Assembly: GCA_030835825.1 (NCBI GenBank)
Contig: JAURRA010000018.1
Coordinates: 1-64,000, forward strand
DNA from: Flavobacteriaceae bacterium
Lineage (GTDB): Bacteria > Bacteroidota > Bacteroidia > Flavobacteriales > Flavobacteriaceae
Length of the DNA stretch: 64,000 bases
Reading direction: 5' to 3'
Positions 1-64,000 of this stretch are shown here, one piece after another. Position 1 is the stretch's first letter; each line of letters begins with the position of its first letter. Under the pieces are notes generated by a model, which was not told the DNA's origin, ran no database searches, and saw only the letters and a list, made by a program, of their open reading frames with translations. Position numbers and translations under genes: made by a program.

Positions 1-39
1 GGCACGCCGTGGGATTTGAGATAAAATATTTAGTAATAC

Positions 40-876
40 TTATTCCTGTATGGTAGTAATTTTGATCACGCCGTTGGTGCCTTTGTCGCCGTATGCCGCA
101 GTGGCTTCATCGCCTTTCAGGACTTCTACCTTGGCAATGTTACTAGGATCCAATGCCTTCATGGCTTCATTAGTAGAAGCTTTGCCGTCGATTTCTACAT
201 AAGGCTCGGCCTTGGACTCTGCCATCCATTTCATCTTGTTTGGCCGGGCTTTATCGAAAACCGATGCTATGATTTCATCAATACTGTCTAGATTCAGGTC
301 ATCAATCAATTGGGTCATGTTTTGGTCAAAGAAATCAAAATCGATATCTTCTAAAGCCTCTACACCATCAAAAGCTTCTTTCATTTGCTCTTTGAATTTG
401 GTCATGTTCTCGCGATGCTTTTCCATATTATCGCGGTGAATGCGCAAGTGCTCTCGGTGTTTTTCGGTCAAGCCCCTGAGTTCGTCAACATCGCGGTTTT
501 TTTCAACACGAATTCTGGTGGTGTAGTCACCGTCTTCAGTATCACTGTAAAACATCATCACACGGTCGGAGCCTCCTATGGTAATGGGGTCAATACCTTT
601 TGTGCTGGAAACAGACTGCTTAATTTCTTGGTTATCGCTTTTGTATTCAATAGAGATTTTAGTAATTTCTCCATCGGCATTGCGTTTGACTTTAGAATAG
701 TCCAACACATGGCCTTGTTCTTTCTCCTGAGCGACTAAGGCTTTGAGTTCATCATCGGTGGTGTTTTTGTCAATAACAATTGGCGGGCTCGCTAAAGCTG
801 ATATTGAAACACAGAGCATTATCATGACTGCGGTTGCTCTTTTAAAAATGGGCATGTGGTTTACTAAGAGTTTCAT
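40..876 (-). CDS. Exported protein with C-terminal TonB-receptor plug-like segment
   Basis: A 278-residue protein of unknown function. The N-terminus has a basic stretch and a hydrophobic core ending near ALA-S (residues 12-30), which looks like a signal peptide. Residues about 125-170 are highly charged and probably helical, with repeated HRE/HRD/HRENM motifs. The last 50 residues resemble the end of a SusC/RagA plug domain: EIDGKAS, then IAKVEVLKGDEATAAYGDKG, then NGVIKITT. No beta-barrel follows. In Bacteroidota such plug-like tails also occur on M56/BlaR1-type peptidases, but no peptidase domain is present. It is preceded by ompA in the same direction with a terminator between them, so it is probably its own unit. 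The plug resemblance is clear; the role is unknown. Confidence 0.75.
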   Translation of the reverse strand: MKLLVNHMPIFKRATAVMIMLCVSISALASPPIVIDKNTTDDELKALVAQEKEQGHVLDYSKVKRNADGEITKISIEYKSDNQEIKQSVSSTKGIDPITIGGSDRVMMFYSDTEDGDYTTRIRVEKNRDVDELRGLTEKHREHLRIHRDNMEKHRENMTKFKEQMKEAFDGVEALEDIDFDFFDQNMTQLIDDLNLDSIDEIIASVFDKARPNKMKWMAESKAEPYVEIDGKASTNEAMKALDPSNIAKVEVLKGDEATAAYGDKGTNGVIKITTIQE

Positions 877-926
877 AATATGATTTTAAGGGTTTATCCT
901 TTGCTAAGTTAAGTCATAAAACAAAA

Positions 927-947
927 AACCCCTGACTTGCAGGGGTT
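927..947 (-). terminator. Intrinsic terminator after the OmpA lipoprotein gene
   Basis: An 8-bp GC-rich stem (AACCCCTG / CAGGGGTT) with a 5-nt loop lies 22 nt past the OmpA stop codon. Read on the minus strand, it is followed by a run of six T, as expected for a Rho-independent terminator of the minus-strand gene. Confidence 0.85.
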
Positions 948-968
948 AAAAATGTGTTAAGATGCGAC

Positions 969-1823
969 TTATTCGCCACTCAATTTTTTCATTTCTTTTT
1001 CAATCATGTCATAAAACTGATCGATTTTAGGCATGACAACGATGCGGGTGCGGCGGTTTCTTGAACGCCCTTCAGCAGTATCATTAGAGTCTAATGGCAC
1101 ATAAGAACTGCGACCAGCAGCAATCAAACGGGAAGGATTGACACCCAAGGACTGCAGCACACGGATGACCGATGTTGAACGCTTCACACTCAAATCCCAG
1201 TTGTCTATCAATACACCACTGCTGTATGACTGATCGTCTGTATGTCCTTCTACTAGACATTCGAAGTCTGGCTTGTCGTTAACGACTTTAGCCACCTTAG
1301 CTAAAATATCTTTGGCTTTACTGCTTACGGTATAACTGCCCGAATTGAATAACAATTTATCTGCAATCGAGATAAATACCACTCCTTTTTCTACACTAAT
1401 TTCAATGTCTGGATCGTCAATACCCACAGATCTCTTCAAGCTCGTGACCAAGGCAAAGGTGACACTGTCTTTTTTGTTGATGGCATCCTGAAGACGATTG
1501 ATTTTCAAATCTTTCTCACGCATGCTCTCCAACGACTTCTCAAGGTTGTCAGCCCCCTTAGATGTCAAGACGGTAAGTTCTTTTGTGTTTTGAATTAAGC
1601 TAGCGTTGTTTGCGCGCAAATCTATTATTTGCTCCTCAAGGGCTTGAACTCTTGCCAAAGCCACCGCTTTATCTTCGTCACAGATGTTTAATTTGTAGGT
1701 TGTGTTATTGAGCATATCTTGTGTTTCAGCTTGCTTGGCTTCCAAAGCGGCATATTGCTTTTTCGATACACAAGATGATAACAATAGAATTGCAGATAGG
1801 GTAAGTGCAAATGATGTTTTCAT
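969..1823 (-). CDS. OmpA-family peptidoglycan-associated lipoprotein
   Basis: A 284-residue outer-membrane lipoprotein expected to anchor the outer membrane to peptidoglycan. The N-terminus has a short hydrophobic signal followed by a lipobox (LLSSC, Cys about 17). Residues about 20-120 are a heptad-rich coiled coil. Residues about 150-275 form the OmpA C-terminal domain: LLFNSGSYTVS, EGHTDDQSY and GRSRNRRTRIVVMP, which contain the Asp and Arg that bind diaminopimelate in this family. It is a single-gene unit with its own terminator and a TAAATTTG box upstream. The domain assignment is secure; which cell-envelope process it serves cannot be told. Confidence 0.93.
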   Translation of the reverse strand: MKTSFALTLSAILLLSSCVSKKQYAALEAKQAETQDMLNNTTYKLNICDEDKAVALARVQALEEQIIDLRANNASLIQNTKELTVLTSKGADNLEKSLESMREKDLKINRLQDAINKKDSVTFALVTSLKRSVGIDDPDIEISVEKGVVFISIADKLLFNSGSYTVSSKAKDILAKVAKVVNDKPDFECLVEGHTDDQSYSSGVLIDNWDLSVKRSTSVIRVLQSLGVNPSRLIAAGRSSYVPLDSNDTAEGRSRNRRTRIVVMPKIDQFYDMIEKEMKKLSGE

Positions 1824-1845
1824 TGAAAGTTAGGTTTTGTTTGCG

Positions 1846-1853
1846 CAAATTTA
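1846..1853 (-). promoter_or_regulatory. -7 promoter box of the OmpA gene
   Basis: On the minus strand this reads TAAATTTG, a perfect match to the Bacteroidota -7 consensus TAnnTTTG. It ends 22 nt before the OmpA start codon. I see no TTG at the usual -33 spacing. Confidence 0.5.
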
Positions 1854-1900
1854 CTAAAATTTGGAACGCTTTCGAATTGTTAACACAACTTTTACATAGA

Positions 1901-2884
1901 TTATAACTCGTCATATGTTTTACGACCCAGGAGATAATATTTCCATACGATAGATGGGTTTAAAGCAATCATTCTAAGTGCTTTAGATTGATGACCTCGA
2001 TAATACTTACCCTTGCGATACAGGTCGATATGGGCCATAAAAATGGCTGCAAAATGTTTTGGCTTGCCCTGAAACATAAATCGCCAAGCGGCTAAACCGT
2101 CGAGAATCATTCTCACAAGTAGGGCAGGGAACAAATGTTTCTGAGTGTTTTTTATCAGCATGAACAGAGAATTGCGAAAGTTCAATCTTGTTTTTCTGGG
2201 GCTGTTATAGGTGAGGGTTCCGCCTCCCAAATGAAAGACCTGACTCTCCATAATGGCCCAAACTTGATGTCCCAAAAGTTTAGCTCTCCAGCACAAATCA
2301 ATTTCTTCCATATGCGCAAAAAAACTACCGTCAAAACCTTTTAAGGATTCAAAGACATTTTTGCGTACAAATAGGCAGGCTCCTGAAGCCCAAAATATTT
2401 CTGCTGTGGCATATTGGTTGCGGTCTTCTTCCACATGGTCAAAAATCCGCCCTCGACAAAATGGATATCCAAACCGATCTAAAAATCCGCCGGCTGCACC
2501 GGCGTATTCAAAATGAGTGGGGCGGTTGAGGTTTAAGATCTTGGGTTGGGCCATGGCCAGCAACGGCTTGGATTTGAAGGCCGCGATCATGGGCTCGAGC
2601 CAACCCGCCGTGGTTAGGACGTCGTTGTTGATCAGACACAACAGGTCGGCGTCAATTTGACCAACTGCACGGTTATAACCATCGGCATAACCCAGATTGC
2701 TTTGATGTTGTATGAGATGAATTTCGGGGAAGTTGGTTTTGATAAAATCAACAGAACCATCGTTAGAAGCATTGTCAACGACATATACGGAGGCCAATGA
2801 CTGAGCGTGTAACAGCAGATCTGGCAAAAAGCGTTCGAGCAGTGCCTGACCGTTCCAATTCAAAAGTACAATAGCTGTTTTCAT
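1901..2884 (-). CDS. Family 2 glycosyltransferase
   Basis: A 327-residue GT-A fold glycosyltransferase that probably adds a sugar to an envelope glycan. The N-terminus shows the family pattern: VLLNWNG, VVDNASNDGS at about residues 34-43, QHQSNLGYADGYN, and NND at about 87-89 in place of DxD for nucleotide-sugar and metal binding. HMEEIDLCWRA at about 190-200 is the typical acceptor-side motif of rhamnosyltransferase-like GT2 proteins. It has no clear membrane segments. Its start overlaps the stop of the HsdR-N-like gene by 4 nt, so the two are probably translated together. The sugar and acceptor cannot be determined. Confidence 0.9.
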   Translation of the reverse strand: MKTAIVLLNWNGQALLERFLPDLLLHAQSLASVYVVDNASNDGSVDFIKTNFPEIHLIQHQSNLGYADGYNRAVGQIDADLLCLINNDVLTTAGWLEPMIAAFKSKPLLAMAQPKILNLNRPTHFEYAGAAGGFLDRFGYPFCRGRIFDHVEEDRNQYATAEIFWASGACLFVRKNVFESLKGFDGSFFAHMEEIDLCWRAKLLGHQVWAIMESQVFHLGGGTLTYNSPRKTRLNFRNSLFMLIKNTQKHLFPALLVRMILDGLAAWRFMFQGKPKHFAAIFMAHIDLYRKGKYYRGHQSKALRMIALNPSIVWKYYLLGRKTYDEL

Positions 2885-3327
2885 TGGCGGAAGTTAGGTA
2901 TGTCATTCAAAAAGATATAACGTTCTTGCTCGTGATCCATTTGACAGAAATAGTGATCCAGCCCGTTGGTGACCATTAAAAAGTCGGCCTTTAGGGTGAG
3001 GTTGTAGCGAGCGATTTGGTCAAAAGCGTTTTGCGATATCGATACACTTGGGGCTTTGCATTCCACCACTAAAGCCACCTGACCATTGGATTTATAGACA
3101 ATAATATCGTAGCGTTTGGTTGTTTGGCCTACCTTGATTTTTTTTTCAACATTCGTTAAACTGGCGGGATAGCCCTTGTCCTGAAGGATGAACTGCAAAC
3201 AATGCTGACGCACCCACTCCTCGGGTTGGAGTTGGACATATTTTTTGCGTATCGGGTCAAAAATGAGCCGTTTATTTTCGCTACTTTTGAACCTAAACGC
3301 ATAAGATGGAAAAGACAGTGTCTGCAT
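2881..3327 (-). CDS. HsdR N-terminal-like PD-(D/E)XK domain protein
   Basis: A 148-residue protein made of a single nuclease-fold domain like the N-terminus of type I restriction HsdR subunits. The core is visible at residues about 73-92: RYDIIVYKSNGQVALVVECK, with Asp, then Glu-x-Lys as the metal and catalytic residues. There is no helicase domain and no hsdM or hsdS nearby, so this is not a restriction system. The same stand-alone gene beside holA is common in Flavobacteriales. It lies head-to-head with holA across only 26 nt and overlaps the downstream glycosyltransferase. Its biological role is unknown; the nuclease residues appear intact. Confidence 0.85.
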   Translation of the reverse strand: MQTLSFPSYAFRFKSSENKRLIFDPIRKKYVQLQPEEWVRQHCLQFILQDKGYPASLTNVEKKIKVGQTTKRYDIIVYKSNGQVALVVECKAPSVSISQNAFDQIARYNLTLKADFLMVTNGLDHYFCQMDHEQERYIFLNDIPNFRQ

Positions 3328-3353
3328 CTTGCAAAAATGATGAATTTTTTTGA

Positions 3354-4358
3354 ATGAATGAGATCGACGCCATCTTAGCGGAAATCAGGAAACAAGAGTT
3401 TCGGCCTATTTACGTCTTGATGGGCGACGAAACCTACTATATTGACCTGATTACTGCTGAAATCAAAAAAAACGCCTTAAAAGAAGAGGAAAGGGCCTTT
3501 AATGAAATGGTATGCTATGCTAGAGATACCAGTGTGGAAGATGTGGTTTCGAGCGCTAAGCGCTATCCAATGATGTCAGCGCGTCAATTGATTATTGTTA
3601 AAGAGGCACAGGATTGGGTTAAAACCATAGATCAAATGGCTGCTTACGCTGCTAACCCGCAGCCATCTACGGTTCTGGTCCTCAATTATAAATACAAAAT
3701 CCTAGACAAACGCAAGGCTTTCTACAAAGCAGTGTCCAAAAGTGGGGCGATTGTGGCATGTAAAAGCCTTTATGAAAACAAGGTCGCCCATTGGATTCAC
3801 GATTATTTAAAGCAACGCCAATATGATATAGTTCCAAAGGCTGCGCAGATGCTGGTAGAATTTTTAGGAAACGACTTGTCTAAAATTGTCAATGAGTTAG
3901 AAAAACTAGAATTGCTTTTGCCTAAGGGACATCAAATTACACCCGAGGATATAGAAACCAATATCGGTATATCTAAAGATTTTAATGTTTTCGAACTCCG
4001 CAATGCCATTGGCTATCGGCAGTTGGAAAGAGCCTATCAAATTGCGGCGCACTTTGCAGAAAACCCCAAAATGCATCCTCTAGTACTAACTACAGGCATG
4101 TTGTTTTCCTATTTCTCTCAAATCATGCAATATCATGTATTGAATGACCACAGTCCCCGATCTGTAGCTTCGGCCTTGGGGATCAACCCTTTTTTCGTCA
4201 AAGATTATGCGATAGCTGCTGGTAATTACCCTATGAAATATGCCTCCCGTAATATTGCCTTGCTGCGAGAATACGATCTCAAAGGTAAGGGGGTAGGTGC
4301 GCGAGAAATTGCCGATGGTGACCTGTTGAAAGAACTGGTGCATCGATTGATGCACTGA
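3354..4358 (+). CDS. holA: DNA polymerase III subunit delta
   Basis: A 334-residue clamp-loader delta subunit that opens the beta clamp (dnaN, also in this window) and hands it to the primer. The start MNEIDAILAEIRKQEFRPIYVLMGDETYYIDLIT matches the family's first domain in pattern, with the degenerate P-loop position at GDETYY. The middle has the typical EKLELLLP and ISKDFNVFELRNAIG segments at about 180-220. Length fits the family. It is a lone plus-strand gene between two minus-strand operons and ends 4 nt before the convergent E1 gene. Confidence 0.93.
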   Translation: MNEIDAILAEIRKQEFRPIYVLMGDETYYIDLITAEIKKNALKEEERAFNEMVCYARDTSVEDVVSSAKRYPMMSARQLIIVKEAQDWVKTIDQMAAYAANPQPSTVLVLNYKYKILDKRKAFYKAVSKSGAIVACKSLYENKVAHWIHDYLKQRQYDIVPKAAQMLVEFLGNDLSKIVNELEKLELLLPKGHQITPEDIETNIGISKDFNVFELRNAIGYRQLERAYQIAAHFAENPKMHPLVLTTGMLFSYFSQIMQYHVLNDHSPRSVASALGINPFFVKDYAIAAGNYPMKYASRNIALLREYDLKGKGVGAREIADGDLLKELVHRLMH

Positions 4359-4362
4359 TCAT

Positions 4363-6807
4363 TTACAGGGCTGGATACTGAGCAGGATTAGCCTCATTCA
4401 TGATGGCGTAGGCCTTTTCAAAAATATCATCCACAGAAGGTTTTGAAAAATAATCGCCATCCGTACTGTATGCTGGTCGGTGCTCCTTTGCCGTCAAGGT
4501 TTGAGGCGCGCTGTCCAAGTATTCAAAAGCTTGTTGGCCATTGATAACCGCATCCAAAATATAGGCAGATGCACCGCCAGGAACGTCTTCGTCAACAACC
4601 AATAATCGGTTAGTTTTGGCGACACTTTTCTTAATATTTTGATTTAAGTCAAAAGGTATAAGTGACTGAATATCAATAACTTCAACATTTATATTGACAG
4701 TCGATAGTTCTTGTGCGGCTTCCAACACCAAACGCAAGGTGGAGCCATAGGAAACGATGGTTAAATCGGTACCCGATTTCAACGTTTCCACTTCACCAAA
4801 GGGTGTAGTGAAGCTGCCTAAATTTTCGGGTAAGGTTTCTTTTAACCGATAGCCGTTGAGGCATTCCACCACCATAGCTGGGGTATCAATTAGCATGAGG
4901 TGATTGTAAAAACCAGCAGCCTGAGTCATATTTCTCGGCACCAGTATAAACATGCCACGAAGTAAATTAACGATGCCTCCCATTGGCGACCCCGAATGCC
5001 AAATACCTTCTAAACGATGTCCTCGTGTTCTCACAATTAAAGGCGCTTTTTGACGGCCTTTAGTGCGGTAGTGTAAGGTAGCGATATCGTCGCTCATGAT
5101 TTGAAGACCGTATAAAACATAATCTAAATACTGAATCTCTGCTATGGGTCGGAGACCTCTCATGGCCATGCCAATACCCTGACCAATAATGCTAGCCTCA
5201 CGAATACCAGTATCGGCAACCCGCAATGGACCAAATTTCTCTTGCAGGCCTTCAAGACCTTGATTGACATCGCCAATAACACCAGCATCTTCGCCAAAAA
5301 TCAATACCTCAGGATACTTGCTCAATAAGGCTTCAAAATTATCTCTCAAAATCACACGACCATCAACTTGAGGTGTGCCGTCGGCATAAACTGGCGGCAC
5401 AACTGCGGATGATTTGGCTTGTTCGGATTGCACAGAATAGAGGAAACTACTGTAGTTATCGAATTGCCGAGCTTGGTAAGTCTCAATCCAATCATGTAAG
5501 CCCGATTTGTCTATTGGTTTGAGATCGTGACATTGTCGCAACACCTTTCTGGCAGTGGTCAAGACATCTTTTCTGATGGGCGTTTTATTCTCTTTGAGCG
5601 TGTTGATTGAAGTCTCAACAAAAGCTTTATTAGAGGTCTTAGTCAACAAGGGTGTTAATACATGAAGTAAATTTTTTTGCTCCTCCAAAATGGGTGCCAA
5701 ATAAGCCTTCCAGGCAGATTTTTGCGCAGTATTGACCTCTTGCTCGCAGTCTGCCTCGACATGACTCAATTGTTGTTGGGTGCAATATTCTTTTTGAATA
5801 AGCCAATTTTTGAACTGCGTCAAACAGTCGAACTCATTCTCCCAACTCAATCGATCACTATTTTTATAGCGCTCATGCGACCCAGATGTGGAATGCCCCT
5901 GAGGTTGTGTCAATTCTGTGACGTGGATCAGGACTGGAATATGCTTGGTTCTGGCCAATTCGCTGGCACTTTCATAGGCGCCGACGAGGGCTGGATAGTC
6001 CCATCCTTTCACCTGTATGATTTCAAAACCAGGATTGTTCTGTGAGCGTTGGAATCCAGAGAGAATCTCAGAAATACTCTCTTTGGTCGTTTGGTGTTTG
6101 GCATGGACTGAAATACCATAGGTATCGTCCCAAACACTGATGACCATGGGTACTTGAAGGACACCTGCGGCATTAATGGTTTCGAAAAACAAGCCCTCGC
6201 TAGTACTAGCGTTACCGATGGTTCCCCAGGCCACTTCACTGCCACCTTCTGTGAATTTAGGCGCTGTGATTTCGGGTAATGCCCTATAAATCTTGGACGC
6301 TTGAGCCAGTCCTAACAACTTGGGCATTTGAGCTCCAGTGGGGGAAAGGTCGGCACTCGAATTTTTTTGTTCCATCAAATTTAACCAATTGCCGTTTTGG
6401 TCTAAACTGTGAGTAGCAAAATGCCCTCCCATCTGTCTGCCGGCACTCATGGGTTCAGCGTCGAGATCGGTATGGGCGTATAATCCGGCAAAAAAAGACT
6501 CTGGATTTAGGGCTCCAATGGCCATCATGAAGGTTTGATCCCTGTAATAACCAGATCGGAAATCACCATTTTGAAAGACTTTTGACCAGGCGAGCTGCGG
6601 AAGTTCTTTTCCATCGCCAAAAATGCCAAATTTGGCTTTTCCTGTCAATACTTCCTTGCGACCCAATAAGCTGCATTGTCGGCTCAAATAGGCCAAGCGA
6701 TAATCTGATAACAAAGAGGCTTTGAAATCCTCGAACGTCAAAACAGTTTCTAAACCTTCAAAATTGAGCACCTTACTAGTTTTATGGAATGGACCAAATT
6801 TAACCAT
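4363..6807 (-). CDS. 2-oxoacid dehydrogenase E1, fused alpha and beta subunits
   Basis: An 814-residue thiamine-diphosphate enzyme that decarboxylates a branched-chain-type 2-oxoacid and passes the acyl group to the E2 lipoyl domain. Residues about 1-430 are the alpha half, with GRQMGGHFATHS, WGTIGNASTSEG and VWDDTYGISV (the ThDP/Mg site, with Asp-Asp where many relatives have Asn-Asn). Residues about 470-810 are the beta half: LIFGEDAGVIGDVNQGLEGL, TGIREASIIGQGIGMAMRG and VVDEDVPGGASAYI. Such fused E1 proteins are usual in Bacteroidota. The ATG at 6807 is preferred; a TTG at 6825 would add six residues. The exact substrate is not certain. An E3 gene (lpd) lies 46 kb away. Confidence 0.9.
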   Translation of the reverse strand: MVKFGPFHKTSKVLNFEGLETVLTFEDFKASLLSDYRLAYLSRQCSLLGRKEVLTGKAKFGIFGDGKELPQLAWSKVFQNGDFRSGYYRDQTFMMAIGALNPESFFAGLYAHTDLDAEPMSAGRQMGGHFATHSLDQNGNWLNLMEQKNSSADLSPTGAQMPKLLGLAQASKIYRALPEITAPKFTEGGSEVAWGTIGNASTSEGLFFETINAAGVLQVPMVISVWDDTYGISVHAKHQTTKESISEILSGFQRSQNNPGFEIIQVKGWDYPALVGAYESASELARTKHIPVLIHVTELTQPQGHSTSGSHERYKNSDRLSWENEFDCLTQFKNWLIQKEYCTQQQLSHVEADCEQEVNTAQKSAWKAYLAPILEEQKNLLHVLTPLLTKTSNKAFVETSINTLKENKTPIRKDVLTTARKVLRQCHDLKPIDKSGLHDWIETYQARQFDNYSSFLYSVQSEQAKSSAVVPPVYADGTPQVDGRVILRDNFEALLSKYPEVLIFGEDAGVIGDVNQGLEGLQEKFGPLRVADTGIREASIIGQGIGMAMRGLRPIAEIQYLDYVLYGLQIMSDDIATLHYRTKGRQKAPLIVRTRGHRLEGIWHSGSPMGGIVNLLRGMFILVPRNMTQAAGFYNHLMLIDTPAMVVECLNGYRLKETLPENLGSFTTPFGEVETLKSGTDLTIVSYGSTLRLVLEAAQELSTVNINVEVIDIQSLIPFDLNQNIKKSVAKTNRLLVVDEDVPGGASAYILDAVINGQQAFEYLDSAPQTLTAKEHRPAYSTDGDYFSKPSVDDIFEKAYAIMNEANPAQYPAL

Positions 6808-6825
6808 TATTGGGAGTCTGTGCAA

Positions 6826-9624
6826 TTAAAACCATTTTCTCCTAAATAACTCTACCAACTTATTGGGTGATGTGGTCACCACAAATCTCAGTTTATTGGA
6901 GTAATTGGACTGAGAAATTTCCCAACCCAGATTCGAAAAAATAGGAAAATAGAGTTCAAAATAGTCAGGAATAAAGTTCAATCTGATGCCAGAATCATAG
7001 ACGAAAAAGGGGGAATTATTGGTACTGTTTTTACTCCACCCGATATCGCCATAGGCTTCAATCCAGCGATAGATGCTCCCGCTGACGTTAGCTGTTGCCA
7101 TCCATTCGTTGGCTGTTCGTGGATTGAGGATGGACTTGAACCCCCCATCAGAGATGTAAATTTGTTGGCTAAAAATACCCTGACTTTCTGCTCTTCCTAA
7201 ATAATCGTACTCGAACAGATAATCGGAAGGTCGGTCAAGTGAAAAGTCGAAAAAGTCTGTATGCTTAATATTGTGGAAAAGGAAGGCTCCCGCAAATAGT
7301 CTCAAATTGAACTGACGTTTATTGGTCAATTTCCTGTATTGATATTCAAGACTTAGTTTGCCAAAGTCTCCTGATACCTGAAAATCTATCTTTCTGCTGT
7401 TGTAGTCAAACAAATTGTTGTCGGATGCGCCATATCTCAAATTCAATACACCGTAGTTTGGAGACAGATCTGATTCAAAAACAGCATCATTGGTGATTGA
7501 TACATATCGTAAGGTGATATTTTGACGGGCATTGGAACGCAAGTTCTCAGGATCTCTAAAATTCAATAAAACAAAAGGTGAAATGAGTCGTCCAAATTTG
7601 TTAAGGCCGATAGAATTATAGCTGCCAAACACCCCCGAGGTGATGTTATATAGCTTAAAATTGGCGTTATTATGATAGTTAATGAGAGAAGCTCTTCCCG
7701 TCCATATTTTTGACTTGGTTGAAAATTGAGGCACAAAATTCACTCTGAATGATTTCCGCAATAAGGCATGGTTGGTAAAGTATCCACCTATACTAAGCCC
7801 GTCATAAATGTTTCCAAAATCAGCTACCGGAATAACAAAAAACTGACTGTGTGAAGAATCTTCTATATCGGTTCCGATTTTGATTTTGAACGGCCGGTAG
7901 GAGAAAAACCGTTTGCTGACGGTAGCACTGTTGTTATTGTATTTGACTTCTGGGATGCTGTTGTTGGGATTTAAAACAATCTGTTCAGTGTTTGGATCAG
8001 TCCATGTGGCGAAACCATCCTCTATCCACTTATGTTCCATCGTACCGTCCTTGTAGATGACTTTCATTTCAAAGGGAATACCACTTTTTGCTTGGTCGTT
8101 GAGTTCAAATTGTTCGGGTGATTTTCTTCGAATTTTAAAATCTAATTTATCATTTTGCTGAATGAATCGGTCAAAAAACCAGCTCAATGATTTACTTGAT
8201 TTGGCTTCGACATGAGCACGAAATTTATCAGCGGTAAGTTTATCCGTTTGACCGTCCTTAAAAAAGGTTGACATGGCTTCTTTGACCAAGGGTTGCCCTG
8301 CAAAGCTGTCCATATATTTGAATCCTACACCTGCTTTAAAGGGGTTGGCATAAGTTTGATTGAATTTCAACAAGCTGTCTTTTGGGGTGGTCAGAGGTTG
8401 ATCTCTATTTGTTCGTGCCGCCTGTTCGTAGAATAATCGGTATTGACCATTAAAAGGAAGTTTGGCCAAATTATAAGTTCTAATACCCCACCAATCCGAT
8501 ATGTTGCCCAATAATTTTAGGTCAGGGTAGTGAGTCTCAACAAACTGAATCAAAACATAGGTCTCTATACCAGATTGTAACCAAAATTCATCTCTTGGAT
8601 TGATATCTAGCCGCTGATCCAACGCATTGTGAGTAATTTGTTTGACCAGTTCAAGTTCAAACTGTAACGCTTTAGGGTAGGGCTTTAAAAATGCTGGAAA
8701 TTGATTTAAAACGTAAACAGGACTATGTTTTCCGGCCGCCTCAGTTACCGGCATCTGAGCCTCTGATATCTTTCCAAAAATATCAGTTAGAAAAAGTGTC
8801 ACTTTTTCAATTGACGCCTCCTTGAGCTCATTTTCCAGATTCGTATCGTCTAAATCTGTTGCAATATGTAAATGGTCAGTTTCGAAAACAGTCAGCGGTT
8901 CTTCCCTTTGCAATATGAGGGTACAATTGTGGCTGTCTCCAAACCACTGTGCCGCAGCAGTGGGTCGGTTGATAGCATCGTTTGGATTGATCAGATCGGA
9001 GTAGATATACATCGGGCTATCGGTGGTCAGGTGAAACACCATTTGAGCTTTAGGGGAGTATAAATCATCCAAATTCTTATTGGATTGCAATATCCATTTC
9101 TCCTCATAAACAGCTGGCCAAAGCAACCAGTTTTTGAGATAAACGTTGCCTTTGTTGTCTTGACCATAGCCGGTAAATTTGCTGTTTGGTAATACCAATT
9201 TGTAGTCAATTGTAAACGGCAGGGTTTCCCCCGAAATCAATGGCCGATTCAAGGTAATTTTCCATATATCCGCTTGGTTAGTAGGGTGCTCATAGAGCAA
9301 CACATCTCCATTCGCCTCTGTCCAACTCTTGATTTCAGTAAACCCATAATCTGAATTATTGGCGTAATAAAAATTTGAAATAAATTCTTCTTCAAACCTT
9401 TGGGCTAAAGCCGTGTTGCGAGAACTGTAGCTGTTGTTCCAATCGTGCAAATAGATTTCTGTTAAGGTGTCATTACTGGTATTGGTGTACTCAACGTCTT
9501 GAGTAACATGCAGTGTTTTATTGTGCTCTGAATATTGGGCCTTGACCTTCATGCTCAGTTGACCCCAAGTTTGACAAGAGACCAACAGTAGAAGAGCGGT
9601 AAATTTTGGGGCAGTGTTTGTCAA
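6826..9624 (-). CDS. Large exported M1 aminopeptidase-like protein without zinc site
   Basis: A 932-residue exported protein. After a signal peptide (residues 1-22) comes an M1/gluzincin-like region to about residue 510, then a C-terminal half rich in alternating beta strands ending in Trp-Phe, which resembles an outer-membrane barrel. M1 peptidases bind zinc with HExxH plus a Glu in WLNEGxAxY. Here the aligned positions read KQITH (about 335) and WLQSGIETY (about 355), so two or three of the three ligands are missing. It is therefore probably not an active zinc peptidase, although the fold seems kept. It overlaps the upstream nuclease-fold gene by 4 nt and abuts the downstream E1 gene. Confidence 0.8.
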   Translation of the reverse strand: MTNTAPKFTALLLLVSCQTWGQLSMKVKAQYSEHNKTLHVTQDVEYTNTSNDTLTEIYLHDWNNSYSSRNTALAQRFEEEFISNFYYANNSDYGFTEIKSWTEANGDVLLYEHPTNQADIWKITLNRPLISGETLPFTIDYKLVLPNSKFTGYGQDNKGNVYLKNWLLWPAVYEEKWILQSNKNLDDLYSPKAQMVFHLTTDSPMYIYSDLINPNDAINRPTAAAQWFGDSHNCTLILQREEPLTVFETDHLHIATDLDDTNLENELKEASIEKVTLFLTDIFGKISEAQMPVTEAAGKHSPVYVLNQFPAFLKPYPKALQFELELVKQITHNALDQRLDINPRDEFWLQSGIETYVLIQFVETHYPDLKLLGNISDWWGIRTYNLAKLPFNGQYRLFYEQAARTNRDQPLTTPKDSLLKFNQTYANPFKAGVGFKYMDSFAGQPLVKEAMSTFFKDGQTDKLTADKFRAHVEAKSSKSLSWFFDRFIQQNDKLDFKIRRKSPEQFELNDQAKSGIPFEMKVIYKDGTMEHKWIEDGFATWTDPNTEQIVLNPNNSIPEVKYNNNSATVSKRFFSYRPFKIKIGTDIEDSSHSQFFVIPVADFGNIYDGLSIGGYFTNHALLRKSFRVNFVPQFSTKSKIWTGRASLINYHNNANFKLYNITSGVFGSYNSIGLNKFGRLISPFVLLNFRDPENLRSNARQNITLRYVSITNDAVFESDLSPNYGVLNLRYGASDNNLFDYNSRKIDFQVSGDFGKLSLEYQYRKLTNKRQFNLRLFAGAFLFHNIKHTDFFDFSLDRPSDYLFEYDYLGRAESQGIFSQQIYISDGGFKSILNPRTANEWMATANVSGSIYRWIEAYGDIGWSKNSTNNSPFFVYDSGIRLNFIPDYFELYFPIFSNLGWEISQSNYSNKLRFVVTTSPNKLVELFRRKWF

Positions 9625-10883
9625 TGTTTAAAAAATTTTTGAGCTGGGGCCGTTGAGACACTACTCTTTATAAGGTATTGGCCTTCGGGCATATGAGCTG
9701 AAGGAATGAAAAATTTAGAGTTGTAACCAATAGGTGTTTCGTAAATCAAACGACCCATAATGTCATAAATAAGCAGGTAATTTTTATCACCAAATATGCG
9801 GGAATTTACAGAAATTTCTAGACTGTCTGTTATATGGCTGTAGGCCAGTTCAAAGTCTCTATGGTTGAGGTTGTATGCCGACGTGTTTAAAAAATTATCA
9901 TTTACGGCCAATTGCATCGTTATGGGCAAATGATCACTCATATGGTACAGGTGGTCGCGAAGTGCGATACCATATAACTCTCCTTCACAATCAACAGCAT
10001 TTATCGATTGATTAAAGCAATCGGGGTTATTGTTATTGCCGACAGTGGCGTAGCTGTTTTCGATATAACTGATCTCGTTTCCGTTAATCAAGTTGCCCGA
10101 GCACAGGATGAAGTCAAACCGGTCGTCAAATCCACCAGAGGCAAAGCCGTCACCCGATAGGGCATGGGTTGATTGAGAAAACACATCCAGGTAGGCAACA
10201 TTATTATGCCAATCACCTGGGCGATTCGCAGGATCAATTAGAGGGATATTATTACTGGCGTTCAGAAATTCTTGGTAAGCGGGCTCGTCATCGTCGTAGA
10301 GATTGAAATCTCCCGCTAAAATAACATAGGAATTACTGTCTAAGCTGTCAATGTAGGTCGTAAAATCTTGAGCCATATCTAATCTGAGTTGCTCATTGGT
10401 TGATCCAGAAGACGCTTTTAAATGGCCAACAAAAACGTGAAGCATTAGAGGATTAGTAGCCTGATTAACAGTATTAAGTTTTAAAACATAATGATTGAAG
10501 TCTCTCAAGTATGTGACTACAACATCTTGATCATCGAGGATAAATTTGTTGGTGTCGTAAAAAATGAGATTCTGTAAGTTATTGAGATCATTGCTGTTAT
10601 CATCGGAGGAATTGGCCCAAAAGGGGGCAGCAACATAGGAGGGAAGGGTGTTTTGAAGTCTTAACTCTATAAGGTTTGCCCCTTCTTGATTATTTAGCTC
10701 ACAAACCATAAATAGGTCTGGCCGAGTCGCGTCAATAATGGCCTCGAGATGATCAATGCGGTCGGGATTACCTAGAGAAGGGAATTGTAATAAATTGTAA
10801 AATATCAAATTGAGTGCCTCCTGAGCCCTAACCGAATTGATCGCAAGAGCGACGCCAATGATAAGGACAAATCGTATTTTCAT
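9621..10883 (-). CDS. Secreted endonuclease/exonuclease/phosphatase-fold protein with T9SS tail
   Basis: A 420-residue exported phosphodiesterase-fold protein. A signal peptide covers residues 1-20. The EEP fold spans about 24-325, with NLLQFP at the first strand, VCELNNQEG (metal-binding Glu), AGDFNLYDDDEP (Asp and Asn) and the terminal MSDHLPITM motif (catalytic Asp-His). Residues about 345-420 form a T9SS type A-like sorting tail, with ISVNSRIFGDKNYLLIYD, IMGRLIYE and MPEGQYLIK. The protein should therefore leave through the type IX system, whose component PorQ is encoded at 59.9 kb. The substrate, nucleic acid or phospholipid, is not clear. Its stop overlaps the downstream M1-like gene by 4 nt. 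Confidence 0.88.
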   Translation of the reverse strand: MKIRFVLIIGVALAINSVRAQEALNLIFYNLLQFPSLGNPDRIDHLEAIIDATRPDLFMVCELNNQEGANLIELRLQNTLPSYVAAPFWANSSDDNSNDLNNLQNLIFYDTNKFILDDQDVVVTYLRDFNHYVLKLNTVNQATNPLMLHVFVGHLKASSGSTNEQLRLDMAQDFTTYIDSLDSNSYVILAGDFNLYDDDEPAYQEFLNASNNIPLIDPANRPGDWHNNVAYLDVFSQSTHALSGDGFASGGFDDRFDFILCSGNLINGNEISYIENSYATVGNNNNPDCFNQSINAVDCEGELYGIALRDHLYHMSDHLPITMQLAVNDNFLNTSAYNLNHRDFELAYSHITDSLEISVNSRIFGDKNYLLIYDIMGRLIYETPIGYNSKFFIPSAHMPEGQYLIKSSVSTAPAQKFFKH

Positions 10884-10950
10884 ATTCTGTTGTTATTTTC
10901 CTTGGTTATTGTATTGAGACAGACTGGATATAACAGCAGATAAGTGCAGC

Positions 10951-11631
10951 TTAGAAATTGGGGCTGTAGCTTGTGTTGCGGTAAAAATCATTAAGAATGG
11001 CAATGACCTCGTCAGGTGTATCGACCAGATGCATGAGGGACAAATCTTCGGGACTGATATTTTTGAATTGATTCAAAACCACTTTTTCAATCCATGCTAT
11101 CATGCCTCCCCAAAAATCTTTACCGACCAAAATGATAGGGAAGGCACTCACTTTTCTTGTTTGAACAAGGGTAATGGCTTCAAACAATTCGTCCAATGTG
11201 CCATAGCCACCCGGCATAACGACAAAGCCTTGGGCATACTTGACAAACATGACTTTTCTGACAAAAAAATAGTCGAAATTCAGCAATTTGTCGTGGTCAA
11301 TATAGGGATTGGCATATTGCTCCATGGGCAGCTCGATGTTCAATCCCACTGATGGCCCCTCGGCCTTTTTAGCACCTTTGTTGGCAGCTTCCATGATTCC
11401 AGGACCACCACCAGTGATTACGCCGTAACCATCTTCGACTATGCGCTCTGCAATTTTTTGACCTAATTGGTAATAGTGTTCTGACTCTGGTGTTCGGGCT
11501 GAACCAAAAATGGAAATGCAGGGCCCAATGCGACTCATTCGCTCGAAACCCTCTACAAATTCCCCCATTATTTTGAAAATCGCCCAAGAGTCATTTGTTT
11601 TCTTGTCGTTCCAATCTTTATGTGAACTCAT
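10951..11631 (-). CDS. LOG-family Rossmann protein (TIGR00730 type)
   Basis: A 226-residue cytosolic protein of the LOG family, whose members cleave cytokinin-type nucleoside monophosphates or other nucleotides to release ribose 5-phosphate. Signature motifs are present: ISIFGSARTP at about 39-48, VITGGGPGIMEAANKGA at about 75-91, and MPGGYGTLDELFEAIT at about 138-153, which hold the catalytic Arg/Glu set (PGGxGTxxE). It lies 19 nt before uvrA in reverse order, and may share a transcript with it. Bacterial substrate is not known from sequence. Confidence 0.9.
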   Translation of the reverse strand: MSSHKDWNDKKTNDSWAIFKIMGEFVEGFERMSRIGPCISIFGSARTPESEHYYQLGQKIAERIVEDGYGVITGGGPGIMEAANKGAKKAEGPSVGLNIELPMEQYANPYIDHDKLLNFDYFFVRKVMFVKYAQGFVVMPGGYGTLDELFEAITLVQTRKVSAFPIILVGKDFWGGMIAWIEKVVLNQFKNISPEDLSLMHLVDTPDEVIAILNDFYRNTSYSPNF

Positions 11632-11650
11632 TTGAAATGTATTATTGAGG

Positions 11651-14482
11651 TTAATATAACTCTTTTTTTAAATAGCGTGCGGTATAGCCTTTGGAAATTT
11701 TGCAAATCTCCTCCGGAGTTCCAGTGCCCATGATCTGGCCGCCGCCTTTGCCGCCTTCTGGACCAAGATCGATGATGTGGTCCACCAGTTTAATGACATC
11801 TAAATTGTGTTCAATGATTAAAACGGTGTTGCCCTTGTCGGTCAACCTGTTTAAAACACCCATTAAAATTCGGATATCTTCAAAATGAAGACCTGTTGTG
11901 GGCTCGTCTAAAATATAAAAGGTACTGCCCGTATCTTTTTTCGATAATTCTGTTGCCAATTTAATGCGCTGTGCCTCTCCTCCTGATAGGGTTGTAGATT
12001 GTTGTCCTAAAGAGATATACCCCAAGCCGACATCTTGAAGCGTTTTTAGTTTTCGGTAAATTTTAGGTATATGTTCAAAAAACACAACAGATTCGTCAAT
12101 GGTCATTTCCAAAACGTCGCTGATGCTTTTCCCCTTATAACGCACTTCTAAAGTTTCGCGGTTAAAGCGCTTGCCAGAGCAGGTTTCACACTCCACGAAA
12201 ACATCGGGAAGAAAATTCATTTCAATGACTCTTAGCCCACCACCTTTACATGTCTCGCACCGGCCACCAGTCACATTAAAGCTGAATCGTCCTGGTTTAT
12301 ACCCTCTAATCATGGCTTCTGGAATTTTGACGAACAAATTCCTGATCTCGCTAAATACACCCGTGTAAGTGGCTGGATTGCTTCGAGGTGTCCTCCCAAT
12401 GGGAGATTGATTGATATCTATGACTTTGTCGATGTGTTCTAGTCCTGAAATGCTTGAGTAGGGCATAGGCACTTTCACTCCGTTGAAGTAATGGGCGTTC
12501 ATTATGGGGTAAAGCGTTTCATTGACCAGAGTAGATTTTCCGCTTCCCGATACACCTGTCACGCCAATCATTAGTCCCAAAGGAAAATGTACACTCACAT
12601 TTTTAAGGTTGTTGCCAGTGCACCCATTCAACACAATTTCTTGACCATTACCTTTCCGTCTTTTTTCAGGAATTGCTAACGATAAGGTGCCGTTGAGGTA
12701 GTCTGAGGTGAGGTTGTGATATTTTAAAATTTCCTTTGGGGTACCCTGAGCGATGATCTCTCCGCCGTGTTTTCCTGCGAATGGCCCCATGTCAATAACA
12801 TGATCGGCTTTTAGAATCATATCTTTATCGTGTTCAACAACAATAATAGAATTGCCGACATCTCTCAAATTAATCAAGGAATGGATTAACTTTTCATTGT
12901 CCCTTTGATGCAGACCGATACTTGGCTCGTCAAGTATGTACAGCACACCAACCAATTGCGATCCAATTTGTGTCGCCAGTCTGATACGTTGTGCCTCACC
13001 ACCAGACAATGACTTGGAACTGCGTCCTAACGTTAAATAGTCCAGACCTACATTCAATAAAAATTCAATACGTGTGGCAATTTCTTTGAGCACCTCCGAG
13101 CCTATGGCCAACTGTTGGCTGCTAAGTTGAGGTTCCAACTGAGCCATCCACGTGGACAACTCCTGAATGTCCATTGATGATAATTCAGCGATATTTTTAC
13201 CGTTGATTTTAAAGAAAAGGGCTTCTTTTTTAAGCCGACCACCTTGACATTCTGGGCAAAGGACTTGCTCCATATACGATTTGGCCCAGCGTTTCAAAGG
13301 ACCCGAATCGGTATGGTTAAATTGCTGCTCAATAAAGGTTACAATCCCATCGAAGTCAATTTTTAAATTGCGAGTAACGCCAAGTGTGTCGCTTTTGACT
13401 TCAAACTGTTCTTTGCCACCATATAAAATGATGTCGAGGGCTTTTTTTGGAATTTTGTTAATTGGGTCAGCTAGTGTGAACTGGTAGCACAGAGCAATGG
13501 TTTCAAGTTGTCGGCTAATCCATGTGTCCTTTGAGTTACTATGGGGCGCCAAACCACCCTGTTTAATGGACTGACTATCGTCAGGAATGATTTTAGACAT
13601 ATTGGCACGGTGTAATACCCCCAGACCGTCACAGCTAGCGCAGGCACCCTTTGGCGAATTAAATGAAAAATTATTTGGTTCTGGCTGCGCATAGGAAATT
13701 CCCGTTGTTGGACACATCAAATGGCGGCTAAAATATCTTATGTCTCCTGTCTCATGAGGTAAAACCATCAGCGAATCATCGCCTTGATACATGGCGGTAA
13801 TGATACTTTCCTTCAGTCGTTTTTTAAAATCCTCTGTCGGCCTAACTTCCAAACGGTCTATGATAATCTCGATATCGTGGGTTTTATAGCGATCGACTTT
13901 CATACCGCGACTGATATCCATGATCACGCCATCCACCCTCACCTTGATAAATCCTTGCCGGGCTATGGATTCGAATAATTCCCGATAATGCCCCTTTCTA
14001 GATTTAACCACTGGCGCTAAAATGGTAATCTTTTGCCCATTAAAATGAGTTGTGATCAGATCCAAAATCTGTTCATCAGAATAACTGACCATTTTTTCAT
14101 TGGTGTTATAACTGTAAGCTTCACCGGCGCGTGCGAATAGCAATCTGAGAAAATCGTAAATTTCTGTGATGGTTCCTACTGTCGACCGCGGTGATCTGTT
14201 GGTAGTTTTTTGTTCAATAGCAATGACGGGAGAAAGACCATCAATTTTATCGACATCAGGGCGTTCTAACCCACCTAAAAACTGCCTGGCATAGGCTGAA
14301 AAGGTCTCGATATACCGTCTCTGTCCTTCGGCATAAATGGTGTCAAAAGCCAAGGAAGACTTCCCACTACCAGAGAGCCCTGTGATGACTACCAGCTGGT
14401 TCCTAGGAATGCTTAAGTCGATGTTTTTCAGGTTGTGAACCCGGGCACCTAAAACTTCAATAAACTCCCCTTTCTGTTCCAT
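11651..14482 (-). CDS. uvrA: Excinuclease ABC subunit A
   Basis: A 943-residue damage-recognition ATPase of nucleotide excision repair, acting as a dimer with UvrB. Both ABC modules are present, with Walker A motifs GLSGSGKSS (about 35) and GVSGSGKST (about 640), both signature motifs (SLSGGEAQR and TLSGGEAQR), and CxxC zinc fingers at about 280 and about 735 (CETCKGGGLR ... CETCSGKRF). The ATG at 14482 is chosen; a TTG at 14491 would add three residues. A perfect TAATTTTG box ends 13 nt upstream of the ATG, so the leader is short. Intact and of usual length. Confidence 0.97.
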   Translation of the reverse strand: MEQKGEFIEVLGARVHNLKNIDLSIPRNQLVVITGLSGSGKSSLAFDTIYAEGQRRYIETFSAYARQFLGGLERPDVDKIDGLSPVIAIEQKTTNRSPRSTVGTITEIYDFLRLLFARAGEAYSYNTNEKMVSYSDEQILDLITTHFNGQKITILAPVVKSRKGHYRELFESIARQGFIKVRVDGVIMDISRGMKVDRYKTHDIEIIIDRLEVRPTEDFKKRLKESIITAMYQGDDSLMVLPHETGDIRYFSRHLMCPTTGISYAQPEPNNFSFNSPKGACASCDGLGVLHRANMSKIIPDDSQSIKQGGLAPHSNSKDTWISRQLETIALCYQFTLADPINKIPKKALDIILYGGKEQFEVKSDTLGVTRNLKIDFDGIVTFIEQQFNHTDSGPLKRWAKSYMEQVLCPECQGGRLKKEALFFKINGKNIAELSSMDIQELSTWMAQLEPQLSSQQLAIGSEVLKEIATRIEFLLNVGLDYLTLGRSSKSLSGGEAQRIRLATQIGSQLVGVLYILDEPSIGLHQRDNEKLIHSLINLRDVGNSIIVVEHDKDMILKADHVIDMGPFAGKHGGEIIAQGTPKEILKYHNLTSDYLNGTLSLAIPEKRRKGNGQEIVLNGCTGNNLKNVSVHFPLGLMIGVTGVSGSGKSTLVNETLYPIMNAHYFNGVKVPMPYSSISGLEHIDKVIDINQSPIGRTPRSNPATYTGVFSEIRNLFVKIPEAMIRGYKPGRFSFNVTGGRCETCKGGGLRVIEMNFLPDVFVECETCSGKRFNRETLEVRYKGKSISDVLEMTIDESVVFFEHIPKIYRKLKTLQDVGLGYISLGQQSTTLSGGEAQRIKLATELSKKDTGSTFYILDEPTTGLHFEDIRILMGVLNRLTDKGNTVLIIEHNLDVIKLVDHIIDLGPEGGKGGGQIMGTGTPEEICKISKGYTARYLKKELY

Positions 14483-14495
14483 ATTTGGCAAACGG

Positions 14496-14503
14496 CAAAA
14501 TTA
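14496..14503 (-). promoter_or_regulatory. -7 promoter box of uvrA
   Basis: On the minus strand this reads TAATTTTG, a perfect TAnnTTTG match, ending 13 nt before the uvrA ATG. A TTG lies 24 nt further upstream, slightly far for a -33 element. Confidence 0.5.
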
Positions 14504-14593
14504 CACCTTTTAATTGCAAAGGGAAAACAAGTAGCACTTTAAGTCAAGAATAATAATCACAGAACACCTATGCTGAAACGGAGGTGTTTTTTC

Positions 14594-14944
14594 TCAGGAT
14601 CTCAAGATTTTTTCCATAGCCTTGCCACGTGCCAATTCATCAATCAGTTTATCCAAATAGCGAATCTTTTGCATGAGGGGTTCTTCGATGTCCTCAACGC
14701 GATGACCGCAGATGAGTCCTTTGATTTTGGAGACATTGGGGTTTGGTCTGGGCGCTTCTTTGAAAAATGTTTGGAAGTCAGTTTTGTCGGCGATGATTCG
14801 TTGTAAAGCACCTTGATCATAACCGGTAAGCCAGAAAATGATGGTGTTAACATCTTCTTTGGTGCGCCCTTTTTTTTCGGCTTTACGGATGTAATGACGA
14901 TAGACGCCTGCAAATGACATGCTGTATACTCTGTTGAGATCCAT
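14594..14944 (-). CDS. DUF2200 family protein
   Basis: A 116-residue protein recognised as DUF2200 from its conserved opening ([23 protein letters not shown]) taken in parts, and from the [10 protein letters not shown] and [15 protein letters not shown] segments. It is basic and has no signal or membrane segment. Its fold is thought to be small and helical, and its function is unknown. It lies between uvrA and a 309-nt intergenic region, all on the minus strand. Confidence 0.85.
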
Positions 14945-15253
14945 AAATTGATATTTCTGCGCCTAAGGTAAATAATTTTAGATGTTTTTTTGGGTTGGGG
15001 GTCATACAAATGCCGTATCCTTACAGAAAATTGTGAAGACTTCAAAAAGGGTAAGGCTTCAAAATAGGGAAGCCTCTAATAGCAAGGAAGCTATTTTTTT
15101 TATAATCTTTCCATTAAGATAAAGACTGTTTCACGTTGCTTCATTGAAATTCTTACTTAATAACATATGTTGAATACAGACAAGAAAATAGACTTTTTTT
15201 TGAGCACCTTGAAGTTGCTGTAATTGCGTCTAATGAGAGGTTTTACTAGCGGT
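14945..15253. other. 309-nt intergenic region with two adjacent hairpins
   Basis: No open reading frame here has a plausible family or start. The only structure seen is a pair of neighbouring hairpins at 15054-15095, the second followed by a T run on the plus strand (listed separately). The rest is AT-rich and holds the presumed promoter of the DUF2200 gene. Confidence 0.6.
15054..15101 (+). terminator. Orphan hairpin pair with T run, plus strand
   Basis: Hairpin 1 pairs AGGCTTC (15054-15060) with GAAGCCT (15069-15075). Hairpin 2 pairs AATAGC (15078-15083) with GCTATT (15090-15095) and runs into eight T. This looks like an intrinsic terminator reading rightward, but no plus-strand gene lies upstream; both flanking genes are on the minus strand. 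It may end a short non-coding transcript. Confidence 0.5.
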
Positions 15254-15841
15254 TCAATGGAGATGGGGCCATTCTTTTAGCGCCTGAGTCTCAAGATCAT
15301 TATAAAAGGCAGAAAACTCATTGTAATAGATGTCGTAATCTTTGATGATTTCAACAACTGCTGTATCCATGTTTGAATGATGAGAGGTTCTGCTGTGCAT
15401 GCCTTTCAGGGCTCTATGTAGGCCATCTGTTGAACTGTAGGCGACAAGCCAATTTTGTTTAATGAGAAAAGGTTTGAGATGCAAAATCCTGTGGGGGAGT
15501 AAGTCAGTATTTTGATCCAGATAGGCATAAAACGTTTGGGCGTAAATTTCTAAAGGGGTATCGCTGAATTGCATCCAATTTTTGGCTAAAAAATGATCGT
15601 ACATCATATCCACTACCACAGCAGCATAGTGACCTTGGGAAGGAAACAGGCGTTTTTTACTTTGTCGAACAATGGGGTGTTGATCGGTGAATTGATCAAT
15701 CCATCTGTGCATTAGTATACCGCGCTGAAGGGCTTCAGGATAGTCTAAATATTGTTCCCCACGAATGCCATCCGCCATAAAATTACCAAGCATAACGCCT
15801 TGGTTTTTACCCGATAAATGCAAGTGTGCCAAATAATTCAT
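15254..15841 (-). CDS. acpH: Acyl carrier protein phosphodiesterase (AcpH family)
   Basis: A 195-residue phosphodiesterase that removes the 4'-phosphopantetheine group from acyl carrier protein. The family's first motif is clear: MNYLAHLHLSG, then MLGNFMADGIRG (residues 17-28). It is followed by LQRGILMHRWIDQFTDQHP with the metal-binding His-Asp, and VDMMYDHFLAKNW. Length and motif order fit AcpH. It is a single gene, divergent from glmM across 68 nt. The role in the cell is turnover of holo-ACP; its necessity is unknown. Confidence 0.88.
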   Translation of the reverse strand: MNYLAHLHLSGKNQGVMLGNFMADGIRGEQYLDYPEALQRGILMHRWIDQFTDQHPIVRQSKKRLFPSQGHYAAVVVDMMYDHFLAKNWMQFSDTPLEIYAQTFYAYLDQNTDLLPHRILHLKPFLIKQNWLVAYSSTDGLHRALKGMHSRTSHHSNMDTAVVEIIKDYDIYYNEFSAFYNDLETQALKEWPHLH

Positions 15842-15885
15842 CGGACGAAGTTAGGATTTCAAGCTCAGATAACCACATAGCTTAG

Positions 15886-15893
15886 TATCTTTG
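15886..15893 (+). promoter_or_regulatory. -7 promoter box of glmM
   Basis: TATCTTTG, a perfect TAnnTTTG match, ends 16 nt before the glmM ATG. No TTG is seen at the usual -33 spacing. Confidence 0.5.
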
Positions 15894-15909
15894 GTGAAAT
15901 TTTATTGAC

Positions 15910-17289
15910 ATGACACTCATTTCTTCGATTTCTGGAATACGAGGTACCATTGGTGGTGCTCCAGGAGATAATCTAACGCCAATTGAGGCGGTTTCTTTTG
16001 CTGCCGCCTATGGTACTTGGCTTAAATCTAACTGGAACAAAAGTCAGTATCGCGTGGTGATAGGTCGCGATGCCAGACCCTCTGGTCCCATGATTCAAGA
16101 ATTGGTCATGCAAACCCTTGTCGGCCAAGGTATTAATGTGGTCAATTTAGGGCTATCTACCACGCCAACTGTAGAAATGGCTGTTGTTATGGAGCATGCC
16201 GATGGAGGTATTATTCTTACGGCCAGTCACAACCCCAAGGAGTGGAATGCTTTAAAGCTGTTGGATCACCGAGGAGAATTTCTAGATGCGACAGCTGGTG
16301 AAGCCATCCTAAACCACGTTAAAGCCAATGATCACCAATTTGCTGGTGTTGATGAATTGGGTAAAATCACCATCAATGACGCCTATATTGATTTGCACAT
16401 AGAAGCCGTATTAGAATTGGATATAGTAGATGTTCAAGCTATTCAAAAAGCCAAATTTAAGGTAGTGGTCGATGGAGTTAATTCTTCTGGAGGCATTGCT
16501 GTTCCGCGTTTATTGGAAGCTTTAGGTGTACAAACTATCCCCTTATATTGTGAGCCCAACGGGCAGTTTCCCCACAATCCGGAGCCGTTAAAAGCCCATT
16601 TGCGCGATTTGTCAGATATGGTCGTCCAACAACGCGCAGATTTTGGCATTGCCGTAGATCCTGATGTAGATCGTTTAGCCTTTGTGTGTGAAGATGGAGA
16701 AATGTTTGGTGAAGAATACACCCTAGTAGCTTGCGCAGATTATGTGTTGTCTCATACGCCTGGGGCAACGGTAAGTAATATGAGTTCTTCACGGGCATTG
16801 CATGATGTAACCATCAAATATGGTCAAACCTATAGTGCCAGTGCTGTGGGCGAGGTCAATGTGGTAAGTATGATGAAGGCAACCAATGCGGTCATCGGTG
16901 GTGAGGGTAATGGTGGTGTTATATTGCCCGAGTTACACTATGGAAGAGACGCCTTGGCGGGCATTGCTTTATTTTTAAGTTTACTAGCTAAAAACCCCAT
17001 GAAAGTATCGGATTTGAGAAAATCTTATCCCGATTATTTTATGAGTAAACAAAAGGTTGAACTTACACCAGACTTGGACACTGACAGCCTACTGTCTCAA
17101 ATGATTGAGCGGTATAAGCATGAACAAGTCACTACTATCGATGGCGTCAAAATTGACTTTGCTCATCATTGGGTGCACTTGCGTAAGAGTAATACCGAAC
17201 CTATTATTCGAATATATGTAGAGGCCCCATCACAGGACCAAGCAGATGCTGTAGCTCAAGATTTTATTACCGAGTTGAAATCGCTCTAA
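15910..17289 (+). CDS. glmM: Phosphoglucosamine mutase
   Basis: A 459-residue alpha-D-phosphohexomutase that converts glucosamine 6-phosphate to glucosamine 1-phosphate for UDP-GlcNAc, peptidoglycan and lipid A. The phosphoserine loop TASHNP is at about 99-104, the Mg loop DPDVDR at about 244-249, the sugar-binding loop GGEGNGGV at about 331-338 and the phosphate-binding RKSNTEPIIRIYVE near 420. The GEGNGG loop is the type found in the archaeal/Bacteroidota branch, so phosphomannomutase activity cannot be fully excluded. The stop codon shares 4 nt with the convergent acyltransferase gene. Confidence 0.9.
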   Translation: MTLISSISGIRGTIGGAPGDNLTPIEAVSFAAAYGTWLKSNWNKSQYRVVIGRDARPSGPMIQELVMQTLVGQGINVVNLGLSTTPTVEMAVVMEHADGGIILTASHNPKEWNALKLLDHRGEFLDATAGEAILNHVKANDHQFAGVDELGKITINDAYIDLHIEAVLELDIVDVQAIQKAKFKVVVDGVNSSGGIAVPRLLEALGVQTIPLYCEPNGQFPHNPEPLKAHLRDLSDMVVQQRADFGIAVDPDVDRLAFVCEDGEMFGEEYTLVACADYVLSHTPGATVSNMSSSRALHDVTIKYGQTYSASAVGEVNVVSMMKATNAVIGGEGNGGVILPELHYGRDALAGIALFLSLLAKNPMKVSDLRKSYPDYFMSKQKVELTPDLDTDSLLSQMIERYKHEQVTTIDGVKIDFAHHWVHLRKSNTEPIIRIYVEAPSQDQADAVAQDFITELKSL

Positions 17290-18167
17290 GCGAAATTTTC
17301 ACGACGGTGTTTCCATCTGCGATGCGACCACAGATAATAGGCCGGGTCTCTGTAGATTTGCTGCTCTAATTTTTCAAAGAAAATATCGGTGATGTCGTAG
17401 TCTGCAAATTCGGCAGGAGTATTGCTGATCAATTCGAATCGGGCTTCGTAATATCCTCGTTTTTGCTTATGAATATCAAGGAAGATAACCGCCATATTAT
17501 ATTTCTTGGCGAGCATTTCTGCGCTGGTATGCACAGGGGTTTCAATACCCATGAAAGACCTCCAATATCTGGCCTTTCTGGGATTAGGAGATTGGTCCGC
17601 ATTGAAAGCACAAAATGTGAGTTGACTGCTTTCAACTCTTCTAGCTATAAGGGCCAGAGCCTCGGTAGTCGGGACGAGCAAGGTATTGTATCTGGCCCGA
17701 ATACGTTTGACCATGCGATCAAAATATTTGTTGTTCAATTTTTTATAAATAGCAATGCTATGGTGTGAAATAAATTCATCTAAAATAAACATCCATTCCC
17801 AGCCTCCATAGTGTCCGCAAACCAAGTTGACATGCTGCCCTTGGTTGTAGGCGTCTTGAATGACTTCCAAGTTTTTAAAAGTCATCCGACGTTTCATTTC
17901 TTTTTCACTGATAGTCAATGACTTTACAAACTCAAAAAGCAAATCCGTCAAATGGTGAAAAAAACGCTTTTCAATCAGGGCTCGTTCATGAGCTGATTTG
18001 TCTGGAAAGGCTAATTTGAGATTTTCAGAGACGACTTTTTTTCTATAACCAAAGATCTTGTAGAGTAGAAGGTAGCAAAAATCGGAGAGGATATATAAGA
18101 ATCTCATAGGAAGTAGTGAGAGCAACCAAAGCCAAGGGTAAATCAACAAAAATGAGAGCAGCTGCAT
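17286..18167 (-). CDS. Lipid A biosynthesis acyltransferase (LpxL/HtrB family)
   Basis: A 293-residue inner-membrane acyltransferase that adds a secondary acyl chain to a lipid A precursor. An N-terminal hydrophobic anchor covers residues about 1-35. The catalytic HX4(D/E) motif is seen as HYGGWE at about 118-123, followed by the conserved NADQSPNPRKARYW segment at about 205-218, and SHRRWKHR at the C-terminus, a family hallmark. It lies 3 nt after the DUF4369 gene, so the two are likely co-transcribed. Which acyl position it modifies cannot be told. Confidence 0.92.
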   Translation of the reverse strand: MQLLSFLLIYPWLWLLSLLPMRFLYILSDFCYLLLYKIFGYRKKVVSENLKLAFPDKSAHERALIEKRFFHHLTDLLFEFVKSLTISEKEMKRRMTFKNLEVIQDAYNQGQHVNLVCGHYGGWEWMFILDEFISHHSIAIYKKLNNKYFDRMVKRIRARYNTLLVPTTEALALIARRVESSQLTFCAFNADQSPNPRKARYWRSFMGIETPVHTSAEMLAKKYNMAVIFLDIHKQKRGYYEARFELISNTPAEFADYDITDIFFEKLEQQIYRDPAYYLWSHRRWKHRRENFA

Positions 18168-18170
18168 ATA

Positions 18171-18944
18171 TTAGGGCGTGTTGGCCTCTGTTTTGGTGTT
18201 TTCAAGTAAATCGATGGCTGCTTTAATACGTGCGCCTCGTCTGCGATTGATTTCATTTTTTTGGATGGTCTTTGCTAGGGCCTGGTAACTGCTCTTAACT
18301 CTGTCCAAAAATTTTGGATTTAGTCGGGCTTGCACCATTTCATCAAGCATCAACAAACACATGTCAGAGTCAGCATTTTTTTCGATGAAATCATATGGAA
18401 AAAAGCGGAAACTACTGATAGATTCTTGGTAAATAGGTTGAAGTGAATCTTGAGCGACCTTGTCATTGGTTCTCTTAGCATCGCGCAGGGCTAATGAAAC
18501 TGCCATCATTTTTTGGTTGACGACTTTGTTTTCTTCCCTGTATCCCATAAAGTCCTCGTTAGGTTTATTCCCAGTAGCAGAGGACAAATTGATGGTGTCG
18601 CGATTTAGAGCCACTTGGGTAGTTCCTGGCGCGAGAATAACTGGGAAACGACCCGTTATTCCTTCAATTTCAACAGCAACGAGTTCCAAAGAGTCGCACT
18701 GGCCCTTAAAGACAATCTGATTCTTGAAAACTACAGAGGAATCCTTTAAAATTTCTTTTCCTTTTTTACGAATAGTCATAAAGCTGCGAACGCCGTCAAT
18801 TAAGCTATCTCCCTGAACGGTTACAGTGTAGGTGCCAAACCCGCGGTCCATATCAGTCTCGCATGACTGAAGTCCAATCAATGAGACCGCAAAAAGGGCA
18901 GCGGCGAATAGGTTATTTGTTTTTAGAAATGGCGATAAATTCAT
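18171..18944 (-). CDS. DUF4369 lipoprotein
   Basis: A 257-residue lipoprotein. The ATG at 18944 gives a good signal peptide with lipobox LIGLQSC; an upstream in-frame start would add ten residues and weaken it. Residues about 25-110 match the DUF4369 pattern (TVTVQGDSLIDGVRSFMTIR, then DSVVFKNQIVFKGQ). This domain often precedes a thioredoxin-like module in Bacteroidota, but none is present: the rest is helical and ends with a basic stretch and NTKTEANTP. Function unknown. Located directly before the acyltransferase gene. Confidence 0.8.
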   Translation of the reverse strand: MNLSPFLKTNNLFAAALFAVSLIGLQSCETDMDRGFGTYTVTVQGDSLIDGVRSFMTIRKKGKEILKDSSVVFKNQIVFKGQCDSLELVAVEIEGITGRFPVILAPGTTQVALNRDTINLSSATGNKPNEDFMGYREENKVVNQKMMAVSLALRDAKRTNDKVAQDSLQPIYQESISSFRFFPYDFIEKNADSDMCLLMLDEMVQARLNPKFLDRVKSSYQALAKTIQKNEINRRRGARIKAAIDLLENTKTEANTP

Positions 18945-18971
18945 GGTAAAAGGTGTTGGTTTATGAAAGGC

Positions 18972-18979
18972 CAAATATA
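18972..18979 (-). promoter_or_regulatory. -7 box of the DUF4369-acyltransferase unit
   Basis: On the minus strand this reads TATATTTG, a perfect TAnnTTTG. A TTG lies exactly 20 nt further upstream (19000-19002), the expected -33 spacing. It ends 27 nt before the DUF4369 start. Confidence 0.6.
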
Positions 18980-19018
18980 CGATAGTTGATCAAATGCGTC
19001 AAGTCTCCTTCAATTTGC

Positions 19019-19026
19019 TAATTTTG
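19019..19026 (+). promoter_or_regulatory. -7 promoter box of mnmE, adjacent to the start codon
   Basis: TAATTTTG, a perfect TAnnTTTG, ends only 5 nt before the first ATG of mnmE. If transcription begins 5-6 nt after the box, as is usual, the mRNA is leaderless. Confidence 0.5.
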
Positions 19027-19031
19027 CCGAA

Positions 19032-20453
19032 ATGCAATCGATGACAACAGCTTACCAACCAGATACTATTGTGGCTATCTCAACCTCACAAGGTATGGGA
19101 GCCATTGCGGTCATTAGACTGTCAGGTGATGATTCCATTGCTATTGTCGAGAAGGTGTTTAAAAAACCGTCTGGTGAATCCCTAGCTGCTCAACAATCTC
19201 ATTCCGTTCATTTTGGTTCTCTGTGGCAGGGTGAAAGATTATTGGATGAAGTTGTGGTTAGTTTGTTTAAAAACCCGAAGTCTTACACTGGTGAAGACAT
19301 AATAGAAATATCTTGCCACGGCTCAGTTTTTATTCAACAAGAAATTTTAAAGTTATTGATCCAAATGGGCGCCAGATTGGCCAATCCAGGAGAATTTACA
19401 TTGCGCGCATTTCTCAATGGAAAACTGGATCTGTCCCAAGCAGAAGCCGTTGCCGACGTTATAGCTTCGGAATCACAGGCCGCCCATAACGTGGCTATGC
19501 AGCAAATGCGGGGTGGTTTCTCTACAGAAATTGAAGATTTGCGCCAGCAACTCATCAATTTTACAGCCTTAATTGAACTCGAACTCGATTTTTCGGAAGA
19601 GGATGTGGAATTTGCTAACCGGTCTGAATTGGAAAAACTGCTAGAAACATTGCAATTTAAACTCAATTCCTTGGCCGATTCTTTCGCCTATGGCAATGTG
19701 CTCAAAGAGGGCGTTCCAGTAGCAATTGCCGGAAAACCAAATGCGGGCAAATCGTCCTTACTCAATGCCTTGTTTAAGGAGGAAAAGGCTATTGTGTCCG
19801 ATATTGCTGGAACGACACGAGACACCATTGAAGACACCTTGGTCATTCAAGGTATCAAATATCGATTCATTGATACGGCGGGCCTGCGCGAAACTTCCGA
19901 TCAAATTGAGTCTATGGGCATTGAAAGAGCCAAAGAAAAAATTGCCAATGCCAAAATCCTGCTGTATTTATATGATCGTTTAGACAGTACGCCTGAGGAG
20001 GTTATTCGAGATATCAAGACCTTATATCACGATAAGTTGATTGTCATATTGGTCGAAAATAAAATAGATCAACACGGTGGTTTTTTCGAAAATGAATTTA
20101 ATTCTCAGCTAAAGACTGAACTCAACGGAACCTATGCCAATACTTTGACGGGTATCAGTTGTTTTGATGACGCTTCCATCCGTTCATTGAAAGGTATGCT
20201 CGATTGGGAGGTCAACCAGATGAAGAGCTCCAGTGAGGTGGTAGTGGCCAATATCAGACATTACAATGCCATGATCCAAGTATTGGCAGCCGTTGGATCT
20301 GTGCAACAAGGCTTGCAAGCGGGGCTCTCGGGAGACCTGCTGGCGGTAGACTTGAAAGAAGCTCTTTACGCCTTGTCCGAAATAACAGGTGCTATTGATG
20401 TGGATAAAGATATTTTGGGCACCATTTTCGGCAAGTTTTGTATCGGAAAGTAA
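19032..20453 (+). CDS. mnmE: tRNA modification GTPase MnmE
   Basis: A 473-residue GTPase that, with MnmG, adds the carboxymethylaminomethyl group to U34 of certain tRNAs. The N-terminal folate-binding domain begins TIVAISTSQGMGAIAVIRLSG taken in parts. The G domain has G1 GKPNAGKSS (about 229), G3 DTAGLRE and G4 NKID. The protein ends FCIGK, where the Cys of CIGK is the conserved C-terminal residue. A second ATG at 19041 is an alternative start. It is a lone plus-strand gene with a promoter box directly against the start. Confidence 0.97.
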   Translation: MQSMTTAYQPDTIVAISTSQGMGAIAVIRLSGDDSIAIVEKVFKKPSGESLAAQQSHSVHFGSLWQGERLLDEVVVSLFKNPKSYTGEDIIEISCHGSVFIQQEILKLLIQMGARLANPGEFTLRAFLNGKLDLSQAEAVADVIASESQAAHNVAMQQMRGGFSTEIEDLRQQLINFTALIELELDFSEEDVEFANRSELEKLLETLQFKLNSLADSFAYGNVLKEGVPVAIAGKPNAGKSSLLNALFKEEKAIVSDIAGTTRDTIEDTLVIQGIKYRFIDTAGLRETSDQIESMGIERAKEKIANAKILLYLYDRLDSTPEEVIRDIKTLYHDKLIVILVENKIDQHGGFFENEFNSQLKTELNGTYANTLTGISCFDDASIRSLKGMLDWEVNQMKSSSEVVVANIRHYNAMIQVLAAVGSVQQGLQAGLSGDLLAVDLKEALYALSEITGAIDVDKDILGTIFGKFCIGK

Positions 20454-20468
20454 TTATTAAACCTGCTA

Positions 20469-21184
20469 TCAAGCCATATTAACACCAAAAAAATGGCCTA
20501 CCAAGGCAGTAAGTCCCATAGTTACTGTACCCCAAAAGACAATCCGTACAATAGCTTTTGGAACGCTTGAGCCCCCTGTTTTAGCTGAAATGACTCCGAG
20601 TAAAATCAAAAAGAATAGGGCAAAGCCGTATAAGCTGTACGCCATAGATTCAAGGGGTAAAAAAGTGTTACGATAAAAGGTAGAAGACCACCAACCGTAA
20701 AGGCTCCACCAGAAGCTAAAGCTGCTTGAATGGGTTTGGCTTGACTGATTTCGTTGATCCCCAATTCATCGCGGATATGGGCGCCCAGGGCATCGTGGGC
20801 TGTCAATTCTTCGGCAACTTTTTTAGCGGTTTCTTTTTTTAACCCTCTATTTTCATAGATTTTCGCCAAAAGTTGAAGTTCCACTTCGGGCATTTCGAGA
20901 AGTTCTTGTTGTTCTCTTTCGATATCTGCTTTTTCAACGTCGGTTTGCGAACTCACGGAGACGTATTCACCTGCGGCCATAGATAGTGCTCCAGCAACCA
21001 AACCAGCTAAAGTGGCCAGAACAATAGGAGAGCGCAAATCGCTAGCGGCAGTCATGCCAATCGCAATACTGGCAGTTGATAAGATGCCGTCATTAGCCCC
21101 GAGAACTGCAGCGCGAAGCCAATTACTTTTATGAATAAAGTGCTTTTTGAGGTATGATTCCAATTCGTGGTTTGTAGTTATCAT
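20469..21184 (-). pseudogene. VIT1/CCC1-family metal transporter, frameshifted
   Basis: A VIT1-type iron/manganese transporter interrupted by one missing base. From the ATG at 21184 the frame gives the typical start (LRAAVLGANDGILSTASIAI; AGALSMAAGEYVSVSSQ) and then reads out of phase after FIVTLF. Past the six-A run at 20659-20664 the other frame continues the family sequence: PLESMAYSLYGFALFF, LGVISAKTGGSSVPKAI, FWGTVTMGLTALVGHFFG and a TGA at 20469. One extra base in the run restores a protein of about 238 residues with all membrane segments. It is either a true frameshift or a sequencing error. A 20-bp inverted repeat sits in its promoter. Confidence 0.88.
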
Positions 21185-21185
21185 A

Positions 21186-21205
21186 ATTTGAGGTTTACCT
21201 CAAAT
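21186..21205. promoter_or_regulatory. Inverted repeat operator candidate before the VIT1-type gene
   Basis: Perfect 9-bp arms ATTTGAGGT and ACCTCAAAT are separated by TT. The repeat begins 1 nt before the start codon and overlaps the -7 box. Half-sites AGGT/ACCT are like those of DtxR/IdeR-type metal regulators, which fits a metal transporter gene; the regulator itself is not in the window. Confidence 0.5.
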
Positions 21206-21208
21206 ATA
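21201..21208 (-). promoter_or_regulatory. -7 promoter box of the VIT1-type gene
   Basis: On the minus strand this reads TATATTTG, a perfect TAnnTTTG, ending 16 nt before the start codon and partly inside the inverted repeat at 21186-21205. Confidence 0.5.
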
Positions 21209-21263
21209 TAACATATTGAAATGAACCATCAGCGGTTTCTCCCAGTTGGGTAAATAAACTGCA

Positions 21264-21917
21264 CTATTTTTTTAAAACTAATAATCGGGCGGTGTAGCCC
21301 GTGGTAAGCATCCACTGGTGTGAAGCAATCACGAGTTCGTTTTCGTCGAAGACCTTCATCTCAGCTGTATTAGGTCTTGAGCTGCCTTCGTTAAGAGCAA
21401 AAAATTCTAAGGTGTTGAACCCATCTGTTAGGGTAATTTCTATATAAACCACAGCATTTCTCAAAATCAAATTGGGATGAACGATCTTGCCATTATGGAT
21501 CAGCCGAACCCGATCACCATCTTCGTACTCGTGATCGCGACAGGCCACCCTGATCTGTCTAGAGGTGGTAGATATGTCACCCATATCATAGTCCCTGCTG
21601 AACTGTTCCAGATTGCTCTTACCTTCTTGAAATCGCGGTTTCCTAGTCCATGTGGGAGAAGGCAGTGGATTGGGGTCAATCATAGCAATTCCCTTTTCTT
21701 TTCTGTCAACATTAGAAAGCGGTTGATTCAAGAATTTTGGTGACACAAAAATATTGGTTAGACTGGGTTTGTTTGTCAGACGCTTGAGTTCGAAATTGGT
21801 TGTAGCTTCAATATCAGGTTGATCTATATCGAAGGTGAAAATGCCTCCTGTATCTATCTGCCCATAGCACGACAGGCCTCCTCCAACTATCATAAAAAAT
21901 AAGCACCTTTGAATCAT
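21264..21917 (-). CDS. Unrecognised secreted protein
   Basis: A 217-residue protein that I cannot assign to a family. The ATG at 21917 is chosen because it gives a good signal peptide (MIQRCLFFMIVGGGLSCYGQ); an upstream start at 21968 would add 17 residues before it. After a low-complexity, Pro/Asp-rich region (about 20-110) comes a compact beta-rich C-terminus with GDRVRLIHNGKIVHPNLILR and DGFNTLEFFALNEGS, ending in RLLVLKK. No catalytic motif or lipobox is certain. It is flanked by VIT1 downstream and divergent from the FAD/Fe-S gene. Confidence 0.75.
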   Translation of the reverse strand: MIQRCLFFMIVGGGLSCYGQIDTGGIFTFDIDQPDIEATTNFELKRLTNKPSLTNIFVSPKFLNQPLSNVDRKEKGIAMIDPNPLPSPTWTRKPRFQEGKSNLEQFSRDYDMGDISTTSRQIRVACRDHEYEDGDRVRLIHNGKIVHPNLILRNAVVYIEITLTDGFNTLEFFALNEGSSRPNTAEMKVFDENELVIASHQWMLTTGYTARLLVLKK

Positions 21918-22042
21918 TGGGTAAAGATAATAGGATTGAAGTATTTTAAATTTTACTTTAACAGGCATTTATAACTTTTATTTGATCACTTATTAACTGT
22001 TTTTGAGTTTTATAAATCAATTAATTCCCATATCTTCAAATC

Positions 22043-24973
22043 GTGGATATTTTAGAAGGCAATTTACTTGAATTAGAGCTTCAACAATTGTGCCAGCGCC
22101 TTGCTGGAGAATTGAAATGGGATCCGTTACATTTGGCGCTATATGCAACAGATGCGAGTGTCTATCGGGAGAAACCAACGGCTGTAGCATGGCCAAAATC
22201 TTCCCAAGATTTGAAAGCATTGGTTCGGTTTTCTAAAAAATTCAGTATTCCCATAATACCTAGGGCCGCTGGAACCTCGTTAGCTGGTCAAGTTGTGGGT
22301 AACGGGTTGGTCGTAGATGTGTCCAAGTACATGGATAGGATTCTCGAATTGAATACCGATGAATCCTATGTTTGGGTGGAGCCCGGTGTAGTGAGAGATG
22401 CGCTCAATTTGTACCTAAAGCCCTTTGGTTTATTTTTTGGACCTAACACTTCAACCGCTAACAGAGCTACCATAGGTGGTATGGTAGGTAACAATTCGTG
22501 TGGTTCTACTTCCATTGTCTATGGCAGTACCAGAGATCATGTTTTAGCACTGACCACCGTATTGAGTGACGGTAGCGAAGCCACCTTCGAGGCTTTTACT
22601 CACAATCAGATCGAGGGTAAAGTAATTCAAGACCATTTGGAAGGTCGACTATACAAGGCTACAATTGCCCTACTCAGTCAAAAAGAAGTCCAAGAGCATA
22701 TCCACAGAGAATATCCAAAGCAGGATATCAAAAGACGTAATACTGGATATGCCCTAGACGCCTTAATTCAAATGGGCCCCATTGTCCCTGACGGGCGTTT
22801 ATTTAACTTTTGCGAATTGCTTTGTGGCTCGGAGGGAACCCTTGCTGTGACCACCGCTATAAAATTGAATTTAGTGCCACTGCCACCTTCAGAAAGTGTA
22901 TTATTGGCAGTTCATTTTAGTGATTTGATTGAAAGTTTAGATGCTACTGTATTGATGATGACTCATCAACCTTCGGCCTGTGAGCTCATGGACAAAACGG
23001 TCTTGGATTGCACTAAAAACAGTCCAGAATACAACAGCCATCGGTTTTTTATTCAAGGAGATCCAGAGGCAATTATTTTGTTAGAATTTAGGGACCATTC
23101 TCTTGATGGTGCGACAAAAAAGGCCCAACGGTTAAAGGCTGAACTGGTGGCGAAGGGAATGGGATATGCCTTTCCCATTTTGACAGATCAAAACGCCGAT
23201 GCCATATGGGAATTAAGAAAGGCTGGGTTGGGATTACTTGCTCTATTACCGGGAGACAAAAAAGCGGTAGCTTGCATCGAGGATACTGCCGTTTCTCTGT
23301 CGGATTTACCTGAGTACATCACCCAATTTTCCAAATTGATGGCCGAATATGGACAACAAGCTGTTTATTATGCTCACGCTGGGGCAGGGGAGCTGCATTT
23401 ACGTCCTATTTTGGACTTGAAAACAGACCAAGGGAAGCAACATTTTAGAGCCATAAGTGCCTCATCGGCTGATTTGGTCAAATCTTTTGGAGGTTCTCTC
23501 AGTGGAGAGCACGGCGACGGTAGGGTCAGAAGTGAGTTTATTTCAAAAGTTTTAGGCGAAGACAACAACCGAGTCCTTGAGAAAATAAAGAGCATTTGGG
23601 ATCCAAAAGGCATCTTTAATCCGGGTAAAATTGTGCATCCTGTTAAAATGGACGAACAACTGAGAACGGATACGGGAAGAAGTGATCAATTGGAAACAAT
23701 GATGGATTTTGGCGGTTCAAAAGGTTTGCTTAGAACAGCAGAGGCTTGCAATGGGTCTGGAGATTGTCGAAAGATGCAATTCGCTGGGGGTAGCATGTGT
23801 CCTAGTTTTAGGGTCACAAGAAACGAAAAGGACAGTACCCGCGGTAGGGCCAATCTGCTGAGAGAGTTTTTGAGCAACAGTACAAAGGATAACCCATTAG
23901 ACCACCCAGAGATTAAAGAGGCGATGGCACTATGTGTAGGCTGCAAAGCCTGTGTCAAAGAATGCCCATCTGCAGTCGATATGACAGCTTTGAAGTCTGA
24001 GTTTCTATTCCAGTTTCACAAAAACAATAAAAGATCAAAGCGCGATGTGATGATTGCTCGTGCTCACAACTTGAACAACAAAATTAGGTTCTTTGCCCCC
24101 CTGTTGAATATTCTACAAGAAACGCCAGTCCTAAAGACAATATTTAAAACTTGCTTGGGCTTCCATCCCAAACGAAGCCTGCCTAAACTACAACGTATTA
24201 CATTTTCCGATTGGCTCAAAAGCTATAATCAACCTAAAGGACAAAGGATGGTTTATTTATTTATTGATGAGTTCATGGAGGATTATGACCGTGAGATAGG
24301 CATCGCGGCGGTGCAATTACTCAATGCTATGGGATACCATGTTGCTTACCGGTTGCATAAGCCTAGTGGCAGGGCTCAATTATCTAAAGGATTTTTGGAT
24401 GAGGCCAAGATTTTAGCAGAGTCCAATGTTGTTACTTTTGCTGACTTGGTGGATGCTGGTCATCAATTGATTGGGGTCGAGCCTTCAGCCATACTTGGAT
24501 TCAGAGATGAATATCCAAAATTGGTAGGGGATGACTTGAGAGCGAAAGCCCAAGCATTGTCTAAAAATGTATTGACCATAGACGAGTTTTTAGATAAAGC
24601 TATAAGTGATGGTAGTCTGCATTCTGGTTTGTTCGTATCGAAGGAACAAAAAATAGTCTTACACGGCCATTGTCATCAAAAGGCCCTGTCAAAAATTGAA
24701 CATACCGTTAATTTGTTACAAGTTCCTGATGGTTATAAAGTGAGCCTAGCGCCTTCAGGGTGTTGTGGCATGGCTGGTGCTTTTGGCTATGAAAAAGAGC
24801 ACTATACCACTAGTATGAAAATGGGAGAATTAGCTATTTTGCCTTATTTGAGACAACAAGAGAAGGAGGTTGTTATTGCTGCTACGGGCACCAGTTGCAG
24901 ACATCAGATTACTGATGGAGTAGGCCGAATGTCCTTCCATCCTGTTGAAATTCTTAGAGACGCTTTAATTTAG
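22043..24973 (+). CDS. FAD- and Fe-S-binding 2-hydroxyacid dehydrogenase (GlcD-GlcF type fusion)
   Basis: A 976-residue membrane-associated flavoenzyme, probably oxidising D-lactate, glycolate or a related 2-hydroxyacid and passing electrons to quinone. The FAD-binding PCMH domain is at about 40-230 (PRAAGTSLAGQVVG; GGMVGNNSCGSTSIVYGSTR), the oxidase C-terminal domain at about 270-540 (SGEHGDGRVRSEF). Fe-S sites follow at about 570 (CNGSGDCRK) and 632 (CVGCKACVKECPSAVDM), then CCG domains (HGHCHQKAL; APSGCCGMAGAFGYE). The start codon is GTG; no upstream ATG is in frame. The substrate cannot be told from sequence. The stop overlaps dnaN's stop by 4 nt. Confidence 0.9.
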   Translation: MDILEGNLLELELQQLCQRLAGELKWDPLHLALYATDASVYREKPTAVAWPKSSQDLKALVRFSKKFSIPIIPRAAGTSLAGQVVGNGLVVDVSKYMDRILELNTDESYVWVEPGVVRDALNLYLKPFGLFFGPNTSTANRATIGGMVGNNSCGSTSIVYGSTRDHVLALTTVLSDGSEATFEAFTHNQIEGKVIQDHLEGRLYKATIALLSQKEVQEHIHREYPKQDIKRRNTGYALDALIQMGPIVPDGRLFNFCELLCGSEGTLAVTTAIKLNLVPLPPSESVLLAVHFSDLIESLDATVLMMTHQPSACELMDKTVLDCTKNSPEYNSHRFFIQGDPEAIILLEFRDHSLDGATKKAQRLKAELVAKGMGYAFPILTDQNADAIWELRKAGLGLLALLPGDKKAVACIEDTAVSLSDLPEYITQFSKLMAEYGQQAVYYAHAGAGELHLRPILDLKTDQGKQHFRAISASSADLVKSFGGSLSGEHGDGRVRSEFISKVLGEDNNRVLEKIKSIWDPKGIFNPGKIVHPVKMDEQLRTDTGRSDQLETMMDFGGSKGLLRTAEACNGSGDCRKMQFAGGSMCPSFRVTRNEKDSTRGRANLLREFLSNSTKDNPLDHPEIKEAMALCVGCKACVKECPSAVDMTALKSEFLFQFHKNNKRSKRDVMIARAHNLNNKIRFFAPLLNILQETPVLKTIFKTCLGFHPKRSLPKLQRITFSDWLKSYNQPKGQRMVYLFIDEFMEDYDREIGIAAVQLLNAMGYHVAYRLHKPSGRAQLSKGFLDEAKILAESNVVTFADLVDAGHQLIGVEPSAILGFRDEYPKLVGDDLRAKAQALSKNVLTIDEFLDKAISDGSLHSGLFVSKEQKIVLHGHCHQKALSKIEHTVNLLQVPDGYKVSLAPSGCCGMAGAFGYEKEHYTTSMKMGELAILPYLRQQEKEVVIAATGTSCRHQITDGVGRMSFHPVEILRDALI

Positions 24974-26088
24974 GTATTTAACATTACTGGCATGACCAAC
25001 ATGGTAATGGATTCTCCTTCATCTAGGCCATTTGAAGGTGTTAGAATGCCAGCTCTATTGGGCAGACTCATTGAGAGCAATACCTCTGATGAGGTTAGAT
25101 TGGTCAACATTTCTGACAAAAATCTGGAGTTAAATCCAATTTGAATATCATCGCCTTGATAATCACAAGTCAACCGTTCTTCGGCTTTATTACTGAAGTC
25201 GATGTCTTCAGCAGAAATATTCAACTCGGCACCAGCAATTTTAAGTCTGATTTGATGCGTAGTTTTGTTTGAAAATATAGAAACACGCTTGACAGAGCTC
25301 AAAAATTGCGTTCTGCTGATGGACAATCGATTTGGGTTTTCCTTGGGAATAACCGCGTCGTAATTGGGGTATTTTCCGTCTATCAGCCGACAAACAAGGG
25401 TTTTGTTGTCAAAGGTAAACTTGGCATTTGAATCATTATAGGTTACTGTCACATCTGCTTGGTGTCCTGTCAAGAGGCCTTTCAGCAGATTGAGTGGTTT
25501 TTTTGGCATAATAAATTCAGCTGTTTGAGCCGATTTAAAATCATTACGCTCGTATTTAACCAATTTATGCGCATCTGTCGCTACAAAGGTCAATCCCTCA
25601 GTTGAGAATTGGAAGAAAACACCACTCATCACTGGTCTTAAATCATCATTACCAGCAGCAAAAATGGTATTGGAAATGGCCGTGGCTAGCAGGTCTCCTG
25701 GAAGCGCAGTGGAACTGGGGTCATCTAATTCAATTGCCTTTGGAAACTCAGCGCCATCAGCGTAGGCAATAGCGTATTTCCCTTGGCTCGAACTAATTTC
25801 TATGGTGTGGTTGTCCTCCACAACAAAAGTTAGCGGTTGTTCTGGAAAAGTTTTTAAAATATCAAGTAATAACCGTGCCGGTATGGCGACAAGACCAACA
25901 ACTTCACTTTCTACAGTTAAAGACGCTGACATGGTCGTTTCGAGATCACTCGAAGAGACTACCAACGAACTTTTGTTTAAATCGAATAAAAAGTTGTCTA
26001 AAATAGGTAGGGTATTTGAACTGCTGATTACACCGCCTAACTCTTGCAATTGACGTAATAACTCTCCGCTGGATACAATAAATTTCAT
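24970..26088 (-). CDS. dnaN: DNA polymerase III sliding clamp, beta subunit
   Basis: A 372-residue ring-forming clamp that tethers the replicative polymerase; HolA (3.4 kb) helps load it. The ATG at 26088 gives the canonical start MKFIVSSGELLRQLQ; an upstream frame extension is not supported. Family signatures include GGVISSSNTLPILDNFLF, FVATDAHKLVKYER and the C-terminal SLPNRAGILTP with the partner-binding pocket, ending LVMPVMLN. It follows gldFG on the same strand after 78 nt. A perfect -7 box ends 8 nt before the ATG, so the transcript from it would have almost no leader. Confidence 0.96.
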   Translation of the reverse strand: MKFIVSSGELLRQLQELGGVISSSNTLPILDNFLFDLNKSSLVVSSSDLETTMSASLTVESEVVGLVAIPARLLLDILKTFPEQPLTFVVEDNHTIEISSSQGKYAIAYADGAEFPKAIELDDPSSTALPGDLLATAISNTIFAAGNDDLRPVMSGVFFQFSTEGLTFVATDAHKLVKYERNDFKSAQTAEFIMPKKPLNLLKGLLTGHQADVTVTYNDSNAKFTFDNKTLVCRLIDGKYPNYDAVIPKENPNRLSISRTQFLSSVKRVSIFSNKTTHQIRLKIAGAELNISAEDIDFSNKAEERLTCDYQGDDIQIGFNSRFLSEMLTNLTSSEVLLSMSLPNRAGILTPSNGLDEGESITMLVMPVMLNT

Positions 26089-26096
26089 AAACTTTT

Positions 26097-26104
26097 CAAA
26101 ATTA
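26097..26104 (-). promoter_or_regulatory. -7 promoter box of dnaN
   Basis: On the minus strand this reads TAATTTTG, a perfect TAnnTTTG, ending 8 nt before the dnaN ATG. Transcription starting about 5 nt after it would leave a leader of only 2-4 nt. Confidence 0.5.
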
Positions 26105-26166
26105 GAACACAATCCCTATTCATCAGGCCTGTTATGTCCTTACAAATATATTTTTTATTGATTATT

Positions 26167-28554
26167 CTAGGAAACAAACTTATCAACAGTTTGGCTGTAT
26201 TTGCGCTTTCGGGCTAATAGATTCAAGTTGGCTACAGTAAAAAGTACCAGCAGCGGCAAACCAATGTTAATAGATTGCCAAAGCTTTTTATTTTTTGAGA
26301 TTTTCTCGGGATCGAGAAAGGCCAGTTCAACCGTCTTTTGCCTGAGTGGAATAAGGTCAAAATCATCTAATAAATAGGAGACTGTATTGAGAAATAGTTC
26401 TTTGTTGCCAAAACGCAGACCAGTCCATTGGTCATATCCCAATTCTAGTGGTCCATTACGACCAAGGGCGTTGGCAATCAATTGGCCATCAGAAAAAACA
26501 ACCATTTTACTTTTTTCACTTCTATTTTTTCTGTCTGGAATATCAAATGGTGCTATTCTCATGTGATATGCCGACGGTATCTGTCCTTCTAACAAAACGC
26601 CTAGGGTGTATTTTTTTTCAGAATCAGGAATAGTGTCAAATTGAGAGATCAAATCTAAGTTGATAACCCTGGGTAAACCCAAAGATGCCGATTTGTTAGA
26701 TGTCTCTAATAAAACTGTTTTATTCACGTGGTTGTTCAATAATTCAATGGGGTTAGCAAAATCGAATTTGATGTCCGCAAGCTTTGCAGTGATGGGCTGA
26801 TTGGGGTTTGAGGCTAGTGGGCTAAATGGCCAAGGGAAAGTTTGAAACTCGGTTTTACTGCCTTGCCCCACGGCAAGTGTCAGGGGAGCTGAAAATTGAT
26901 CGACCAGTAGCTGGGGATTGAGTCGAATGCCGTAGCTGAAGAAATAATCGGTTAAATTATAATCATCATAAAGAGCAGTGGCAGCACCTTGTTCATTAAG
27001 TAAATTTTCAATAGAAATGTCTGCATTATCAAGCATCCATAGGATATTACCGCCTGACATAAAATATTGGTCTAAGGTAAATTTTTCATCTTCTGTAAAT
27101 CTCTCCCTCGGATCTGCAGAAATAATCAAATCGTAGTTCTGGATGGCTCTAAGAGTTGCTTGGGGGTTGGTCGCCACGCTATCCAGGGTAAAAGGAGCCA
27201 AGTTATAGAAATAGGTTAAGCCAGATAATGCATCTGCTATTTTGAGATCAGGTAGTTGTCCGTTGCCTTTGAGGATAGCAATTTTTTTAGTTTTTTCTGA
27301 GATCAGCTTGTTTAAACCATCAATGATGGCCCATTCCAATTGAGCAATAGATTCTGTCGCTAACGCGTCTTGATCCTTATTCAGGTTATCACTTATTAAC
27401 TTGATTTTGACCGTTTCGCTTTTGAAACTCGCCAATGCCCAGGGAAAAATCAGTTGCCGTTTCAGTTGTCCATTTTCTTGAACCTCCATTTGCATTGGAT
27501 TCAATCCGCGTTGCGTAAGGGATTCTATATTTTGAGATGAGGTTTTAGGATCTGCCAAAGGATTGATAGTTTGGAAAGAAATCAAGTCATTCATGACAGC
27601 TATTTCGTCCAATATTGCAATAACCTCATTTCTGAGTAGTTGAAATTCTCTAGGAAAATTATCGCCCTCTAAAAAAATATCGATTACCACATTTTGATCG
27701 ACCTTCTCGATAACCTTAATACTAGCATCGCTTAAGGTGTAGCGGCGATCATCGGTAAAATCGGTTCTGCCTTTAATCAAAATGGAAAGGGAGATTAGGA
27801 TCAAATAGGCCATAACGACTTTGACAAAAGGCCGAAAAGTAATTTTGACCGATTTCAGTTGCCGCACCATGATCAAACTAAGATGGAGAAACAGAGCCGC
27901 AATGAGTATAAAATAGACTAGGGTCTTCGTTGGTATTACCCCTCTATTTAGGCTTTCCAACACATATTTGAATTGAAGTTCCCCAAGTCCAATTGCCGCC
28001 AAACCTTGATATCCCAGACCACATATAAGAGCTCCTAGAATAAAAGCTATAATGGGTTTATCTGTAGAGCTCGAAGCGAAGAGGCTGAGGGCAGCAAATG
28101 TTAAAGCCAAAACTAACAACCCCAAATACCCACTTAACATACTCCCCGTATCCACGTATTCTGGGACATTACTCGTTTGATAGATGGTAAGAATGTAAAT
28201 TAGGCTGGGTAAAAAAGCGATGGTTATAAGTCCAACCATGCTGAGATATTTCCCAAGAATTAATTGCCATTCAGACAAAGGACTCATCAACAACAAATCA
28301 ATCCTGCCTTGCTGCATCTCTTGAGATAGGCTCCTCATTGCAATTGCAGGTATGAGCACCATTAAAAGCCATGGTGTAAGCTCAAAATAGGGCTGCAAAT
28401 GCCCAAATCCAAATTTAAAAATGTTGAATGGGGAATCGATGACCCATAACATCAGGCCAGAAGCTATTAAATATGTCCCGATAATAAGCCAACCCATGGC
28501 AGACGAGAAAAACCCGCGCCATTCTTTTTGGATTAATCTATAAATTAGAGTCAT
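26167..28554 (-). CDS. gldFG: Gliding-motility ABC transporter, GldF and GldG fused
   Basis: A 795-residue membrane protein that joins two normally separate proteins. Residues about 1-240 are a GldF-like ABC-2 permease with six predicted membrane helices (opening LIYRLIQKEWRGFFSSAMG, and MRSLSQEMQQGRIDLLLMSPL). After a helix at about 245-260 comes the GldG part, from TDFTDDRRYTLSDASIKVIE to a C-terminal membrane helix near 765-785 and a basic tail. GldF and GldG partner the ATPase GldA, which is not in the window. In the order gldFG-dnaN, and 1 nt after the SAM hydrolase-family gene, it is likely in one operon with both. No stop or frameshift lies at the junction. Confidence 0.88.
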   Translation of the reverse strand: MTLIYRLIQKEWRGFFSSAMGWLIIGTYLIASGLMLWVIDSPFNIFKFGFGHLQPYFELTPWLLMVLIPAIAMRSLSQEMQQGRIDLLLMSPLSEWQLILGKYLSMVGLITIAFLPSLIYILTIYQTSNVPEYVDTGSMLSGYLGLLVLALTFAALSLFASSSTDKPIIAFILGALICGLGYQGLAAIGLGELQFKYVLESLNRGVIPTKTLVYFILIAALFLHLSLIMVRQLKSVKITFRPFVKVVMAYLILISLSILIKGRTDFTDDRRYTLSDASIKVIEKVDQNVVIDIFLEGDNFPREFQLLRNEVIAILDEIAVMNDLISFQTINPLADPKTSSQNIESLTQRGLNPMQMEVQENGQLKRQLIFPWALASFKSETVKIKLISDNLNKDQDALATESIAQLEWAIIDGLNKLISEKTKKIAILKGNGQLPDLKIADALSGLTYFYNLAPFTLDSVATNPQATLRAIQNYDLIISADPRERFTEDEKFTLDQYFMSGGNILWMLDNADISIENLLNEQGAATALYDDYNLTDYFFSYGIRLNPQLLVDQFSAPLTLAVGQGSKTEFQTFPWPFSPLASNPNQPITAKLADIKFDFANPIELLNNHVNKTVLLETSNKSASLGLPRVINLDLISQFDTIPDSEKKYTLGVLLEGQIPSAYHMRIAPFDIPDRKNRSEKSKMVVFSDGQLIANALGRNGPLELGYDQWTGLRFGNKELFLNTVSYLLDDFDLIPLRQKTVELAFLDPEKISKNKKLWQSINIGLPLLVLFTVANLNLLARKRKYSQTVDKFVS

Positions 28555-28555
28555 A

Positions 28556-29386
28556 CTAGTAGAAATTTATAGTAATCACATCACGTTCTTTGAGCCCCAT
28601 CAAGCTGGAAGCACCACCGATCTGACCAGTGTTGCCTTTGTAAAGCGCAATCTCAAGAAAATTTGAGCTATTGAATAGCGCCAGTTTTTTGCCTTCATCT
28701 TGACGCTGTGCTGATGGCAGGTCGAAATTCACGATGTCGGAATATTTTTCAACAATGGTATCGAATTTATAATTTCTTGCATTGACTTCAAAACGCCGCC
28801 CTTTTCTGTTTATTTCAAATAATTCTCTGGTGATGTTAGTCACTACATTACCATAATTATCAATATAAATGACATAGCCCGTTATTTTTCCTTTGTCCTC
28901 GGATAAATTAGGAGCCAAATCTTTAATTGGTTTAATTTGATTGATTGATTTTCCAATCACATCAAGATCGCCGCCTCGAGCAATATGACAGGCAACGTGA
29001 GCAAAGACGTCCAGCACAGGAAAGCTTGTGTGCAGTTGGTTATGAATATTAATTTCCACAATTTTTTGCGGAGTGATATGATTCGACAACATGCTTAGAA
29101 TGCCATTGTTAGCGCAAATAAAATAATGACCATCCAATAACAGGGCAATATGCTTATTTTCGGGACTTAATTCGGAATCGACACCTATAATATGAATGCT
29201 TCCAGACGGAAAACTTTTGTAAGCGCCTTGAATAATGTAGGCTGCTTCAGGAATATTGAAAGGTGAAATGGCATGGGTGATGTCCACTACAACAATATCT
29301 GGCATAAGCGCTAAAAGCGCACCCTTTACGCTGCCTACAGAAGGGTCCTTCAAGCCAAAATCAGTGGTCAATGTTATGACAGCCAT
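28556..29386 (-). CDS. SAM hydroxide adenosyltransferase (DUF62 family)
   Basis: A 276-residue enzyme of the SAM hydrolase family, which uses hydroxide to split S-adenosylmethionine into adenosine and methionine; the fluorinase and chlorinase belong to the same fold. Signatures are ITLTTDFGLKDPSVGSVKG at residues 4-22, the VDITHAISPFNI segment, and YIDNYGNVVTNI near 200. The extended loop specific to fluorinase is not evident, so hydrolase is the better call. It is 1 nt upstream of gldFG and divergent from phoH across 198 nt. Confidence 0.88.
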   Translation of the reverse strand: MAVITLTTDFGLKDPSVGSVKGALLALMPDIVVVDITHAISPFNIPEAAYIIQGAYKSFPSGSIHIIGVDSELSPENKHIALLLDGHYFICANNGILSMLSNHITPQKIVEINIHNQLHTSFPVLDVFAHVACHIARGGDLDVIGKSINQIKPIKDLAPNLSEDKGKITGYVIYIDNYGNVVTNITRELFEINRKGRRFEVNARNYKFDTIVEKYSDIVNFDLPSAQRQDEGKKLALFNSSNFLEIALYKGNTGQIGGASSLMGLKERDVITINFY

Positions 29387-29584
29387 AATGAATCATTTCA
29401 AAACTTGGATCAAAAATGAAATCGTGAATTACCAACAAAAATCGGTGGAAAAAAAACATACTCCGATTATTTTTGAACCTTTATTTTCTTTAAGTTCGTA
29501 TGGTACTTGATGAAATCATTTAGGATTTGATCAGACATCACAAATCTAAGAAATCAATAGGGATTTATATTAATTTTTACACTT

Positions 29585-30538
29585 TTGAACGAACTTACCA
29601 TTGAGCTAGAAGAAGTGAATCCAAAATATTTTTTTGGAACACAGGATGCGAACGTCGATATTCTCCGACGTTATTTTCCTAAACTCAAAATAGTTGCTCG
29701 AGGAAATAGGCTCATGGCCTATGGCGATGAAACTTTACTCGATGAGTTTGATCAGCGGATGGCAGAACTATTGGAACATTTTCTGAAATTCAATGTATTA
29801 GAGGCTGATGCGGTAGAAAATATTTTGATCAATGCGGGTCAACCTCCCTTCGACGAGAATTTGGGAAATGATGTTTTAGTGCATGGTGTTGCAGGCAGAG
29901 CCATCAAGGCCCAAACGGCCAATCAGCGAAAGTTAGTTGACCTGATGGATAAAAATGACATGGTTTTCGCTATCGGACCCGCAGGAACCGGTAAGACCTA
30001 TACTTGCGTTGCCTTGGCAGTAAGAGCCCTGAAACGCAAAGAAGTCCAACGAATTATTTTAACCAGACCAGCAGTAGAGGCAGGGGAGAACCTGGGCTTT
30101 TTGCCAGGAGATATGAAAGAAAAATTAGATCCTTACATGCAGCCTTTATACGATGCCCTTCGAGACATGATTCCTCATGAAAAACTCGACAATTATATTG
30201 AAAAAGGCGTAATTCAAATTGCACCTTTGGCTTTTATGCGTGGACGCACCTTAGATAGAGCATTCGTCATTCTTGATGAGGCTCAAAACACCACCCACGG
30301 TCAAATGAAGATGTTTTTGACCAGAATGGGTAAAAGTGCTAAGTTTATGATTACTGGCGATCCGGGGCAAATTGATTTGCCGAGAAGAATGATTTCTGGT
30401 TTGAAAGAAGCACTACTTATTTTAAACGATGTTGAAGGCGTTGGCATTATAAAACTAGACGATAGAGATGTGATTAGACACCAGTTGGTTAAAAAAATTA
30501 TTTCGGCATATAAAGATATAGAAAACCTAAACGAATGA
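29585..30538 (+). CDS. phoH: PhoH family ATPase
   Basis: A 317-residue cytosolic P-loop protein of the PhoH/PhoL group, linked to RNA metabolism and ribosome maturation in other bacteria. The Walker A motif GPAGTGKT is near residues 133-140, Walker [10 protein letters not shown] near 230, and [11 protein letters not shown] is typical. The family start [14 protein letters not shown] (TTG codon) is best; no ATG exists nearby. It overlaps purC by 4 nt (ATGA), so the two are translated together. Confidence 0.9.
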
Positions 30539-31491
30539 GTCAAACAATAATGCATACGGACTTTAATTTCCCGGGCCTTTTAAATATTTATAGAGGCAAG
30601 GTCAGGGAGGTCTATCGCCTTAAGGACGATTTGCTGGTGATGATAGCAACTGATCGCATTTCTGCTTTCGACGTGGTGCTGCCCAGAGGTATTCCCTTTA
30701 AAGGTCAAATACTGAATCAAATTGCAACCCATATGATGTCAGCGACAGCAGACATTGTTCCCAATTGGCTGCTTGCTTCGCCAGACCCCAATGTTGCCGT
30801 TGGTCAGGCTTGCGAACCCTTTAAAGTGGAAATGGTAATTCGGGGTTATTTATCAGGACATGCGGCCCGCGAATATAAGCTTGGAAAAAGAACTTTGTGT
30901 GGGGTGCCAATGCCAAACGGGATGATTGAAAATGATGCTTTCCCCGAGCCCATCATTACACCTGCAACGAAGGCTGAAAAAGGATTGCACGATGAGGATA
31001 TTTCGAAAGAAAATATCCTAAATAGGGGAATCGTCAGCCTTGAGGATTATACAATCTTGGAAGATTATACTATTAAGCTATTTGAGCGAGGATCTCAATT
31101 GGCTGCCGAGCAAGGTTTGATTTTAGTGGACACCAAATATGAATTTGGTAAAACAAAAGACGGAAAAATCGTTTTAATTGATGAAATTCACACGCCCGAT
31201 TCGTCCCGCTATTTTTATGCCGAAGGCTATGAAGATCGCCAAAAAGCAGCAGCGCCACAAAAGCAGTTATCAAAGGAGTTTGTCAGACAATGGCTCATAG
31301 AAAACGGATTTCAAGGTCTAGAGGGTCAACAGATGCCCTTTATGAGTGACGAATTCGTCGAATCTGTCAGTGAGCGTTATATTGAACTGTACGAGCTCAT
31401 TACTGGAACCTCCTTTAAAAAGGCGGACACGGTATCAGTTCAAAAACGGATTGAATCCAACGTAAAGACCTGTTTGAATCAATTACAATAA
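30535..31491 (+). CDS. purC: Phosphoribosylaminoimidazole-succinocarboxamide synthase
   Basis: A 318-residue purine-pathway enzyme that joins CAIR and aspartate with ATP to form SAICAR. The start is the ATG at 30535; ATG at 30550 is possible. Signatures are [11 protein letters not shown] near 19-29, [22 protein letters not shown] near 36-57 taken in parts, [14 protein letters not shown], and [10 protein letters not shown] with [11 protein letters not shown]. The length is that of the longer, eukaryote-like PurC group usual in Bacteroidota. It lies between phoH and acs, in an operon. Confidence 0.95.
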
Positions 31492-31499
31492 AACTTATT

Positions 31500-33404
31500 T
31501 TGAGTTACCATATTCAATCTTATCAGCAATACCAAAAAGATTGCCTTCAGGCAAAGTCAGACCCAGGACAGTTTTGGGATGTTATTGCAAGAGATAATTT
31601 TGTCTGGAGAAAGCCTTGGCACACTACTTTCGAGTTCGATTTTTCTATTCCAGAAGTCAAGTGGTTTGAGGGAGGACAATTAAACATAACGGAGAATTGC
31701 TTAGACCGTCACCTGGCCGATCGTGCACTTCAAACGGCTATCATTTTTGAGCCCAATAATCCGCAAAGCGAGGCGGAACATATCAACTACCTAGATTTGC
31801 ACCAAAGGGTTTGTCGGTTTGCCAATGTGCTGAAAGACAATGGGGTAGTTAAAGGAGATCGCGTTTGCATTTATTTGCCCATGATTCCTGAATTGGCCAT
31901 TGCTGTTTTGGCTTGTGCTCGGATTGGAGCAATTCATTCTGTTGTTTTTGCTGGATTTTCTTCTACAGCCCTTGCGACACGGATTGTTGATTGTAATGCT
32001 AAATTGGTGGTCACCTCTGACGGTGGATTTCGCGGTGATAAGATTTTAGACTTAAAGACCATTGTCGACAAGGCATTGGAAGATTGTGCCATGGTAGAGG
32101 CTGTTCTGCTGGTTAGGAGAACAGGTAATCAAGTTGTCCTTAGGCCAGATAGAGACGCTTGGATTGAGCCGCAATTGGAAAGCGCTTCTCATGACTGCCC
32201 AGCAGAAGTCATGGAGTCGGAGGATCCTTTGTTTATCCTGTATACTTCTGGATCGACAGGTCAGCCAAAAGGGATGATGCACACTACTGGGGGCTATATG
32301 GTCTATTCGGCTTATACTTTTAAAAATTATTTCCAATATACCGATGGTAATGTCTACTGGTGTACTGCCGATATTGGTTGGATTACAGGGCACAGTTATA
32401 TAGTTTATGGCCCCCTTTTAAATGGGGCAACAACGGTAATGTTTGAAGGTGTTCCTAGTTATCCTGACTTTGGTCGATTTTGGGAAATTGTTGAAAAGCA
32501 TAAAGTAACCCAATTTTACACCGCCCCGACTGCAATTAGAGCATTGGCAAAACAACCTCTTTCATTTGTAAATTCACATGACTTGAGCAGCCTGAAAGTT
32601 CTTGGCACTGTGGGAGAGCCAATTAACGAAGAGGCTTGGCAGTGGTATCATGAGCATATTGGTGGCGGTACGACACCAATCACTGATACTTGGTGGCAGA
32701 CCGAAACAGGAGGCATAATGATTGCCAATTTACCGGGTATTATCGCGGCAAAACCTACTTTCGCTACTAAGCCAATGCCTGGGATTCAGGTCGTTTTAAA
32801 GTCTGAGGACAGCCAAAGCTTAGATGGACCTGCAGAAGGAAGTCTGTGCATTGATTTTCCGTGGCCATCAATGGCTAGGACTATTTGGGGAAATCACAGT
32901 CGTTTTAAGGAAACTTATTTTTCGGCCTTTCAGGGCTGTTACTTTACCGGAGATGGCGCTATTCGCGACGACCAAGGTAACTACCGCATTACTGGACGGG
33001 TTGACGATGTGATCATTGTTTCTGGTCACAATCTAGGCACAGCACCCATTGAAGACGCGATCAATGAGCATCCCGAAATTGCAGAATCGGCAGTAGTCGG
33101 AAGACATCATGATATCAAAGGTCAATCCCTATGTGGATTTGTAATCCCAAAACATCAAAACCTAGAGGTTTCGGGCTTACTGTCTGGTGTGAACGTTCTT
33201 ATTTCTGACCAAATTGGACCTATTGCCAAATTAGATCAAATCCTGATTGTAAGTGGCTTGCCTAAAACTCGCTCGGGAAAAATCATGAGACGCATTTTAA
33301 GAAAAATTGCTGCAGGAGAAACAGATCATCTCGGAGATATATCGACCCTTCTCAATCCTGAAGTTGTAGAAGAAATTATCAGTCAATTAAATCAATCGAA
33401 ATAA
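31500..33404 (+). CDS. acs: Acetyl-CoA synthetase
   Basis: A 634-residue ligase that activates acetate to acetyl-CoA through acetyl-AMP. The AMP-binding motif YTSGSTGQPKGMMHT is at about 250-264, DTWWQTETGG at about 397, GDGAIRDDQGNYRITGRVDD near 482-500 and the C-terminal LPKTRSGKIMRR near 588, whose Lys is the residue acetylated in Acs enzymes. It starts with TTG, 8 nt after the purC stop; no ATG fits. The 3' end overlaps the convergent M42 gene by 13 nt. Propionate-using relatives exist, but the residue pattern fits acetate. Confidence 0.93.
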   Translation: MSYHIQSYQQYQKDCLQAKSDPGQFWDVIARDNFVWRKPWHTTFEFDFSIPEVKWFEGGQLNITENCLDRHLADRALQTAIIFEPNNPQSEAEHINYLDLHQRVCRFANVLKDNGVVKGDRVCIYLPMIPELAIAVLACARIGAIHSVVFAGFSSTALATRIVDCNAKLVVTSDGGFRGDKILDLKTIVDKALEDCAMVEAVLLVRRTGNQVVLRPDRDAWIEPQLESASHDCPAEVMESEDPLFILYTSGSTGQPKGMMHTTGGYMVYSAYTFKNYFQYTDGNVYWCTADIGWITGHSYIVYGPLLNGATTVMFEGVPSYPDFGRFWEIVEKHKVTQFYTAPTAIRALAKQPLSFVNSHDLSSLKVLGTVGEPINEEAWQWYHEHIGGGTTPITDTWWQTETGGIMIANLPGIIAAKPTFATKPMPGIQVVLKSEDSQSLDGPAEGSLCIDFPWPSMARTIWGNHSRFKETYFSAFQGCYFTGDGAIRDDQGNYRITGRVDDVIIVSGHNLGTAPIEDAINEHPEIAESAVVGRHHDIKGQSLCGFVIPKHQNLEVSGLLSGVNVLISDQIGPIAKLDQILIVSGLPKTRSGKIMRRILRKIAAGETDHLGDISTLLNPEVVEEIISQLNQSK

Positions 33405-34477
33405 CTAAAAGATTCGTTGTTTTCGATTTTCAATAAGGTGTGATAAATCATTAAAATTACGTTTTCAACGTCCTCTTTTCTAACCATTTCCACGGTGGTA
33501 TGCATATAGCGCAGCGGCAATGATATCAGTGCGGATGGTACTCCACCATTGCTATAGGCAAAGGCGTCAGTGTCTGTTCCTGTGGCTCTTGAAAGAGCGT
33601 TTCTTTGAAAAGGAATATCATTGGCAATAGCAGCAGCAATGATCTTCTCTCTTAGTTTGTGCTGCACTGCTGGAGCATATGCAATAACAGGTCCTTTACC
33701 CATTTCACAATGACCTTCTTTTTTCTTCTCGATCATTGGGGTTGTGGTGTCATGCGTCACATCCGTAATGATAGCAAGGTTGGGTTTGATTGTATTGGTA
33801 ATCATTTCGGCACCTCTGAGACCAATTTCTTCTTGAACAGAGTTGGTGATATAAAGGCCAAAGGGAAGCGTTTTTTTGTTTTCGTGCAGCAATCGTGCTA
33901 CCTCGGCAATCATGAACCCACCCATCCTGTTGTCGAGTGCACGACAAACAAAATTGTCTTTGTTTAAAATATGAAATGTATCGGGATAGGTGATAACGCA
34001 TCCAACGTGAACGCCTAGCTTCTCGACCTCTTCCTTCTTGGTACATCCTACATCAATAAAAATATTTTGCAGACTAGGCGCTTGCTCTTTACCATCGCGA
34101 CGGGTATGAATGGCTGGCCAACCGAATACGCCTTTGACAATTCCTTTATCGGTGTGAATATTTACCAATTTACTTGGAGCTATTTGATGGTCACTGCCAC
34201 CGTTCCGGATGACATAAATCAATCCGTCGTCAGTAATATAATTTACATACCACGAAATTTCGTCTGCGTGACCTTCAATGACGACCTTATACTTAGCCTT
34301 TGGATTAATCACGCCAACTGCGGAACCATAATTGTCAGTAATAAACTCATCTACATAGGGTTTGAGGTACTCCATCCACAGTTTCTGACCTGTCCATTCG
34401 TAGCCCGTAGGTGCAGAATTATTGAGATATTTTTCTAAAAAATTGATTGATGATTTTTTAAGAATAGACTTTTTCAT
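33392..34477 (-). CDS. M42 family metallopeptidase
   Basis: A 361-residue cytosolic aminopeptidase/glutamyl aminopeptidase-like enzyme with two metals. Ligands and catalytic residues seen are EGHADEISW (His-Asp), NRMGGFMIAE with the preceding CRALD (bridging Asp), NSVQEEIGLRG (catalytic Glu-Glu), ITDVTHD and TGTDTDAFAYSNGG. The C-terminal RYMHTTVEMV provides the last His. The length fits the family. It runs divergent to the DUF4294 gene across 83 nt. Confidence 0.93.
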   Translation of the reverse strand: MKKSILKKSSINFLEKYLNNSAPTGYEWTGQKLWMEYLKPYVDEFITDNYGSAVGVINPKAKYKVVIEGHADEISWYVNYITDDGLIYVIRNGGSDHQIAPSKLVNIHTDKGIVKGVFGWPAIHTRRDGKEQAPSLQNIFIDVGCTKKEEVEKLGVHVGCVITYPDTFHILNKDNFVCRALDNRMGGFMIAEVARLLHENKKTLPFGLYITNSVQEEIGLRGAEMITNTIKPNLAIITDVTHDTTTPMIEKKKEGHCEMGKGPVIAYAPAVQHKLREKIIAAAIANDIPFQRNALSRATGTDTDAFAYSNGGVPSALISLPLRYMHTTVEMVRKEDVENVILMIYHTLLKIENNESFSYFD

Positions 34478-34548
34478 GATTCATTTTTTACAGCCACTAA
34501 AATAGTAATAATAATAACGTATTAAACGTTCGAATTGTAGCGATTTGC

Positions 34549-34556
34549 TAAATTTG
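34549..34556 (+). promoter_or_regulatory. -7 promoter box of the DUF4294 gene, adjacent to the start
   Basis: TAAATTTG, a perfect TAnnTTTG, ends 4 nt before the ATG, so an mRNA starting at the usual distance would be leaderless. Confidence 0.5.
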
Positions 34557-34560
34557 TAAT

Positions 34561-35271
34561 ATGATTTCCCTACCACTGTCCAGAAATTATTTTATTGTTC
34601 TATTCTTTTTTGTGCATGCATCTAATGCGCAAATTTTAGAATCTGAAAATGACAGTATAAATAACAATTTTATCATCGTGGAAGGGGATTCTCTTTTTGG
34701 CCCAACGATTGATCTAGACCCTATTACCCTTTTTCCTAAAGTCAAGTATGAGTCCAGTGCAGCCCGTCGGCGATACCTCACTTTAAAAAGAAAAACGCAT
34801 AAAGTCTATCCCTATGCCAAATTGGCGTCCGATAACTTAACCAAACTCAATGAGCGACTCGCTCAACTGAAAAGAAAGAGCCAAAAGAAAAAGTACGCTA
34901 AGACCATAGAAAAATATCTGGAAGGTGAGTTTAAGGAAGAACTCCAAAAATTCACAATTACTGAAGGACAAATTTTAATTACTTTAATTCATAGACAAAC
35001 AGGGATAACCGCCTTCGACCTCATTAAAAGTTTAAGAAGTGGCTGGAAAGCCTTTTGGTATAATAATACGGCCAAACTGTTTGATATGTCCTTAAAAGAG
35101 GTCTATAACCCTTCGGCTAATTTTGAGCATTATTGCATTGAAGATATTTTGCAGCGCGCCTTTGCAGACGGTGATTTGGAGGCTCAAGACCCCGCTTTTG
35201 AAATTGATTATTTTCAATTGCGATCGCTGTGGCTGAAAAAAGGTCTGAATCCAGGCTCGGCCAGCGAGTAA
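34561..35271 (+). CDS. DUF4294 family exported protein
   Basis: A 236-residue exported protein with a signal peptide (residues 1-21, ending SNAQ). Recognised as DUF4294 by the run of motifs ITLFPKVKYESS, RRRYLTLKRKTHKVYPYAKL and LIHRQTGITAFDLIKSLRSGWKAFWYN taken in parts. Middle residues are strongly basic and helical. The family is confined mostly to Bacteroidota and has no known function. Directly upstream of the rlmL-type gene (52 nt). Confidence 0.88.
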   Translation: MISLPLSRNYFIVLFFFVHASNAQILESENDSINNNFIIVEGDSLFGPTIDLDPITLFPKVKYESSAARRRYLTLKRKTHKVYPYAKLASDNLTKLNERLAQLKRKSQKKKYAKTIEKYLEGEFKEELQKFTITEGQILITLIHRQTGITAFDLIKSLRSGWKAFWYNNTAKLFDMSLKEVYNPSANFEHYCIEDILQRAFADGDLEAQDPAFEIDYFQLRSLWLKKGLNPGSASE

Positions 35272-35308
35272 GTTCAAGGGTGTCAGGTCTTTCTTAGAAT
35301 TTTAAGCT

Positions 35309-35316
35309 TACCTTTG
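35309..35316 (+). promoter_or_regulatory. -7 promoter box of the RlmL-type gene
   Basis: TACCTTTG, a perfect TAnnTTTG, ends 7 nt before the ATG; the expected leader is 1-3 nt. Confidence 0.5.
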
Positions 35317-35323
35317 CCGTAAG

Positions 35324-36493
35324 ATGAATAGACAAAATTTTACCATGATCGCCAAAACCCTTTTTGGGTTCGAAGAACTTTTGGCGAAAGAGTTAAAACA
35401 ATTGGGAGCACAGTCAGTCAAGGTTGGTGTGAGAAATGTGAGTTTTGTAGGTGACCTTGGTTTTATGTACAAGGCTAATTTGGGCCTTCGTATGGCGATT
35501 AAAATTTTGAAGCCTATCGATAGTTTTATTGTTGCGAATGAAACGGACCTTTACAATAAGGTTAAGCGATTGCCTTGGGAAAACTATTTATCAGAAACGG
35601 GTTCTTTAGCAGTGGACTCTACGGTTCATTCAACTGTTTTCAAGCACTCCCAATACATTGCACTGAAAACCAAAGATGCTATAGTTGATCGTTTTCGTGA
35701 AAAAACTAAAAGTCGTCCAAATGTGGATTTGAAATATCCCGATTTGAGGATAAACATACACATTGACAGGGAGCGTTGTAGCGTGTCTTTGGACAGTTCT
35801 GGTATGTCATTGCACAAAAGAGGTTATCGCTCTGCGACGAATATTGCTCCCATAAATGAGGTATTAGCAGCCGGATTGGTATTGCTATCGGGTTGGGATG
35901 GTCAATGTGATTTCTTTGATCCCATGTGCGGTAGTGGCACAATTTTAATTGAAGCAGCCATGATAGCTGCCAATATTCCCCCAAATATAAATCGTAAGGA
36001 ATTCGCTTTTGAACGCTGGAACGATTGGGATCCGGAACTTTATGAGGCTATTCAACAGTCTTTATTGAAAAAGGTAAGGGAGGTTCCTGTGAAAATATAC
36101 GGTTTTGACAAAGCACCATCAGCCGTCCGTAAGGCATTAGATAATATCAAAGAAGCGAATTTGGAAGAATTTATCTCAGTTACACAGGATAATTTTTTTA
36201 AGTCTGAGAAATCCACGGAAGGCCATTTGCACCTTTTGTTCAATCCGCCGTATGGAGAACGCTTGGACATCGACGCAGAGGTGTTTTACAAACAAATCGG
36301 TGATACCCTCAAAACGTTTTATCCCGATTCTGAAGCCTGGTTCATCACTTCCAATCTTGAAGCTATTAAGTCTGTAGGCTTGCGACCTTCGCGAAAAATT
36401 AAAGTGTTCAATGCTAAACTCGAAGCCCGACTTTTGAAGTATGAGATTTATGCTGGCAGTAAGAAAAATAAGCATCAAGAATCCGATGCTTAA
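35324..36493 (+). CDS. rlmL: THUMP-domain RNA N2-guanine methyltransferase (RlmL-type)
   Basis: A 389-residue class I SAM-dependent methyltransferase, likely acting on 23S rRNA guanine N2. The N-terminal half (about 5-160) holds an NFLD-THUMP RNA-binding region. The Rossmann domain follows with FFDPMCGSGTILIEAA (about 205) and the catalytic NPPYG motif (about 306), which marks N2-guanine transfer. Proteins of this size in Bacteroidota correspond to the N-terminal half of E. coli RlmL, without the RlmK half. Its stop abuts the convergent DUF6048 gene. Confidence 0.88.
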   Translation: MNRQNFTMIAKTLFGFEELLAKELKQLGAQSVKVGVRNVSFVGDLGFMYKANLGLRMAIKILKPIDSFIVANETDLYNKVKRLPWENYLSETGSLAVDSTVHSTVFKHSQYIALKTKDAIVDRFREKTKSRPNVDLKYPDLRINIHIDRERCSVSLDSSGMSLHKRGYRSATNIAPINEVLAAGLVLLSGWDGQCDFFDPMCGSGTILIEAAMIAANIPPNINRKEFAFERWNDWDPELYEAIQQSLLKKVREVPVKIYGFDKAPSAVRKALDNIKEANLEEFISVTQDNFFKSEKSTEGHLHLLFNPPYGERLDIDAEVFYKQIGDTLKTFYPDSEAWFITSNLEAIKSVGLRPSRKIKVFNAKLEARLLKYEIYAGSKKNKHQESDA

Positions 36494-37201
36494 TTACTTT
36501 TTGTAAAATGGAATGCGGTAGGAGATACCATAACTTACACCGGATCCAATTTGTCCATCCTGATAAGTTCGGTTAAATCCAGGGATGTAGAGATTGTCAA
36601 TTTGTCCCGACGATTGGTTTGACACCAGTCTTTTTAGTTGTAAATTCAAAAATCCAAACATGTTTGGCAGCAGTTCTACTTTAATTCCGAATTGCAATTC
36701 CAGCCACATGGCACTTAAGCCCGCATAAGTACTGTTGGTTTGATTTACTGAATAAGGCCATGTTTGATTGGTAGTGTAAACGATATAGCTATTAATAGTT
36801 TGAGAAAAACGTGAAATACCGTACCGCAGTCCAGCATAAATCATGTTGTCCATGCCATCCCAATTTCTATAGAGATTGAAATCCCCACCCACTTTGAGGT
36901 AGTTGCCTTTGCTACTAAAATTAATGTTGGGTTCATCGGTTGTTTTATCGGCACTGCCAATTTCGCCAGCCACATGAAACCGCTCTGTCAATCTGTAATC
37001 TCCCGATAACTCGAAGCCTTTGAAGTCATTATTAAACAGTGTTCTGCCGAGGCCAGTCAGATCGGCCCCAAGTCTAAGGCCAAATTTAACAGGCGTTTTA
37101 AGGCTATCCGATACAATGCTGTCCTTAGCTATTTGCGCAGACCCATTACAAACAAACATACAAGCCAAAAAAAGGTTAGTGATATATTTTGACATGGGCA
37201 T
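36494..37201 (-). CDS. DUF6048 family outer-membrane-like protein
   Basis: A 235-residue exported protein, probably a small outer-membrane barrel. A signal peptide is clear (about 3-22, ending GSAQ). The rest alternates beta strands, and includes FGLRLGADLTGLGRTLFNND and the closing GVSYGISYRIPFYKK. Recognised as DUF6048, which stands beside DUF6452 in many Flavobacteriales. The start may be ATG 37201 or 37195. It overlaps the end of the DUF6452 gene by about 20-26 nt, so the two are co-translated. Confidence 0.85.
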   Translation of the reverse strand: MPMSKYITNLFLACMFVCNGSAQIAKDSIVSDSLKTPVKFGLRLGADLTGLGRTLFNNDFKGFELSGDYRLTERFHVAGEIGSADKTTDEPNINFSSKGNYLKVGGDFNLYRNWDGMDNMIYAGLRYGISRFSQTINSYIVYTTNQTWPYSVNQTNSTYAGLSAMWLELQFGIKVELLPNMFGFLNLQLKRLVSNQSSGQIDNLYIPGFNRTYQDGQIGSGVSYGISYRIPFYKK

Positions 37202-37682
37202 GTATGGTGTTGTTAATTTCGGTTTGGATTACCTCGGTGCTCAAAATCCAATTATCAGAATCTGTTTGTGTTTCCGCACTCAATTCGGAGTAAAATGTTT
37301 TAAATCCGCAGGCTCGCGATACAAATAGGTCCTCTGTTTGAAATTCAGTAAGAAAGTCATCGCCATTGCCTATGGTTTCTTCGTCGAGGTAGCCGAGATA
37401 CAATCTGAAACTAGCCGCATTAAGATTTGTGGGAAGCGGCAGAGCTAAAGAATCAGTTGTTAGTGTTGTTTGTCCAATGATATCGAAAGTGTTCCCTGAA
37501 TTGTCAATCCCAAAAACATTAAGATCCTCTGCTGCTTTTAATTCTGAGGGATTGTAAAAATCGTAAAATCTTATAATCAGACTGGGGGTTGTTGGTGTCG
37601 ATTCTGCACAGATATCGTCTTTCTCACATTGCATAAGAACCAAAGACAAACTAACAATACCGATTCTGGTTAAGAGTTTCAT
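37176..37682 (-). CDS. DUF6452 family lipoprotein
   Basis: A 168-residue lipoprotein. The ATG at 37682 gives a good signal with lipobox LVLMQC (Cys about 19); an in-frame extension upstream lies inside rlmD and is not used. The following EKDDICAESTPTTPSLIIRFYD is a DUF6452 hallmark, taken in parts, and the C-terminus is rich in beta strands. The function is unknown. It sits 4 nt after rlmD and overlaps the DUF6048 gene, so the three form one operon. Confidence 0.85.
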   Translation of the reverse strand: MKLLTRIGIVSLSLVLMQCEKDDICAESTPTTPSLIIRFYDFYNPSELKAAEDLNVFGIDNSGNTFDIIGQTTLTTDSLALPLPTNLNAASFRLYLGYLDEETIGNGDDFLTEFQTEDLFVSRACGFKTFYSELSAETQTDSDNWILSTEVIQTEINNTIHAHVKIYH

Positions 37683-37686
37683 GGAA

Positions 37687-39099
37687 TTAAACACTTTTCT
37701 CCAAAAGTACGACATTTTCGCAATGATGGGTTTGGGGAAACATGTCAACAGCTTGAGATTTGGAAATCTGATAAAAGTCTTTCATCAAGGCCAGATCTCT
37801 TGCTTGCGTGGCACTGTTGCAACTGACATAAACGATTTTTTGAGGTAGTACTTTGAGCAATTGAGCAATTACATCGGGGTGCATCCCGTCCCTTGGGGGA
37901 TCAGTAACAACAACATTTGGCTTACCGTGATCTACAATAAAACGGTCATTAAACAAGGACTTCATATCGCCCGTGTAAAATGCGGTGTTTTGTATGCTAT
38001 TGGCCTTAGCATTGGCCTTAGCTGCAACAATAGCCTCGGGTACAGATTCTATTCCAACAACTTTCTTTGCTTTCTTGGCGACGAACTGAGCAATGGTTCC
38101 CGTGCCAGTGTACAAATCATAAACTAATTCATCTCCTTTAAGACCGGCAAAATCGCGAACAACCTTGTACAGTTCATAGGCTTGAGCAGAATTGGTTTGG
38201 TAAAAGGACTTGGCATCAATTTTAAATCTTAGGCCTTCCATTGCCTCAAAGATGTGATCTCGACCAGAATGACACAGAATGTTTTGATCATAAATAGTAT
38301 CATTGGCTTTCCCATTAAACACATAGAGTAAGGCGGTAATTTCTGGAAATGAATTTCTTAGGAAATCTAAAAGCAACTGACTCTTATGGTGATCTTCCTC
38401 AAAAAATTGGATTAATACCATTAATTCCCCGATACTAGAGTTTCGAATCATCAAGGTACGCAGTAATCCTTCTTGTGAACGTGGATTAAAAAATGTCAAT
38501 TGTTGTGATTCAGCAAAGGCCTTAATGGCATTTCTAATAGCGTTGCTAGGGTCTTCTTGTAGATGGCATTCGTCAATGTCCAATACTTTATCCCAAGCGC
38601 CAGGTATGTGAAATCCCAGGCCGTTTCGTGATGTTATGTCTTGCCCTTCGGCAATTTCTTCGGGTGTCAGCCATCGGCTACTGCTGAAAGAAAATTCCAT
38701 TTTATTACGATACATGTATGGTTTCTCACAGCTGAGAATGGGCAAGAAAAGACCAACATCAAGACCTCCAATGCGTTCGAGATGATTTTTCACCTCTTTG
38801 TTTTTGAAATACAACTGATCTGTGTAGTTCATACTTTGCCATTTGCATCCGCCACAAGTTCCAAAGTGTCTGCATTTGGGATCAGTTCTTTTATCCGAAT
38901 AAGTGTGAATATGAACTGCTTTGCCTTGATAAAATTGTTTTCGCTTTTTAAGAACCTGAACATCTACTATGTCGCCAGGTACAGCGCCACTGATAAATAC
39001 CATGCGTCCATCTTCTGCCTTACCCGCTGATTGTCCTTTTGACCCTGTGTCAAACACTTCGATTTTTTCTAATAGGGGTAGTTTTTTTCCTCTTGCCAT
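37687..39099 (-). CDS. rlmD: 23S rRNA (uracil-5-)-methyltransferase RlmD
   Basis: A 470-residue SAM-dependent enzyme that makes 5-methyluridine in 23S rRNA. It has an N-terminal TRAM domain (GMVFISGAVPGDIVDVQVLK-like, about 30-55), a [4Fe-4S] cluster motif CRHFGTCGGC at about 75-85, the SAM motif DLYTGTGTIAQF near 305, and the catalytic VTDPPRDGMH and VSCNSATQARDL segments near 405 and 430. The ATG at 39099 is chosen; an upstream start would add ten residues. A perfect -7 box is only 4 nt before it. Confidence 0.93.
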   Translation of the reverse strand: MARGKKLPLLEKIEVFDTGSKGQSAGKAEDGRMVFISGAVPGDIVDVQVLKKRKQFYQGKAVHIHTYSDKRTDPKCRHFGTCGGCKWQSMNYTDQLYFKNKEVKNHLERIGGLDVGLFLPILSCEKPYMYRNKMEFSFSSSRWLTPEEIAEGQDITSRNGLGFHIPGAWDKVLDIDECHLQEDPSNAIRNAIKAFAESQQLTFFNPRSQEGLLRTLMIRNSSIGELMVLIQFFEEDHHKSQLLLDFLRNSFPEITALLYVFNGKANDTIYDQNILCHSGRDHIFEAMEGLRFKIDAKSFYQTNSAQAYELYKVVRDFAGLKGDELVYDLYTGTGTIAQFVAKKAKKVVGIESVPEAIVAAKANAKANSIQNTAFYTGDMKSLFNDRFIVDHGKPNVVVTDPPRDGMHPDVIAQLLKVLPQKIVYVSCNSATQARDLALMKDFYQISKSQAVDMFPQTHHCENVVLLEKSV

Positions 39100-39103
39100 G
39101 GCG

Positions 39104-39111
39104 CAAAAATA
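39104..39111 (-). promoter_or_regulatory. -7 promoter box of rlmD, adjacent to the start
   Basis: On the minus strand this reads TATTTTTG, a perfect TAnnTTTG, ending 4 nt before the rlmD ATG; the mRNA would be leaderless. Confidence 0.5.
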
Positions 39112-39194
39112 GAATAATTGTCTTATCAATTGGCGTATTGAGCCTTCTTTTGTAATTTAGAGCCAAATCTCAATTGCCACAATACATCAGCATT

Positions 39195-40481
39195 ATGATC
39201 GACGCGTCTACAGTATCAAAATCAGACCAATTTATCAATTTGGAGGACCAGTTTGGTGCACATAATTATCATCCTCTTCCTGTGGTGCTTGAGCGCGGTG
39301 AGGGGGTGTTTGTTTTTGATGTCAATGGTAAAAGATATTACGACTTCTTATCCGCTTATTCTGCAATCAATCAAGGACATTGTCATCCGCATATAGTCGG
39401 TGCCTTAGTCGAACAAGCCAAAAAACTGACACTTACCTCTCGTGCCTTTCATAACAATAGGCTAGGGGAATATGAACAATTTGCCACCGCCTTCTTTGGT
39501 TACGATAAATTACTACCCATGAATACTGGTGCTGAAGCGGTAGAAACAGCCATTAAAATTGCTCGAAAATGGGCCTATGAGGTCAAAGGTATTGCCGGAA
39601 ATAACGCTCAAATTGTAGTTTGCGAGAATAATTTTCATGGCAGAACGACCACCATTATATCCTTTTCAAACGATCCCGTGGCAAGAAAAAATTTCGGGCC
39701 TTACACGGGTGGCTTTATCAAAATTCCCTACGATAACTCTGAAGCTCTGGAAGAGACTTTAAAGAACAATCCTCATGTTGCAGCCTTTTTAGTGGAGCCT
39801 ATCCAAGGCGAGGCGGGCGTTTATGTTCCAAGCAGTGACTATTTAAAGAAGTGTAAAGCAATTTGTGACAAGTATAATGTCTTGCTTCTAGCCGACGAAG
39901 TTCAAACGGGTATAGCACGCACGGGTAGGCTTCTCGCTAGTTGTGGCAATTGTTCTTGTGCCGATAAAAATTGCAGTCAAACACCCGAAGTTAAAGCCGA
40001 TATATTGATTTTAGGAAAAGCCCTTAGCGGTGGTGTTTATCCCGTATCGGCCGTTTTAGCAAATGACGACATTATGTCCGTAATAGGGCCAGGGAATCAC
40101 GGTAGTACTTTTGGCGGTAATCCCATAGCTGCCGCAGTCGCCATTGCTGCCTTGGAAGTAGTAAAAGAGGAGAAGTTAGCTGAGAAAGCACACAAATTGG
40201 GAGAGTTGTTTCGCGCTAAAATGAATGAGTATATTTCCAATAGTCTCATAGTAAAACAGGTGAGAGGCAAAGGATTGCTCAATGCGATTGTGATTAATGA
40301 CCACGAAGAAAGTGATACGGCCTGGAATATATGCCTGTCGTTGAGAGATCATGGGCTATTGGCTAAACCAACTCATGGCAATATAATTCGCTTTGCACCA
40401 CCCTTGGTGATGACAGAAACTCAATTGCTGGAATGTGTGGGTATTATCACAGAAACATTGTCGGAGTTCGAACCACTATAA
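39195..40481 (+). CDS. rocD: Ornithine--oxo-acid transaminase
   Basis: A 428-residue PLP enzyme converting ornithine and 2-oxoglutarate to glutamate semialdehyde and glutamate, for arginine breakdown or proline synthesis. The PLP lysine is in [16 protein letters not shown] near 275, with [15 protein letters not shown] upstream and [13 protein letters not shown] near 112. A cysteine cluster at about 253-264 ([11 protein letters not shown]) is longer than in typical RocD. The ATG at 39195 is preferred over TTG at 39174. Its stop lies one base from the end of a decayed gene. Confidence 0.93.
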
Positions 40482-40482
40482 A

Positions 40483-40809
40483 TTACAAACTTTGTTGCAT
40501 CATCCAGTCGTCACCCATTTTTGCCATGGCTTCATAGCCAATGGTCACCAAGAGAAATATGATCTAAACAATATACAGTGCACTTAAGACAATTCCAATG
40601 ATCGCCAAAACCCTGCCAGTGCGAACATTGTTATACTGGGTATATTACTCAGGATTGCGCCGGTGTAGAGCTATTGATTTATTTGCCAAAACTAAAGCGA
40701 TAATGCCAAAAACGAGTCCAAAAACACCATAACAATAGCAGCATAAAATGGAAAGAATACCAAAAATCAGAATGAGGGTAGCGTGAGGTAGTGGTTGTTG
40801 ATGATTCAT
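40483..40809 (-). pseudogene. CCC-motif membrane protein, two in-frame stops
   Basis: The frame from the ATG at 40809 to the TAA at 40483 encodes a 108-residue small two-helix protein of the CCC-motif type (here CCYCYG): LILIFGILSILCCYCYGVFG, LANKSIALHRRNPE, VRTGRVLAIIGIVLSALYIV, and a Met-rich tail. Two internal stops interrupt it: TAA at codon 55 (40645-40647) and TAG at codon 82 (40564-40566). The frame is otherwise unbroken and the family sequence continues on both sides. In Flavobacteriales this gene usually follows a DUF2752 gene, as here (3 nt gap). A recent nonsense pseudogene is the best reading; sequencing error is less likely with two separate stops. Confidence 0.85.
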
Positions 40810-40812
40810 GGT

Positions 40813-41094
40813 TTAATTGAATTGACTCATTTTTATCGTATAACTGATTGCAATTGTGAGCACATTGACTGCCCCGAGGCCGTAAATGACCTTTGAATGG
40901 ACTGAGTAAAATTGAGATAATATCAAAACACACCCAAACAATATGAGGGTATAAATTGCTGGATACATAAAAAAAGCTGATGCGAAATCTCCTTGAAGAA
41001 TCATAAGTAATGCCCGCTGAGCACCGCACCCTGGGCAGTCAATGCCAAAGATCGCTTTGTTCAGGCAGGGCAACATAAATCCAAGTGTGATCAT
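40813..41094 (-). CDS. DUF2752 small membrane protein
   Basis: A 93-residue membrane protein. The DUF2752 core is evident: CLNKAIFGIDCPGCGAQRAL at residues about 10-29, with CPGCG. Two further helices follow, at about 40-65 and 70-88. Function unknown. It is paired with the downstream CCC-motif gene, which is broken here. Upstream lies an imperfect inverted repeat sharing ACCTCAAA with the VIT1-type gene. Confidence 0.85.
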   Translation of the reverse strand: MITLGFMLPCLNKAIFGIDCPGCGAQRALLMILQGDFASAFFMYPAIYTLILFGCVLILSQFYSVHSKVIYGLGAVNVLTIAISYTIKMSQFN

Positions 41095-41095
41095 T

Positions 41096-41118
41096 TTTTT
41101 AGGTGCTATACCTCAAAA
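41096..41118. promoter_or_regulatory. Imperfect inverted repeat before the DUF2752 gene
   Basis: TTTTTAGGT and ACCTCAAAA arms (one mismatch) are separated by 5 nt, directly before the DUF2752 start. The half-site resembles the VIT1-type repeat, but the spacing differs (5 against 2), so shared regulation is uncertain. Confidence 0.3.
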
Positions 41119-41160
41119 GTAATAATTTTACCTTACTTTTCTACTGCCTAAACCCTACTT

Positions 41161-41346
41161 ATGAAAACCTACTTCAGACAGGCCAAAATTGTATTTGCTG
41201 TCACTGGCGGATTACTCCTTTGGTTTTCTGATCAAACTGTTAACTGGCAAATACATATGTCCTTGGCAGGCATAGTATTTTTGATGATTGGATTGTATTT
41301 GATGCAATCCAATAATTCTTGCGATAAAAGAGATGATTACGAATAA
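41161..41346 (+). CDS. Small membrane protein
   Basis: A 61-residue protein with two predicted membrane helices (about 8-22 and 32-48) and a short hydrophilic tail. The start ATG is clear. It overlaps the downstream Smr-domain gene by 14 nt, so the pair is probably translated together. I recognise no family. Its position before the Smr gene is the only hint to its role. Confidence 0.7.
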   Translation: MKTYFRQAKIVFAVTGGLLLWFSDQTVNWQIHMSLAGIVFLMIGLYLMQSNNSCDKRDDYE

Positions 41347-41899
41347 AGTGTTCAAAAAAGGTGATAAAGTTGCTCTTAAGGATGATGATATCTCGGGTGT
41401 TGTATTGGCTGTAATGGACAAAGAAGTGATAGTTCGCACGGCAGATGGGTTTGACATGTCGTTCGCCAATGATTTGTTGGTCAAAGAAGACACTAACTCT
41501 TTTTTAGCCGAAATGTCCCATGTATCCATTATCGACGCGAAAGAATGGGCAGCCAAGTATAAATCTCAACCGAAATTATCGAAGTCTAGGAAACAATTGA
41601 CACCGCCAATGGAAGTAGATTTGCATATCCAGCAACTGACGCATTCAATTAAAGGAATGACAAACCATGATATGCTGACACTTCAGATTAATACAGCCAA
41701 AAATCGACTTGAATTTGCCATCCAAAAAAAGATTGCTCATATTATTTTTATTCATGGAGTAGGAGAAGGAGTGCTTCGAGAAGAACTGATATTCTTGTTA
41801 GGACATTACAGTGGTATTGAATTTTTTGACGCTCCCTATGCCAAGTATGGTATGGGCGCTACTCAAGTTTCCATCAGTCCCAATGCCAAAAGACACTGA
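41333..41899 (+). CDS. DUF2027/Smr-domain protein
   Basis: A 188-residue protein with an N-terminal DUF2027-like beta domain (about 5-50, FKKGDKVALKDDDISGVVLA in part) and a C-terminal Smr nuclease-like domain: VDLHIQQL near 101 and FIHGVGEGVLREEL near 144. Smr domains bind or nick DNA or RNA. Proteins with this layout are typical of Bacteroidota. Codon 1 is ATG at 41333, inside the preceding gene. Substrate unknown. Confidence 0.88.
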   Translation: MITNKVFKKGDKVALKDDDISGVVLAVMDKEVIVRTADGFDMSFANDLLVKEDTNSFLAEMSHVSIIDAKEWAAKYKSQPKLSKSRKQLTPPMEVDLHIQQLTHSIKGMTNHDMLTLQINTAKNRLEFAIQKKIAHIIFIHGVGEGVLREELIFLLGHYSGIEFFDAPYAKYGMGATQVSISPNAKRH

Positions 41900-41946
41900 T
41901 ATCTAGATTACAAATAAAATCCGTTGGCTTTTAACTTCTAATCATT

Positions 41947-41954
41947 TAAATTTG
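41947..41954 (+). promoter_or_regulatory. -7 promoter box of the cysteine desulfurase gene
   Basis: TAAATTTG, a perfect TAnnTTTG, ends 24 nt before the start. A TTG at 41924-41926 lies exactly 20 nt upstream, the expected -33 spacing. Confidence 0.6.
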
Positions 41955-41978
41955 GTCTGGATTTTAAAGAAGATATAA

Positions 41979-43133
41979 GTGGAATCACATTACTTTGATA
42001 ATGCGGCAACAACTTGCTTAAGACCAGAAGTGGTTTCGGTAATGTCTGAGGTTCTTAACAATTGCTACGGAAACCCTTCCTCAAGTCATAGTTTTGGCCG
42101 ACAGGCAAAATCACAAATAGAGAACGCTAGAAAACAGATTGCAGAGTCTATTGGAGCAACTGCTTCGGAAATTGTTTTCACCTCGGGAGGAACAGAAGCG
42201 GATAATCAAATCCTACGTGCCGCTGTCCGAGATATGGGTGTTACACGAATAATCTCGTCAAAAATCGAACACCACGCAGTCTCGCATACGCTTGATCAAT
42301 TGATTGTTGAATACGGTCTAAAGGTCGTGTTTGTCGATCTGCATGAGAATGGTGAGGTTGACGTGAATCACTTGCAGCAGCTTCTTGAGTTTCAGGATGG
42401 CATGACCTTGGTGAGTTTGATGCATATTAATAATGAAATAGGCGTGAAGATAGACCTTGATGAGGTAGCTCAGTTATGTAAAGCCAATGGGGCCTTGTTT
42501 CACAGCGACACTGTTCAAACAATAGGTCATTATCATATCAATATGGCTCAAACCCCAGCGGATTTTATCGTAGCTAGTGCTCATAAGTTTCACGGCCCAA
42601 AGGGAGTGGGGTTTGCTTACATAAGAAAAAATACTAATCTGAAGCCTCTGATTTTTGGTGGCTCGCAAGAACGTGGACATCGTGCTGGAACAGAAAGTGT
42701 TCATAATATTATAGGGATGGCGAAGGCCTTAGAAATATCTTTAGATAAACTAGAACAAGAAAAAAAATTTATTACCTCCTTGAAAGTGCATTTTGTAAAT
42801 AGAATAACATCTGAATTACCTGATGTTAGATTTAATGGAGATTCTGACCGAGCCGATCATAATACTTATACCCTAGTTAACGTTTGCCTTCCGATACCTG
42901 CCGAAAAAGCACCCTTGCTTTTATTTCAGTTAGACTTGAAGGGTATTGCTTGTTCAAAAGGCAGCGCCTGTCAAAGTGGTAGTGATGCTGGTTCGCATGT
43001 GTTGTCAGCTATTTTAACCAAGGAAGAATTGGCAAAACCGTCGATTAGATTTTCATTTTCAGCTATGAATACTCTGGCAGAGATTGACTTCCTTGTGGAT
43101 GTTCTCAAGGAATTGTCTTCTCCGACAGCCTAA
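41979..43133 (+). CDS. Cysteine desulfurase (NifS/IscS type)
   Basis: A 384-residue PLP enzyme that takes sulfur from cysteine for Fe-S clusters and thiolated tRNA. The PLP lysine is in ASAHKFHGPKG near 202, TSGGTEADNQ near 70 binds PLP, and the persulfide Cys is in CSKGSACQSGS near 330. The start codon is GTG. The length and short catalytic loop fit the IscS/NifS class rather than SufS, although no iscU or nifU is nearby, so target clusters are not known. The stop overlaps the convergent receptor gene by 4 nt. Confidence 0.92.
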   Translation: MESHYFDNAATTCLRPEVVSVMSEVLNNCYGNPSSSHSFGRQAKSQIENARKQIAESIGATASEIVFTSGGTEADNQILRAAVRDMGVTRIISSKIEHHAVSHTLDQLIVEYGLKVVFVDLHENGEVDVNHLQQLLEFQDGMTLVSLMHINNEIGVKIDLDEVAQLCKANGALFHSDTVQTIGHYHINMAQTPADFIVASAHKFHGPKGVGFAYIRKNTNLKPLIFGGSQERGHRAGTESVHNIIGMAKALEISLDKLEQEKKFITSLKVHFVNRITSELPDVRFNGDSDRADHNTYTLVNVCLPIPAEKAPLLLFQLDLKGIACSKGSACQSGSDAGSHVLSAILTKEELAKPSIRFSFSAMNTLAEIDFLVDVLKELSSPTA

Positions 43134-45634
43134 AATGAGGCGCCAACCCTAAAATTGATAATTCGGGAAGTCAAGTAATTTGGAATGGCGTATTGTAATT
43201 TGGAATAAGAATCACGGACCCAAGTATTTGTGATAGAATTTTGTACGTTGAAGATGTTAAATAACTCCAAACCTAAGTTTAGAGTTTTCAGGAGGCTTGT
43301 TCTTGTTGGTTTGCTATTTTGAATCATGCTATAAGTCAAACCTAAATCCGCCCTTTTATAATCTGGCAACCTGTTTTGATATTGATAAGCATCGGCATAA
43401 CTGGGTGATCCGCCAGGAACCCCTGTTTGATAGACCAAATTCAGATACATTTTTAAGTTGGGCATATTAGGAACGTAGTCTTGAAATAAAACACCAAACT
43501 TTAACCGTTGGTCAGTGGGACGGGCGATGTAACCTCTATTACTAATATTTTCCTCTGTCTTCAAATATCCGAAACTAAACCAGGACTCTGTGCCGGGAAC
43601 GAATTCACCATTTAATCTCAAATCTAATCCATAGGCATAGCCCTGAGAACTGTTGTTCGCCGCATATCGAATACGAACATTTTCTACGGTGTATGGATTG
43701 AGGTTGTCAAGTTTTTTATAATACAGTTCAGAGTTGAATTTGAAAGGTCTATTCCACATTTCAAAGCTGTAGGTATTGCCCAGCACTGCGTGCAACGATC
43801 TTTGGGCGTCAACATTCGCTACCACTTGGCCTTCAATATTTCTCAATTCGCGATAAAAAGGTGGTTGATAATAAATTCCCGCACCAAATCGCCAAAGCAT
43901 ACTGCTATGGTTTTTTGGTTTTAGAGCGAATTGACCCCGTAAGCTCCACACATGTTGTTTGTTCGAAAGCCCGTCCTTTACATTGACTTGCCATGAATGT
44001 ACTCGCGTGCCAATATTGGCGAAAATTTCGTTGCCATTGACCTCGCCTTTATAACTATACTGCGCATAGGCTTGAATCCGATCAATTGTTACAAATTGCG
44101 TCACTCTGACATTCTTGAAAGGGATCAAGGGACCTACAGATGGTTGGTAAGGTTGGTTTTGAAAAACTCCGAGATCAGGTGGGTGAATAGAAAATCCTGC
44201 CGAATCTATTACCTCCCATTCCACTAAACGGTCTCGGATATCTTCACGATTATATTTTGCCGACCATGACCATACATGTTGGTTGCGTTTATATTCTCCC
44301 TTGACTTCGGCAGATGCAATGAGGGCGTCTAGATCGTTTCGGCCATGATTCAATTGACTTCCAATGGCTTGGACAAAACTAACGTCGCCAAAGTCCTCAT
44401 CCCCAATATTACTATTAACCTCTCCGAGACTGTACTGCGCGAGAATGTCAAAATACTCTTGCTCTACCGTATGAAAAATAGAGCCGATGGCATTGAAATG
44501 AAGTTTAGAATTGGGTTTGAAGTTCACCGTGAAAGCACTGTTGAGTGTTTGGTAGCGGTCTTTTTCTCTACCTTCATAAAGTACTCTTAGGGCAATGGGC
44601 TGGTCGATGGTTCCAAAATTCGTTTCTCTGGACTTGGGTTCATAATGGTATGCGTTTAAGCTGGCGTTGCCCAAAAAGCCATAACTCCATTTTCTATTGG
44701 CGCGATATGTCAATAATAATTGTAAATCTCCAAAAGCTGGTTTGAAGTTGGTCTCTATGTCTTGAGAATTAACAAGAAGACTGTTATTTCGATACCTAAT
44801 TCCTGTAAGGACACTCCACTTATCATTAGCGGAAACTCCTTCGAGGGTTGCAGAGAACCCGAGAAGACTGAGATCTACTGAGGCTGCGTTGGATGAAGGT
44901 TTTCTGTACTCAATATCCAAAACACTTGACATTTTGTCGCCATACTTAGCCTGAAAGCCCCCCGCCGAAAATTTCAGATTGTTGACCAAATTACTATTCA
45001 CAAAACTCAATCCTTCTTGTTGTCCTGATCTAATTAGAAAAGGGCGGTAGATTTCTATCCCATTGACGTAAACTAAATTTTCGTCAAAATTACCACCTCT
45101 AACATTGTATTGGGTGCTCAATTCGTTTGAAATAGAAACTCCAGGTAAGGTTTTTAGAATATTCTCTACTCCTGGCTGGGCTCCTTTTATTGTTCTTAGG
45201 ATCGCTGGCGCGATGGTTATTATACCCTCAGCTCGATCTCTATTTGTTCGGTTAATCACAACTGGCGCAATCTGCTCAAGATTGTCTTGAAGCACTGGAT
45301 TGAATTCGAAGGACTCATTCGCAGTTAAATTAAAAGTAGCTATCAATCCTTCAAAACTCAAATGTGTAAAGGTTACGCTAACATTCTGATTTGAGGGAAT
45401 TTCAAGGAGATAGAAGCCGTTGCTATTGGATGTGGTTCCATCATTTGTAGTGCTGATATTTACATCAGTAATTGGTCTATTGTTTGTGTCTAAGATGACG
45501 CCAGTTAACACAGCGTTTTGAGCCATAAGACCCAAACTGAATAGGATACAGCATAGGGTAACAGAAAAAACTCGGATGTTTGGAAATCCTTTATTGACGG
45601 TAGAAGACACTTTCAAATGTAGTACTATTTCCAA
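43130..45634 (-). CDS. TonB-dependent receptor with carboxypeptidase-like N-domain
   Basis: An 834-residue outer-membrane receptor for an unknown ligand. After a signal peptide (about 22-38, ending MAQ) comes a CarbopepD_reg-like domain (about 42-120, VILDTNNRPITDVNISTTND in part), a plug domain (about 130-230, with VENILKTLPGVSISNELSTQYNVRGG in part) and a 22-strand barrel ending with Phe. It lacks an adjacent SusD, so it is not a classic Sus pair. The annotated start lies 44 nt inside the upstream M23 gene; no other ATG is available before the signal peptide, so a short overlap seems real. Confidence 0.9.
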   Translation of the reverse strand: MEIVLHLKVSSTVNKGFPNIRVFSVTLCCILFSLGLMAQNAVLTGVILDTNNRPITDVNISTTNDGTTSNSNGFYLLEIPSNQNVSVTFTHLSFEGLIATFNLTANESFEFNPVLQDNLEQIAPVVINRTNRDRAEGIITIAPAILRTIKGAQPGVENILKTLPGVSISNELSTQYNVRGGNFDENLVYVNGIEIYRPFLIRSGQQEGLSFVNSNLVNNLKFSAGGFQAKYGDKMSSVLDIEYRKPSSNAASVDLSLLGFSATLEGVSANDKWSVLTGIRYRNNSLLVNSQDIETNFKPAFGDLQLLLTYRANRKWSYGFLGNASLNAYHYEPKSRETNFGTIDQPIALRVLYEGREKDRYQTLNSAFTVNFKPNSKLHFNAIGSIFHTVEQEYFDILAQYSLGEVNSNIGDEDFGDVSFVQAIGSQLNHGRNDLDALIASAEVKGEYKRNQHVWSWSAKYNREDIRDRLVEWEVIDSAGFSIHPPDLGVFQNQPYQPSVGPLIPFKNVRVTQFVTIDRIQAYAQYSYKGEVNGNEIFANIGTRVHSWQVNVKDGLSNKQHVWSLRGQFALKPKNHSSMLWRFGAGIYYQPPFYRELRNIEGQVVANVDAQRSLHAVLGNTYSFEMWNRPFKFNSELYYKKLDNLNPYTVENVRIRYAANNSSQGYAYGLDLRLNGEFVPGTESWFSFGYLKTEENISNRGYIARPTDQRLKFGVLFQDYVPNMPNLKMYLNLVYQTGVPGGSPSYADAYQYQNRLPDYKRADLGLTYSMIQNSKPTRTSLLKTLNLGLELFNIFNVQNSITNTWVRDSYSKLQYAIPNYLTSRIINFRVGASF

Positions 45635-47291
45635 TATTATCAGTTACAATCACTTTTAATTTATTCTCTTCCTGATCAATGACTCCATCGTTAAAGTCAT
45701 AGGTCAAGGTGCCCGTTTTGGACTCATATTCCATTAAAATCCATTTACCGTTTATGGTGGCTTGGTAAGCACTAATGCCAGAGAAATCGTCACTAATCTT
45801 CAGTTTGAGGTATCTGTATTTTGACATCCATTGACCTGAAGTGAAATTGCTAGGACGAACAACCGGTGGGGTGCGGTCTTCGGCCAAAGTGTATCTGGAA
45901 AATGATTTGGTGTACGCACTCAATTGATCTCCTTTTCGGCTTGTGGACATTGGGTACATGGTTCTGTTTCTTCCCCAAACGCTCGCTATCAATAGATATT
46001 TTCTGTCTTCTAAAGCATAACTGCTAATATCGAAACTTATGAGAAATGATTTTTGAGCTGCTGATATAGGACCTCTGATTTGGAGTGTATCATTATTGTT
46101 TATAATAGAAATCGGGACATCTTCGTAAAAACAATTTTTAGGAAAATACGAACTGATGTGTCCTTCTCGAATATTGAAATCTTCTTCATAGGGTATGATG
46201 ATATCATTGGAAGAGTCGGAAACTATTTCCTCTGATTGAGGCTCGGAAAAGGTAAGAGGAACAATAATGGTGGTTTTATTTCCAGTATAATCTGTTACTA
46301 AAACTTCGTAGACCACACTTTGATTGGGTTCCACCTGTACCACACCATTTTGAATAACATTTTTATATAAACTCAGCGGATTATTACTTTTCTTAAATAA
46401 GAGTTGAAGTCTTCTTTTGTTTTTTTCATAATATTCAAAATCGATTAATCGGTTAATGTGCTTGCTTTCATCGAATGAAAATTTGTTAAAATCCAGCAGA
46501 AAATTTTGTTGCCCATTGATTTTGGTTTCAATACCAGTCAACCCATTTTTGTTGGCGGCTTTATCTAAACGATCAAAGGCCTCAATAGCAAATCCAATAT
46601 CTCCTGCTGCTGAAATTGATTCTGAGGTGTAATTTCCCTGATCATTACGTGTCAGTCTCAGTTTAGTGCGCTGCCTCTGGTGATTCACGTGGGCATCACT
46701 GGAAAGCGCATAGGCATAGAGGCCTTCAATAACTGGTGATTGGTTGTCATCAACCACTAAACCGAATAGCATGGGATTCATCGGTCGTTGGTTGTTGTCT
46801 CTGATTTCAAAATGGAGGTGGGGAGCACTCGATCCTCCTGTATTGCCGCTGTAGGCAACTACTTGGCCGGCGGCAATTTTAAGTTGATTTTTGGCAGGAA
46901 AACGCTCAATAACATAAGACTCACTGCTGTATTGTTCGGACTTGATAAATGCTTCTATTTCTGGGCCGAATTTTTGAAGATGGGCATAAACGCTTGTATA
47001 ACCATTGGGGTGGGTGATGTATAAAGCCTTGCCATATCCTCCTTCACGTATATTAATTCTACTTACATAACCTTCAGCGGCAGCGTAAACTTTAAGCCCC
47101 TCCCGTTGCTTTGTTTTTATATCCATTCCAGAATGGAAATGGTTTGATCTCAATTCGCCAAAGGTGCCTGCAAGGACAATAGGGATATCGAGCGGTTTTT
47201 GAAAATAACTTTGGGGATACGGACTGTTGTTTTGCCCAAAAGAGCAAGTGAAAATGGCTGTAGCCATAGATAGAATGAGACCCTTTTTCAT
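45591..47291 (-). CDS. M23 family metallopeptidase
   Basis: A 566-residue exported protein with a signal peptide (1-19, ending FGQ) and an N-terminal M23/LytM domain (about 50-180): HFHSGMDIKT provides His and Asp zinc ligands, and HLHFEIRDN the catalytic HxH. A peptidoglycan endopeptidase or its regulator is expected. The rest of the protein (about 200-560) has repeated beta-sandwich-like segments of unclear role. It overlaps the TonB-dependent receptor gene by 44 nt. Confidence 0.92.
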   Translation of the reverse strand: MKKGLILSMATAIFTCSFGQNNSPYPQSYFQKPLDIPIVLAGTFGELRSNHFHSGMDIKTKQREGLKVYAAAEGYVSRINIREGGYGKALYITHPNGYTSVYAHLQKFGPEIEAFIKSEQYSSESYVIERFPAKNQLKIAAGQVVAYSGNTGGSSAPHLHFEIRDNNQRPMNPMLFGLVVDDNQSPVIEGLYAYALSSDAHVNHQRQRTKLRLTRNDQGNYTSESISAAGDIGFAIEAFDRLDKAANKNGLTGIETKINGQQNFLLDFNKFSFDESKHINRLIDFEYYEKNKRRLQLLFKKSNNPLSLYKNVIQNGVVQVEPNQSVVYEVLVTDYTGNKTTIIVPLTFSEPQSEEIVSDSSNDIIIPYEEDFNIREGHISSYFPKNCFYEDVPISIINNNDTLQIRGPISAAQKSFLISFDISSYALEDRKYLLIASVWGRNRTMYPMSTSRKGDQLSAYTKSFSRYTLAEDRTPPVVRPSNFTSGQWMSKYRYLKLKISDDFSGISAYQATINGKWILMEYESKTGTLTYDFNDGVIDQEENKLKVIVTDNIGNSTTFESVFYRQ

Positions 47292-47387
47292 AGCTCCCGA
47301 AGTTAAAAAATCGGTTTCTCCCGTGCAAATAAAGGATCAATCCTTTTATGCAGATAGTATTGGATTACGAATAATACAAAAATTATA

Positions 47388-47418
47388 TTGTAATTTGTCC
47401 ATTTGAATCTTATCTTTG
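47388..47418 (+). promoter_or_regulatory. Promoter of the coiled-coil/zapA operon
   Basis: A TTG at 47388-47390 and TATCTTTG at 47411-47418 are separated by 20 nt, a full Bacteroidota promoter pattern. The box ends 22 nt before the start codon at 47441. Confidence 0.65.
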
Positions 47419-47440
47419 ATTTTAGTATTAGCCTGTCGAT

Positions 47441-47731
47441 ATGCAAGATGCATTACATACCTTAAAGTCAATTGAAAAGAGTTCATCGCTTTTGATGGAG
47501 CGCTATGATACTCTCCGAGAAAGTCACAAGGCCTTGCAGCTGGAGCTGGATTCGACAAAGTCTAAACTTGAGATGCAACAGCTTGATTTAGAAGAATGTC
47601 AGCATAAATTTCAGTCCTTGAAGCACGCTAATACTTTGTTAGGTAGTGATAACGACAAACGAGATACAAAGCTCAAAATCAATACACTCATAAGAGAAAT
47701 AGATACTTGTATAGCGCAATTATCGCAATAA
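47441..47731 (+). CDS. Small coiled-coil protein, ZapB-like
   Basis: A 96-residue cytosolic protein, almost wholly heptad coiled coil (about 10-70), with no signal peptide. It stands 6 nt before zapA. In Flavobacteriales a short coiled-coil gene commonly precedes zapA, so a role with the division ring, like ZapB, is likely, but sequence alone gives no direct family match. Confidence 0.7.
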   Translation: MQDALHTLKSIEKSSSLLMERYDTLRESHKALQLELDSTKSKLEMQQLDLEECQHKFQSLKHANTLLGSDNDKRDTKLKINTLIREIDTCIAQLSQ

Positions 47732-47737
47732 AGGCAT

Positions 47738-48040
47738 ATGACCGATCACTTAAAAATAAAATTATCAATTGCTAATAGGATTTATCCTTTGAATATTGTG
47801 AAAGATCAGGAAGAGGGATTGCGACGCGCTGCACAAAAAATTGATCAAATGATAAAACAATTTGAGCAAAGCTATTCGGTTCGAGATAAGCAAGATGTAT
47901 TGGCCATGTGTGCCCTGCAATTTGCCTCTCAAATTGAACAGCAAGACATTGATAAATCGGGTTTAGATGATAGCTTAAAAGATCGATTATTAGAAATCGA
48001 TCAACAATTGAAAGCGCATTTGGATTCGAACGTTCTTTAA
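47738..48040 (+). CDS. zapA: Cell division protein ZapA
   Basis: A 100-residue FtsZ-ring associated protein. The N-terminal beta-strand region (KIKLSIANRIYPLNIVKDQE) and EEGLRRAAQKIDQMIKQFEQ with following helix are typical ZapA features. It works by cross-linking FtsZ filaments. It follows the coiled-coil gene and precedes a structured RNA and rny. Confidence 0.9.
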   Translation: MTDHLKIKLSIANRIYPLNIVKDQEEGLRRAAQKIDQMIKQFEQSYSVRDKQDVLAMCALQFASQIEQQDIDKSGLDDSLKDRLLEIDQQLKAHLDSNVL

Positions 48041-48052
48041 ATAAACAGTTAT

Positions 48053-48225
48053 TACTGCCTGTACTGGTGATTATTTTTGATAAACTCAACGAATAATTCT
48101 TATAAAAGGGGTGTATAAAGATTGTAAAAGCGAGCTGCCTTCGAGCAGATACTTGATCAGTTTTTGAGCCTCTAAGCTTAATTTATAGGAGTTTATGCAA
48201 ATCATATCCAGTGCAGGCTTTTTAA
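48053..48225 (+). ncRNA. 6S-type RNA candidate (6S-Flavo like)
   Basis: The 203-nt gap between zapA and rny holds a long-range stem: GCCTGTACTGG (48057-48067) pairs with CCAGTGCAGGC (48208-48218), 11 bp with one G-U pair, enclosing 140 nt. It is followed at once by a T-rich end. Inside is a short CTGC/GCAG hairpin near 48139. A long rod closed by a strong terminal stem and placed just after zapA is the arrangement of 6S RNA genes (ssrS), which bind RNA polymerase. Location and closing stem support this; a covariance-model match is not available here. Confidence 0.6.
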
Positions 48226-48242
48226 TTTTTAAAAATAAAGTA

Positions 48243-49811
48243 ATGGACATAGTTTTTATAGCAGTTGGGATTTTAGGAGGGATTATACTAGGTTTGGTCA
48301 TTTCCCGATTATCAGAGAAGTCTAGGGCCTCAAAAGTATTGGATCGAGCGAAAAGCGAGGCTGGTCAAATCATTAAGGAGGCTAAAACTAATGCGGAGAA
48401 CATGAAGCGAGACAAAATGCTTCAAGCCAAAGAAAGATTCCTTGAGCTGAAAACCGAACATGAAAAAGTCATTCTAGATCGTGACCGCAAAATTTCTGAA
48501 GTAGAAAAACGACTTAGGGACAAAGAGTCTCAGTTGAACTCCGACTTAGCCAAAGTCAAACAATCGAATTCCGCTCATGCACAGGCCAAGCAAGATTATC
48601 AGAGAAGAGTAGAATTACTCGAAAAGCGTCAAGAAGATCTTGATAAGGCAAAAAATCAACAAATCAACCAACTAGAGGTCATTTCAGGCATGTCTGCTAG
48701 TGAAGCGAAAGAGCAGCTCTTTGAATCACTTAAAGACAAAGCGAAAAATGATGCCATGGCCTATACACAGGCTAAATTAGACGAAGCTCAGCTCACCGCC
48801 GAAAAAGAAGCAAAACGAATTATTATCAATACGATTCAAAGGATAGGGACCGAAGAGGCAGTTGAAAACTGTGTATCGGTTTTCAACATTGAGTCCGATG
48901 ATGTCAAAGGCCGAATCATTGGTAGAGAAGGCAGAAATATCAGGGCTTTAGAGTCTGCTACAGGAGTTGAAATCATTGTAGACGACACTCCTGAAGCGAT
49001 CATTCTATCCTGTTTTGATCCTGTTCGTAGGGAAGTTGCCCGCTTGTCTTTGCACAAATTGGTCACCGATGGACGGATTCACCCTGCAAGAATTGAAGAG
49101 GTAGTGGCTAAGACCCTAAAGCAAATCAATCAGGAGATTATTGAGGTAGGTAAGAGAACAGTAGTTGATCTGGGTATCCATGGTCTCAATTCTGAATTGA
49201 TCAAATTGGTTGGACGCATGAAATACCGGTCCTCATACGGACAAAATTTATTGCAGCATTCAAGAGAGGTTGCCAAACTCTGCGGCATAATGGCTTCAGA
49301 GCTTGGATTAAACGCTAAAATGGCCAAGAGGGCTGGATTGTTACACGATATTGGAAAAGTACCTGAGGCTGAGACTGATATGGAAACGCCACACGCTATT
49401 TTAGGGATGCAATGGGCCGAGAAATACGGTGAAAAACCTGAAATATGTAATGCCATTGGCGCGCATCACAATGAGATTGAAATGAAATATTTGATCTCAC
49501 CCTTGGTTCAAGTGTGTGATGCTATTTCTGGGGCTAGACCAGGAGCGCGTCGGCAAGTTATGGATTCCTATATTCAACGATTAAAAGATTTAGAAGCAAC
49601 AGCGTATAGCTTTCAGGGTGTTGAAAAGGCATTTGCCATTCAAGCTGGTCGAGAACTTCGTGTCATTGTAGAAAGTGATAAAATTAGCGATGAGAATGCG
49701 GCCAAGTTATCCTTTGAAATAAGTCAGAAAATACAAACAGAAATGACCTATCCCGGACAGGTTCGAGTGACTGTAATTCGTGAGACCAGAGCAGTAAACA
49801 TTGCTACCTAA
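48243..49811 (+). CDS. rny: Ribonuclease Y
   Basis: A 522-residue membrane-anchored endoribonuclease that begins mRNA decay. It has an N-terminal transmembrane helix (about 2-21, [20 protein letters not shown] in part), a long coiled coil (about 30-180), a KH RNA-binding domain ([20 protein letters not shown] at about 220) and an HD catalytic domain with HSREVAKL and LLHDIGKV near 340-380. The ATG at 48243 is chosen since it puts the membrane helix at the N-terminus; an upstream ATG at 48195 lies within the presumed 6S RNA. Its stop abuts xerD's stop. Confidence 0.95.
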
Positions 49812-50702
49812 CTATGCCCTGGGGTGATGTTTGATTAATTGATCTCTGAGATGAGTTTTGTCTAAATGCATATATATTTCTGTTGTAGTAATGCTTTCAT
49901 GTCCCAGCATCATTTGAATCGACCTTAAATCCGCCCCATTTTCAAGTAGATGTGTAGCAAAAGAGTGTCTAAAGGTATGTGGGGAAACTCTTTGCTTAAT
50001 GTTCGCTTTAATGGCTAAAGTTTTGACAATTTCAAACACCATAGATCGGGTTAGTGATGTGCCTCTATTGTTGAGGAACAATATGTCTTCGAAACCCTTT
50101 TTTATTGTATACTGTTGGCGAGGTCCATGACGGTAATTGTCTATTTGATTCTGAGTGTATTTAGGAATTGGGATTAATCGTTCTTTATTCCCTTTTCCCA
50201 GAACTTTGATAAAGTCCTCCTTAAAAAACAAATCTGATAATCTCAAGCTTACTAATTCTCCCACTCTCAAGCCACAACTGTAAAATAGCTCAATGATAGC
50301 CTTGTTCCTTAAGCCATTGGATTGGCTAACATCTATTTTATTGATCAACGCATCAATTTGAGCTGCGCTAAGGGTTGTGGGTAGTTTCCGCCCTAGTCTT
50401 GGCGATTCTATAAGGTCGAGAGGATTGTCTTTTCTAAACTCATTTAGGATGAGAAATTGAAAAAAATGTCTTAAACCAGAAATCATCCGTGCTTGCGTTC
50501 TTGGACTGTGAGTTTTGGAAATTTCGTAAAGGCAACTTTGGATTTCGCTACTTGTAATATGACAAGGTTCAGGAGTAGGGTCGTGCAAGCTATCCACCAG
50601 ACGTTTGATGTCAGAAGAATAGCTTGCAATAGAATATTTTGAAAACCCTCGCTCCAACTTGAGGTAGTATTTAAAATTTTCGAGAGCCCCTTGCCAATCC
50701 AT
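49812..50702 (-). CDS. xerD: Tyrosine recombinase XerD
   Basis: A 296-residue site-specific recombinase that resolves chromosome dimers at dif. An N-terminal SAM-like core-binding domain (about 5-90) precedes the catalytic domain with YSCGLRVGEL (Arg near 150), HTFRHSFATHLLENGADL (His-x-x-Arg near 245), GHESITTTEIYMH (His and catalytic Tyr near 270-280). Length fits XerD/XerC. It stands alone, with no phage or integron genes near. Confidence 0.9.
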   Translation of the reverse strand: MDWQGALENFKYYLKLERGFSKYSIASYSSDIKRLVDSLHDPTPEPCHITSSEIQSCLYEISKTHSPRTQARMISGLRHFFQFLILNEFRKDNPLDLIESPRLGRKLPTTLSAAQIDALINKIDVSQSNGLRNKAIIELFYSCGLRVGELVSLRLSDLFFKEDFIKVLGKGNKERLIPIPKYTQNQIDNYRHGPRQQYTIKKGFEDILFLNNRGTSLTRSMVFEIVKTLAIKANIKQRVSPHTFRHSFATHLLENGADLRSIQMMLGHESITTTEIYMHLDKTHLRDQLIKHHPRA

Positions 50703-50769
50703 GCTTTAAAGATATGTTTTTATTGCGATTTCAAAGAATTAATAAAATCTGAATAATTACGATTTTTGG

Positions 50770-50787
50770 TATCATTTATAAATGATA
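50770..50787. repeat. 18-bp perfect AT-rich palindrome
   Basis: TATCATTTATAAATGATA is a perfect palindrome between xerD and the beta-barrel gene, about 10 nt upstream of the latter's putative -33 element. A protein-binding site is possible; function unknown. Confidence 0.6.
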
Positions 50788-50797
50788 TTAACAATTA

Positions 50798-50829
50798 TTT
50801 GTTGATAAAAATAATTTTTTGTTAATTTG
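50798..50829 (+). promoter_or_regulatory. Promoter of the small outer-membrane protein gene
   Basis: TTTG (50798-50801) and TTAATTTG (50822-50829) lie 20 nt apart. The second box differs from TAnnTTTG at one position. It ends 25 nt before the ATG at 50855. Confidence 0.5.
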
Positions 50830-50854
50830 CACTGTTAACTTTAAACAACAAAAA

Positions 50855-51445
50855 ATGAAAAAGTCAATTTTTTCAATTGCGTTTTTAGCATTAGTTACTT
50901 TTGCTAGCGCTCAGATTACTACAAATGCTGGTACTTTCACTAAGCCTGATGCTGGTGATACCATGTTTGAATTGCAATTTATGCCAAACCTTCAAGGTTC
51001 TGGTATGTTTTCTGATTCAGAAGTTGCTTACGGCGCTTTCATGATGCGTAAATTCGATTCTAGTACGAAAGCAAAACGTTACATGGCTTCCTTGGAAGTT
51101 TCAGATAGCGGTATGGATGGTGCTGATACCTCATTCGACCTATTGGTAGGTTATGGTATTGAGAATCATTTTGCTGGAGCAGAGCGTTTGTCAACCTATT
51201 GGGGTTACCAAGGAGGTTTGGCCTATGCTAACAATGCTGAAGGAGGCGATGGTTCTACCGTAGGCGTTGTTGCTGGTCTATTCTTGGGTGCTGAGTACTA
51301 TTTCATTCCTAATGTTTACATTGGAACAGAATTAGGTTACAACCTTGGAATCAATGCTGTAAGCCCAGATGGTGGTGACGGTGTTACCTCTTGGGGATTA
51401 GGTTCAGGAGTTACTGGATTTTTAAGATTAGGTTTCAAATTGTAA
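50855..51445 (+). CDS. Small outer-membrane beta-barrel protein
   Basis: A 196-residue exported protein with a signal peptide (1-19, ending ASAQ). The mature part is rich in alternating strands with Gly/aromatic residues and ends GFLRLGFKL, an outer-membrane C-terminal signature. Codons and the strong promoter, plus the best terminator in the window, suggest high expression. The ATG at 50855 is chosen over one at 50819. No specific family; a Bacteroidota OmpW/OmpX-like barrel is the closest description. Confidence 0.85.
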   Translation: MKKSIFSIAFLALVTFASAQITTNAGTFTKPDAGDTMFELQFMPNLQGSGMFSDSEVAYGAFMMRKFDSSTKAKRYMASLEVSDSGMDGADTSFDLLVGYGIENHFAGAERLSTYWGYQGGLAYANNAEGGDGSTVGVVAGLFLGAEYYFIPNVYIGTELGYNLGINAVSPDGGDGVTSWGLGSGVTGFLRLGFKL

Positions 51446-51462
51446 GCCATATAATCATATTT

Positions 51463-51491
51463 AAAACCCCGCTTTTGCGGGGTTTTTTTTT
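51463..51491 (+). terminator. Strong bidirectional terminator
   Basis: A 10-bp stem (AAAACCCCGC / GCGGGGTTTT) with a TTTT loop and a nine-T run ends the outer-membrane gene. On the minus strand it can also serve the convergent glutathione peroxidase gene. Confidence 0.92.
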
Positions 51492-51493
51492 GC

Positions 51494-52036
51494 TTATTGG
51501 TTAAGCCAATCGGTAACTACCTTGTCATCTGGTTGAGTTCGCGGAGAGATTACTTTAACCAATTCACCATTTTCGTCGATAAGAAATTTTTGAAAATTCC
51601 ATGACACGCCTTCATCTGAAAGGCCATTTTCTGATTTGGTAGTAAGAAATTTATACAAGGGATGCTTATCCTTGCCTTTGACGGAAATTTTCGACATCAT
51701 GGGAAAAGTTACGTCATATTTTGTACTGCAAAATGATTTGATATCTTGATTTGTGCCTGGCTCTTGCCAAAGAAAGTTATTGGCTGGAAATCCTAATATG
51801 ACAAATTTATTGGGCCCATATGTTTCATAGAGAGCCTGAAGTTTCTCATACTGTGGCGTTAAACCACATTTACTAGCCACATTGACAATCATTACTTTTT
51901 TGCCTTTTAGATTGGACAGGTCAAATGCTTGACCGTCGATATCGGTAACGGTAAATTGGTGAACAGTTTTATTACTGGATGGAGGCGTCGGTTGTGCGGC
52001 TGATAAGGTCATAAATAAAAGAGTAATTAATTTCAT
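51494..52036 (-). CDS. Glutathione peroxidase family protein
   Basis: A 180-residue thiol peroxidase. The ATG at 52036 gives a hydrophobic signal-like N-terminus (LITLLFMTLSAAQ), so it is probably exported. The catalytic Cys is in NVASKCGLTPQYEKL near 54, Gln is in WQEPG, and WNFQKF supplies the Trp-Asn pair. In bacteria such Cys-type enzymes usually use thioredoxin. A TAAATTTG box ends 14 nt upstream of the start. Confidence 0.92.
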   Translation of the reverse strand: MKLITLLFMTLSAAQPTPPSSNKTVHQFTVTDIDGQAFDLSNLKGKKVMIVNVASKCGLTPQYEKLQALYETYGPNKFVILGFPANNFLWQEPGTNQDIKSFCSTKYDVTFPMMSKISVKGKDKHPLYKFLTTKSENGLSDEGVSWNFQKFLIDENGELVKVISPRTQPDDKVVTDWLNQ

Positions 52037-52050
52037 GGTTAGTATTTTCC

Positions 52051-52058
52051 CAAATTTA
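52051..52058 (-). promoter_or_regulatory. -7 promoter box of the glutathione peroxidase gene
   Basis: On the minus strand this reads TAAATTTG, a perfect TAnnTTTG, ending 14 nt before the ATG. Confidence 0.5.
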
Positions 52059-52122
52059 CGTGTCGTGAACTTCAAAAACGTGATTTTACATTTTTTTTAT
52101 GGTTTTTTTAATAGTTTTGGGC

Positions 52123-52548
52123 ATGAATCAAAAAATTGTCATTATCAATGGTCCTAATTTAAATCTATTGGGCCATCGCGAGCCAGATATTTATGGGGAT
52201 CAAAATTTTGAAAGTTATTTAAGTCAGTTGCAAGCACTTTATCCTAATGTTGCTCTTTCTTTTTTTCAATCCAATATAGAAGGAGAAATTATCGATCAAC
52301 TGCAGGCCGTGGGTTTCGATTGTGATGGTATTATTTTAAATGCGGCAGCCTACACCCATACTTCTGTCGGGATTGGAGATGCTGTTAGAGCGATATCAAC
52401 GCCAGTTGTAGAGGTTCACTTGTCCAATACGCTGTCAAGAGAGGAATTCAGGCACCATTCCTTCATTGCTCCTCATGCTAAAGGTGTCATTATAGGATTT
52501 GGACTGCTAAGCTATGAATTGGCTTTGAGAAGTTTTATAAGTGAATAA
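52123..52548 (+). CDS. aroQ: Type II 3-dehydroquinate dehydratase
   Basis: A 141-residue shikimate-pathway enzyme that forms 3-dehydroshikimate. The ATG at 52123 gives the canonical start KIVIINGPNLNLLGHREPDIYG in parts, with the catalytic Tyr; ATG at 52099 would add eight residues. Further motifs are NAAAYTHTSVGIGDA (His) and VEVHLSN with the following FRHHS. The 3' end overlaps lpd by 14 nt, tail to tail. Confidence 0.96.
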   Translation: MNQKIVIINGPNLNLLGHREPDIYGDQNFESYLSQLQALYPNVALSFFQSNIEGEIIDQLQAVGFDCDGIILNAAAYTHTSVGIGDAVRAISTPVVEVHLSNTLSREEFRHHSFIAPHAKGVIIGFGLLSYELALRSFISE

Positions 52549-53911
52549 CCTCCCCGTAGGCATCTGCAACAGCCTCCATTACAGCCTCACTCATCGTTGG
52601 ATGAGGGTGTATCGTTTTTAAAACGTCATGTCCAGTTGTTTCCAATTTACGACCTAAGACAGCCTCAGCGATCATGTCAGTGACTCCAGCGCCAATCATA
52701 TGACAGCCTAACCATTCGCCGTACTTAGCGTCGAAAATAACCTTAACAAAACCATCTTTAGTACCTGAGGCACTGGCTTTTCCTGAGGCAGAGAATGGAA
52801 ATTTACCAACCTTAATATCATATCCCTGTTCCTTAGCCTGTGCTTCGGTGAGACCTACACTAGCTATTTCAGGCGAGCAATAGGTACATCCTGGAATATT
52901 GCCATAATCAATGGGTTCTACATCATGTCCAGCGATCTTTTCTACACACAGAATACCCTCCGCAGAAGCGACGTGAGCCAGTGCTGGCCCTTTGGTAACA
53001 TCACCAATAGCGTAATAGCCAGGCATATTGGTCTGATAAAAATCATTGACCAAAATCTTATCTTTATCCACAGCAATTCCAACATCTTCAAGGCCAATAT
53101 TTTCAATATTCGTTTTAATTCCTACTGCTGATAAAACGATCTCTGCTTCGAGTATTTCTTCGCCATCTTTTGTTTTTACGGTGGCTTTCACCCCTTTGCC
53201 TGACGTATCAACTGATGTAACTTCAGCAGAGGTCATAATATTAATCCCGCTTTTCTTGAAAGTGCGTTCTAATTGTTTGGATACTTCCTCATCTTCTACT
53301 GGCACAATTCTTGGCATGTATTCTACTACAGTAACTTTTGTCCCCATGGCATTAAAGAAATAGGCGAATTCAATTCCAATGGCTCCAGATCCTACCACAA
53401 TCATTGATTTAGGCTGTTTTTCTAAAGTCATAGCTTGGCGATATCCAATTATTTTCTTGCCGTCTTGAGGAAGATTTGGAATCTCTCGAGATCTGGCTCC
53501 TGTAGCAATAATTATATTTTTCGCACTGTAGATAGTGCCGTCGACGTCTATTTGCTTGTTTGATTTAATTTTTCCAAAGCCTGAAATAACATCAATTTTA
53601 TTTTTCTTCATCAAAAACTGAACTCCTTTGCTCATACCTGAAGCCACATCACGACTTCGCTTCACTACAGCGGAAAAATCTTTATCTACACCTGACACAC
53701 TAAGTCCATAGTCAGCAGCGTGATTCAGGTATTCAAAAACTTGAGCAGACTTGATCAATGCCTTAGTAGGAATGCATCCCCAATTTAGACAAACCCCACC
53801 TAAACTTTCTTTTTCAACGATGGCTGTTTTAAGACCTAATTGGGAGGCTCTAATGGCTGTAACATATCCACCTGGACCGCTTCCTAGAATAATGACGTCG
53901 TATGTACTCAT
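52535..53911 (-). CDS. lpdA: Dihydrolipoyl dehydrogenase (E3)
   Basis: A 458-residue flavoprotein disulfide reductase shared by 2-oxoacid dehydrogenase complexes and the glycine cleavage system. The FAD motif ILGSGPGGYVTAIRA opens the protein, the redox pair is in GGVCLNWGCIPTKAL near 35-49, NAD binding at VVGSGAIGIEF, and the C-terminal HPHPTMSEA holds the His-Glu pair. The ATG at 53911 is chosen. It can serve the fused E1 at 4.4 kb. Hexanucleotide repeats lie upstream of it. Confidence 0.95.
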   Translation of the reverse strand: MSTYDVIILGSGPGGYVTAIRASQLGLKTAIVEKESLGGVCLNWGCIPTKALIKSAQVFEYLNHAADYGLSVSGVDKDFSAVVKRSRDVASGMSKGVQFLMKKNKIDVISGFGKIKSNKQIDVDGTIYSAKNIIIATGARSREIPNLPQDGKKIIGYRQAMTLEKQPKSMIVVGSGAIGIEFAYFFNAMGTKVTVVEYMPRIVPVEDEEVSKQLERTFKKSGINIMTSAEVTSVDTSGKGVKATVKTKDGEEILEAEIVLSAVGIKTNIENIGLEDVGIAVDKDKILVNDFYQTNMPGYYAIGDVTKGPALAHVASAEGILCVEKIAGHDVEPIDYGNIPGCTYCSPEIASVGLTEAQAKEQGYDIKVGKFPFSASGKASASGTKDGFVKVIFDAKYGEWLGCHMIGAGVTDMIAEAVLGRKLETTGHDVLKTIHPHPTMSEAVMEAVADAYGEVIHL

Positions 53912-53945
53912 GCTGTTAATATTTTGAGCCACGAAATTACAAAAT

Positions 53946-53969
53946 GAAACCGAAACCGAAACCGAAACT
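53946..53969. repeat. Hexanucleotide tandem repeat upstream of lpdA
   Basis: GAAACC occurs four times in tandem (the fourth ends T instead of C). It is 35 nt before the lpdA start, next to a near-consensus -7 box (minus strand TCATTTTG, 53940-53947). A change in copy number would shift promoter spacing. Confidence 0.7.
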
Positions 53970-54009
53970 TAAAAAAGTTGAAATTCTTTGTCTAAAATGA
54001 GGGTAATTA

Positions 54010-54405
54010 TCACGCCTTTTCGAAATCAATGCTCAAAGAGTTTACGCAATATCTTTTACCAGTTGGCGTGGGGCCGTCTTCAAATACATGACCAAGGTGT
54101 CCACCACAAGAAGCGCAAACAATTTCCGTGCGAACCATGCCATGAGAAATGTCTTTTTTATAGAGTATTTTTCCAGGTAATGACTCATCAAAACTTGGCC
54201 ATCCACAATGGGCATCAAATTTGTTTTGACTATCGAATAGGGGAGTACTGCAGCCAGCGCAGCAATAGGTGCCTTTGTCAAAGTGCAAATTAAATCTACC
54301 AGTGTGAGGGCGTTCAGTTCCCTTTTGTCGTAAGATATAATATTGTTCAGGTGTCAATGACGCCTCCCATTCCTCCTCTGTTTTAATGATTGGATAGTGA
54401 CTCAT
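54010..54405 (-). CDS. msrB: Peptide-methionine (R)-S-oxide reductase, cytosolic
   Basis: A 131-residue enzyme that reduces methionine-R-sulfoxide in proteins. The zinc CxxC pairs are at CCAGC and CASCGG, and the catalytic Cys is in RYCVNSLSIDF near 121. No signal peptide is present when the ATG at 54405 is used; its first base coincides with the stop of the upstream msrB (TAATG), so translation is coupled. It is about 40-50% like the upstream copy by eye. Confidence 0.94.
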   Translation of the reverse strand: MSHYPIIKTEEEWEASLTPEQYYILRQKGTERPHTGRFNLHFDKGTYCCAGCSTPLFDSQNKFDAHCGWPSFDESLPGKILYKKDISHGMVRTEIVCASCGGHLGHVFEDGPTPTGKRYCVNSLSIDFEKA

Positions 54406-54878
54406 TAATTGCTTGGTATGAAGTTTAAGGCAACACCATTGATGCAATGTCTTTTGCCGGTTGTTTTTCGGGGTCCGTCGTTAAATACATGTCCTAAATG
54501 ACCGCCACAATTGGCACAATGTTCTTCAGTCCTAGCGTAGCCTAAGTTATAGTCCACAGAAAACGCAACATTACCTTTAATTTCACGGTCAAAGCTTGGC
54601 CACCCAGAACCAGAATCATATTTATAATCGCTTTTGAAAAGTGGCGTTTGGCAAGCAGCGCATACATACACTCCAGCAGCATGATTGTTATTAAGTTCAC
54701 TGCTGAATGAACGCTCTGTACCTGCTTTCCTCAATACATAATATTCCATATCACTCAATTCTGCCTTCCATTGGGCATCGGTTTTTTGAATTGGAAACGT
54801 TTCTTTTTGAGTGTCCTTGTTTTGCGATTGACAACTTGTGAATGCAAAAATACTTAACAATAAAATTCCTTTTTTCAT
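54405..54878 (-). CDS. msrB: Peptide-methionine (R)-S-oxide reductase, lipoprotein
   Basis: A 157-residue second MsrB. It carries a lipoprotein signal (LLLSIFAFTSC, Cys 16) and so works on envelope proteins. Zinc ligands CAAC and CANCGG are intact and the catalytic Cys is in RHCINGVALNF near 147. The shared operon with a cytosolic copy gives one transcript covering two compartments. A 12-bp palindrome lies just upstream of the start. Confidence 0.94.
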   Translation of the reverse strand: MKKGILLLSIFAFTSCQSQNKDTQKETFPIQKTDAQWKAELSDMEYYVLRKAGTERSFSSELNNNHAAGVYVCAACQTPLFKSDYKYDSGSGWPSFDREIKGNVAFSVDYNLGYARTEEHCANCGGHLGHVFNDGPRKTTGKRHCINGVALNFIPSN

Positions 54879-54880
54879 GT

Positions 54881-54892
54881 TGTAAATTTACA
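54881..54892. repeat. 12-bp palindrome in the msrB leader
   Basis: TGTAAATTTACA is a perfect palindrome 2 nt upstream of the lipoprotein msrB start. It might be an operator; it could also arise by chance in AT-rich DNA. Confidence 0.45.
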
Positions 54893-54969
54893 TTTTATTG
54901 CAATGATTCAAAAACCGTATAAATGATTTCTTTTTAGCTGAATTTATACTGATTTTAACCCTTTCTTCA

Positions 54970-54977
54970 TAAATTTG
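54970..54977 (+). promoter_or_regulatory. -7 promoter box of the M48 gene
   Basis: TAAATTTG, a perfect TAnnTTTG, ends 19 nt before the ATG at 54997. Confidence 0.5.
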
Positions 54978-54996
54978 GTAACCAATCTATTTTTTC

Positions 54997-55827
54997 ATGA
55001 AAACTTTAAACAATTACCTTACAGTTTCTATTTTATTCGTTTTAGCTTCCTGTGCGACTAACCCGTTTACACAACAAAAAACTATTGCATTAGTTCCAAA
55101 TTCGCAGTTATTCCCGATGGCTTTCCAGCAATATGATCAGTTCTTGTCGGATAATGAAACTATTAAAACAGGATCTGATGCCGAAATGATTTCACGAGTG
55201 GGACGCAGAATTGCCTTGGCTGCCGAGCGCTATCTGGATGCCAATGGCGCTGTGGGCTATTTAAACGACTATCGTTGGGAGTATAATATGGTTAGAGATT
55301 CATTAGTCAACGCATGGTGTATGCCAGGCGGTAAAATTGTTTTCTACACAGGTATTTTGCCTGTTGCTCAAAACGAGACTGGAATTGCTGCTATTATGGG
55401 GCATGAGGTGGCACACGCCCTTGCCAATCATGGCCAACAGCGCATGAGTTATGCCGGACTACAGTCATTGGGTGCTCTTACGGTAGGTATTGCCACTAAA
55501 GATCAGTCTCAAGAGGAAAGAGATAAATTTATGAGGGCTTATGGTGTTGGAAGTACGGTGTTAGGTATTCTACCCTACAGCCGAAAGCATGAAAGTGAGG
55601 CAGACAAAATTGGAATTTACCTCATGGCAATTGCTGGCTACAACCCAGAATTGGCTCCCGAGTTATGGGTTAGAATGAAACAGCATGCTGAAGGTGCTGC
55701 GCCTCCCGAATTTCTTAGTACACATCCATCTCACGATTCCCGCATAGAACAACTCACTGGACTAGTTCAAAGTGCCAAAGCCGAGGCTGCTAAATTTGGC
55801 GTGACAAGCTTCCGGCTAGAAAAATGA
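54997..55827 (+). CDS. M48 family metallopeptidase lipoprotein
   Basis: A 276-residue membrane-anchored zinc peptidase, similar to LoiP/BepA-type quality-control proteases. The lipobox is LFVLASC (Cys 19). The zinc site is IMGHEVAHALANHG (HExxH near 135) and the third ligand is in HESEADKIG near 200. The C-terminal FLSTHPSHDSRIEQL is typical. It is a single gene. Confidence 0.93.
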   Translation: MKTLNNYLTVSILFVLASCATNPFTQQKTIALVPNSQLFPMAFQQYDQFLSDNETIKTGSDAEMISRVGRRIALAAERYLDANGAVGYLNDYRWEYNMVRDSLVNAWCMPGGKIVFYTGILPVAQNETGIAAIMGHEVAHALANHGQQRMSYAGLQSLGALTVGIATKDQSQEERDKFMRAYGVGSTVLGILPYSRKHESEADKIGIYLMAIAGYNPELAPELWVRMKQHAEGAAPPEFLSTHPSHDSRIEQLTGLVQSAKAEAAKFGVTSFRLEK

Positions 55828-55847
55828 GACGTGTGATATTTTTTGGC

Positions 55848-55855
55848 TAAATTTG
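55848..55855 (+). promoter_or_regulatory. -7 promoter box of the UMF1-type transporter gene
   Basis: TAAATTTG, a perfect TAnnTTTG, ends 54 nt before the ATG at 55910. Confidence 0.45.
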
Positions 55856-55909
55856 GTCGAGTTATAGGTTCACCCATCCATACTTCTCCTACTTAACAAA
55901 CAAAGGTCA

Positions 55910-57250
55910 ATGGCTAACTTAGAAAAGGGAAGTAAAAAATTACTCAATGCATGGGCGTTTTATGACTGGGCCAATTCAGTTTATCCCTTGGTCGTTACCT
56001 CAGCAGTTTTTCCCTTATTTTACGGAGCTATTACTGTGATTAAGGATGCCGATGGTAATAAAATTAGTGATACCGTCAATTTTTTAGGATATGCAATGAA
56101 TAATGATTCTCTCATTGGATATGTCACAGCCTTTAGTTTTCTTCTCATTGCGTTTATGTCTCCTATTCTTTCTGGAATATCGGACTATGTGGGCAACAAG
56201 GTCTCCTTTTTGAAATTTTTCTGTTATTTGGGCGGTGTTTCTTGTATTGGCCTGTTTTGGTTTTCACTGGATAATTTGATAGTAGGGGTTTTGTGCTATA
56301 TGACTGCCTTAATTGGTTTTTGGGGAAGCTTAGTTTTTTACAATTCTTATTTACCTGATATTGCTTTTCCCGAACAACAAGACCAGATTAGCGCTAAAGG
56401 ATTTAGCCTTGGCTACATAGGCAGTGTACTCTTGTTAGTGGTTAATTTGTTGATGATCCTCAACTACCATTACTTTGGTTTTGAAAGCCAATCTTTGGCA
56501 ACTCGCATGTCATTTATTTTAGTTGGGATATGGTGGATGTCATTTGCACAATATTCTTTTAAACACCTTCCTAAGGGTACTCACGAGCCTCAACGAGTTA
56601 CGCGAAAAGTTTTGATGAATGGTTTTAACGAACTCAATGGAATTTGGGTAGCATTGGGTAAAAATCTTGTTCTAAAGCGATTTTTAAAGGCGTTTTTCGT
56701 TTACAGTATGGCTGTCCAAACCATCATGATTGCAGCCACTTATTTTGCAGTTGAAGAATTGGACTGGGGGCCACAGGATCCCACGACAGGTCTTATAGTG
56801 AGTATATTATTGATCCAACTAGTTGCTCTGGTCGGTGCCATGGCTACAGCCCGACTCTCAGATCGATTTGGTAACATACCTGTTTTGATGTGGATACTGG
56901 GGATGTGGACGGTGATTTGCATGTATGCCTATTTTGTGGTCACTCCCAATCAGTTTTACATTACTGCAGCTAGTGTAGGACTGGTTATGGGGGGCATTCA
57001 ATCTTTGTCGAGGTCTACTTACAGCAAGCTACTTCCGTTGAATACCGAGGATTCGGCGTCTTATTTTAGTTTTTATGATGTAGCTGAAAAAATAGGAATT
57101 GTTTTAGGTATGTTCATGTATGGTTATATCGCTGATGTAACGGGAAGCATGAGAGGTTCAATTTTGTTTTTCATAGCCTTTTTCATCATCGGCTTATTTC
57201 TTCTAAACAAGGTGAGAATTCAAAACTCTTCTGGCAAAGCGCGTGTTTAA
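55910..57250 (+). CDS. MFS transporter, UMF1/Atg22-like family
   Basis: A 446-residue membrane protein with about 12 predicted helices. The start AWAFYDWANSVYPLVVTS taken in part is the UMF1/Atg22 hallmark, and GGIQSLSRSTYSKLLP is the conserved loop between helices 10 and 11. Relatives in yeast export amino acids from the vacuole; the bacterial substrate is unknown. It is a single gene before lon. Confidence 0.9.
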   Translation: MANLEKGSKKLLNAWAFYDWANSVYPLVVTSAVFPLFYGAITVIKDADGNKISDTVNFLGYAMNNDSLIGYVTAFSFLLIAFMSPILSGISDYVGNKVSFLKFFCYLGGVSCIGLFWFSLDNLIVGVLCYMTALIGFWGSLVFYNSYLPDIAFPEQQDQISAKGFSLGYIGSVLLLVVNLLMILNYHYFGFESQSLATRMSFILVGIWWMSFAQYSFKHLPKGTHEPQRVTRKVLMNGFNELNGIWVALGKNLVLKRFLKAFFVYSMAVQTIMIAATYFAVEELDWGPQDPTTGLIVSILLIQLVALVGAMATARLSDRFGNIPVLMWILGMWTVICMYAYFVVTPNQFYITAASVGLVMGGIQSLSRSTYSKLLPLNTEDSASYFSFYDVAEKIGIVLGMFMYGYIADVTGSMRGSILFFIAFFIIGLFLLNKVRIQNSSGKARV

Positions 57251-57373
57251 TTCTTTTGGCACAGCAATTGAACGCCTATGGAGTGTAATTGACCTTGAAA
57301 TACCATAACACATTGATTTCAAGATTTTTATTTTTTTTGTAACAATTAAATTCAAAGGAGATTTGTTTGTAAT

Positions 57374-59848
57374 ATGACAAAATGTCCGTTTAAACCTATG
57401 GCTAAATCTAGTTTCCTAAATATAGACAACCTGTCAGCAAGTGATTTTGACGAAAATTCTGAGTTAATTCCCTTAATGACATCGGAAGATGAAGATGAAA
57501 TAAACGCTGAGACACTCCCGGATTCTCTGCCAATACTACCATTGCGAAATACCGTTCTGTTTCCTGGCGTAGTAATACCCATTACGGCTGGACGCGACGC
57601 TGCTATTGAGCTTTTAAAGGATGCTAACAATGGCGACAAGATTATAGGTGTAGTGGCCCAAAAAGATTTAGAAGTTGAGGAACCTGGTGTCAATGATATC
57701 TATTTGGAAGGTACCGTGGCCAAAATATTACGAGTCCTGAAAATGCCGGACGGAAATACCACCGTGATTATACAAGGTAAAAAGCGTTTTAAAATTGAGG
57801 CTATTACCCAGGAGATACCCTATATGACTGCTGAAATTAAGGACAATGGTGATGTTAAACCCAATTATTCAGATGAAGAATTTACAGCAATAGTGGATTC
57901 AATTAAGGAAATCGCCTTACAAATCATAAAGCATAGCCCTAATATTCCATCCGAGGCATCTTTCGCTATCAAAAATATCGAAAGCAGTTCTTTTTTAATC
58001 AACTTTGTTTCATCGAATATGAACCTAAAGGTTGAAGAAAAGCAATCTCTTCTTGAGATTCACGATCTCAAAGAGAGGGCTTTGGCAACCCTTCGCTTCA
58101 TGACTTTAGAGTTTCAAAAACTGGAACTTAAAAACGATATTCAATCCAAAGTCCAAAACGATCTGAACCAGCAGCAGAGAGAGTATTTTTTGCATCAGCA
58201 AATGAAAACCATTCAAGAAGAGTTGGGAGGCTTGAGTTATGAGGAGGAGGTTGAAGACATGAAAGTACGCGCCAAATCAAAAAATTGGCCAGAAAAAGTA
58301 GCCAAACACTTTGATAAGGAATTGGGTAAGCTACAACGCATGAATCCTCAGGTAGCCGAATATTCTGTTCAGCGCAATTATCTTGATCTATTTCTAGATC
58401 TCCCATGGAATGAATTTAGTAAAGATATTTTTGATTTAAACCGGGCGCGAAAAATTCTGGATAGAGATCATTTTGGACTAGAGGATGTCAAAGATCGGAT
58501 TATTGAATATCTGGCAGTTTTAAAGTTGAGAAATGACATGAAGTCTCCAATCCTATGTTTGTATGGGCCTCCTGGAGTTGGAAAAACGTCCCTAGGAAAG
58601 TCAATAGCTGAGTCGTTGGGTAGGGAATATGTTAGAATGTCTTTAGGAGGCTTGAGGGACGAAGCCGAAATCAGAGGACACAGAAAAACATATATTGGTG
58701 CTATGCCAGGTCGTGTGCTCCAAAGTGTCAAGAAAGCGGGAACCTCAAATCCTGTTTTTGTCTTTGACGAAATCGATAAATTGACCCAATCACATCAAGG
58801 AGATCCTTCGTCGGCAATGCTCGAAGTTTTAGATCCTGAACAGAATACGGCTTTTTATGATAATTTTCTCGAATTGGGATATGATCTTTCTAAGGTCTTA
58901 TTTATTGCCACCGCAAATACACTAAACAGTATTCATCCTGCACTTCTCGACAGAATGGAATTGATAGCGGTAAATGGATATACCATTGAGGAAAAAATTG
59001 AAATTGCAAAAAAACACCTTTTACCCAAGCAGCTTAAAGAGCATGGTTTATCCAAAAACCAACTCAAAATTAACAAAGGCCAACTTGAGCAAATCGTTGA
59101 GGGCTATACCCGAGAATCCGGTGTTAGAGGACTCGACAAGCAATTAGCTAAAATGGTGCGAAATGCCGCTAAAAATATTGTGATGGAATTGCCGTACAAC
59201 ACGGTAGCAACTTCTCAAGACATTCAAGATGTTTTGGGCCCACCTAAGACGTTAAGAGATCTGTCTGAGTCCAATGAGGTGGCAGGTATTGTTACCGGAT
59301 TGGCATGGACTAGTGTAGGCGGCGATATTTTATTTATAGAATCTATTTTGTCAAAAGGCAAGGGCAGCTTGACAATTACTGGTAATTTAGGTACCGTTAT
59401 GAAAGAATCGGCTACCATTGCTATGGAATTTATTAAAGGGAATGCCGCCCACCTGGATATTGATCCTTCGATATTTCAAAATTATAACGTCCATATTCAC
59501 GTGCCAGAGGGAGCTACTCCAAAAGATGGCCCAAGTGCTGGTATTACAATGCTCACATCTTTAGTGTCTTCCTTTACGCAGCGCAGAGTAAAGAAAGGAT
59601 TGGCAATGTCTGGAGAAATTACACTTAGGGGCAAGGTGTTACCTGTCGGTGGTATAAAGGAGAAAATTTTAGCAGCTAAGCGTTCTAAGATCAAAGAGAT
59701 AATCTTGTGTGAAGAAAACAGAAAAGATGTGGAAAAGATTAAGCAAGATTACCTTAAAGGTTTGTCCTTTTATTATGTCAAAACCATGCAGGAGGTTATT
59801 GACTATGCGATAACACCTCAAAAGGTTGTTCGCGCAAAAGTTTTGTAA
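57374..59848 (+). CDS. lon: ATP-dependent Lon protease
   Basis: An 824-residue AAA+ serine protease that degrades damaged and regulatory proteins. The LonN domain spans about 45-245 ([18 protein letters not shown] in part), the AAA+ Walker [14 protein letters not shown] is near 397, sensor and arginine-finger regions follow, and the protease Ser is in [11 protein letters not shown] near 720 with Lys in [10 protein letters not shown] near 762. An AAAGGAG sequence 14 nt before the ATG at 57374 is the best Shine-Dalgarno-like site in the window. ATG 57398 is an alternative start. No CIRCE element is seen. Confidence 0.95.
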
Positions 59849-59913
59849 AATATAGGACTTAGAATAATTTATTTATTTTACCGTTTTGAGGAAGTATTCT
59901 TACCCGTTATAAT

Positions 59914-60930
59914 ATGGTCATTTGGAGGTTTTTGTTTTTTTTTGTGCTCTATTCGGCCACCTCATATGGGCAATTAGGCGGTAATTCCACTTATCAGTTT
60001 CTAAATCTAATATCGTCGCCTAGACAGGCCAGTTTGGGAGGAAAAGCCATTACTAATGTCGACTACGACGTGAGTCAAGGTCTGTATAACCCAGCAGCCA
60101 TAAATCCAGAAATGGATGGTGAATTGGCCTTGAACTTTGCTAATTATTTGGGTGATATATCCTATGGAACAGCAGCTTATGCTTTTACCGTAGATCGGCG
60201 TATACAAACGTTTCACATCGGAATGCAATTTGTCAACTACGGGACATTTGACGGTTATGATGTCGCTGGATTGCCTACTAATGAATTTTCGGCAAGTGAA
60301 GCAGCCTTGTCCCTGGGGTATGCCAGACAGATTGGACGGTCGGATTTTTATGGTGGTACAGCAATTAAAATAATTACTTCTAAACTGGAGCAGTACAATT
60401 CCATTGGACTTTCTGCTGACTTTGGAATCCTATATATCAATGAGGCTATTGATTTTAATATGGCATTAGCAGTCCGAAACATTGGAGGTCAACTCAAAAC
60501 TTATGCTGGCCTTCAAGAGAAACTACCTTTCGAAATTACATTGGGTCTTTCTCAGAAATTAGAAAATGTACCTATCCGATGGCATTTGACTCTCGAAAAT
60601 CTTCAACAATGGCCCTTAGCTGTGGCAAGTCCGGGGCGGGTAGAAACAGATTTAGACGGTAACCAAACAGAAGAAAGGGTTGGGTTTGCCAATAAGGCGT
60701 TGAGACATGTTATTTTTGGGGCCGAATTATTTCCCGATCGCGGTTTCAATCTACGTATAGGCTATAGTTTTCGGCGGGCCGAAGAATTGCGTATTTTGGA
60801 GCAACGTAACTTTTCTGGATTGTCATTTGGTTTTGGAATGAAACTCAATAACTTGCGCTTCAGTTTTGCGCATGCCCGTTTTGCTGCTGCATCTAATACG
60901 AGTTTTTTCGGATTGCAACTCAAATTATGA
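59914..60930 (+). CDS. porQ: Type IX secretion system protein PorQ
   Basis: A 338-residue outer-membrane barrel protein of the T9SS. The signal peptide ends near YG (residues 1-19). The family start of the mature part, STYQFLNLISSPRQASLGGK in part, is clear, and NPAAINPEMDGELALNFANYLGDI follows in part. PorQ works with PorU, V and Z in releasing and attaching cargo such as the sorting-tail protein at 9.6 kb. The overlap with cmk (ATGA, 4 nt) is a known neighbour pair. Confidence 0.92.
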   Translation: MVIWRFLFFFVLYSATSYGQLGGNSTYQFLNLISSPRQASLGGKAITNVDYDVSQGLYNPAAINPEMDGELALNFANYLGDISYGTAAYAFTVDRRIQTFHIGMQFVNYGTFDGYDVAGLPTNEFSASEAALSLGYARQIGRSDFYGGTAIKIITSKLEQYNSIGLSADFGILYINEAIDFNMALAVRNIGGQLKTYAGLQEKLPFEITLGLSQKLENVPIRWHLTLENLQQWPLAVASPGRVETDLDGNQTEERVGFANKALRHVIFGAELFPDRGFNLRIGYSFRRAEELRILEQRNFSGLSFGFGMKLNNLRFSFAHARFAAASNTSFFGLQLKL

Positions 60931-61613
60931 GAACAAATAAAATAACAATAGCTATCGACGGCTATTCTTCGACAGGAAAAAGCACTCTAGCTAAAGCTTT
61001 AGCAAAAGAGTTGGGCTATCTGTATGTTGATTCTGGCGCCATGTACCGTGCTGTGACACTTTATGCTTTGGATCATGGTATAATTTCAGACCGTTTAGAT
61101 ACAGATTTACTCATTACAAAATTACCGGAAATTAATATTGAATTTAGATTAAATGCATCCTCTCAAGTTGGTGAAATGTTTCTCAATGGTAAAAATATAG
61201 AAGGGCCTATCCGCAGCATGCGCGTTTCGGATTGGGTTAGTCCAGTTGCTGCCGTGTCTGAAGTGAGGACAAAAATGGTTGCCATGCAACAAGCCATGGG
61301 TTTAGATAAAGGAGTCGTGATGGACGGTCGTGATATAGGGAGCGTTGTCTTTCCTGATGCGGAGCTCAAATTGTTTCTCACGGCAAGCGATGATATTCGC
61401 TCTCAACGTCGGTTCGATGAATTGAAATCCAAGTCAACAGATCTTTCCCTTCAAATGGTCAAGGCCAATTTGATCTCTCGAGATCAGCAAGATTCTTCTC
61501 GCGAAGACTCTCCGCTGATAAAATCGCCTGACGCCATAGTTATTGACAATTCAAATTTGACCATAAAGGATCAATTAGAATTGGTCCTAAAACTTGTTGA
61601 AGGATTGGATTAA
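60927..61613 (+). CDS. cmk: Cytidylate kinase
   Basis: A 228-residue nucleotide kinase that phosphorylates CMP and dCMP. The Walker A GYSSTGKSTLAKAL is at about 12-25, the CMP-binding VDSGAMYRAVTLYAL at about 35-49, and the DGRDIGSVVFPDAELKLFL motif near 132-150. The order is porQ-cmk, translationally coupled. Its stop shares 4 nt with the stop of the convergent beta-barrel gene. Confidence 0.96.
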   Translation: MRTNKITIAIDGYSSTGKSTLAKALAKELGYLYVDSGAMYRAVTLYALDHGIISDRLDTDLLITKLPEINIEFRLNASSQVGEMFLNGKNIEGPIRSMRVSDWVSPVAAVSEVRTKMVAMQQAMGLDKGVVMDGRDIGSVVFPDAELKLFLTASDDIRSQRRFDELKSKSTDLSLQMVKANLISRDQQDSSREDSPLIKSPDAIVIDNSNLTIKDQLELVLKLVEGLD

Positions 61614-62137
61614 AAGGTATAGCCAATTGTAATTCCTAATCTTGGCGAAATTTCAGGTGTATTTTTTGTGTCTAGAAAATTTCTACCCACACCTCCATAG
61701 ATAGATCCTACAAACCCCAGCTTTGACCTGAATTTTATGCCAACCGACAGACCAACAGCGAGTTGAGAAAATTTTTCGTAAGTAGCATTTACATCATATT
61801 TTCCGCGACTGTAGATGAGGTACAATTCGGAAAAAAAACCTGAATTGGGTCGATCGCCAAAATAAAATTTATAAAATCCAGTTAGCGCAAAGGATTCGTA
61901 GTAATAGGGGCCATCATCTGAAAACCGTTTGTCTCCACCTAAGCTGATGAGTAATGAGGCTCCAACACCAGATTCTTCATTGAGGTAGCGCTCATAACTT
62001 AAATCAATGGCCTTAAAAATGAGAAGGTTACCTATATTTAACGAGGCCTCGTTATTTCGAATTGTTTTTGCTGAGGGTTCCTCTTGACAAAAAGCAATTG
62101 TTGAACATAGTGCAAGCAGGTAAAAAATGGATTTCAT
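61610..62137 (-). CDS. Outer-membrane beta-barrel protein
   Basis: A 175-residue exported protein with signal peptide (1-18, ending AFCQ). The mature part alternates beta strands and ends GITIGYTF with terminal Phe, an outer-membrane signature. The last strands include SKLGFVGSIYGGVGRNFLD. No family recognised. It lies 17 nt downstream of the frameshifted LysM gene. Confidence 0.82.
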   Translation of the reverse strand: MKSIFYLLALCSTIAFCQEEPSAKTIRNNEASLNIGNLLIFKAIDLSYERYLNEESGVGASLLISLGGDKRFSDDGPYYYESFALTGFYKFYFGDRPNSGFFSELYLIYSRGKYDVNATYEKFSQLAVGLSVGIKFRSKLGFVGSIYGGVGRNFLDTKNTPEISPRLGITIGYTF

Positions 62138-62154
62138 GATTATCGCATCAGAGG

Positions 62155-62534
62155 TTAAACGTTCGGAATTATTATTTTTTGATTGATTGATATTTTGTTT
62201 GGACTCCTTATTTGATCCCTATTGGCATTATAGATGTCAATATATTTACGCGGATCACGGTAATATTTTCTTGCAAGAATGGTTAAAGTCTCACCCTTTT
62301 TGACGCGGTGTAAGTGATAATAATCTTTGTTTAACACTTTAATATTAGCCCTAAAATCATTTGGTTTTTCCCCGCCAACACTTTTGAGCGGAGGTATAAT
62401 TCGTTCCTTTCATATGGGGTATTGACGATACCGACCATATTGATCTTACCGTCGACAACGTCAATTTTACCGTTTTTTATTTTTATTTTTTTCCCTAGCC
62501 GAAAGACGCTAGCGTATTTGGAGAGTAAATCCAT
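62155..62534 (-). pseudogene. BON-LysM protein, frameshifted
   Basis: A small BON-LysM protein (YgaU/Kbp-like) in two frames. The first (from ATG 62534) reads MDLLSKYASVFRLGKKIKIK and the BON-like GKINMVGIVNTPYERNELY, then goes out of phase after KVLAG. In the other frame the sequence resumes as EKPNDFRANIKVLNKDYYHL, and continues to a LysM repeat (HRVKKGETLTILARKYYRDP; PNKISINQKIIIPN) ending at 62155. One added base in the C4/T5 run at 62365-62373 joins them to about 126 residues. Real disruption or sequencing error. An in-frame extension upstream, to 62675, contains a membrane helix but overlaps the rpsA promoter zone. Confidence 0.8.
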
Positions 62535-62755
62535 AATTGAGGTAAGTTTTGATTTGGTTTTACCAATATAGGTAAAAAGAACAACATAAAGCCCAAAAAA
62601 AACCAGAATATAGGGTTGTTTTTCAGGTATAATTGTATTTTTGCCCGCCTTTGAATGCGATTTGGTGGATTTCATTGGCAGCTAACAACAATCAACTTCT
62701 GATTTGAATCGCTCAATCCACTTAAAATCAGAATACAAAACCAAAACCATCAGCT

Positions 62756-64000
62756 ATGGCTGAAAACGAAACACAAGACGAAGCTTTGCACAACGAAGAT
62801 GCGTCACAAGAAACCCCACAATCAGAAACTGCTGCTACCGATGCAGTTCAATCAAAAGAAACAACAGATTACCACCAAGTTGATCCGGACCAATTCCTGA
62901 AAGATTTTAATTGGGAAAATTATGAAGAGGGTATTGACGCTCTTGAGGATAAGCAATTGGCTGAATTTGAGAAGTTAGTTGAAGCCAACTTTGTGGATAC
63001 ATTAACGGATGAGGTAGTCAAAGCGACAGTAACTTTTATTTCGGATAGAGATGTAATTGTTGATATCAACGCAAAATCAGAAGGTGTCATTTCACTTAAC
63101 GAATTCCGGTACAATTCAGCGCTTAAAGTCGGCGATACTGTAGAAGTTATGGTAGATGTCCGTGAGGATGCTACGGGACAATTGATCTTGTCACACCGTA
63201 AAGCTCGGGCCGTCATGGCATGGGATCGCGTGAATGCGGCTCATGAGTCAGGTGAAATTGTAAACGGATTTGTAAAATGTCGTACTAAAGGAGGAATGAT
63301 TGTAGATGTTTTTGGCATCGAAGCATTCTTGCCGGGCTCGCAGATAGATGTCAAGCCAATTAGAGACTACGATCAATATGTCAATAAGACGATGGAATTC
63401 AAAGTGGTGAAAATCAATCACGAATTCAAAAATGTTGTTGTTTCTCACAAAGCACTGATTGAGGCCGATATCGAAGAACAGAAAAAAGAAATTATTTCTC
63501 AACTAGAAAAAGGACAAGTGCTAGAAGGTGTGGTGAAAAATATCACGTCATACGGTGTATTTATGGACCTTGGAGGTGTCGACGGTTTAGTTCATATCAC
63601 TGATTTGTCATGGTCAAGAATATCACATCCTAGTGAGATCGTTGAATTAGACGAAAAACTAAACGTCGTTATTTTAGATTTCGATGAAGATAAATCACGT
63701 ATCCAACTTGGTTTAAAACAACTGAGCAAGCACCCATGGGAAGCTGTTGGTGAAGGCATGAAGGTTGGGGACAAGGTCAAAGGTAAAGTAGCTGTTATTG
63801 CGGATTATGGTGCCTTTGTTGAAATTGCTGATGGTGTAGAAGGATTGGTACACGTTTCGGAAATGTCTTGGTCCACGCATTTGCGTTCAGCTCAAGATTT
63901 TGTTAAAGTTGGCCAAGAGATTGATGTTGAAATTTTGAGCATCGATCAAGAGGAGCGTAAAATTTCTCTTGGAATCAAGCAATTGACTTCCGATCCTTGG
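62756..64000 (+). CDS. rpsA: 30S ribosomal protein S1, partial at window end
   Basis: The gene runs off the window after 415 codons. An acidic N-terminal extension (about 1-60) is followed by at least four S1 RNA-binding repeats: about 85-155 (VTFISDRDVIVDINAKSEGV), 170-240 (VNGFVKCRTKGGMIVDVFGI), 255-325 (GVVKNITSYGVFMDLGGVDG) and 340-410 (KGKVAVIADYGAFVEIADGV). S1 helps the ribosome hold mRNA. This is of special interest here because Shine-Dalgarno sites are rare in this group and several genes seem nearly leaderless. The ATG is preceded by an A-rich leader with no clear Shine-Dalgarno site. Confidence 0.95.
   Translation, partial: MAENETQDEALHNEDASQETPQSETAATDAVQSKETTDYHQVDPDQFLKDFNWENYEEGIDALEDKQLAEFEKLVEANFVDTLTDEVVKATVTFISDRDVIVDINAKSEGVISLNEFRYNSALKVGDTVEVMVDVREDATGQLILSHRKARAVMAWDRVNAAHESGEIVNGFVKCRTKGGMIVDVFGIEAFLPGSQIDVKPIRDYDQYVNKTMEFKVVKINHEFKNVVVSHKALIEADIEEQKKEIISQLEKGQVLEGVVKNITSYGVFMDLGGVDGLVHITDLSWSRISHPSEIVELDEKLNVVILDFDEDKSRIQLGLKQLSKHPWEAVGEGMKVGDKVKGKVAVIADYGAFVEIADGVEGLVHVSEMSWSTHLRSAQDFVKVGQEIDVEILSIDQEERKISLGIKQLTSDPW

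Follow-up and report, generated by a model that had tools for sequence, protein, structure and literature searches.

6S RNA is a known brake on RNA polymerase. The locus described here, lying between a cell-division gene and the gene of ribonuclease Y in a member of the Flavobacteriaceae, raises the question of whether such an RNA is encoded in the gap and, if so, from which signals it would be transcribed. Throughout, the window denotes the whole stretch of 64,000 nucleotides that was analysed. The features on which the argument draws are the following:

47411–47418, forward strand: TATCTTTG, putative −7 element of the primary sigma factor (TAnnTTTG), the only conserved promoter-like site found ahead of the 6S RNA
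47441–47731, forward strand: small gene encoding a 96-aa protein that looks coiled-coil-like by eye and is ZapB-like by position only
47738–48040, forward strand: zapA (PF05164, E 2.9e-18), stop codon 48038–48040
48032–48042, forward strand: boxA-like element GTTCTTTAAAT, overlapping the zapA stop and sharing 10 of 11 letters with the published boxA GTTCTTTAAAA
48055–48224, forward strand: 6S RNA of 6S-Flavo type, its span taken from the match of model R1
48057–48067, forward strand: 5' arm of the 11-bp closing stem (from the fold; two-sided changes in relatives)
48208–48218, forward strand: 3' arm of the same stem (from the fold; two-sided changes in relatives)
48219–48223, forward strand: U-run (TTTTT) after the closing stem, a conserved T-run in alignment A1
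48243–49811, forward strand: rny (RNase Y), with PF12072 (RNase_Y_N, E 4.7e-33), KH and HD domains; start taken from aligned relatives

The RNA in the gap between zapA and rny

An earlier note had placed a 6S-type RNA between zapA and rny and proposed a covariance-model search for 6S-Flavo as a check. Pfam confirmed both forward-strand genes and the RNA does lie between them, but the note missed the real start of rny, as it did the boxA-like element and the apparent lack of a promoter belonging to the RNA itself. The mechanically called rny frame opens at ATG 48195, within the 6S RNA, while the start conserved among relatives is ATG 48243, so that the gap spans 48041–48242 (202 nt). Over 48195–48242, an automatic annotation of rny could overlap the 6S RNA. 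The proposed search, run with RF01685 (6S-Flavo) under permissive filters, returned a full-length match at 48084–48194 covering model positions 1–108 of 108 (78.7 bits, E 2.5e-13), which bears out the assignment even though it falls below the curated gathering score of 85, an annotation rule and no biological feature. Because of this score default Rfam scanning is blank here, and a scan of the window at the gathering score or default thresholds gave no match. Genome-wide, the 6S RNA of the window was the single RF01685 match at E up to 10, and RF01693 (Bacteroidales-1) gave 18.5 bits at this locus (E 1.2), short of its gathering score of 60. Model R1, which was built from 39 sequences including that of the window, matched 48055–48224 with 139 bits (E 9.1e-23). 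These matches confirm that 48055–48224 encodes a 6S RNA of about 165–170 nt belonging to 6S-Flavo, a family known since 2010 and listed for Bacteroidetes (Weinberg et al. 2010, PMC2864571).

The RNA resembles RF01685 in full-length sequence and structure and departs from it in its score (78.7 bits versus 85) and in two extra bases. The latter lie on the 5' side of the central bubble, are shared within the genus (L001, L033, L034) and occur elsewhere in alignment A1 only in L039. RF01685 scores in two same-genus genomes were 77.9 and 76.9 bits, a third (55% complete) gave no RF01685 match, and 20 of the 40 relatives searched passed the cut-off of 85. The scores below 85 thus mark the genus as a divergent member of the family that annotation by cut-off overlooks.

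Folding of the 170-nt stretch predicted a single long interrupted hairpin made up of closing stem, central bubble and apical stem. The 11-bp long-range stem with a T-rich 3' end, which had been noted before, was recovered in both the MFE and the centroid structure, and the MFE of −51.4 kcal/mol surpassed all 200 dinucleotide shuffles (−34.8 ± 3.5; z −4.68; 0/200 as good). The opposite strand folded more weakly (z −2.27; 4/200 shuffles as good). In alignment A2 (39 sequences, the window among them), 25 of 36 pairs showed two-sided changes, with a covariation score of 0.481; shuffles reached 0.240 and slid versions no more than 0.113. As 9 of the 12 pairs of helix 1, the closing helix, had changed on both sides there (97.0% of cells paired), the closing stem is not a chance pairing. 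Alignment A3, which comprises 41 of the 50 zapA-linked distant loci and was fitted to the model, a procedure that favours structure, gave two-sided changes in 32 of 36 pairs and in 12 of 12 pairs of helix 1 (92.8% of cells paired). The RF01685 match does not reach the closing stem, which is nevertheless among the best-supported parts of the RNA and, together with the U-run at 48219–48223, likely forms the 3' end as an intrinsic terminator. In A1, long spacers before rny led us to shorten two sequences (L021, L028) at their 3' ends. We also considered imitation of a promoter by a TAnnTTTG look-alike on the 3' side of the 6S bubble; this was not supported, since at least 5 of 6 letters were present at that column in only 11 of 39 sequences and other columns scored higher.

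Gene order among relatives and across phyla

Searches with RF01685 yielded 41 places, of which one (G324, E 0.0018) came without a locus, leaving 40 loci for examination. In 39 of them the RNA is preceded by zapA and followed by rny, both on its strand, with a gap of 198–293 nt, which makes the 6S RNA of the window orthologous in place with members that pass the RF01685 cut-off. The exception (L012, E 4.7e-4) has neither zapA nor rny and stands outside A1 and all counts over 39 loci. The RF01685 scan of the class (12/295) under-counts, as R1, applied to an overlapping sample with an E threshold of 0.01, gave matches in 80 of 395 class genomes; 64 of these lie outside the order. Those 64 distant matches were found by the RNA alone, and in 50 cases zapA and in 49 cases rny is located no further than 1.5 kb away, a neighbourhood that lends support to matches which are weak in themselves; in the other 14 the 6S RNA lies away from zapA. 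Of 20 zapA-linked loci selected from the 50, none reached an Rfam 6S cut-off, and three were matched by a 6S family at E up to 0.1. A scan of the phylum gave 53 of 395, all in families f1 and f2 besides four matches in f16 and f57 that had already been seen. The synteny held in all fresh loci, 31/31 from the same family and 6/6 from family f2. The RNA start of one locus (L129) was re-located by script. One class genome outside the order carries a Flavo-1 RNA (RF01705) above cut-off (L119, 2483–2569, reverse strand).

The gene ahead of zapA follows the same distribution. A homologue of the 96-aa protein was found in 39/39 Flavobacteriales and 49/50 other zapA-linked loci and in 0/14 unlinked ones. 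For beta- and gammaproteobacteria the order zapB-zapA-ssrS has been published (PMC7641849). The name ZapB was nevertheless dropped for the protein of the window, as it has no ZapB match and no Pfam family over the cut-off, and the two proteins are alike only in size, coiled-coil look and place.

Beyond Bacteroidota, zapA precedes the 6S gene (ssrS) on the same strand in E. coli, where fau follows downstream, in agreement with the earlier remark that a 6S gene follows zapA in Proteobacteria. Among the best-scoring 30 Desulfobacterota loci (NCBI: Thermodesulfobacteriota; from 63 genomes with a match), zapA adjoins 6S in 23 and rny lies within 1.5 kb downstream in all 30. Among the Elusimicrobiota (best-scoring 30 loci from 39 genomes with a match, plus L314), zapA adjoins 6S in 31/31 and rny is present in three. 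The loci with zapA include L338, L358 and L359, which are cut by contig ends. Across 30 genomes of many phyla, RF00013 matched in 20, with zapA beside the match in Grimontia, Mannheimia, Panacagrimonas, Herbaspirillum and Lampropedia; ORF inspection, with ZapA confirmed by Pfam, placed zapA beside 6S in Syntrophaceae and Elusimicrobia genomes as well, and Microvirga has a weak ZapA match about 0.7 kb upstream of 6S. The ZapA HMM found no match beside 6S in the loci of Bacilli, Clostridium, cyanobacteria and Pseudomonas stutzeri, and neither zapA nor rny was matched within 1.5 kb of the five strong Bacteroidales-1 loci (L088 and L178 denote a single place that enters both this group of five and the 14 unlinked loci).

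It is conceivable that separate phyla arrived at the zapA-6S order independently. Such a history would accommodate the lineages with 6S away from zapA (the five Bacteroidales-1 loci, 14/64 distant Bacteroidia, Bacilli, Clostridium, cyanobacteria and Pseudomonas stutzeri) and the differing downstream genes (rny, fau and others), but we regard it as somewhat unlikely in view of the same order and strand in E. coli, 23/30 Desulfobacterota, 31/31 Elusimicrobiota and 50/64 distant Bacteroidia, and of rny close downstream in every Desulfobacterota locus examined. Since the order is common to four phyla, E. coli included, common ancestry is the simplest reading, and its recurrence in Desulfobacterota and Elusimicrobiota indicates that the zapA-6S order is probably old. 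The very old gene order suggested by the note is thus well supported. The neighbourhood in itself may already be on record in earlier gene-context tables.

Promoter motif and boxA-like element

In Bacteroidota, TAnnTTTG is reported to serve as the −7 element for the main sigma factor (PMC7366714). All 39 Flavobacteriales loci have this motif upstream of the small gene, between −602 and −685 relative to the RNA stem; the fresh loci have it between −720 and −580 (31/31 and 6/6), and among the 50 other linked loci 39 have it between −600 and −760 and 11 do not. In the 60 nt preceding the RNA, it was found in 0/39 and 0/50 linked loci (shuffle means 1.36 and 1.84); with one to two expected by chance, the motif is not enriched near the RNA, but there is no significant depletion either. 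Extending the distance to 100 nt gave 1/39 and 4/50, and two of the 31 fresh loci have the motif within 60 nt, both at −58/−59. Ahead of 6S genes away from zapA, TAnnTTTG lies within 60 nt in 8/14 unlinked and 5/5 strong Bacteroidales-1 loci (shuffle means 0.67 and 0.46). This suggests that the 6S RNA of zapA-linked loci has no recognisable promoter of its own as far as the canonical motif is concerned; another type of promoter is conceivable.

Between the RNA and rny, the motif is present in just 2 of 88 loci (a count without L159, which has no rny match). Together with the position of the RNA directly before rny and its ending in a stem and U-run, this could be taken to indicate a terminator or attenuator in the rny leader, i.e. 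a cis element instead of a trans-acting 6S RNA. We consider this highly improbable given the homology to 6S-Flavo over its full length, the related RNAs that some Bacteroidia carry away from rny with a promoter motif of their own, and the reports of a 6S RNA with product RNAs in B. thetaiotaomicron (PMC7366714) and of 6S RNA in F. psychrophilum (PMC9723704). Beside its presumed 6S function, the stretch may have a second role on rny.

At the zapA stop codon lies a candidate signal of a different kind. The Flavobacteriales share an ACGTTC[TA]TTAAAATA-like sequence between zapA and the RNA; in some loci, that of the window included, it falls inside the end of zapA. The copy in the window is one letter off the consensus. 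The A-run of this copy (48032–48042) is one A shorter than in the same-genus loci L033 and L034. In the 100 nt preceding the RNA, 30/39 Flavobacteriales and 43/50 further zapA-linked loci contain the core pattern GTTCWTT (shuffle means of 0.65 and 0.99), compared to 12/1016 and 16/1309 same-strand 100-nt control windows elsewhere in the same loci, and it precedes 6S genes away from zapA in 1/14 unlinked and 0/5 strong Bacteroidales-1 loci. The exact boxA consensus was present in 13/39 and 7/50 linked loci versus 1/1016 and 0/1309 control windows. GTTCWTT had replaced looser boxA patterns before the final counts and was chosen after the first set had been seen, the second set also having been viewed before counting. 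Fresh loci were therefore tested, giving 28/31 for the same family and 0/6 for family f2. These counts do not represent independent events, for the loci are related: genus g2, already present in the first set, supplied 18 of the 31 fresh loci from the same family.

The zapA-6S arrangement does not require the element, which is missing in family f2 (L010, L011 and all six fresh loci) and also in some others. The f2 loci (L010, L011, L400–L405) have a T-run between zapA and 6S, several copies of which are flanked by GGGAAA and CCC/CC. A slightly wider boxA pattern was found in 1/30 Desulfobacterota and 4/31 Elusimicrobiota loci and is also absent from L338, L358 and L359; by eye, the zapA-ssrS gap of E. 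coli has no boxA-like motif. Outside Bacteroidota, two Elusimicrobiota loci (L314, L362) carry boxA-like GTTCTTTGAGCA and GTTCTTTAAAGT, respectively, between zapA and 6S.

The boxA GTTCTTTAAAA has been published from upstream of a Legionella CRISPR array (PMC7862264), and GYTCTTTAANA is given as the gammaproteobacterial boxA in a survey limited to the upstream regions of protein genes in gammaproteobacteria (PMC5725501). The genome of the window encodes NusB. As no 16S gene was found in the assembly, the 16S leader of the same-genus genome G295 (L043) and those of others were used for comparison. The 16S of a same-genus genome shares 88–90% identity with Flagellimonas and Arenibacter and 85% with Chryseobacterium, from which the order and class of the window were taken to be Flavobacteriales and Bacteroidia. 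Of 22 Bacteroidota 16S leaders, counted one per genome, 16 contain GTTCWT[TA], a count made without a shuffle control. Among 11 genomes in which leader and 6S could be compared, the element is present at both in seven (G134, G295, G311, G272, G318, G303, G314) and at neither in two (G294 of f2, G328 of f82), and two disagree (G194, with GCTCTTT before 6S; G320, with GTTCTTT before 6S and the leader form absent). This agreement amounts to a weak parallel between the two kinds of sequence. Both rRNA leaders read from the f2 group likewise lack the usual boxA form. Three 16S leaders (L041, L044, L046) show, by eye, tandem TAnnTTTG-like promoters followed by boxA-like GTTCAT copies.

These observations can be read in two ways. 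The gene could be a plain 6S gene with a non-canonical promoter of its own in the end of zapA, GTTCTTTAAAATA then being part of that promoter and not a boxA. In the Flavobacteriales the element indeed keeps a fairly fixed distance from the RNA (16–36 nt, sd 3.5), and the unlinked 6S genes do carry promoter motifs. In the other families, however, this distance ranges over 12–100 nt (100 nt searched; sd 19.7) while the position relative to the zapA stop stays steady (sd 7.4), which is unlike a promoter element. The element further closely resembles published boxA and its counterparts in the rRNA leaders, where by eye its copies lie downstream of TAnnTTTG, and GTTCTTTRAMATA is rare (61 occurrences in 20 genomes, 0–6 per genome, versus 51 for the reversed pattern) and therefore no common promoter element; the genome of the window has no exact copy of it. 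We thus consider a promoter of this kind unlikely, and the element at the zapA stop is probably boxA-like, a putative site for NusB/S10. The strongest functional hint offered by the comparison is the swap of boxA for a promoter motif between linked and unlinked 6S genes.

A proposed model for the transcription of 6S RNA within a zapA operon

The reading that we favour, at a probability of roughly 70%, is that transcription of the 6S RNA would begin at the promoter preceding the small gene and zapA, that NusB/S10 would load at the boxA-like element and that the 3' end would be leaky. RNA polymerase would start at TAnnTTTG (47411–47418) and read the small coiled-coil-like gene, zapA and the untranslated 6S RNA as one transcript. 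Ribosomes would leave at the zapA stop, where the boxA-like element may recruit NusB/S10; by analogy with rRNA and CRISPR RNAs, these factors would shield the untranslated stretch from Rho and may assist in folding or processing. The 5' end of 6S would then be cut by a nuclease, and the closing stem with its U-run would form a 3' end leaky enough to feed rny. Judged from its family, the mature RNA would be a long interrupted hairpin imitating an open promoter, which would bind RNA polymerase with the main sigma factor as growth slows and be freed by templated product RNAs.

Whether the same would apply to most zapA-linked Bacteroidia seems to us evenly balanced. There, the 6S RNA would be cut from, or end, the zapA operon transcript with an rRNA-like boxA of its own, its level would be coupled to the expression of cell-division genes and to the status of the Nus factors, and readthrough would feed rny; a 6S gene leaving the operon would have lost boxA and gained a promoter, and the zapA-6S pairing would go back to the common ancestor of Pseudomonadota, Desulfobacterota, Elusimicrobiota and Bacteroidota.

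E. coli ssrS has promoters of its own. Its gene (RF00013) follows zapA on the same strand as in the window, but it is followed by fau instead of rny and, by eye, is preceded by no boxA-like motif. The Bacteroidales-1 RNAs (6S-Bacteroidales, RF01693) are similar in design, and two Flavobacteriales loci (G021, G165) match both this model and RF01685 at E < 1e-4; unlike the 6S RNA of the window, the five strong Bacteroidales-1 matches have TAnnTTTG 22–28 nt upstream and neither boxA nor, over 1.5 kb, a zapA or rny match. The boxA elements of rRNA leaders, suhB and CRISPR arrays are reported with the same or nearly the same sequence, and those of rRNA and CRISPR arrays stand before an untranslated RNA as does the copy in the window (PMC5725501; PMC7862264). 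The putative site of the window differs from these in its setting: it belongs to a member of the Bacteroidota, overlaps a stop codon, follows two coding genes and precedes a short regulatory RNA. In the accessible portions of the literature on 6S RNA with boxA, zapA or ribonuclease Y, no such Bacteroidota operon was found, nor was a description of a boxA-like signal ahead of 6S or of an exchange between operon-plus-boxA and own-promoter states. As far as these sources extend, the RNA family is known, and the boxA-like signal before 6S and the exchange of boxA and promoter states are apparently new.

For annotation, model R1 combined with the zapA-rny gap would fill a hole for 6S RNA. If the proposed reading is true, control by boxA and Nus factors would become testable for a second major untranslated RNA, and it would help to explain why 6S RNA has kept the same neighbour across four phyla.
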